Positions 1 through 22,060 of a DNA stretch of 22,060 nucleotides are shown here, in pieces; the stretch's first letter is position 1; every line of letters starts with the position of its first letter. This DNA is from a virus. The stretch spans positions 1-22,060 of the IMG/VR virus record IMGVR_UViG_3300023184_002552; one strand, given 5' to 3'. Both the position numbers and the translations under genes were made by a program. Below the pieces are notes generated by a model that saw only the letters and a list, made by a program, of their open reading frames with translations, had not been told where the DNA came from and did not search any database.

Positions 1-307
1 TAACAAATAGGCTCTTCCATTGATTGGTAACCGTGCCTAAGCTGTAGACTGCATTAGCACTGGGGATTATATTACCATCGAATGCTGTTAGGTATACTTT
101 AACATTTGCATTAGCATAACTGCTGGCTCCGCTAGCACCTTGTATGACATTACCGCCAGGTGTCGTACCATCGTGTATGCGTATGGTCTTGGCTTCAGTA
201 TCAACAGTTATCTCACCAGGCAGGCCCGTGTAACGATTGTTCTGTATGGTGTTACCACGCAGGGTTAAGACCTTGGTAACCTGTATGTTTGCGTAGCTTA
301 TAGCCAT
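1..307 (-). CDS. Phage tail fibre or structural protein, N-terminal part
   Basis: The first 102 codons of a minus-strand gene that runs off the left edge. The protein begins MAISYANIQVTKVLTLRG and carries GEITVDTEAKTIRIHDG followed by a Gly-rich turn at about residues 31-52. That pattern (PGEI.VD...KTIRIHDG.TPGG) is common near the N-terminus of phage tail and receptor-binding proteins, including the Mtd N-terminal domain, so a fibre or baseplate-attached role is likely. A second segment, about residues 80-100, reads like the repeat found in fibres that report position and offset (NAVYSLGTVTNQWKSLF). The start codon shares one base (TAATG) with the stop of the gene before it, so the two are probably translated together. 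The C-terminal part, which would carry any receptor-binding domain, is outside the window. Confidence 0.75.
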   Translation of the reverse strand, partial: MAISYANIQVTKVLTLRGNTIQNNRYTGLPGEITVDTEAKTIRIHDGTTPGGNVIQGASGASSYANANVKVYLTAFDGNIIPSANAVYSLGTVTNQWKSLFV

Positions 308-822
308 TATGGTAAAATTCCTGGATCAATGACAGTTTCTGTGACATTGGTAATAGGCACAGTAGTAGAGTAGTAAGCAGGTAGGACTTCAAGATCTAAA
401 GGAACATTAAAGTTATCGTCCATATACAAAGGTGCTTCCGAATTGTCTGCGGATTTGATCAGTCTGGTAGTTAGTTTGTAAAATCTCTGATCCAAGCTGT
501 TCACTATGTTAGCTGTAAATAAAACTGTCGTGGTTCCTGCTACTAAATTGCTGTATTGTGCCTGTCCGTTGGCTGTAAAGCTATAGGCTGTGACTTCATT
601 TACGGGATCTTGTATGTCTATGCGCACACTGTAGCCCACCAGATTAGCGGGTTTCTGATCCTGATTTTTAACGATTAACTGCATAGGATTATCTATGCCT
701 TGATAAACTTTTATTGGGCGTGCATACACGGGTCTGTTCCTCGGTTTAAGTGTGGGATTGGAAAAGTCCAAAACTTCTATAGTGGCTTTTTGAAGATATA
801 AATAACTTGTGATTGTTGGCAC
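307..822 (-). CDS. Probable baseplate or fibre-associated structural protein
   Basis: 171 residues starting at GTG. The sequence is beta-rich with no membrane segment. Residues about 35-150 resemble the beta-sandwich N-terminal domain of phage baseplate upper proteins (BppU-like): a stretch KVYQGIDNPMQLIVKNQDQK, then a LVGYSVRIDI strand, and later strands ending in a FNVPLDLEVLP edge. This is a fold-level resemblance judged by eye, so the specific role is not certain. The gene sits directly upstream of the tail-fibre-like gene with a TAATG overlap, which supports a virion role. A GATAAATA box 24 bases upstream on the same strand would fit late expression. The Shine-Dalgarno region is weak (GAGACGAAAAGTG). 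Confidence 0.65.
   Translation of the reverse strand: MPTITSYLYLQKATIEVLDFSNPTLKPRNRPVYARPIKVYQGIDNPMQLIVKNQDQKPANLVGYSVRIDIQDPVNEVTAYSFTANGQAQYSNLVAGTTTVLFTANIVNSLDQRFYKLTTRLIKSADNSEAPLYMDDNFNVPLDLEVLPAYYSTTVPITNVTETVIDPGILP
797..804 (+). promoter_or_regulatory. T4-late-like promoter for the plus-strand gene
   Basis: An exact TATAAATA, the consensus -10 box of T4 late promoters, lies 58 bases upstream of the ATG at 863, in the correct orientation. It sits inside the first codons of the divergent structural gene. The match is exact, but no transcription data exist here and 8-base AT-rich matches can arise by chance. Confidence 0.5.
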
Positions 823-845
823 TTTTCGTCTCGATCTCTTTAGTA

Positions 846-853
846 TATTTATC
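846..853 (-). promoter_or_regulatory. Late-promoter-like box for the structural genes
   Basis: GATAAATA on the minus strand, 24 bases before the GTG at 822. It differs from T4 late TATAAATA only at the first base. The same CGATAAATAT string recurs before the cupin gene (14466-14473), which makes a shared late signal more believable. Together with the plus-strand box at 797 it would form a pair of overlapping, divergent late promoters. Confidence 0.4.
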
Positions 854-862
854 GCGGTTCCT

Positions 863-1237
863 ATGGAAGATAGTTACAAGAAACTCTTAGATCAATACCC
901 ATTTATCAGCTACATTACCTACGGCGGTAACGACTATATTGGCATCATACAGAATTCAGACGAAGTTATAACCACTATCTATGACTATGCAGCTCTGCGC
1001 ACTTTAGAACAAAAAACACAGTTCTTAGCCTTGGCTGAGCAATGGTGGTGGGAAAGCAATAGGCTGGTGCCCATCAATGTATTCCTAAAGCAGGATTGGG
1101 TAGAATTTAGGATCTGTTTGAAAACATTTAACAGCAAGGATGTAGCAATACAACACGGACCTTACGTTAGTCTTAAAGAAATAGCACAGAAAAGATCTAA
1201 GCGTCGTTCGATAACGCTTGTTCGCAAAGTAGGTTAA
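863..1237 (+). CDS. Conserved T4-like phage protein of unknown function
   Basis: 124 residues from the ATG at 863 (MEDSYKKLLDQYPFISY); upstream in-frame codons to 809 exist, but this start gives a typical soluble N-terminus. The protein is rich in aromatic residues and has a Trp cluster, EQWWWESNRLVPINVFLKQDW, shown here in two parts: residues 69-75 (the EQWWWES part) and 76-89. The shape resembles short conserved proteins of marine T4-like phages whose function is unknown. It is the only convincing plus-strand gene in the window. Its last 41 bases overlap, tail to tail, the 3' end of the mini-polymerase gene on the other strand. A TATAAATA box lies upstream, so late expression is likely. No domain could be assigned. 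Confidence 0.7.
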   Translation: MEDSYKKLLDQYPFISYITYGGNDYIGIIQNSDEVITTIYDYAALRTLEQKTQFLALAEQWWWESNRLVPINVFLKQDWVEFRICLKTFNSKDVAIQHGPYVSLKEIAQKRSKRRSITLVRKVG

Positions 1238-1784
1238 GATTTACCGCAACCAATTGAGCATACGCCACCGCGTGTGACTTTTTAAACGCATATTCGCCCT
1301 CAACTTTATCCCAAATAGTAGCACTAACTTCTTTCCAAGTTCGACCTATTAGGTGTCGCTTCGCGGGACGAATAATTGCTAAGAACATGGCCAAGCGAGG
1401 AATAGTATCCACGGGCTCAGGCATCTTTAACAAGGTATCATAGTGATTGTTAACATGGATCAACTGACCGCATATTGCAGGATCATATAATTTAGCCCAG
1501 TCTGGCTCACGCATTAACTCAATTAAATGTGCTTCATCTCGCACCTGTTTATACACATGCACATTCAAAAGGTCCAGTTTCATATAACCGCGATCTTCTG
1601 CTGCTTCATAATCTAAGCCAGATGATCCAGCTACAGGATCTACTGGAATATCTGTTGCGTATACACCTGTATTGTGTCGAGTTAGTTTTCCATCTCGAAT
1701 AATGCTGGCGGGAATGACATCCAATAAGCGCAGTGCTTGTTCGCGATCTGCAAAATCTATGTCAATATCACTCTTAAACTTCAC
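1197..1784 (-). CDS. Miniature DNA polymerase III alpha-like protein
   Basis: 195 residues starting at GTG, with GGAG five bases upstream and a GTGA overlap with the preceding gene. Segments match bacterial DnaE (family C polymerase) in the same order: SDIDIDFADR at 5-14 (DnaE PDIDIDF, catalytic D401 and D403), KLTRHNTGVYATD at 33-45 (DnaE GKHAGGVVIAP), GLDYEAAEDRGYMKLDLLNV at 56-75 (DnaE ..EYAGLVKFDFLGL, catalytic D555, here D71), MPEPVDTIPRLAMFLAIIRP at 121-140 (DnaE LKP..FEDMIALVALFRPGP), and EYAFKKSHAVAYAQL at 164-178 (DnaE GYGFNKSHSAAYAL). The PHP, beta-binding and OB parts of the roughly 1,160-residue enzyme are absent. Whether it polymerises DNA is unknown; it could instead be a structural or regulatory derivative. 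It ends a DNA-metabolism operon. The family assignment is firm on motif order; activity is inference. Confidence 0.8.
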   Translation of the reverse strand: MKFKSDIDIDFADREQALRLLDVIPASIIRDGKLTRHNTGVYATDIPVDPVAGSSGLDYEAAEDRGYMKLDLLNVHVYKQVRDEAHLIELMREPDWAKLYDPAICGQLIHVNNHYDTLLKMPEPVDTIPRLAMFLAIIRPAKRHLIGRTWKEVSATIWDKVEGEYAFKKSHAVAYAQLVAVNLNLLCEQALSNDA

Positions 1785-1990
1785 ATCATCTCCGGGGGTA
1801 TGAAATTTGGCGGCGGCGTATTAGGGGCTATGCCTATGCTTTCTTGTTGTGGCATGCTTAACATTTCAATCCTATCCAATTGCTTGCGTATTTCCAGCAG
1901 GTCATGATTGATCAGTGTCACATCTGCCCTTACCATCATGAGATCTGCCCTGATTTCATCAAACAACACTCGCAATTCATCAGCGATCAT
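1781..1990 (-). CDS. Small coiled-coil protein, unknown function
   Basis: 69 residues from an ATG that overlaps the stop of the zinc-finger gene (ATGA), so this start is preferred over longer in-frame versions. Residues 1-45 form a likely amphipathic helix or coiled coil (MIADELRVLFDEIRADLMMV, then RADVTLINHDLLEIRKQLDR), and the C-terminal third is Pro-rich (NTPPPNFIPPEMM). Its stop overlaps the GTG start of the mini-polymerase gene. The tight coupling on both sides suggests it works with its neighbours, perhaps as an oligomerising partner, but no family was recognised. Confidence 0.65.
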   Translation of the reverse strand: MIADELRVLFDEIRADLMMVRADVTLINHDLLEIRKQLDRIEMLSMPQQESIGIAPNTPPPNFIPPEMM

Positions 1991-2688
1991 AGGCCCGCCT
2001 CCCGTAATATGCTCTTTACCCATTCTGTATCTGCCACATAATCTTGGAATTTCCTTTGCCAATAATCTGGATCTATCCAAGGAAGTATTATTCCAATCTG
2101 TTCTTCATTTAGTTGATCAAGGAAATCAACACCGCTGGCACAGTTATAGACAATCCAAGGACTAACCCTGCCATTAGCGATATGATGGCAAATGCGATTA
2201 GCATTACCAAACCTAAAGTAATCACTAAATCCGTTTTTAAATTCTCCCAATTCATCTGCATAGTCCTGCATCTCCTTTAGGGCACGTTCAAGTGCATCTT
2301 GAACTGCTTCTTTACGCATATAACCTTTAAGATATTCTAAATATACTTTTTCATGCGTCCAATGATCTAATTTTTTGTTTTCCTTGATCACATAGTCTAT
2401 AAACATGCGAGGATTAACAGCACGTATACCTACCATATGACGACCAAATTTTACAAATGCACGATAGTAAGGACTCTTGACAAAATCCTCATATGATTTC
2501 ATCTTAGCCGATCCCTGTGTGAGTTCATAAAAGCGTAGGTATGCCTGGAGTCCAAATTGGACTCCTGTTTCTTTTTCCTGTTGCCAGCGACGTTTTTCTT
2601 CGCAGAGATGCGCCGCAAGAGTTGATTCCTTGCGGAACTCTTTGTCACAATATCTGCACTTATAGCTCGGCTTTAATTGACTTGTCAT
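1987..2688 (-). CDS. Zinc-finger phage protein, unknown function
   Basis: 233 residues if started at MTSQLKPSYK (2688); an in-frame start 15 codons earlier is possible but would overlap more of the preceding gene. The N-terminus holds a treble or C2HC-type zinc site, C11-x2-C14 with H27 and C29, in the string YKCRYCDKEFRKESTLAAHL. The rest is mostly helical and charged, with no membrane segment and no catalytic motif that I recognise. The combination resembles a conserved hypothetical protein of marine T4-like phages. It lies between the gp62-like clamp loader and the mini-polymerase, so a DNA-linked job is plausible but unproven. Confidence 0.7.
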   Translation of the reverse strand: MTSQLKPSYKCRYCDKEFRKESTLAAHLCEEKRRWQQEKETGVQFGLQAYLRFYELTQGSAKMKSYEDFVKSPYYRAFVKFGRHMVGIRAVNPRMFIDYVIKENKKLDHWTHEKVYLEYLKGYMRKEAVQDALERALKEMQDYADELGEFKNGFSDYFRFGNANRICHHIANGRVSPWIVYNCASGVDFLDQLNEEQIGIILPWIDPDYWQRKFQDYVADTEWVKSILREAGL

Positions 2689-3121
2689 CAAATCCGAGGT
2701 TTCGTGCCATGTCTGCAATATCTCGTTTATCATTGATTTTCGCTAATAGATCTATTTCATCTGCTTTCATTGCGGGATACAATTTAGCCAAGAACTTTTG
2801 GCTCTTGTTATCACCTTCTTTCTTTTTGGCATTTAGCCAATAATGGAATTGCCCTCCCATGCCTGGACTTACTGTAGTGCAGGTCAACCATTGTAGTTTG
2901 GTATGCTTGTTAATATCAAAAAAGTTTTTATTCACACGCTCATTGGTAGCCATCAGATAATAGGCCTGCATATCTGCACTGCCACTAACATTGGCTCCAT
3001 ATTTTAGCATGAGATACGTGCTGAATTTTTTACGATCTTCGTCAGTAAAGTTATCATAATAATCGCGATCCTTGCGATCAAATGCCGCCATTTCATACTT
3101 GATTTCTAAACTGCTACTCAC
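2660..3121 (-). CDS. Clamp-loader small subunit, gp62-like (tentative)
   Basis: 153 residues from a GTG at 3121 that overlaps the previous stop (GTGA) with GGAG six bases upstream; an ATG at 3091 is an alternative. The C-terminal half follows T4 gp62 in spacing: GMGGQFHYWLNAKKKEG against gp62 GLSDEAHFNYLMAAVPRGKR, then KFLAKLYPAMKADEIDLLAK against IKLLAKRYQVNTNDAI. In T4, gp62 joins gp44 to load the gp45 sliding clamp on DNA. The resemblance is weak and eye-judged; similar proteins in uncultured T4-like phages are, as I recall, labelled clamp loader of DNA polymerase. No gp44 or gp45 is in this window. Position in an operon with UvsW and a polymerase-like protein supports a replication role. 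Confidence 0.55.
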   Translation of the reverse strand: MSSSLEIKYEMAAFDRKDRDYYDNFTDEDRKKFSTYLMLKYGANVSGSADMQAYYLMATNERVNKNFFDINKHTKLQWLTCTTVSPGMGGQFHYWLNAKKKEGDNKSQKFLAKLYPAMKADEIDLLAKINDKRDIADMARNLGFDDKSIKAEL

Positions 3122-3366
3122 TTCTTGCTCCACCCTTTGCTGAGATAGTTAAGTATCCGTTCTATACTTGACTGCATGGTTTGATATTTGCTCTGTAGGC
3201 TTTCAATTTGATCTTGTTGTCGTTCTACTAAGCGCAATAGTCTATCTACGGCCGCTGTCTGTTCACGTAATTTTTTATCTTGGCTAAGCAAATTTGGTCG
3301 AGGTGGTGCATTCGGGTCTACCGCTCGTTTCTTTTTCTGCTTGAATTGATTTGGGTTAAATGCCAT
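3118..3366 (-). CDS. Small basic coiled-coil protein, unknown function
   Basis: 82 residues. The N-terminus is basic and Pro-rich (NQFKQKKKRAVDPNAPPRP), and residues about 30-75 read as one coiled coil (AAVDRLLRLVERQQDQIESL and onward to the SSIERILNYL segment). The start overlaps the preceding gene by 11 bases, with AGAGGA upstream. No family was recognised. A basic tail plus a coiled coil would suit a nucleic-acid-binding adaptor, but that is only a guess from composition and location. Confidence 0.65.
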   Translation of the reverse strand: MAFNPNQFKQKKKRAVDPNAPPRPNLLSQDKKLREQTAAVDRLLRLVERQQDQIESLQSKYQTMQSSIERILNYLSKGWSKK

Positions 3367-3613
3367 CTTTATAGTCCTCTGAGAGCTTATATATAATTAT
3401 ACATTTTTCTACAGCTTCTGTCAATGCTGGATTCAAATTCCTTTTTGGATATATTTCATTCCACATGCGTTGATTAATCCGTTCTTTAGCGTTCAGATTC
3501 TGACCAATCATTACTCGTTCACTGTCGGGCGCACCAGCTTCTCGAGCGTAGATTGTATCTCCCCCGTCTGGGCTTTCGTATACGTAAGTTGCGCCCGGTT
3601 TTAACTTACCCAT
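3356..3613 (-). CDS. Conserved small phage protein, unknown function
   Basis: 85 residues, soluble. The N-terminal half looks like a short beta domain (GATYVYESPDGGDTIYAREA), and the C-terminal half is helical (NPALTEAVEKCIIIYKLSED). The ATG directly follows the stop of the small membrane protein gene. The shape fits a recurring hypothetical protein in T4-like phages of aquatic bacteria, but I cannot attach a function. Confidence 0.65.
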   Translation of the reverse strand: MGKLKPGATYVYESPDGGDTIYAREAGAPDSERVMIGQNLNAKERINQRMWNEIYPKRNLNPALTEAVEKCIIIYKLSEDYKDGI

Positions 3614-3778
3614 TTACCAATGCCTGATGACACCTGCTATGATAAACAGGTTAGTGACAATATAAAATAGGACTATCAAAGTTCGTATCAAGGCAATACG
3701 ATCTGCTTCGTCGTCTGTGCGGCCTTCTTTTTGTCCCAGGGCTTTAGCCCAAATACGCCAAATTTTATTCTTTACCAT
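3614..3778 (-). CDS. Small single-pass membrane protein
   Basis: 54 residues, starting MVKNKIWRIWAKALGQKEGR. One clear membrane helix covers about residues 31-51 (LIRTLIVLFYIVTNLFIIAG), preceded by a charged cytosolic-type segment with a DDEAD acidic patch and followed by a short tail IRHW. The start lies seven bases inside the previous gene and the stop is followed at once by the next ATG, so it is part of the operon and not spacer DNA. Similar tiny membrane proteins occur in T4-like phages of aquatic bacteria; the function is unknown. Confidence 0.7.
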   Translation of the reverse strand: MVKNKIWRIWAKALGQKEGRTDDEADRIALIRTLIVLFYIVTNLFIIAGVIRHW

Positions 3779-4272
3779 ATCTTTCCGTAGTCTACGACTT
3801 CGCTTTGTCGTGATATATCTTTAACAAAATAAGCACATAGTGGATGCTGACCTTCTGTAATAGGCACTGCTAACATCTGACCTGGACGCAGTTTTGGAAA
3901 ATACCATTTGACGTCTTGGTAGATATCTACGATCTCAATTGGATGGAATTCTGGTTTAAAGCTGTCCAACGGATTAAAGGTAAACACACTAAACCCACGA
4001 TCATTAATCGATGTTAACGGTATAACTTCTAAGTCACCGAAATCAGGTTCGCCGATCAACACCTGCCAGTCTACAGGCATCTTAACTAAGTTGCCGCCGA
4101 TATTTAATACCAATGCTGGACTATTAAATGATTCTAAAAATATCAATGGAATAAAGAAGTAGTCGGGATTCTTTGGATCGCTGTTGTCTAATATAGCGAA
4201 ACGCAGATCCTCAACTTCATCCGGAATCTCATTCATTTCATAGGCTTGGTTTTCTAATGTTAGTATATACAT
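3772..4272 (-). CDS. Conserved phage protein next to uvsW, unknown function
   Basis: 166 residues, beginning MYILTLENQAYEMNEIPDEV. The most conserved-looking stretches are DWQVLIGEPDFGDLEVIPLT (residues about 68-87), FSVFTFNPLDSFKPEFHPIE and a C-terminal VKDISRQSEVVDYGKIW. It looks like a compact beta-rich protein without membrane segments or a known catalytic signature. Proteins of this pattern sit beside uvsW in aquatic T4-like phages, as I recall, without a known role. The gap to uvsW is only three bases, so the two are surely co-transcribed. Confidence 0.65.
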   Translation of the reverse strand: MYILTLENQAYEMNEIPDEVEDLRFAILDNSDPKNPDYFFIPLIFLESFNSPALVLNIGGNLVKMPVDWQVLIGEPDFGDLEVIPLTSINDRGFSVFTFNPLDSFKPEFHPIEIVDIYQDVKWYFPKLRPGQMLAVPITEGQHPLCAYFVKDISRQSEVVDYGKIW

Positions 4273-4275
4273 ATC

Positions 4276-5733
4276 TTATTGCCAATCTGCCTTTTCAACG
4301 ACAAATGGGTAGTTCGCCTCCTTGTAAAATTGCTTTCTTTTTGTTAAGTGCCGTTTGGCAAACTTACATGTTGATGTTATGTCCCAGATTTGGACGAAAT
4401 CTTTGTCCTCAGCTTTTCTAATGCCTCGCCCAATTGACTGAATAACTCGAACAAATGATTTACCAGGCTCAACGAGAACAAGATTAAAAATACGAGGAAT
4501 GTTAATGCCAACAGCGGCAACACCATAAGTAGCGACAATAACTTTGTCATCCATTGTCGCAACGTCGTCATATTGTTCTTTTCTATCATCTGCTTTGGTT
4601 CCTCCTGAAACGAATACTGAATCTTTGATACGGTCTACCAGGGCTTTTCCTGGTGCCAGTCGATCAACTAATACCAAGGTATTACCTGTTTTACGAATCG
4701 TTTCTACCAGCTGTGCGATATAGTCTAAACGTCCGTCTGTTTCTAGCAAGTATCTGAGCTCGCTTTGATAATCTCGATATTCTACATGGTCAACAAGTTG
4801 TAGAACATTTACATGACAGTTTGCTAATACACCCTGCTCTTGTAATTCACTGGCACTTAGACGGCCAATAACGTCTCCTATTGAACACTTTAGGCTCATA
4901 AATTCGTAATCTTCTTTAGGTATTGTGCCAGTTAATCCCCAGCGAATAGGTATATGTGCCATTACCCCAGTTAGCAGTGTTTTAAGCGCATCTGCTTTGG
5001 CCATATGCACTTCATCAACCATAACGCAGACCACGTCCTGTAAAAACTCACCAATGGTAATGTCTACTTCGTGATTACGACTACCTTTTAATAGAATGTT
5101 TAGACTTTGCCAAGTGCAGATAGTATGTGTGCGACCAAACTCTTTACGATCTCCAAAGTAAACTCCAACGTCCAATCCCATGTTGATATAGTCTGCTTCT
5201 GTTTGTGTTACTAATGATTTGTTTGGAACGATAACGATAGTGCGCCCATGTGGCTCACAGCTATAACTTAGTGCAGCCGTGATCAAGGTTTTACCTGCGC
5301 CTGTAGCAACTTCTTGTAGGCATTGTGGATTGGCTAAGAACTTGTTGATAATTTCAATTTGATAGTCACGTAGAACAATTGGCTGTCCTGCCATTGGGTG
5401 TTTAGCAGGCCAGTTAATGTGACTGAATGTATTTTCGTTTACCTGCGCAAACTCATACTGTGTTTTATATTCACGGAAGTCTTCTACTTCTATGCTGTAA
5501 CCTTGACCATCTAAGTAGGTAATGATCTCAGGTAGTAAGTTGATATAAGTGCTACCACCTAGTTGGAAGAAAGCTACCTTACCGTCCCATCGACCCAACC
5601 GAACTGCTGGTAGGTAACGAGCGCCTGGGATTTCATATTTGAACTTATTGCTAAGTTCTTTGCGTTCATGCAAATCAAGGCCTTCTATCTTTACATTAAC
5701 TTCATCTTTGATCAGTAATCTGGCTACAGCCAT
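4276..5733 (-). CDS. uvsW: UvsW-type SF2 DNA helicase
   Basis: 485 residues, close to T4 UvsW (about 500). UvsW unwinds branched DNA, regresses forks, removes R-loops and drives the switch to recombination-dependent replication. The helicase motifs are in order: Q/I region with VATGAGKT (Walker A, 142-149), VMVDEVH (motif II, about 237-243), LTGT (motif III, 267-270), ATYGVAAVGINIP (motif V, 401-413) and QSIGRGIRK (motif VI, 432-440). The N-terminal 110 residues match the small DNA-binding domain of the family (GARYLPAVRLGRWDGKVAFF). The start shares one base (TAATG) with the HARP-like gene before it, so translation is likely coupled. Confidence 0.93.
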   Translation of the reverse strand: MAVARLLIKDEVNVKIEGLDLHERKELSNKFKYEIPGARYLPAVRLGRWDGKVAFFQLGGSTYINLLPEIITYLDGQGYSIEVEDFREYKTQYEFAQVNENTFSHINWPAKHPMAGQPIVLRDYQIEIINKFLANPQCLQEVATGAGKTLITAALSYSCEPHGRTIVIVPNKSLVTQTEADYINMGLDVGVYFGDRKEFGRTHTICTWQSLNILLKGSRNHEVDITIGEFLQDVVCVMVDEVHMAKADALKTLLTGVMAHIPIRWGLTGTIPKEDYEFMSLKCSIGDVIGRLSASELQEQGVLANCHVNVLQLVDHVEYRDYQSELRYLLETDGRLDYIAQLVETIRKTGNTLVLVDRLAPGKALVDRIKDSVFVSGGTKADDRKEQYDDVATMDDKVIVATYGVAAVGINIPRIFNLVLVEPGKSFVRVIQSIGRGIRKAEDKDFVQIWDITSTCKFAKRHLTKRKQFYKEANYPFVVEKADWQ

Positions 5734-6860
5734 TAGTTTTTATTCCTTAGTTTTGAATCTGTGAGATATATTATGCGCTCTGCTTTGTTGGTCCAGCTCA
5801 TCTTACGCCCACCAAACATCATTTCAAATGTTGACACTAACAAGGGCACAGGAAAATCCCAACTTGCAGGAATCTTCTGAGCATATACTACTTTAACACC
5901 ATATGGGTCATAATCGCTAGTCTTAGTCTTACCATTCCGGTCGAATCTCACGATGTCTTTTTCTGCAAATCTCGACAGATCCATATCTATCAATGTAGGA
6001 TTGTAAATGCAAATAGGATACCTATTTGTTTCTTCAGCATAGTCGAAGATCTTATTAATGTTTTCTTCCGTTGGGTCCATATTATGCGAATGGAACATGC
6101 TTAATATAGCAGTGTTAGTAGATAATCTTGGATCCATAAACACTTCGTTGCTACGTGTATAGCCTAAGATACCGCAGTGATCTACTAACTTAGTTATATT
6201 ATCTAATCCAAACCCACCTAAATGTTTATTTACGTAGTCTATCAGACTGTCTGGTGCATTGGTAATTTCATATCTATCAGCACGTTGGACTAATTCTATT
6301 TCAAAAGGTTGCTGTTCACAAGCAATAATTTTGTCAAATAGTTCTTGCACATCAGCGGTGATCTCAAATTGATTAGCTGTGCCCCAAGTCACTATCCAAT
6401 TAACATTGTATTCTGTTAAGCCTAAGGTCCATAATTTAGAGGTATGATTATACCCTGCTGACCCTTGGCTGGATTCCCTAAATTCTTGTATCTGCTTGAT
6501 CATAGTCTGATCGTAAGGGAATTTAACCTTGATCTGAGAATCTTCTAACCATATGGCTTTGGTCCTGTCAATCTGGCGCGGCGGTATGCGGAACTGGGGA
6601 TTTTCGATAGGTGTAACATCTACCCCTTGCTTGGCAAATTGCCTGCGGTATTTAAGTATTAACTTGCAGGCTAACTCACTTTGCTTATCGGTTAGGGCCG
6701 TGCCGAACATGGTGTTATTAGCCATGCTGTTGACTATCTGTATGTCATAGCGAGCCAGGCTAATGCGATTAGTATTCTGCGGCTGTAGCAAAGCCGATAA
6801 ACTGACTTCATATCCAGCTAAGTATTCAAGATAGTCTTCGACGTGTGGAAAGGTTAACAT
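5733..6860 (-). CDS. HARP-domain-like protein coupled to UvsW
   Basis: 375 residues. Residues about 110-156 look like a HARP module, the annealing-helicase domain of SMARCAL1: IKVKFPYDQTMIKQIQEF, a Ser/Gly loop, then YNHTSKLWTLGLTEYNVNWI. That is the pattern of a Pro-Tyr entry, a helix, and a K-x-W-x-(F/L) strand before an EYN helix. The rest has no helicase motifs, so it would need a separate motor, and UvsW follows with a one-base overlap. The assignment is by eye and could be convergent. Start choice: the ATG at 6860 is the only one before residue 46, and it lies exactly where transcription should begin, so the message appears leaderless. Confidence 0.65.
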   Translation of the reverse strand: MLTFPHVEDYLEYLAGYEVSLSALLQPQNTNRISLARYDIQIVNSMANNTMFGTALTDKQSELACKLILKYRRQFAKQGVDVTPIENPQFRIPPRQIDRTKAIWLEDSQIKVKFPYDQTMIKQIQEFRESSQGSAGYNHTSKLWTLGLTEYNVNWIVTWGTANQFEITADVQELFDKIIACEQQPFEIELVQRADRYEITNAPDSLIDYVNKHLGGFGLDNITKLVDHCGILGYTRSNEVFMDPRLSTNTAILSMFHSHNMDPTEENINKIFDYAEETNRYPICIYNPTLIDMDLSRFAEKDIVRFDRNGKTKTSDYDPYGVKVVYAQKIPASWDFPVPLLVSTFEMMFGGRKMSWTNKAERIIYLTDSKLRNKN

Positions 6861-6866
6861 ACTATT

Positions 6867-6895
6867 ATTATACCATTGTTAAAACTGATTGTCAA
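6867..6895 (-). promoter_or_regulatory. Consensus sigma70-type promoter, leaderless (P1)
   Basis: TTGACA (6895-6890), a 17-base spacer and TATAAT (6872-6867): a perfect consensus. Six bases separate the -10 box from the ATG at 6860, so the predicted first transcribed base is the A of that ATG. It drives the HARP-like/UvsW/mini-polymerase operon. The -35 box abuts the T-run of the terminator before it. Confidence 0.85.
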
Positions 6896-6896
6896 C

Positions 6897-6931
6897 TGAA
6901 AAAGAAGCCCAAATATTTCTATCTGGGCTTT
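6897..6931 (-). terminator. Rho-independent terminator after the membrane-protein operon
   Basis: A 7-base stem, AAGCCCA/TGGGCTT (arms at 6924-6930 and 6905-6911), with a 12-base loop, is followed on the minus strand by CTTTTTC. It ends transcription of the ATPase/small-membrane-protein operon just before promoter P1. Confidence 0.8.
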
Positions 6932-6935
6932 GAGG

Positions 6936-6973
6936 CTATCACACTAGGAGCTAGACAATAGAAAGTGTGATAG
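6936..6973 (-). repeat. Long inverted repeat in the 3' untranslated region
   Basis: Perfect 10-base arms, CTATCACACT (6936-6945) and AGTGTGATAG (6964-6973), enclose an 18-base loop. It lies between the last small membrane gene and the terminator, so the transcript would end in two hairpins in a row. It may be an RNA-stabilising structure, a small RNA or an operator; nothing in the sequence decides. Confidence 0.6.
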
Positions 6974-7001
6974 AAATTGTTACAAGTATATATCTGGATT
7001 A

Positions 7002-7163
7002 TTAAACCCTGGTATTAGTTTTGATAAAGTTGCTGAGCGTGATCCATGCCGCATGAGCACGACCTGCACAGTAACCAAATACAGCACCTAAAAACCACAT
7101 CAGGGCGAATGCCTCGCCTGTGGTAAGTGGGCTACCTAAACGAAAATATTCTTGCCATTCCAT
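7002..7163 (-). CDS. Tiny membrane protein, last of four in a row
   Basis: 53 residues from the ATG one base after the stop of the preceding gene (TAATATGG). One membrane segment covers about residues 18-36 (EAFALMWFLGAVFGYCAGRA), with short polar ends. An AAGG lies 12 bases upstream, so ribosome binding is weak and reinitiation is likely. It is too short for many gene finders. No family was recognised. Confidence 0.6.
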   Translation of the reverse strand: MEWQEYFRLGSPLTTGEAFALMWFLGAVFGYCAGRAHAAWITLSNFIKTNTRV

Positions 7164-7164
7164 A

Positions 7165-7317
7165 TTAGTTAAACACCTTATCAGCGATGTCTACAAACAT
7201 CCAACCTACTGCGAAACAACCAACTAATTGTTGGATAGTTGCAGGCAATAGTGAATACAATAGTGCTAATACTAAAAATAACCCAATTTTCTTAGTCCAT
7301 ATATTTTGATACCACAT
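7165..7317 (-). CDS. Tiny membrane protein, third of four
   Basis: 50 residues starting MWYQNIWTKK. AAGGAG lies six bases before this ATG (7317), which selects it over an upstream ATG (7321) in another frame that reaches a stop after nine codons. Two hydrophobic stretches follow: IGLFLVLALLYSLLPATI (11-28) and LVGCFAVGWMFVDIA (31-45), so it is probably a hairpin membrane protein. Function unknown. Confidence 0.65.
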   Translation of the reverse strand: MWYQNIWTKKIGLFLVLALLYSLLPATIQQLVGCFAVGWMFVDIADKVFN

Positions 7318-7320
7318 ACA

Positions 7321-7485
7321 TTACTCCTTGTAAAAATTACGACCTGTCTTACAGTCGTCTTTGCCGCTTGCTAATAATAGCATGGTGAATAGGAACCACC
7401 ACCCACTCCAACCTTGCCACCCTACCAGGTAAGCAGTTCCCACCAGTAGGATTAAATTATACATCATTGCCATTGCTAATCTCAT
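7321..7485 (-). CDS. Tiny membrane protein, second of four
   Basis: 54 residues starting MRLAMAMMYNLILLVGTAYL. The ATG overlaps the previous stop by four bases (ATGA). Two hydrophobic segments, about 8-22 and 28-40 (GWWFLFTMLLLAS), surround a Trp/Gly-rich turn, and the tail is charged (GKDDCKTGRNFYKE). The tail's codons also form the AAGGAG ribosome site for the next gene. Function unknown. Confidence 0.65.
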   Translation of the reverse strand: MRLAMAMMYNLILLVGTAYLVGWQGWSGWWFLFTMLLLASGKDDCKTGRNFYKE

Positions 7486-7736
7486 CTTAGGACCTCACTT
7501 GGTGTTTGTAGTGTGCGCCATACTTCAGCCTTTAATTCTGCTTGCATTTCTCGCAGTTGCTTATAACCGCGCCAAGCAAACCAACCATTGAATACAAAAA
7601 AGAATACGCTTGCCAACATCAACCAGTATTCGTGTTTGATGTAATGTCCGTAGGTAAACCAAATCTGTAGCAAACTGACTATTGCGTTCAGTGCGATTAT
7701 CACATACTGCCAGCGTATATATTTCTCACGCCACAT
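7482..7736 (-). CDS. Two-pass membrane protein, first of four
   Basis: 84 residues from the ATG at 7736, chosen because GGGGAG lies six bases upstream; a GTG one codon earlier would be too close to it. Two membrane segments are clear: residues about 10-27 (QYVIIALNAIVSLLQIWF) and 38-56 (YWLMLASVFFFVFNGWFAW). A charged amphipathic helix follows (YKQLREMQAELKAEVWR). It overlaps the previous gene by 11 bases. A lysis or host-membrane role is possible, but no family match is evident. Confidence 0.65.
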   Translation of the reverse strand: MWREKYIRWQYVIIALNAIVSLLQIWFTYGHYIKHEYWLMLASVFFFVFNGWFAWRGYKQLREMQAELKAEVWRTLQTPSEVLR

Positions 7737-8028
7737 CACGTTCTCCCCATTTTAATAAGGCCATAGTTATCAACTGTTCTGCTTGTGTTTTATTACTAAA
7801 CTTCCAACTAAGTGTCAGCTTCATACCGCGGTTACGAGCAGGATCAAAATGATCGCGCCACTCTTCGTGTAAGTCTATGAGCCTTTGTCTGGTGACCTGT
7901 CCACTGATCCAACCCGAGTATTGATAAGCATCTGCTATCACACTGTAGTGTCTACGCCCAGTCTTAGGGTTGGTTTTCTTAACCAACTTTAACCAACCGT
8001 AGACCTTAGTTGTAGTCCTATGACGCAT
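7726..8028 (-). CDS. Small basic protein, unknown function
   Basis: 100 residues, rich in Arg and Lys (MRHRTTTKVYGWLKLVKKTN; a later KTGRRHYSVIADAYQYSG segment). It has beta-type patterning followed by helices, and no membrane segment. The ATG overlaps the AAA+ ATPase stop by one base (TAATG), so it is co-translated with the ATPase and may be its partner or substrate. No family was recognised. Confidence 0.6.
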   Translation of the reverse strand: MRHRTTTKVYGWLKLVKKTNPKTGRRHYSVIADAYQYSGWISGQVTRQRLIDLHEEWRDHFDPARNRGMKLTLSWKFSNKTQAEQLITMALLKWGERDVA

Positions 8029-9050
8029 TAAGCTGTCTTAAAGCAAGTTGTTTTAGCCATAGCCTGCCAGTTTAATGGAAAGCTCTTATACAACTGTGCA
8101 ATCTTGATAGCCATACGCAAGCTCATCTCACGCACACGATTCTGATTAGCGTCTAAGAAGTCGATAATCTCATCTTGCCCAACGTCACTGATATCCATTT
8201 CTTGGAATAGTGCACCTGATTTAGCAATCTGACGGATACGTAGGATTTTATCACGCATTGTATCTAATGTCAAATCTAAATAATGACAACGTGAGTGCAA
8301 GGCCTCTAAGTGATCTTTTAAGCGTTGAGACTTAACTTGATCGAACTTCAAGTTAGTGATAAAGATCACAGCACCCTTAAAACAAAAACTGTTAGGAATA
8401 CCTTCATCTTTAAGCACACGTGATTCTAACAACCAATTGATCTTACGTGACTTACCTGAGTCTAATGCACCTTTAAGCAAGTTTAGTGCTACGTCATCAA
8501 ACAATACCGCATCACAGTCGTCTAAGACTAACACTGAATTTTCATCACTGTATTCAAATAGTTTTTTATACAAGCCAATAGCTGACGCACTACCTTTAAC
8601 AACTTCTTGTTTAGGTTTCTTTGTTGCTACCTGCTGGAATAGGCTGGCTTTTTCAATCTGTTCTTCTACGATGTATGACTTACCCACCCCTGGAGGGCCT
8701 GATACGATAAGTGCTCGGATGTCACCATTCAAGCAAGCCTTGGTCATGCTTTCTAAGATTTCAAAACGTTCACCAATTTCTTTAATACGTTCTTCATCAG
8801 ACTGACCTGCATGAACGTCTGGTGTAGCAGATGGAATAGTGCCTGTGTATTCTGTAGCATCTACAAATTCATACTCTTGAGGTGTTGCGATGCTTACACG
8901 TATTTTGTCTTTACCAAAACGGCCAGTGCCGTCTACGGTGATAAAGCCACCTTTACTACCTAACTGATATTGTTTTACTAATGGAAATACTTCATTTTGA
9001 ATAGCCTGATTGCGGTAGCTACCGTTTTTGATTTTTACAAAACCTGTCAT
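8028..9050 (-). CDS. AAA+ ATPase, phage type
   Basis: 340 residues with an AAA+ core: GPPGVGKS (Walker A, 119-125 region), VLVLDDCD (Walker B, 173-180), FITN (sensor 1, 230-233), a Ser-Arg-Cys arginine-finger region at about 252-255 and a SLRMAIKIAQL helix typical of sensor 2 at 310-320. The N-terminal 90 residues are a separate beta-rich domain of unknown type. It is unlike gp44 clamp loaders, which have a different core and order. AAA+ proteins of this kind occur in T4-like phages without a settled role; they could remodel a protein complex or load DNA enzymes. AAGGAG lies six bases before the ATG. A perfect promoter and a 57-base leader precede it. Confidence 0.85.
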   Translation of the reverse strand: MTGFVKIKNGSYRNQAIQNEVFPLVKQYQLGSKGGFITVDGTGRFGKDKIRVSIATPQEYEFVDATEYTGTIPSATPDVHAGQSDEERIKEIGERFEILESMTKACLNGDIRALIVSGPPGVGKSYIVEEQIEKASLFQQVATKKPKQEVVKGSASAIGLYKKLFEYSDENSVLVLDDCDAVLFDDVALNLLKGALDSGKSRKINWLLESRVLKDEGIPNSFCFKGAVIFITNLKFDQVKSQRLKDHLEALHSRCHYLDLTLDTMRDKILRIRQIAKSGALFQEMDISDVGQDEIIDFLDANQNRVREMSLRMAIKIAQLYKSFPLNWQAMAKTTCFKTA

Positions 9051-9106
9051 AATTGCTCCTTAAAAGTTAGTGTGAAGCCTATTAGCTTTCTTATTTTTAT
9101 AATAGC

Positions 9107-9135
9107 ATTATAGCACAAAATCCAGCTGTTGTCAA
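9107..9135 (-). promoter_or_regulatory. Consensus promoter of the AAA+ operon (P2)
   Basis: TTGACA (9135-9130), 17-base spacer, TATAAT (9112-9107): a perfect sigma70-type match with a 57-base gap to the ATG at 9050. It lies between perfect 8-base inverted arms, CAAAATCC (9116-9123) and GGATTTTG (9138-9145), that enclose the -35 box. Confidence 0.88.
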
Positions 9136-9145
9136 CCGGATTTTG
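9116..9145. repeat. Inverted repeat around the -35 box of P2
   Basis: Arms CAAAATCC and GGATTTTG with a 14-base centre that contains TTGACA. One arm falls in the spacer between the two promoter boxes. It could be an operator for a repressor or activator, or the stem of a terminator for the gene before it; the T-run is only four bases, so the second reading is weaker. Confidence 0.55.
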
Positions 9146-9167
9146 GGCTATGTAAGTCATTGATTTA

Positions 9168-9380
9168 TTATACGAAATCGTAAGCGTATTCGCCCGTATC
9201 ACCAATAGGGCTAATTTGGACTTTACCTAAGCCTAACGATTTGCTTAGTGCATGGAACACTGAACGGGCTTGATCTTCCGTAATTGTGGCCACAAACAAG
9301 GTGCCGTTGTAGAACTCTGTAGTAACCTTTTGGTTAGTAAGGGTTACTTTTACCAACTGTTTTACACAAGTTTCAAACAT
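9168..9380 (-). CDS. Small phage protein, unknown function
   Basis: 70 residues, starting MFETCVKQLVKVTLTNQKVT. It reads as a short alpha/beta protein: a beta hairpin of Thr/Val-rich strands, a DQARSVFHALSKSLGLGK helix and a C-terminal strand GEYAYDFV. AAAGGAG lies upstream of the ATG. It has its own consensus promoter (P3), so it is probably expressed early and separately from its neighbours. No family was recognised. Confidence 0.65.
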   Translation of the reverse strand: MFETCVKQLVKVTLTNQKVTTEFYNGTLFVATITEDQARSVFHALSKSLGLGKVQISPIGDTGEYAYDFV

Positions 9381-9413
9381 ATTGTCCGCTCCTTTATTGT
9401 CTAATTAAGTATA

Positions 9414-9442
9414 ATTATACACTAATTTTACCAAACTGTCAA
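9414..9442 (-). promoter_or_regulatory. Consensus promoter of the 70-residue gene (P3)
   Basis: TTGACA (9442-9437), 17-base spacer, TATAAT (9419-9414): a perfect match, 34 bases before the ATG at 9380. The -35 box is preceded by AATTTTGG, the same bases that precede P4. AATTTT and AAAATT arms flank it, but the palindrome is weaker than at P2 and P4. Confidence 0.88.
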
Positions 9443-9449
9443 CCAAAAT

Positions 9450-9770
9450 TTAGTCAGCACGTGAACCCATATAAGCACGGAAACCATGCTTACTTAGGAC
9501 TTCTGCATAGGCACGAGCACCAGCTTCTAAAACGTCCATGCTTTGGCCATGATAATTACCCACTTTCCATAGATTCAAGCACTTACGCTTCCAGCTGTTT
9601 TTAAACCCAATTTCTTTAAGAAGTTTAGCTTGTTTTGAGTTAGTGCGTTCTACATATACATCAACCCAGGCAAAACCACAGTAGGCCATTTCACCGTGTT
9701 TTTGTAGAAAGTCTGCTTGAGCTAAATTTGCGGCTACTTCTGCTTCGTTTTTGATTGCTAAAATGTCCAT
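9450..9770 (-). CDS. Conserved phage protein, unknown function
   Basis: 106 residues from the ATG at 9770, selected by AAGGAG eight bases upstream; a longer in-frame reading upstream would cross the promoter. The protein is alpha/beta with motifs GFAWVDVYVERTNSKQ (about 32-47), LKEIGFKNSW and a C-terminal AGARAYAEVLSKHGFRAYMG. The C-terminal region looks well conserved in my memory of phage proteins of many hosts, but it has no known role. It has its own promoter (P4) and probably acts early. Confidence 0.7.
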   Translation of the reverse strand: MDILAIKNEAEVAANLAQADFLQKHGEMAYCGFAWVDVYVERTNSKQAKLLKEIGFKNSWKRKCLNLWKVGNYHGQSMDVLEAGARAYAEVLSKHGFRAYMGSRAD

Positions 9771-9803
9771 TTGTCTTGCTCCTTTATTAAGTTTACAAGT
9801 GCA

Positions 9804-9832
9804 ATTATAGACTCTTTTGGTTAAGTTGTCAA
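9804..9832 (-). promoter_or_regulatory. Consensus promoter of the 106-residue gene (P4)
   Basis: TTGACA (9832-9827), 17-base spacer, TATAAT (9809-9804): a perfect match, 33 bases before the ATG at 9770. The -35 box is covered by an 8+8-base palindrome (9815-9838). Confidence 0.88.
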
Positions 9833-9838
9833 CCAAAA
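9815..9838. repeat. Palindrome covering the -35 box of P4
   Basis: Perfect arms TTTTGGTT (9815-9822) and AACCAAAA (9831-9838), spaced by eight bases. The outer part of the -35 TTGACA and most of the spacer lie within it. An operator for a dimeric regulator is the simplest reading. The stem is AT-rich with no following T-run, so it is unlikely to be a terminator. Confidence 0.6.
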
Positions 9839-9840
9839 TT

Positions 9841-10932
9841 TTAGCTTAGTAGGTGTTTTTTGAACCACTCTTTTGGATGGGGATTTTCTAGGCCAAACTC
9901 GATATTATAGCATTTCATAGGTACATGGGTAGCGACTATAAATGCAGTGTCACGGGCTTGATAGTTTAGTTGTTTATCGTAATTTGGACTATGGGTAACT
10001 AGGCCTAAACGATTCTGCCAGAATAGGGGAATATCTTCTTCTACCCAACGGTAATCTGTGCCGGTAGGTTTACTATTATATAACCATTCCGCAGCTGGGT
10101 TGAAGTTAGTCCAGCTATCATCACGCTCATAGAATCCAATAGCGATCTTGATATCATTCTCAAAGAAGCCTGGTGGGATATATAGTGGTGGAACGATATT
10201 TTCCAAGGTCTGAGCCATATTGTCATTCACATGACTGTAACCTTCATAGTGACGGACTATTTCTTTAGTTGGTGCATAGACTGGTCCAGGACATACGTAT
10301 CCGTGATGTGCGCCAAGATAGTCAACCTTGAACATCAGGGCATCGCCATAATCACGTTCCCAATACTGTTTCAAGCGACCAGCTTTGAGCATCATGATGC
10401 CATCATAGGTTTCCCAGTCATAACGAATAAAGTCACCATCAGCAGTCAACTCACCATTATAGTGTTTGCTCATACGCATCTGTTCTGGCCAATGGCTGTA
10501 ATATACGACAGCATTAGGACTAGGATCTAAAGTCAGATGGTTAATGGCACTTTCTACTATATCAAGATTAGTGTCGATAAAGATATGATCATCATTACAG
10601 GCTAACCATACGATCTCATCAGGATCATCTAAGTATTGGTCACACACCTGACGCCAATCACGACCAAAGTCACAGCGTTTCCATATGACGATTAGTTTGT
10701 CCGCAGGATATAAAGAGCGTAGATAGTCGTCTAGTTCAGCTTGTCTATGAGCCAGCTCGGGAGCCAACGTAATGCAAAATATAAACTGGCTGACCAGTGG
10801 CTCTAGCACAGCAGTGCTGGCTAGGCAGTAGCGGAACACATCGAAGCGTTCCGGATTAGGCATCCATCCGGCTCTGCGGTATGGATAGCCCATGCGGACA
10901 TCGGTAATCTTAACGTTGAATAATACTTTCAT
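9841..10932 (-). CDS. Glycosyltransferase-like protein
   Basis: 363 residues without membrane segments. The first 130 residues look like a GT-A-type nucleotide-sugar domain: a VLFNVKIT strand at the start, DKLIVIWKRCDFGRDW at about 79-94, and VWLACNDDHIFID at 108-120, where NDDH could be the metal-binding DxD-type site. The remainder (SHWPEQMRMSKHYNGEL, then a CPGPVYAP segment) is unfamiliar. It closes the first glycan block and is coupled to the aldolase-like gene by TAATG. The GT call rests on the DDH pattern and its neighbours; acceptor and donor cannot be told. Confidence 0.6.
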   Translation of the reverse strand: MKVLFNVKITDVRMGYPYRRAGWMPNPERFDVFRYCLASTAVLEPLVSQFIFCITLAPELAHRQAELDDYLRSLYPADKLIVIWKRCDFGRDWRQVCDQYLDDPDEIVWLACNDDHIFIDTNLDIVESAINHLTLDPSPNAVVYYSHWPEQMRMSKHYNGELTADGDFIRYDWETYDGIMMLKAGRLKQYWERDYGDALMFKVDYLGAHHGYVCPGPVYAPTKEIVRHYEGYSHVNDNMAQTLENIVPPLYIPPGFFENDIKIAIGFYERDDSWTNFNPAAEWLYNSKPTGTDYRWVEEDIPLFWQNRLGLVTHSPNYDKQLNYQARDTAFIVATHVPMKCYNIEFGLENPHPKEWFKKHLLS

Positions 10933-11918
10933 TAGAACTGTAGGTTGGTGGTATATTGATTAAACACATACCATAGGGCAGTTTGTATTTCTTCTTCCCA
11001 ATTGGTGTGCTGACTAAGTGCAGATAATATCGCACGGTATTCTGGTGTATTGAAACAGTAGTGACCTGCTACGATGACTTTCTGTTCATCTTGATCACTG
11101 TCTGTCCATTTACGCCAACGACCGCTGGCTAATACTACTCGACTAAAGTTATTCCATAATGCGTCACCTGCACGCTGTAGGCAAAGTTCTTTTAGTAGTT
11201 TAGTCTGTATGACACCAAGCTGTGGAGCGATGTTCATAGCATGCACACCTGCCGCACGACGTAGACGTATTTGATCAGCTGACAAATAATCAGCATTATG
11301 TTCTTTTAGTTTAACACCGTTGTCATTAGCGACTTTAACTAAATCTCTGACAGTGTCAATTTCAAATGTACCTGCTTGATGATCTTCATGGCATAGGCTA
11401 CCTGTTTGTGCTACAACAAATTCTAAGTTAGGCATGTTCTTAGCAAATGCTACATCTTCACGATACTTGATAGCACCCGCGGCTACACCTACATTTTCTT
11501 CTGTGCCAAATTCAAAACGGATGTTGGGGTTCAGATCTATACAGAACTTAAACAATTCTTCTGCGATGCCATAGGTATCATCAACACGGCTGGTATCAAT
11601 GTGTATTAGATCAAAGCCTTGTTCAATATCGTAGGCAATGGTTTTCTTAGTTGCTTCTACTGCGTCTTTAAGACTAAGACCTTTTTCCGTGTCAAGGAAG
11701 TAAGGACCGCAATGGTCACGACACATCCAAATGTAATCAGTTGGTAATGTGTCTAATAACTTACGCAGTTCTGGTGTGGTCATTACATAACCTGATTCTG
11801 CATCTACTTGATTACGGCTTGCGATAATCATTAGTGGACGTTTTGTATCATGTGTGTATGTGCAAATCGCTTTAATTGCTTCCGGACTCATTGGTCCAAA
11901 TCCTAATCTAAAATCCAT
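10932..11918 (-). CDS. GatZ/KbaZ-like TIM-barrel protein
   Basis: 328 residues. The order of motifs resembles the GatZ/KbaZ subunit family of class II tagatose-bisphosphate aldolases: RPLMIIASRNQVDAESGYV (27-45) against KbaZ PLLIEATSNQVDQFGGYTG, YIWMCRDHCGPYFLD (62-76) against ILGGDHLGPN, and FDLIHIDTSR (102-111) against FKKIHLDCS. A later FEFGTEENVG (135-144) would be another barrel strand. This family chaperones or supports aldolases, and some members may be catalytic. Placed next to a KdsC-like phosphatase and a nucleotidyltransferase, it may form or cleave a sugar phosphate. Function in this pathway is inference. Confidence 0.65.
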   Translation of the reverse strand: MDFRLGFGPMSPEAIKAICTYTHDTKRPLMIIASRNQVDAESGYVMTTPELRKLLDTLPTDYIWMCRDHCGPYFLDTEKGLSLKDAVEATKKTIAYDIEQGFDLIHIDTSRVDDTYGIAEELFKFCIDLNPNIRFEFGTEENVGVAAGAIKYREDVAFAKNMPNLEFVVAQTGSLCHEDHQAGTFEIDTVRDLVKVANDNGVKLKEHNADYLSADQIRLRRAAGVHAMNIAPQLGVIQTKLLKELCLQRAGDALWNNFSRVVLASGRWRKWTDSDQDEQKVIVAGHYCFNTPEYRAILSALSQHTNWEEEIQTALWYVFNQYTTNLQF

Positions 11919-12378
11919 GTTCTATTCCCATTTTATCCATAATATACACGCAGGCGTCCATTACAGCACCTTTACCACCTTCGCGTGGTGTTACATACGA
12001 GGCCTTGCTAATCGCAGTTCTCCATGCTTGTGCTGGGGCTATACTCAATCCCACGTGAGGGAAGATTTTCGCATCGTAAGGTCCGTCACCCATGAATACT
12101 GTTTCGTTGGGATCACCTTTTGATAATACCCAATCCAGTCTGTCTGCTTCTTTTACCATCGTAACAGGAAACTTCATATGAGTTGTGATACGATTGTAGG
12201 TGATAGGCCAGCCATTTTCATCAGCACTAACAAACTCTATTTCAACGTGCTTACGTAGGAGTTTTAGTCCGTCGTGATCGTAGTTACCAAAGGCCTTGAA
12301 TGGTTTCCCATCATGACCCCAATAGAGCATGCCATCATTTAGTACCCCATCTACATCCATGATAAATCGTTTATACAT
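11908..12378 (-). CDS. KdsC-like HAD sugar-phosphate phosphatase
   Basis: 156 residues, within the KdsC size range (about 170-190). HAD motif I is FIMDVDGVLNDG (D8, D10), motif II has Ser in FVSADE (S51), motif III is probably K87 or near it, and motif IV is GDGPYD (D98, D102). The C-terminal PREGGKGAVMDA matches the KdsC GG-x-GA-V signature. KdsC removes phosphate from KDO 8-phosphate; relatives do the same for nonulosonates and other sugars. It overlaps the aldolase-like gene by 11 bases and follows the kinase/nucleotidyltransferase fusion, so it probably dephosphorylates an intermediate of the same sugar pathway. Confidence 0.85.
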   Translation of the reverse strand: MYKRFIMDVDGVLNDGMLYWGHDGKPFKAFGNYDHDGLKLLRKHVEIEFVSADENGWPITYNRITTHMKFPVTMVKEADRLDWVLSKGDPNETVFMGDGPYDAKIFPHVGLSIAPAQAWRTAISKASYVTPREGGKGAVMDACVYIMDKMGIEHGF

Positions 12379-13973
12379 TAGTTCAATACCTTGCTAAAGT
12401 GATATTGAGCAAGTGCTACTAAGAACTTGTCAAACGGTGCTTCATGTAATGGGCTCATGTTCAAGTAGATGATTGGCACTAAGGTTTTTACTTTACGCCA
12501 ATCAAGTCCTTTTGATTGGACCCAACGCTGTAGAATTTCTTCATATATTTGAACGTCTTTAACACTTGGTATTTCAAGTGTAACATAGTCATTACGTTCT
12601 TTATAGTTATAGTGTTCGTGTTTGATATCTTTATAGCTAAGATGTAGACCTCCTAACATCTTAGCCAAGTCATAGTATTGATCACCATATAATGCGCCAC
12701 CAAAATCAGTGCGCCAATCAATAGCAGTAAAACGATCTAAAGGTTTATCTGACAAGCTCATTACATCCAGACTGCCAATATATTGTGCTCGGTCATAGAT
12801 AGTATTATCAAAGTGTAGATCACCGTGGATAAACTTCCAGGAAGTTTCTGTGCATAACCAAGTAAAGTCAATCTTTTCCAAGTATTGATCAATGCTTAGG
12901 ACTTCTTTGCCATTGACCACACACGGCTCTGACCAATCAGCATATTTCACACGGAACTGTTCAACACGTTCCATGGTCTTTTTATAGTAGAAATTATGAC
13001 AGATGTTTAGATGATTGATATCACTGTTTTCTTCTGGCGGTGCGTCTTTCCACAGTGTGTTTTCACACCAGTTAAGCATCTTTTCAAACACTTCTGGTGT
13101 GTATTGATTGTAGACGATATCACCTTTGGCGAAGTCATGTATCAAGAACTGGCCAGAACGTTCTACATTTGTTGGCATAGCTTCTGGATTACATTCAGCA
13201 CGTTTCACACGCATTTCTGCCTGCTTAGGATCTGTCCAGAACTTGATGATCTTGCCGTTGTCATTGTAGAATAATTCGTTAGGTTTAGGGAAACTCACAT
13301 CTGTAAACTCACTTGATAGTTCTTCCCATTTTTCATAAGTGCCAAAGTCTTTCCACCCGCGGATAGTGTGTGCCTGTAGATCTAAGCCTTTAAATCCTTC
13401 ATAGGTTTCTTTAGCATGGCGGGCCTGTAGATTGTGTAGATATTCATCATCTTTAACATACATCATGCCTACGAATGCATCCACAGCAGTCTTGCTAGAT
13501 TTTTTATTATGAACTGAGATAATATCATTACCTTCACGTTCAATCCAGCAGTAGTCCTGTGCTATATCGCTGTCAACTGGGTGAACAGCGATCCAATTGT
13601 GATCAAGTTTATCTTCAAATTTGAAATCAAATAGGGTATCACAGGCTAACCACATGAATCCACCACGTATGTATTTGCTACACATCTGTATGCTGGTAGC
13701 GGGTCCTGTGTCACCTTCTGCATAGTTAGGAATATCAACAAATACCACGTCTTTGTCCTGATGGACAACACTGACATAGTCTTTGATCAACTGTCCCATG
13801 TGTCCACAGGCAATGACGAATCTGGTAGTGTCATCAAACTTTTCAATGATGTGGCTGATCAAAGGTTTATTATCGTAAGGGATTAGGGCCTTAGGCACCA
13901 TACGGCTAAATGGTCCCATGCGTCGACCATACCCTGCGGCTAAGATTAATACTGTGAGTTTAGTGTTGTTCAT
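12378..13973 (-). CDS. Nucleotidyltransferase-kinase fusion for sugar activation
   Basis: 531 residues in two domains. Residues 1-230 are a sugar-phosphate nucleotidyltransferase: LILAAGYGRRMGPFSRMVPK (9-28) is the glycosyl-nucleotide loop and WLACDT (108-113) holds a metal-binding Asp. Residues 235-531 are an aminoglycoside-phosphotransferase/choline-kinase type fold: FIHGDLHFDN (381-390) has the HGDxxxxN catalytic loop, and TAIDWRTDFGG (416-426) supplies the metal-binding Asp. A single enzyme could thus phosphorylate a sugar (or other alcohol) and then activate it to an NDP form. This arrangement resembles the HddA/HddC-type heptose or LicA/LicC-type logic, but substrates are unknown. It overlaps the cupin gene by 14 bases and is coupled to the phosphatase by TAATG. 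Confidence 0.85.
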   Translation of the reverse strand: MNNTKLTVLILAAGYGRRMGPFSRMVPKALIPYDNKPLISHIIEKFDDTTRFVIACGHMGQLIKDYVSVVHQDKDVVFVDIPNYAEGDTGPATSIQMCSKYIRGGFMWLACDTLFDFKFEDKLDHNWIAVHPVDSDIAQDYCWIEREGNDIISVHNKKSSKTAVDAFVGMMYVKDDEYLHNLQARHAKETYEGFKGLDLQAHTIRGWKDFGTYEKWEELSSEFTDVSFPKPNELFYNDNGKIIKFWTDPKQAEMRVKRAECNPEAMPTNVERSGQFLIHDFAKGDIVYNQYTPEVFEKMLNWCENTLWKDAPPEENSDINHLNICHNFYYKKTMERVEQFRVKYADWSEPCVVNGKEVLSIDQYLEKIDFTWLCTETSWKFIHGDLHFDNTIYDRAQYIGSLDVMSLSDKPLDRFTAIDWRTDFGGALYGDQYYDLAKMLGGLHLSYKDIKHEHYNYKERNDYVTLEIPSVKDVQIYEEILQRWVQSKGLDWRKVKTLVPIIYLNMSPLHEAPFDKFLVALAQYHFSKVLN

Positions 13974-14436
13974 GTTCTGCCGCTATCCTTCCGTGTCCTC
14001 TATTTGCTGAATCTTCAAGGCGTATCACGTCATCTAATTGAGTAGTGCTTGCTTCTGTGTAATGTAAATCATCATACGCGACCATACGGTGTATAGTGCA
14101 GGGTGGTGTGTGGAATACAGCGCCTGGTGCTAATTCTTGTGTGATTAATTCACTTTTAATCTTGTCGATTTCTTCTGGTGAGTATCCACCTGCTAAGAAA
14201 CGTTCGCAATCAAAAGGCTCAGGATGATAAATCAACGCACCATTGCCAACATGTAAATGGATACTTTCTGATTTAAATTGGTGAACTTGTAGGCTGGTTA
14301 CGAACCCAGCTTTGAGTATAAGTTCTTTTAGAGCAAAAGGGTAAACATCAGATCCTGGCATTAGCCAAGTTTCTGTTCCCCAAGGTTTATGAACTACGTG
14401 GCAGTTCTCGATTCGATGGAATTCTACAGTCATCAT
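13960..14436 (-). CDS. Cupin of the phosphomannose isomerase type II group
   Basis: 158 residues (157 if the second of two adjacent ATGs is used; AGGGG lies three or six bases upstream). The cupin core reads HKPWGTETWLMPG (16-28), ALKELILKAGFVTSLQVHQF (35-54), then SES and HLHVGNGALIYHP (60-72), and a second motif PPCTIHRMVA (111-120). Type II mannose-6-phosphate isomerases share the PWG start and the LQ-H block. The metal-binding second His (HxH) is Phe here (H52-Q-F54), while E57 and H116 remain. It may isomerise a sugar phosphate for the next enzyme or act as a sugar-binding partner. Confidence 0.75.
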   Translation of the reverse strand: MMTVEFHRIENCHVVHKPWGTETWLMPGSDVYPFALKELILKAGFVTSLQVHQFKSESIHLHVGNGALIYHPEPFDCERFLAGGYSPEEIDKIKSELITQELAPGAVFHTPPCTIHRMVAYDDLHYTEASTTQLDDVIRLEDSANRGHGRIAAEHEQH

Positions 14437-14465
14437 TGACCCCTAGTTGATAATACATTTTACAA

Positions 14466-14473
14466 TATTTATC
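14466..14473 (-). promoter_or_regulatory. Late-promoter-like box before the first glycan block
   Basis: GATAAATA on the minus strand, 30 bases before the first ATG of the cupin gene. It shares CGATAAATAT with the box before the structural gene at 822. It would express the first glycan block late in infection. Confidence 0.45.
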
Positions 14474-14505
14474 GACCAAGGTCAACGGCTATAAAATTAT
14501 TTTGA

Positions 14506-14661
14506 TTAACAGCAGTCGCTAAAACTATCAATCCAGCGTTTTGTGCAGGCCTTGTCATCATCTGCGCAAGGTGTTTCTGCTTGTGGTTGGATTGGTTTAG
14601 CAGGGATACTTGCGACCATAGCTTCGTGTGCTAAGTCGGATAAGTTGTCTTGCTTTTCCAT
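14506..14661 (-). CDS. Small Cys-rich protein, unknown function
   Basis: 51 residues, beginning MEKQDNLSDLAHEAMVASIP. Four Cys lie in the C-terminal half (PCADDDKACTKRWIDSFSDCC), which could form disulfides or bind metal. AGGAAG sits five bases before the ATG, a good ribosome site. There is no membrane segment. It is too short for most gene calls and I recognise no family. Confidence 0.6.
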   Translation of the reverse strand: MEKQDNLSDLAHEAMVASIPAKPIQPQAETPCADDDKACTKRWIDSFSDCC

Positions 14662-14691
14662 TTTACTTCCTTTCGCCTTTTGGGCATAGTT

Positions 14692-14719
14692 AAAAAAATA
14701 TAGCCATTGTGTAGCTATA
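14692..14719 (-). terminator. Terminator after the single-pass membrane gene
   Basis: A 6-base stem, TATAGC/GCTATA (14699-14704 and 14714-14719), with a nine-base loop is followed on the minus strand by seven T residues. The stem is AT-rich, but the T-run is good. It lies 15 bases after the stop at 14734. Confidence 0.7.
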
Positions 14720-14723
14720 CCAT

Positions 14724-14731
14724 TATTTATG
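14724..14731 (-). promoter_or_regulatory. Possible late box CATAAATA
   Basis: CATAAATA on the minus strand between the stop at 14734 and the terminator stem. If used, the transcript would start at about the terminator hairpin and serve the 51-residue gene. The awkward placement makes this a weak call. Confidence 0.25.
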
Positions 14732-14733
14732 TG

Positions 14734-15051
14734 TTAAGGTAGTTTAGGTGCACCTAATGTGTCTAAAAGTGAATCTACTGCTGAATACCAATGTTCAGCA
14801 ATATTAACTCCGTAGAACACTAACCCGCGGGCAGTTTCACTGAACCCGCTTAGAATTATAATTACCATTATGACCCAAAATATAGTCCAAACGCTGACTT
14901 TGGTGTCAACTCCGTCATGGAATAATGGACGGTCTGCACCGTTGTTATACCATCTGTTTTGATGCAGTTCATTCAGCTGGCGTGGGGTGCTGGTATCATG
15001 ATTTGGGTTACCGTAAGGTCCCCAATTTGGGTCTTGGAATCTATCACTCAT
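14734..15051 (-). CDS. Single-pass membrane protein next to the hydrolase gene
   Basis: 105 residues from the ATG at 15051 (MSDRFQDPNWGPYGNPNHDT). One strong membrane segment covers about 52-70 (VSVWTIFWVIMVIIILSGF); the N-terminal 50 residues are polar and rich in Asn, Pro and Gly, and the C-terminal 35 form an amphipathic helix. It follows the SleB-type hydrolase directly, so a holin- or spanin-like lysis role is possible, though it matches no known holin by eye. The ATG is the predicted transcription start (promoter P6), so this is a second leaderless gene; no ribosome site precedes it. Confidence 0.65.
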   Translation of the reverse strand: MSDRFQDPNWGPYGNPNHDTSTPRQLNELHQNRWYNNGADRPLFHDGVDTKVSVWTIFWVIMVIIILSGFSETARGLVFYGVNIAEHWYSAVDSLLDTLGAPKLP

Positions 15052-15057
15052 GCATGT

Positions 15058-15086
15058 ATTATACACGAGTGATAGAAAAAAGTCAA
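15058..15086 (-). promoter_or_regulatory. Sigma70-type promoter, leaderless (P6)
   Basis: TTGACT (15086-15081), 17-base spacer, TATAAT (15063-15058). Six bases separate it from the ATG at 15051, exactly the geometry at P1. The -35 box begins one base after the stop of the hydrolase gene. Confidence 0.8.
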
Positions 15087-15087
15087 G

Positions 15088-15639
15088 TTATTTCTCTCGT
15101 TTGTAGAACACATGGTTACCAATTTTAGTAGCAACCTTGTGTGGCCAGCGTGGATTTACTTCTATGTCTGCGGCGTGGAACCACATGACGTTTTGATCAA
15201 TCTTAGCTACCTTTTCACCGTCGACTAAGACTTTCTTAGCGGCAATGTAGCTGGGATTGTTTTTACTGATAATTTTATTTTTGTTTATTCGGCTGTCACA
15301 CATCCACGAAAATTGACAGACCTTGTCACCTTCGATGGTTGTTGACTGAGACACTACCGCACATAAGTCATTTGGAAACAAGCCGCTACGGGCACGATTT
15401 ACAGTAACCTGTGCCACTGCCATCTGTCCTGCCATGGGTTCACTGCCTGCTTCATAAAATACATTACGAGCCAAGCAGGCAAGTTGTCGTGAAACTTTAG
15501 CCTCTTGTTGTTTGACTATCTTAAAGCCAAAATCTCTATCTTCGCTACCCATCGCTGTGGGCATCGTCGTTAGTGCTATAACCGTTGTGGACATTATTGT
15601 CCAGGTCAGTATTTTTTTGAAACGTGAGATCACGCTCAT
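15088..15639 (-). CDS. Secreted SleB-type cell-wall hydrolase
   Basis: 183 residues. The N-terminus is a signal or signal-anchor sequence (MSVISRFKKILTWTIMSTTV, then IALTTMPTAMG), with a positive start and a hydrophobic core at 10-30. The mature part has the SleB/CwlJ hydrolase pattern: LARNVFYEAGSEPMAGQMAV (56-75, with catalytic Glu E63), VTVNRARSG (78-86), LCAVVSQS (92-99) and CQFSWMCDSR (108-117). These enzymes cleave peptidoglycan and act in phage lysis or in cell entry. A signal-bearing lysin can be exported by the host and needs only a pinholin. AGGAGGG lies six bases before the ATG. Confidence 0.9.
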   Translation of the reverse strand: MSVISRFKKILTWTIMSTTVIALTTMPTAMGSEDRDFGFKIVKQQEAKVSRQLACLARNVFYEAGSEPMAGQMAVAQVTVNRARSGLFPNDLCAVVSQSTTIEGDKVCQFSWMCDSRINKNKIISKNNPSYIAAKKVLVDGEKVAKIDQNVMWFHAADIEVNPRWPHKVATKIGNHVFYKREK

Positions 15640-15679
15640 ATCTTTCCCTCCTGTTAGTATTTGTCTTAAGGCGATTACC

Positions 15680-15886
15680 TTAGATTGAATTAACGCCTGT
15701 AGCGGCGTTGCGATCGATAAAGAATTGGCATGGTTTAGTTATGCCTTCTTTCATATGGACTAGATCATAGTCGTTAAATTCTGCGTTGTTAACATGTACG
15801 CTTGATGTGTGTCTATGACAACTTTCTCTCACTGTGCAATATCTCCCTGCGCAATAGTATCTTGATTCGGTTTGGTTATTACTCAT
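15680..15886 (-). CDS. Small Cys/His-rich protein, probably zinc-binding
   Basis: 68 residues, starting MSNNQTESRYYCAGRYCTVR. Cys12, Cys17, Cys23, His24, His26 and Cys53 (YYCAGRYCTVRESCHRH, later KPCQFFIDRN) suggest a metal-binding fold. Similar short proteins occur in many phages with no known role. GGAGGATTTAGA precedes the ATG, so it is well translated. It stands between the second glycan block and the hydrolase and may belong to either. Confidence 0.65.
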   Translation of the reverse strand: MSNNQTESRYYCAGRYCTVRESCHRHTSSVHVNNAEFNDYDLVHMKEGITKPCQFFIDRNAATGVNSI

Positions 15887-15930
15887 TCTAAATCCTCCGA
15901 ACGTAGTATTATGTAGTCACGAGAATCCAG

Positions 15931-15950
15931 AGTTTTATACGTATAAAACT
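15931..15950. repeat. Perfect 20-base palindrome
   Basis: AGTTTTATACGTATAAAACT, complete with no central spacer. It lies 45 bases before the start of the 68-residue gene and 19 bases after the stop of the preceding gene. It could be an operator; both halves contain TATAAAAC, which also resembles a -10 or late-promoter box. No T-run follows, so it is not a terminator. Confidence 0.7.
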
Positions 15951-15968
15951 AACCAAAATATAGGATAA

Positions 15969-16790
15969 CTATTCTAAATTTAAAATGCCTTGATTTTGGC
16001 CTAAGAATTTGTGGCGATAAAAGTTCCAAATATCGTATAATTCGTCTGAACTGTAACGATTTACGGCGACTTTTAAGTCACTAAGTGCCATGATATCATC
16101 AGCATAGGGTTGATACTTCATAGCCAATGTATCAGGCGAATGTTTGAATCCCACTGCACTCAATCCTTCAAGTTCAATGAATGTAGGTATCAGTCTTTCG
16201 ATTAAGAATGTAAAATTTGGCAATGACTTGTCATGTGCATAGTTGCTACCTCCAGCACCAAATACTTCTTGTTTGAATAGGGGATCAGCCTCTGCTTCTG
16301 TGAACAACTTGCGACTAAATTCCATAAACTTAGTCCAGAACTTGCGACTACCAACTACATAGTTAGCAAACACTGTGGTGTTACGATCCAACAGCATCAG
16401 TCTCACATCAACATCACCATATCCAACTTTCTTAAGGAATTTATTTCCAATCGCTGAGATGTTAGGATGATGGAAATCTCCTTGCTCCCATGAGTTAGCA
16501 AATAAGGCTTCATTTAATATGCAGGGATTAAGTAAGTAAACATCCTGTCCAGGATAGGCGTTAATAAAATCGTATACCTGTTGTCCTGTGAGATTGGTTT
16601 TCTCTTTGAACTTCCAGCTGACAAATCCCCAATATTCAAGATCACTAGCCATCAACTGATCATACTCACGATCCCATACGTCCCACTCACGAAGTTCCGG
16701 GCGTGGGTTAGCTGTGTTATCTAAAGGCACAAAGTGTGGGTCACAATAGACTATCAGTTCTGGCTTAAAGTAAATTTGGAAAATTTTCAT
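15969..16790 (-). CDS. Conserved surface-sugar cluster protein, unknown activity
   Basis: 273 residues from MKIFQIYFKPELIVYCDPHF at 16790, which resembles the usual start of this family; a start at 16850 is possible but would overlap the previous gene by 86 bases. The hallmark is LDNTANPRPELREW (23-36). Similar proteins (IFQIYY......LDNTANxRPDWREY) occur in bacterial polysaccharide clusters, mostly without known function; the pattern FSRKLF and EGLSAVGFKHSP is further downstream. A glycosyltransferase-like role is plausible but unproven. It ends the second glycan block. Confidence 0.6.
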   Translation of the reverse strand: MKIFQIYFKPELIVYCDPHFVPLDNTANPRPELREWDVWDREYDQLMASDLEYWGFVSWKFKEKTNLTGQQVYDFINAYPGQDVYLLNPCILNEALFANSWEQGDFHHPNISAIGNKFLKKVGYGDVDVRLMLLDRNTTVFANYVVGSRKFWTKFMEFSRKLFTEAEADPLFKQEVFGAGGSNYAHDKSLPNFTFLIERLIPTFIELEGLSAVGFKHSPDTLAMKYQPYADDIMALSDLKVAVNRYSSDELYDIWNFYRHKFLGQNQGILNLE

Positions 16791-17544
16791 GTTTGGTAAC
16801 ATAGTATTCAGTCTCATGTTGTAGATTTCTTGAGCGTGGAATAAATTCATGTTCTAATCTATACTCAAGTGTTTCTTTATTAGTGATGTGATGGAATCCC
16901 CAGTTGCGTTGACGATCGACTAAGGGAATCTGTGTTTGTATCTGTAGTTTACGTGCTAATGATTGTTCATTAAATGGGCACCACCCATAATAGAATATTA
17001 CAAGTTCTTTGGTGTTATATTCTTCATAATGGCGCCCAGGTATCGGATACTGAACAGGCATATTATGCAGACTGCGAGCACGGCGTTCACGGAAGTTGCT
17101 GGTTTCTCTTGCAGTAACATAACTACCTTCGAAACTAAACCCATCTGTTTTTTGTTTATACAAAGGAATATTTGTATCCACAGGGCGTTGTCGGTCACAG
17201 TCAACATAGAACATGCTGGGTAATAACAGTTGTTGATTGGGTTGGTCATCCATTAGGCTATAGTCACCGATCATCAGCTCTGTAACATTAAGACAAATGC
17301 GCCATCCTTCAATATTTTGTTCTAATCGCATGACTTCATAGTCAATCATGTCTGCTTGGAAGTTGGGATTATCGCTGACTACTATATCCCACGTAGGGCA
17401 TAGATCTCTGATGATTTCAGCCGAACGATCAGTTGAATGATAATCAATCATCACACCATGATCAAATATCTGCTTGTGGTGATTGAGAAACCATGGCAAC
17501 ATGTATTCCTCATTATAGAAATGACAGAGTATGGTTTTCTTCAT
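16765..17544 (-). CDS. Glycosyltransferase, GT2/GT92-like
   Basis: 259 residues. The N-terminus TILCHFYNEEYMLPWFLNHH (4-23), then FDHGVMIDYHSTDRSAEII (27-45), is the opening of GT-A enzymes of the GT2/GT92 type that act on a sugar-nucleotide donor. A conserved RxxN/DxN-like VSDNPNF follows at about 56-62. The C-terminal half includes an Asn/Arg-rich HHITNKETLEYRLEHEF segment of unknown role. The DxD motif typical of GT2 is not obvious. Coupled to the C-methyltransferase gene by TAATG, so it may transfer the methylated sugar. Confidence 0.75.
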   Translation of the reverse strand: MKKTILCHFYNEEYMLPWFLNHHKQIFDHGVMIDYHSTDRSAEIIRDLCPTWDIVVSDNPNFQADMIDYEVMRLEQNIEGWRICLNVTELMIGDYSLMDDQPNQQLLLPSMFYVDCDRQRPVDTNIPLYKQKTDGFSFEGSYVTARETSNFRERRARSLHNMPVQYPIPGRHYEEYNTKELVIFYYGWCPFNEQSLARKLQIQTQIPLVDRQRNWGFHHITNKETLEYRLEHEFIPRSRNLQHETEYYVTKHENFPNLL

Positions 17545-18761
17545 TATTCTATACTGATAGTTGGAAAGTATCTGATGAATACATCTGTTTCAACATCACG
17601 ATTGCTTTTGATTTTCTTGCGGATTTCACTAAAGAAATTCCAAGCTAATGGAACAAATGCTACCTTGCTGTTTTGATGTTGCTCTAAGATGCTGATTGGC
17701 ACGACTGGTGTGCTCATACCAGGTGAGTATAATCCCTGTTTAAGTGGATTATCATCTATGATATAATCTAAATGTATCTCACCAAAGTTTAGTAAAGTGT
17801 TGCCTTTGGCAGCCGCACCATAACCTACGATTAAATAATCCAACATGCGATAGTGCATGATTGTTTCTTTAAGATCTTCTACGATAGTAGCACAATGATC
17901 AGCATAGGCAAGATATGTATTCATATCTTGTAACCCTGCACGGCGCTCTTCATCTAAGACCTGTTGCAGATTTCCGTCGTGTGGTTGTTTACGGAATACA
18001 AACACATAGCTGTTACCATGGATAGGTGTTTTGTTTACTCCTGTTAGATATAAGCCAGCACGCTTAGCCAATTCGTTCATTGAGTTAGCGTTAAAGAAAC
18101 TCAAATGTTCGTGATAGATAGTATCGAACTCATTGTTCTTAATCATATCAGCTTGACTGGTCTGTATAAACAACACAGTGTTGTCATGCATGATCTCTTT
18201 ACACTGTTTCAAAAACTCTAATGGATAGCTGTTGTGTGCGAATACGTTCTGGGCATTGATGATATCTAAATTCTTATTCTTGTAGTGGTAGGTATATTTG
18301 TCTGTAAAGTAATCACAGATCACTTCATGTTCTTGTGAACTGATAGGATGTAGATTTTCAGCAGGGTCGATACCGTAGGTCTTTAGTCCTAATTTTTTCC
18401 AACTGTTTAACTGTGTGCCGTCGTTGCAGGCGATATCCAATACTGCTTTAGGCGTTTCATCAAAATGTTCAAATGAATAACTGGCGAACCAATCAAAGTA
18501 GTCTTTAAGTGTTTGGCTTGTGCCGCTAACATATAGATAGTTTTTAAATAATAAGTCCGGATTTACTGCATGGCTCAACTGTAGGTGCGTGCAATCTTCA
18601 CAGATATTTAGGCGCAACGGAAAATACGGTTCTTCTTCTTCCATTGTTTTCTTAAAACTATTTGCTAATGGCTGTTCATTTAAATCTAAGACTAATTTTA
18701 GTCTTTCACTGCCACAGCAAAGGCACTCATTTAATTGTTTGGCGTCTTCCATAATAGTCAT
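17544..18761 (-). CDS. Zinc-site C-methyltransferase for a deoxysugar
   Basis: 405 residues in the three parts of the NovU/TylCIII group. Residues 1-60 hold a zinc site, C13-x2-C16 and C54-x2-C57 (ECLCCGSERL, NICEDCTHLQ). Residues about 100-230 are the SAM fold (VLDIACNDGTQLNS, 107-120). A conserved IYHEHLSFF follows, and the C-terminal Rossmann-like domain has YLIVGYGAAAKGNTLLNF. Enzymes of this type add a methyl to carbon 3 of TDP-4-keto-6-deoxysugars. Here the RmlB-like dehydratase and the epimerase upstream could make the substrate. Alternative start: MEDAKQ at 18752. It overlaps the epimerase by 35 bases. Confidence 0.85.
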   Translation of the reverse strand: MTIMEDAKQLNECLCCGSERLKLVLDLNEQPLANSFKKTMEEEEPYFPLRLNICEDCTHLQLSHAVNPDLLFKNYLYVSGTSQTLKDYFDWFASYSFEHFDETPKAVLDIACNDGTQLNSWKKLGLKTYGIDPAENLHPISSQEHEVICDYFTDKYTYHYKNKNLDIINAQNVFAHNSYPLEFLKQCKEIMHDNTVLFIQTSQADMIKNNEFDTIYHEHLSFFNANSMNELAKRAGLYLTGVNKTPIHGNSYVFVFRKQPHDGNLQQVLDEERRAGLQDMNTYLAYADHCATIVEDLKETIMHYRMLDYLIVGYGAAAKGNTLLNFGEIHLDYIIDDNPLKQGLYSPGMSTPVVPISILEQHQNSKVAFVPLAWNFFSEIRKKIKSNRDVETDVFIRYFPTISIE

Positions 18762-19668
18762 CTCGTTCCCAATTATAAATTATATATTTGTCTCTCCATT
18801 GCGGAGTAGCTTGTTCATATTTTTCTAATAAGCTATCTACTATTGTAGCAGGTGTTTCCTTAAACGTAAAGTCGAATGTTTGTTCAAATAAAGTCGTATC
18901 AATAGCAAAGTCATAGGCATTAGCAGTTACGCCCTTGTCAATAATATTGATGCCTAACTTATCACTTATTCCTTTGGCAATATCACCTACGGTTGCGTTG
19001 AAACTCGCTAAGTTGTAAATACCTGGTATTGGTCGTTCTATGCAACGTAGGATGGCACGGCATAGATCTTCAATGCCTAACATAGCACGGCTAATCTGCC
19101 GATTCATTACCTGTATGCCTGTGCCGTTCTGCACACTGTGATACATGCTGTTGATCATCACATCAACACGTAGGTTAGGTGCCCACCCGTTGACTGTTCC
19201 AAAACGTAGACCTATCACTCGCTTACCTTGTAAGTTAGCTATGATTGCCTGTTGATCTAATGCATATTTGGTCACATCATAGTTGTTGACAGGAGTAAAG
19301 TGTGTGTTGGTTTCTTTGTGTCGCTCGCCCGGTTTACTGTTGCCATATACGCTGGCTGAACTGGCATAGATAATCAGCTGGTCGGTAGTCTTGTCTAATA
19401 GATCTGTGAAGTTAGTTACATTGTTTAACCAAGGCCCAGGTAGCGCACCATTGCAACTTGGCACACTCGAATGTCCTGCTAAGACTATGATAACTTCAAA
19501 CTCACTTAGTTCTTGTTCTGTAAGTTTATGATAATCACGTCGGTCGCTGGTTTCATCGTAAGCATGCCAACAGATATCGTTTGACTTTACGAAATGATGA
19601 TCACGCAGGACCTGTCTAAGCCTACTACCAATATAGCCGTTTCCGCCTAAGATCAATACCTTTTTCAT
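18727..19668 (-). CDS. NAD(P)-dependent epimerase/dehydratase
   Basis: 313 residues, extended short-chain dehydrogenase type. KKVLILGGNGYIGSRL (2-17) is the Rossmann GxxGxxG motif; IIYASSASVYGNS (99-111) includes the catalytic Ser region and NNYDVTKYAL (128-137) the Y130-x3-K134 pair. GLRFGTVNGWAP after it is the usual substrate-side segment. It probably epimerises or reduces the keto sugar made by the RmlB-like enzyme. Its start shares one base (TAATG) with the gene before it and its C-terminus overlaps the C-methyltransferase by 35 bases, so all are produced together. Confidence 0.85.
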   Translation of the reverse strand: MKKVLILGGNGYIGSRLRQVLRDHHFVKSNDICWHAYDETSDRRDYHKLTEQELSEFEVIIVLAGHSSVPSCNGALPGPWLNNVTNFTDLLDKTTDQLIIYASSASVYGNSKPGERHKETNTHFTPVNNYDVTKYALDQQAIIANLQGKRVIGLRFGTVNGWAPNLRVDVMINSMYHSVQNGTGIQVMNRQISRAMLGIEDLCRAILRCIERPIPGIYNLASFNATVGDIAKGISDKLGINIIDKGVTANAYDFAIDTTLFEQTFDFTFKETPATIVDSLLEKYEQATPQWRDKYIIYNWERDDYYGRRQTIK

Positions 19669-20405
19669 TAGTCAATGATCATCATACCATTTGGCGCAAT
19701 ATTACCCATTAGGCCCACTGTATCAAGTTCAACTAATTTGTCTTTAGGAATGAACTTGCTCATAGCATGTTCGTTGTCGATATATTTGCCGTTATTAAAA
19801 AGATTTACCATAGTTTCAATGATATTTTTATACAACTGCATAGTTTCTAATAATAAATTAGGCGTAAATGACCATAAACGTGTTTGGAGCAACGTCGTTA
19901 CTCCGGTATCTTGGGGATTAATCCAACTTGGCTGTGCTTTCTTAAACACATATTTGTCTCGAGTAGCATCATTACTGAATTTTGTAATATCAAATTTATC
20001 AGTTACCTGATAACGACCGCTAAGTTTAAAAATACGATCTGCATCTTTGATCTCATTTTTCATAGCTTCGTCATTAGCAATAAATGTCAAAGCCTTCATC
20101 ATGCCCAATGCTTCCATGGCATTCTTACCAATATCATAATTAGTAACATTGTTATGGAAATATTTCATGTCATTGTCGTCACTGTTATCGATGTAGTAAT
20201 CGACAGTGTCGATCAGTTCATTGATTTCTGCGCTGTCATCATTCTGCACATCAACTTTGCTGTTGTCTACAAGAATAACTACTGCGCCAGGGATATATTT
20301 CTTAGCACTCTTAGCTGTTTCTAATGTCTGCTGGATACGAGTTTTGGGATCATAGATACCATAGTTAGTGTATAGAGCTGAGGTTAGTAATACAATATTT
20401 TTCAT
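19668..20405 (-). CDS. Glycosyltransferase-like protein of a glycan cluster
   Basis: 245 residues. The N-terminus MKNIVLLTSALYTNYGIYDP then a VVILVDNSKVD strand (42-52) suggests a nucleotide-sugar fold. A conserved RIFKLSGRYQVTDKFDI (124-140) matches the KxSGRY element seen in glycosyltransferase-like proteins of surface-polysaccharide clusters. An Asp-rich stretch at 70-80 might be a loose DxD. There is no membrane segment. AAGGA lies seven bases before the ATG, ten bases after the RmlB-like stop. The role is inferred from this and its place in the cluster. Confidence 0.65.
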   Translation of the reverse strand: MKNIVLLTSALYTNYGIYDPKTRIQQTLETAKSAKKYIPGAVVILVDNSKVDVQNDDSAEINELIDTVDYYIDNSDDNDMKYFHNNVTNYDIGKNAMEALGMMKALTFIANDEAMKNEIKDADRIFKLSGRYQVTDKFDITKFSNDATRDKYVFKKAQPSWINPQDTGVTTLLQTRLWSFTPNLLLETMQLYKNIIETMVNLFNNGKYIDNEHAMSKFIPKDKLVELDTVGLMGNIAPNGMMIID

Positions 20406-20415
20406 AGGGTTCCTT

Positions 20416-21444
20416 TTAGCAACGCAACCAACGTTCGTTAGCCAGCGTCCAATTTACAACTTCACCAATACGTTCTGTTAGGCTAACACGAGGTTCCCAA
20501 CCTAAACTGCGCATGTAGTCACCGCTTAGAGCATAACGTAGGTCATGTCCTGGGCGTGAGCTATGGAAGTCCACCATTTCGTACTTCAATTCTTTTCCTT
20601 GCGCATCAGCGATAATCTGTGCTAATTGTAGATTATTGATTTCTTCTTTGCCCACCAAATTAAACTTAGGACATTTAGCGCCACCGTAGTCTTCTGCTAA
20701 TGTAGTATGATCTAATCCAAGTAAGAAATGCATAGCATCTGCTACGTCAGCCGCATGGATGTAATAGCGACTACCTGGAATAGTTCTTGTAGCATCACTG
20801 TGGATAGTGATAGTGTCGCCATCATTTACCTTGCGGATACACATTGGAATGTATTTCTCTGGATGCTGTCTTTGTCCAAAAATGTTCATGGTGTGTGTAA
20901 TATAGATAGGCATCTTGTAGGTATTTTCAAACGCTACAGCAAGTTCTTCGCCGCCAGCTTTGGTCGCTGAATACGGATTTGAACTGTTATAACGATCACG
21001 CTCACCGTAGTTAATACCATTTGGTGCTGGGCCAAATACTTCATCTGTTGAGAAGTAGATGAAACGTTCTAAATTTGGCAGTTGACGAGCATACTCTAAG
21101 ATATGTCCTGTGCCAACTACGTTATCCCAAACAAACTCCATTGGGAACTCAATACTGCGATCAACGTGTGATCCTGCGGCCAAGTGTAGAACATAATTAA
21201 CATCACCAATGTCTCGCTTGACCATTGGGTTAAGTTCTGCTTTGAGATCATGGAATACTACCTTGACTCGCTTTTTATTTTCAGCGTCAAACTCATTCAT
21301 CATGTCTGATAAACGATTTAAGTTGCCACTAAAGTCTAGGCGGTCAAGACTGACGATATTCCAGTCTGTGTTTTTTAATAAATGATGAATAACGTGATGT
21401 GCTACAAAGCCTGCACCACCAGTCACCAGGACGGTTTTTGACAT
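20416..21444 (-). CDS. dTDP-glucose 4,6-dehydratase-like enzyme (RmlB family)
   Basis: 342 residues, full length. TVLVTGGAGFVAHHVIHHLL (4-23) binds NAD. FIYFSTDEVFGPA (128-140) holds the RmlB-type T133-D134-E135 catalytic set with S132, and NPYSATKAGGE (156-166) the Y158-x3-K162 pair. Further family marks are THTMNIFGQRQHPEKYIP and SSRPGHDLRYAL (295-306). RmlB turns dTDP-glucose into dTDP-4-keto-6-deoxyglucose. The TDE triad supports the dehydratase rather than a simple epimerase, though GDP- or UDP-sugar substrates are possible. No glucose-1-phosphate thymidylyltransferase is adjacent, so the substrate may come from the host. TGGAG lies eight bases before the ATG. Confidence 0.88.
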   Translation of the reverse strand: MSKTVLVTGGAGFVAHHVIHHLLKNTDWNIVSLDRLDFSGNLNRLSDMMNEFDAENKKRVKVVFHDLKAELNPMVKRDIGDVNYVLHLAAGSHVDRSIEFPMEFVWDNVVGTGHILEYARQLPNLERFIYFSTDEVFGPAPNGINYGERDRYNSSNPYSATKAGGEELAVAFENTYKMPIYITHTMNIFGQRQHPEKYIPMCIRKVNDGDTITIHSDATRTIPGSRYYIHAADVADAMHFLLGLDHTTLAEDYGGAKCPKFNLVGKEEINNLQLAQIIADAQGKELKYEMVDFHSSRPGHDLRYALSGDYMRSLGWEPRVSLTERIGEVVNWTLANERWLRC

Positions 21445-21482
21445 TGATTTCTCCAGTTTTCGTTGAATTTACTGCTTTAAAC

Positions 21483-21490
21483 TATTTATT
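21483..21490 (-). promoter_or_regulatory. Possible late box before the second glycan block
   Basis: AATAAATA on the minus strand, 38 bases before the RmlB-like ATG at 21444. One base differs from TATAAATA. A perfect 12-base palindrome, TTTTAGCTAAAA, touches it on the upstream side (21489-21500). Weak alone, but located where a block promoter is expected. Confidence 0.35.
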
Positions 21491-21512
21491 TTAGCTAAAA
21501 TCAAGGCAAAAA

Positions 21513-21686
21513 TTATGCTTCTTGGCGATCTGCTACTGTGCGTGCTACTTTGGTTTCGACGTATTCTTTGATAAAACGTATAGCTTTACGGCTACTATCA
21601 AATACATACTCACTGGTTTCATCTTCCTGTGTTAGGATCACTACAAATCCATTGGTTACCTTACGAATTTCAATTGAATCAAACAT
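21513..21686 (-). CDS. Small soluble protein, unknown function
   Basis: 57 residues, starting MFDSIEIRKVTNGFVVILTQ. It looks like a beta hairpin then a helix (DSSRKAIRFIKEYVETKVAR) of the type seen in many small conserved phage proteins. AAGGAA lies nine bases before the ATG, and a near-consensus promoter (P5) stands upstream, so it is probably expressed early and strongly. It precedes the second glycan block by 68 bases. Function unknown. Confidence 0.7.
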   Translation of the reverse strand: MFDSIEIRKVTNGFVVILTQEDETSEYVFDSSRKAIRFIKEYVETKVARTVADRQEA

Positions 21687-21732
21687 GTTTAAATTTCCTT
21701 ATATAAGTTATGATACGAGTGTTAACTCTAAT

Positions 21733-21761
21733 ATAGTAACATCATTAGAAACACATGTCAA
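21733..21761 (-). promoter_or_regulatory. Sigma70-type promoter of the 57-residue gene (P5)
   Basis: TTGACA (21761-21756), 17-base spacer, TACTAT (21738-21733), 47 bases before the ATG at 21686. The -35 box abuts the T-run of the terminator to its right. Confidence 0.8.
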
Positions 21762-21762
21762 G

Positions 21763-21788
21763 AAAAAAGGCTACCGAAATAGCCTTTT
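21763..21788 (-). terminator. UUCG-type terminator after the porin transcript
   Basis: A 9-base stem, AAAAGGCTA/TAGCCTTTT (21780-21788 and 21765-21773 on the minus strand), encloses TTTCGG, which can form a UUCG tetraloop, and is followed by T residues. The minus-strand T-run is six long, so it terminates the porin and hairpin transcript. Confidence 0.85.
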
Positions 21789-21793
21789 CGCTT

Positions 21794-21885
21794 GGTAGTT
21801 ATCCTACCGGAAGATCGAAGCCTTGGACGTCTCCAAGTTTCAGCTGTAACTCCAGCTTACCCAGTTGCACTTCCCCTAAAGGAAG
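21794..21885 (-). other. Train of four short hairpins after the porin gene
   Basis: Four stem-loops lie in about 92 bases between the porin stop and the terminator. Stems on the plus strand: GGTAG/CTACC (21794-21798, 21804-21808), CTTGGA/TCCAAG (21822-21827, 21832-21837), AGCTG/CAGCT (21842-21846, 21853-21857) and CTTCC/GGAAG (21870-21874, 21881-21885). Loops are 4-6 bases, spacing roughly 20-28. The loop and linker sequences differ, so it is not a repeat array. It could be a structured small RNA or a protected 3' end. No open frame of useful length was found here. Confidence 0.45.
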
Positions 21886-21927
21886 GAGAGCGTGTGGCCG
21901 ATACTGTTTTTAGCTTACTATCCGTTC

Positions 21928-22060
21928 TTAGAAGAATAAGATAGCACCTGCTGAGTATGTATCGCTCTTATTAGACGCACCTGAGTGTGCTTCTGACTCT
22001 ACGCGATTGTATTCAGCTACTAAGTTTAAATGCTTAGTTAGTGGGTGGTATGCACCAACA
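21928..22060 (-). CDS. Outer-membrane porin, C-terminal part
   Basis: The last 43 codons of a gene that begins beyond the right edge. The protein reads VGAYHPLTKHLNLVAEYNRV, then an Ala/Ser/Asn-rich loop, and ends SDTYSAGAILFF. Alternating hydrophobic residues and a terminal Phe are the beta signal recognised by the BAM machinery, and the LTK.LNLVAEYNRV...TYSAGAILFF layout is that of gamma- and betaproteobacterial porins (Porin_4-like). A porin in a phage-type window is unusual: it could be a phage-borne gene that alters the host surface. The rest of the protein, including the start and signal peptide, must be read in the adjoining sequence. Confidence 0.75.
   Translation of the reverse strand, partial: VGAYHPLTKHLNLVAEYNRVESEAHSGASNKSDTYSAGAILFF

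Follow-up and report, generated by a model that had tools for sequence, protein, structure and literature searches.

The segment described here belongs to a 22,060-nt stretch of viral DNA (IMG/VR record IMGVR_UViG_3300023184_002552, positions 1 to 22,060), which as a whole is referred to as the window. Its minus strand carries an operon whose first gene codes for a conserved 375-aa protein and is followed by genes for a UvsW-type DNA helicase, by a third operon gene and by genes for other conserved phage proteins, one of them DNA-polymerase-like (Table 1). The designation as a large DNA-metabolism operon, used in the initial annotation, is fair given this content. The mention of T4-like phages in the same annotation fits less well, since the phage is not a close relative of T4. 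When UvsW alone was compared, the nearest proteins were those of the jumbo phages Phosso (55%) and Atu_ph07 and of the PA5oct group, and T4 was absent among the best 20; by this comparison the phage is a jumbo phage. One fragmentary relative occurred in a MAG labelled Proteobacteria, which is too weak for naming a host.

Table 1. Features of the UvsW operon junction and of the second predicted leaderless gene in the window
Feature	Coordinates	Strand	Remarks
-35 hexamer TTGACA	6890..6895	-	TTGACA, TTGACT, TTGCAA or TTGCAT among relatives
17-bp spacer	6873..6889	-	TGG before the -10 gives an extended -10, absent from relatives
-10 hexamer TATAAT	6867..6872	-	TATAAT or TATACT in most relatives
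6-nt discriminator AATAGT between -10 and ATG	6861..6866	-	97% mean conservation in close relatives; other letters, equal length in distant ones
Predicted +1, A of the ATG	6860..6860	-	7th base past the -10; T at -1, A at +1
ATG start codon	6860-6858	-	sequence reading
Intrinsic terminator hairpin and T-run	6905..6930	-	adjoins the promoter upstream; ends the previous transcription unit
First gene, predicted leaderless, conserved 375-aa protein	5733..6860	-	weak HARP/XPB/UvsW-N-like signal; sequence, domain and fold comparison
UvsW-type DNA helicase	4276..5733	-	one-base overlap of its ATG with the first gene's stop
Third operon gene, phrog_11279	3772..4272	-	phrog match
Second predicted leaderless promoter, TTGACT-17-TATAAT, near-perfect	15058..15086	-	6 nt before the ATG at 15051
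16-bp inverted repeat around the start	15040..15076	-	left arm 15076-15061 (promoter spacer, -10); right arm 15055-15040 (AUG, codons 2-4)
Second predicted leaderless gene, 105 aa, one hydrophobic segment	14734..15051	-	directly after the endolysin gene

Direct reading of minus-strand positions 6895-6858 gave TTGACA-17-TATAAT-AATAGT-ATG, and the perfect promoter followed by six bases and an ATG, as initially described, is thus borne out. The site displays the TTGACA-like and TATAAT-like hexamers, 16-18 bp apart, by which sigma-70-type promoters are defined. The window contains five perfect TTGACA-N15-19-TATAAT sites, each of them on the minus strand; shuffled sequences would lead one to expect 0.01. 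Four of them (3424-3396, 9135-9107, 9442-9414 and 9832-9804) are followed by leaders of about 30-56 nt, and the 6895 site is the sole leader-free perfect promoter of the window. In the minus-strand region 3366-3424, the perfect promoter is embedded in coding DNA, that of the upstream ORF (3356-3613). More than 30 loci (L017 and others) have kept promoters at the equivalent place, with a distance of 29 (or 23) nt to the following ATG.

A terminator hairpin with T-run was found at the equivalent position in nearly all relatives, and in several distant ones the T-run merges into the TTGAC of the -35. Just upstream of the 6930-6905 terminator, a 10-bp inverted repeat (CTATCACACT...AGTGTGATAG, 6973-6936 on the minus strand) forms a second hairpin in tandem. 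Rfam returned no matches in the window. With the predicted 5' end at 6860, the AUG would be mostly unpaired, but a clear difference from other genes was not seen, and an unusually open 5' end was rejected. Neither a conserved operator nor a conserved hairpin was accepted for this start, as the symmetry amounts to a 6-bp repeat that is absent from relatives.

An in-frame TAA lies within the -35/-10 spacer and therefore makes a start farther upstream impossible; the ATG at 6860 is the first possible in-frame start. No other plausible start had been recognized until residue 46. This is indeed the next ATG, but residue 24 is a TTG, so that the statement holds for ATG codons only. Residues 1-20 of the 375-aa protein (MLTYPHVEDYLEYLGGYEVG) and the ATG were conserved among relatives. 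Those reaching the N-terminus open with MLTYPHVEDYLEYL or similar at the same ATG, as observed in 38 viral contigs with a relative and in 80 loci from a wider profile search, two sets that overlap. In every relative carrying the promoter, the start codon was ATG. This conservation makes it very probable that translation truly starts at residue 1; starts at residue 24 (TTG) or 46 (ATG) were ruled out by the conserved N-terminus.

Sequence searches with the 375-aa protein yielded no named homologue in GenBank phages and none in the PDB. A fold search with a moderate model (pLDDT 79, pTM 0.50) gave weak XPB/HARP-like matches together with unnamed phage proteins. Likewise, the HARP-like Pfam signal was weak within the family (7 of 15 members, best E 0.1). 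The protein, whose gene adjoins that of UvsW, is perhaps a helicase accessory protein.

The initial annotation had proposed a leaderless message and suggested judging it by the distance from -10 to ATG in relatives. This distance was compared among 31 representatives clustered below 85% protein identity, the promoter being scanned freely within 60 nt upstream of the ATG. In these divergent representatives the best promoter lay 6 nt from the ATG (offset 6) in 25 cases and at offset 5 in one; four had none, and L041 displayed a poor one at 21 nt. Some of the representatives with the 6-nt spacing share as little as 34% protein identity with the window. Discriminators diverged at constant length (AATAGT, TGTTGC, ACAAAC, TGTCCT, GCTAAC, AGATTC). 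Mean column conservation in the 25 close representatives was highest in the discriminator (0.97) and the -10 (0.93); lower values were obtained for the -35 (0.73), the spacer (0.72) and third codon positions (0.74). From these alignments, the 6-nt spacing is not due to chance. Since many contigs are closely related, independent events are fewer than loci. The 375-aa gene is also carried, with a promoter 6 nt from its ATG, by the 355-kb contig IMGVR_UViG_3300017917_002374 (L157).

L041, a 33%-identical homologue, was devoid of such a promoter and had an ordinary GAGG Shine-Dalgarno (SD) sequence instead; the predicted leaderless state would therefore belong to this lineage and not to every homologue. 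L136 and L158 were likewise without such a promoter and L155 was the one at offset 5. As these four loci deviate, the design is not obligatory for the 375-aa gene.

No conserved SD was found upstream of the 375-aa gene in 25 representatives, and the energy of the duplex with the anti-SD was above 0 in 16 of them. By comparison, window genes located behind leadered promoters (before 9050, 9380 and 9770) displayed a clear AAGGAG of about -7 kcal/mol. SD-led initiation was rejected as the general mode because the SD is not conserved. In some relatives a GAAGG (-3.9 kcal/mol) stands some 12 nt ahead of the ATG and could act as a weak SD if transcription began upstream. The main translation might then come from longer upstream transcripts, through this weak SD or through coupling, the adjacent promoter being secondary. 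Besides the GAAGG of part of the relatives, the coupling of the 375-aa gene to an upstream gene in L035, L042 and L127 speaks for such an arrangement. It is nonetheless very unlikely in view of the terminator directly upstream in most loci, of the unconserved SD and of the fact that, in the coupled loci, the new first gene itself occupies the 6-nt position.

This last point provides the clearest test, one made by nature. L036 and L042 were identical at 594 of the 600 nt before the ATG, promoter included. The ATG at the predicted +1 belongs to the 375-aa gene in L036; in L042 and in the more distant L035 it opens an extra gene, which encodes about 295 aa. In both L042 and L035, the 375-aa gene comes after the extra gene with a 7-base overlap (ATGTTAA or ATGCTGA). 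The same extra gene was found in L127 behind TATAAT-ATAACA-ATG, i.e. at offset 6 again. Whichever gene stands first takes the ATG at six bases. A short repeat (AATAATATG-like) present at the two start codons may have facilitated the swap between L036 and L042.

The design extends beyond this operon. The pattern TTGN20TATAMTN6ATG matched 27 times in 39 related contigs and 0 times in the reversed control. Among 69 de-duplicated promoters, an ATG occurred at offset 6 in 13 cases, these including several orthologues and at least one chance match (an ATG followed by an immediate stop), against a mean of 1.4 for other offsets (about nine-fold; Poisson about 5e-9). Clustering of the downstream proteins indicated that about eight gene families share the design. 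The peak recurred in seven separate, larger contigs, among them one of 355 kb: with a duplicate contig excluded from the count, offset 6 was found for 12 of the 22 TTGAC promoters having an ATG within 2-12 nt. No site of this pattern at offset 6 was encountered in Phosso or Atu_ph07, and the four ATGs at offset 6 in PA5oct included no annotated gene start in the regions examined; support for the class is thus lacking from these named relatives. Judged from the counts in the related contigs, the offset-6 design is a class used by several first genes of the jumbo-phage clade.

A purely incidental spacing, due to genome compactness or common ancestry and meaningless for translation, appears extremely unlikely. 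AATAGT is indeed shared by descent in close relatives and the L036/L042 swap could have used the short repeat at the ATG, but the spacing persists with unrelated discriminators at identities as low as 34%, and it recurs among several genes that are not related. Moreover, leadered promoters of the same genomes have leaders of variable length, often with an SD.

Some promoters of this kind precede very short ORFs. At the promoter of an AAA-ATPase gene (L053 near 3394-3330; L059 near 7877-7810, minus strand), the offset-6 ATG begins a mini-ORF of 9 codons (MILRKQTNV or MILKKQTNV) that ends in a stop overlapping the following ATG; it is possibly a leaderless upstream ORF coupled to the AAA-ATPase gene. 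In L056 (11095-11034, minus strand), a mini-ORF MNNKETEIK with its ATG at offset 6 overlaps the start of the next ORF, of 65 aa.

Together, the exact spacing, the absence of a conserved SD, the ATG-for-ATG gene replacement and the clade-wide excess at offset 6 argue for the leaderless message initially proposed. We estimate at about 0.87 the probability that a host-type promoter is fixed so that the RNA starts at the A of the ATG or at most one or two bases from it, and that the first gene is translated independently of an SD. General promoter rules would place the exact 5' end at 6860. The RNA might also start slightly upstream or downstream of the A (slippage, leader of 1-3 nt) or at several positions and be nearly leaderless. 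This overlaps with the preferred reading, of which it is a shade, and is a possible though less favoured variant. Transcription in E. coli starts roughly 6-9 nt after the -10, and the offset 5 of L155 and the offset 7 seen in a few other genes point the same way. Against it, a pyrimidine precedes the offset-6 ATG in nearly all cases, like at ordinary start sites, placing pyrimidine -1 and A +1 at exactly the preferred distance.

In the leaderless reading, a host sigma-70-like RNA polymerase would start on, or within 1-2 bases of, the A of the ATG, and the mRNA would have no leader or at most one of 1-2 nt. By analogy with known leaderless mRNAs, we infer that a ribosome, probably 70S, would bind the 5'-terminal AUG directly, with no SD pairing involved. 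Downstream genes of the operon would be translated as in any polycistronic message, through overlaps or their own sites. In longer read-through RNA the AUG would be internal and lack an SD; the upstream terminator would prevent such RNA from extending into the operon. Several other first genes of the clade would be served by this design as well.

A second case was encountered in the window at the gene starting at 15051, separated by 36 nt from the endolysin gene (15088-15639). Relatives were found with a homologue as search query, and the promoter six bases from the ATG, with the endolysin gene upstream, was present in all 12 loci whose start is intact, window included. The product is a guessed lysis protein from its position; no family match supporting a lysis role was found for it. 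Its start is further distinguished by an inverted repeat. At starts of this type, the stretch from the start codon through codon 4 pairs, in a hairpin of 14-16 bp, with the spacer and -10 of the promoter; besides the window (15088-15040), the inverted repeat was recorded in L046, L048, L051, L061, L070-L074 and L076-L081. Three alleles of the right arm (Ser-Asp-Arg, Ser-Tyr-Arg and Asn-Asn-Arg) were accompanied by matching changes in the left arm. In nine distinct rows of related sequences, 96% of cells were paired and 10 cells had changed on both sides, a covariation reached in 0 of 500 shuffles; slid controls of the hairpin alignment were 18-53% paired.

In the predicted fold of read-through RNA, the AUG of the 15051 gene was fully paired, and RNA from the local promoter would be devoid of the left hairpin arm. 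According to this model, the hairpin would hide the AUG in read-through RNA; a dyad-symmetric DNA operator would explain the same data. In T4, the starts of e, soc, 49 and I-TevI are hidden in a helix of long transcripts, and RNA from a close promoter is devoid of the 5' arm (PMC3014915, PMC2988022). The 15051 gene would share the logic of e and soc, with a promoter inside the start-sequestering hairpin. Yet, the T4 transcripts keep an SD and come from gp55 late promoters, whereas the 15051 RNA would be leaderless and its promoter is sigma-70-like.

Leaderless mRNA is a well-established kind of message, with examples in lambda cI and phiYS40. Among phages it is most familiar from temperate repressors and the Thermus phage phiYS40, whose middle and late promoters reportedly have a -10-like element only. 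As a lytic large phage with leaderless messages, phiYS40 is the closest phage precedent; in contrast to it, both the -35 and the -10 are near consensus here, with a 17-bp spacing, and the genomes mix leaderless (as predicted) and SD-led genes. Middle and late mRNAs of this Thermus thermophilus phage are described as mostly leaderless, and its infection is reported to change initiation factors (PMC3594737). For the initial suggestion that a leaderless message might allow translation when initiation factors or ribosomes are altered, phiYS40 would be a precedent. For lambda cI, a model leaderless mRNA, the transcript from PRM starts at the AUG, and 70S ribosomes bind the 5' AUG of leaderless mRNAs directly (PMC9031893). 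That case concerns a single repressor gene of a temperate phage, while the present one concerns a DNA-metabolism operon and several other jumbo-phage genes. Leaderless 'TA-led' genes of Deinococcus-Thermus and actinobacteria, with a -10 directly before the ORF and no SD (PMC12340547, PMC3160421), are bacterial chromosomal genes, in contrast to the full promoters found here in a phage. The literature searched, which took in a minority of subscription journals, contained no mention of leaderless mRNAs for this group of jumbo phages. The distinct aspects are the full -35/-10 promoters, the predicted mix of leaderless and SD-led genes, the deep conservation of the spacing and the putatively start-hiding inverted repeat of the second gene.

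A broader proposal, made tentatively, is that of a defined leaderless class comprising the repair operon, the small membrane protein after the endolysin and others. Only RNA starting exactly at the AUG would be translatable, a terminator or a start-hiding hairpin would block read-through, and the class would be switched on together when infection alters translation (e.g. the IF2/IF3 balance), as was suggested for phiYS40.

In such genomes, gene finders that depend on an SD or presuppose a leader can place starts wrongly. The hairpin case would be a simple way of tying translation to the local promoter only. More generally, a strongly constrained and perfect promoter, predicted to be leaderless, would drive a DNA-repair operon across a broad clade of uncultured jumbo phages, beside SD-led genes. 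As both kinds of genes would thus occur in the same genomes, the question of why the phage uses both modes is directly testable.

Follow-up and report, generated by a model that had tools for sequence, protein, structure and literature searches.

Host-type general porins behind late-type promoters in T4-like phages with probable Methylophilaceae hosts

Results

The window, the whole stretch of DNA analyzed here, is an entire IMG/VR record of 22,060 bases, and at its right edge lies the 3′ end of a host-type general porin gene on the minus strand (21928..22059; 43 codons and a stop), truncated by the contig end. The frame runs from 22059 to 21931 with a TAA stop at 21930-21928 and translates as VGAYHPLTKHLNLVAEYNRVESEAHSGASNKSDTYSAGAILFF, a 43-residue fragment with the C-terminus AGAILFF; the coordinates given in a first-pass annotation (21928-22060) were correct to within one base. 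Between the porin stop and the terminator is a GC-richer stretch of about 130 nt (21795..21927, minus strand) that has no counterpart in relatives, where the gap is about 30 nt. This stretch gave nothing credible against Rfam, had a fold z of −1.27, and included a 24-nt piece for which viral contigs held no exact copy. The terminator-like element itself, the hairpin AAAAGGCTAtttcggTAGCCTTTTTT with a T tract (21763..21788, minus strand), which a simple scan did not list, recurs downstream of the small barrel gene of L002, L003 and, with one base different, L006. Next come a σ70-like promoter, TTGACA-17-TACTAT (21733..21761, minus strand), and the gene that it precedes, a conserved phage gene of 57 aa (21513..21686, minus strand) that forms the right border of the exchange slot described below. 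An NAD-dependent nucleotide-sugar epimerase/dehydratase gene (20416..21444, minus strand), 72-74% identical to genes of T4-like cyanophages and marine viruses, opens a glycan locus, which at 10932-14436 (minus strand) includes genes for a nucleotidyltransferase, a phosphatase-like protein and a GatZ/KbaZ-like aldolase family protein. Elsewhere the window carries a UvsW-type helicase gene, a T4-like marker (4276..5733, minus strand), as well as a DNA polymerase piece, an AAA protein and a cell-wall hydrolase.

Because the 43-residue tail as a lone query gave no significant match in Pfam or the PDB (nor did it among phage records), the neighboring 57-aa gene was chosen as bait for relatives, which recovered 40 loci in viral contigs. 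Four of these contigs carried, just before the 57-aa gene, a matching peptide at the end of a frame of 387-402 aa, and the window's peptide was 86-98% identical to the ends of the 387-aa ORFs. Furthermore, a 43-kb contig, L043, terminates within the porin gene and shares 126 identical nt with the right end of the window; joining the two completes a porin of 387 aa with 93% identity to its L016 counterpart, so that the full gene could be read from adjoining sequence as first proposed. We infer that the 126-nt overlap resembles an assembly-graph overlap. Beyond it, L043 has 11 extra nt (L043:7158-7168) that look like a fold-back assembly artefact because they are the reverse complement of nearby porin sequence, and L043 and the window likely come from one phage population. 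The original call of a porin on 43 residues was right in identity, as borne out by the Porin_4 relatives described below and by the L043 completion, but it claimed more than so short a query can show.

The accompanying placement of the porin in a T4-like phage genome was supported by Gp23 and UvsW on porin contigs. Two porin-bearing contigs, 178 kb and 100 kb long, encode the Gp23 major capsid protein (E 5e-99 and 6e-98), and porin-bearing relatives encode UvsW proteins 81-86% identical to that of the window, which is itself closest to those of the large phages Phosso (55%) and Atu_ph07 (52%). Among the porin contigs, Gp23 and UvsW are accompanied by TATAAATA late promoters and a late sigma factor gene; Gp23 was not found on the shorter contigs L016, L012 and L043, which as fragments are uninformative on this point. 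A chimeric window edge, or contamination with host DNA, might be suspected from the fact that the window terminates inside a gene and that the adjoining 130 nt are unique. This is extremely improbable, since the gene order is identical in four independent contigs and L043 overlaps the window, and since the porins have a phage-type leader and signal peptide and share contigs of up to 178 kb with phage markers. For the relatives, such an origin is already refuted, and for the window the recurrence of the junction between the porin and the 57-aa gene in four other contigs, together with the L043 overlap, upholds the continuity of the edge on which the first-pass annotation depended.

Full-length phage porins scored far above the curated cut-off of 27 bits for Pfam Porin_4 (L016, 92.1; L027, 91.6; L033, 76.2 bits), with E-values of 7.5e-26 (L016) and 1e-25 for two full-length relatives. 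Porin_4 was their only Pfam match, the Porin_O_P profile leaving them unmatched, and they had no match in PHROG. An AlphaFold2 model of the L016 porin, made with 42 sequences (pLDDT 80, pTM 0.79), is a 16-strand barrel with a long inward L3 constriction loop. Its nearest solved structure is DcaP (Z 29.0, rmsd 3.2 over 320 residues), with PorB (Z 27.1) and Omp32 (Z 26.2) also near. The phage proteins begin with an MKK..ANA signal peptide and have a C-terminal aromatic residue, ending in FF directly before the stop. The profile match, 16 strands, L3, signal peptide and terminal aromatic residue identify the product as a predicted Gram-negative general porin of the Porin_4 family.

The closest bacterial porins, which the first-pass annotation had proposed as a guide to the host, belong to the Methylophilaceae. 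In a porin-alignment scan of 84,980 genomes, which is biased to close relatives because conserved peptide patterns were required, the best 80 loci almost all carried the label of this family, the rest being labelled only at a higher rank, and the top bacterial matches were 57-64% identical over the full length. Other envelope genes of these phages pointed the same way: the identity of phage PstS to a Methylopumilus gene reached 83%, and that of phage OprP to its Methylotenera and Methylophilus counterparts was 69-70%. Judging from this gene capture, Methylophilaceae are likely the hosts. A maximum-likelihood tree of 88 porins placed the 14 distinct phage porins in three places, one of the phage rows (L062) being a long branch, and the starred branches of the tree force at least three changes, indicating at least three host-to-phage captures. 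Each of the three types has contigs in which it follows ahcY (L042/L046, L050/L061 and L062).

The Porin_4 porins of the Methylophilaceae (OM43 strains LSUCC0717, KB13 and HTCC2181; Methylopumilus; Methylotenera) are 57-64% identical over the full length to the phage clade nearest the window and have the same barrel and nearly the same constriction loop. The phage copies differ in their signal peptide and late promoters, in L4 and L5 loops that are shorter than in several OM43 porins, and in a surface that evolves more slowly. Signal peptides were 29% identical between phage and OM43 proteins, compared to 67% among OM43 proteins, and L4 and L5 were short relative to several OM43 porins in the clade nearest the window. 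Between phage and host no loop was better conserved than L3 (0.72-0.86, a level equal to that of the host-host comparison), and dN/dS within phage porin clades (0.06-0.20) indicated purifying selection. The external loops for the most part diverged no more between phage and host than between hosts. At equal barrel divergence they differed less among phages than among hosts (0.16 versus 0.45, and 0.38 versus 0.56), in a comparison of non-independent pairs with few, related phage sequences, and at larger barrel divergence phages and hosts were alike. Diversifying evolution of the phage surface loops was also considered, and none was seen at matched barrel divergence; the slow divergence of these loops offers no hint of an arms race, although it is compatible with one.

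All 14 distinct phage porins had the motif TATAAATA, CTAAATA or ATAAATA at 62-81 nt upstream of the start, whereas TATAAATA occurred within 180 nt of only two of 75 host porins, at other positions. In a relative of 177 kb, TATAAATA is rare, and nine of its 11 sites precede ORFs, where 0.5 would be expected (P 2e-11); these ORFs include virion-type genes and the porin. A late sigma factor gene (phrog_12791, E 7.6e-57) lies on the same contig. These data point to a predicted T4-type late promoter for the phage porins. The motif was absent from the gp23 stretch examined in the 177-kb relative, indicating that it need not mark every late gene. By inspection of the phage porin leaders, the motif often lies inside a TTGAC(N)-17-TACACT promoter, suggesting both early and late transcription of many phage porins; the leader type of the window phage (type A) has the late motif only. 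A Pho box, TTGTAAC-N4-CTGTAAT, was found at eight of nine phage pstS/oprP loci (0/300 shuffles each), and upstream of the phage porins tested there was no convincing instance. Pho control of the porin was therefore rejected, as the porins have late promoters without a convincing Pho box and the clear boxes stand before phage pstS/oprP.

Comparison of the relatives revealed that the interval between ahcY and the 57-aa gene is an exchange slot, which holds a porin, a 196-aa barrel or AhpC, or is empty; a fuller version contains a porin, PstS, Porin_O_P and an LpxH-like phosphoesterase. The 196-aa barrel has 10 strands in its predicted structure (pLDDT 81) and is unrelated to the porin. In some relatives a 188-aa barrel or a thioredoxin reductase also stands just before the 57-aa gene. 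Genes for an AhpC-like peroxiredoxin or a thioredoxin reductase were observed next to the 57-aa gene at L015:9254-9817, L024 and L037:8303-9898. The 95-nt leaders of the L042 porin and the L003 small barrel are identical, while the genes themselves are 70% identical over the first 60 nt and 20% in the mature part; conversely, the mature parts of the L054 and L051 porins share 90% identity behind unrelated leaders (25%). Leaders and barrels therefore recombine. L043 has the leader type of L042. The leaders of L042, L046, L054 and L002-L011, which precede porin and small-barrel genes, contain a sequence approximating GTGGC-N5-GCAACA twice, about 30 nt apart, possibly an RNA or operator element.

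The barrels in the proposed exchange comprise general porins captured at least three times and the 10-strand barrel, sometimes accompanied by OprP and PstS. We tentatively suggest, holding this at somewhat below an even chance, that a large lytic phage lineage swaps outer-membrane barrels behind a conserved late promoter and leader and phage-type signal peptides, such that the virus population chooses the envelope proteins of the infected cell.

The fuller version of the slot raises the alternative that the porin is an auxiliary metabolic gene, one component of a phage-borne phosphate uptake module, since PstS, a Porin_O_P channel and an LpxH-like phosphoesterase come after the porin in several relatives. 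We consider this unlikely. The protein belongs to Porin_4 rather than Porin_O_P, and in L018 the downstream Porin_O_P gene is a separate one; four porin contigs have neither pstS nor oprP between the porin and the 57-aa gene; and the window, with 242 nt from the porin stop to the 57-aa gene, lacks both. The Pho box lies upstream of pstS/oprP and not convincingly upstream of the porins, and the late control of the porin without a Pho box, unlike that of the adjacent pstS/oprP elsewhere, argues against a dedicated role in phosphate uptake. Phage PstS and/or Porin_O_P genes with a Pho box, beside an LpxH-like phosphoesterase, were observed at L018:6441-8861 and in L029, L030, L047, L049 and L061, and loci of the L018 type are predicted to be phage phosphate-uptake modules with an outer-membrane channel.

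Discussion

Read from sequence, the gene is a porin located in phage genomes, captured at least three times, placed in a slot after ahcY and equipped with a late-type promoter and a distinct signal peptide, and it shows purifying selection and a conserved constriction loop. We favor the explanation, to which we give close to an even chance, that the phage deploys its own replacement for the host porin late in infection and so maintains a functional channel across the infected cell's outer membrane. Under this model, the phage's own late sigma factor would transcribe the porin, which the host Sec and BAM machinery would export, so that new porin trimers would enter the outer membrane late in infection and stand in for the host porin, whose renewal would have ceased. 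The envelope would thereby stay permeable to small nutrients up to lysis, and insertion of the porin may also alter the cell surface. Two observations bear against a substitute porin: a purely late gene (leader type A) would aid nutrition only in the last part of infection, and a pore is not always what the slot supplies, because elsewhere it holds a 10-strand barrel (perhaps not a channel), AhpC or nothing.

Phage-borne porins are already known. Lambdoid phages encode host-like porins of the trimeric type (PA-2 Lc, NmpC type), and lambdoid porins such as that of PA-2 have been reported to block phage receptors. The lambdoid carriers, to which the present phages are likened by description only, are temperate phages of enterobacteria, in contrast to the T4-like phages of methylotrophs found here with their late promoter and exchange slot. 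By analogy, the late porin may displace or dilute a host porin that serves as receptor for the phage itself or for its competitors, either blocking superinfection or keeping progeny off dying cells and debris. We regard such receptor replacement as a serious rival, though a somewhat doubtful one, and its main support is the alternation of the porin with other surface barrels. Structurally unrelated outer-membrane barrels use the slot behind an identical 95-nt leader, suggesting that surface location, and not a channel, is the common denominator of the slot. In addition, the porin adjoins the glycan locus, L4 and L5 are shortened relative to several OM43 porins in the clade nearest the window, and late timing would fit protection of progeny. 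However, the surface-loop difference between phage and host does not exceed that between hosts, and these loops have changed less quickly in phages than in hosts. Receptor replacement and a substitute porin are compatible, and on the evidence of a captured porin, a late switch and an outer-membrane exchange spot these phages probably rework the surface and permeability of the cell before bursting it.

Lytic T4-like phages are usually assumed not to interfere with the host's outer membrane. The repeated capture of a host porin, set behind late-type promoters, by phages whose hosts are abundant methylotrophs of aquatic habitats implies that the composition of the infected-cell envelope can be virally controlled. 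It also offers a concrete, testable case in which receptor masking and the supply of nutrients could be told apart, and a marker by which the hosts of uncultured phages may be recognized.

What is new here is that T4-like methylophages have captured porins repeatedly, have them under late control and possess an exchange slot. A tblastn search of 50,697 phage records with the full-length porin gave no match, and a Porin_O_P query against the same records gave one weak match only. In BFVD, two proteins of uncultured Caudovirales annotated as OmpC (A0A6J5L4P1 and A0A6J5LP82) are porin-like barrels with about 15% sequence identity (Foldseek E 9e-18 for A0A6J5L4P1). The small barrel of cyanophages, PF24653 (Phage_OMP), occurs in T4-like phages and is not a 16-strand porin; the 188-aa barrel of L007 matched it weakly, below the cut-off. 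Our survey of the literature on phage-encoded porins, conducted largely outside subscription journals, found no description of this system. The Lake Baikal phages VP_139 and VP_266 are T4-like, have predicted Methylophilaceae hosts and carry an S-adenosylhomocysteine-processing auxiliary gene, but the main text describing them mentions no porin, outer-membrane protein or exchange slot (PMC7678222). Porins are likewise unmentioned in a paper on marine OM43 phages (PMC10580990), and in the OM43 host NB0046 a phosphate-selective porin gene lies close to pst genes (PMC5120137).

Finally, genes for a fatty-acid desaturase, a radical-SAM protein and a TauD-type dioxygenase were observed near ahcY (L043:1363-2199 and 2199-3806; L030:1464-2333 and 4319-5416), and the presence of desaturases close to ahcY suggests a broader remodelling of the envelope.
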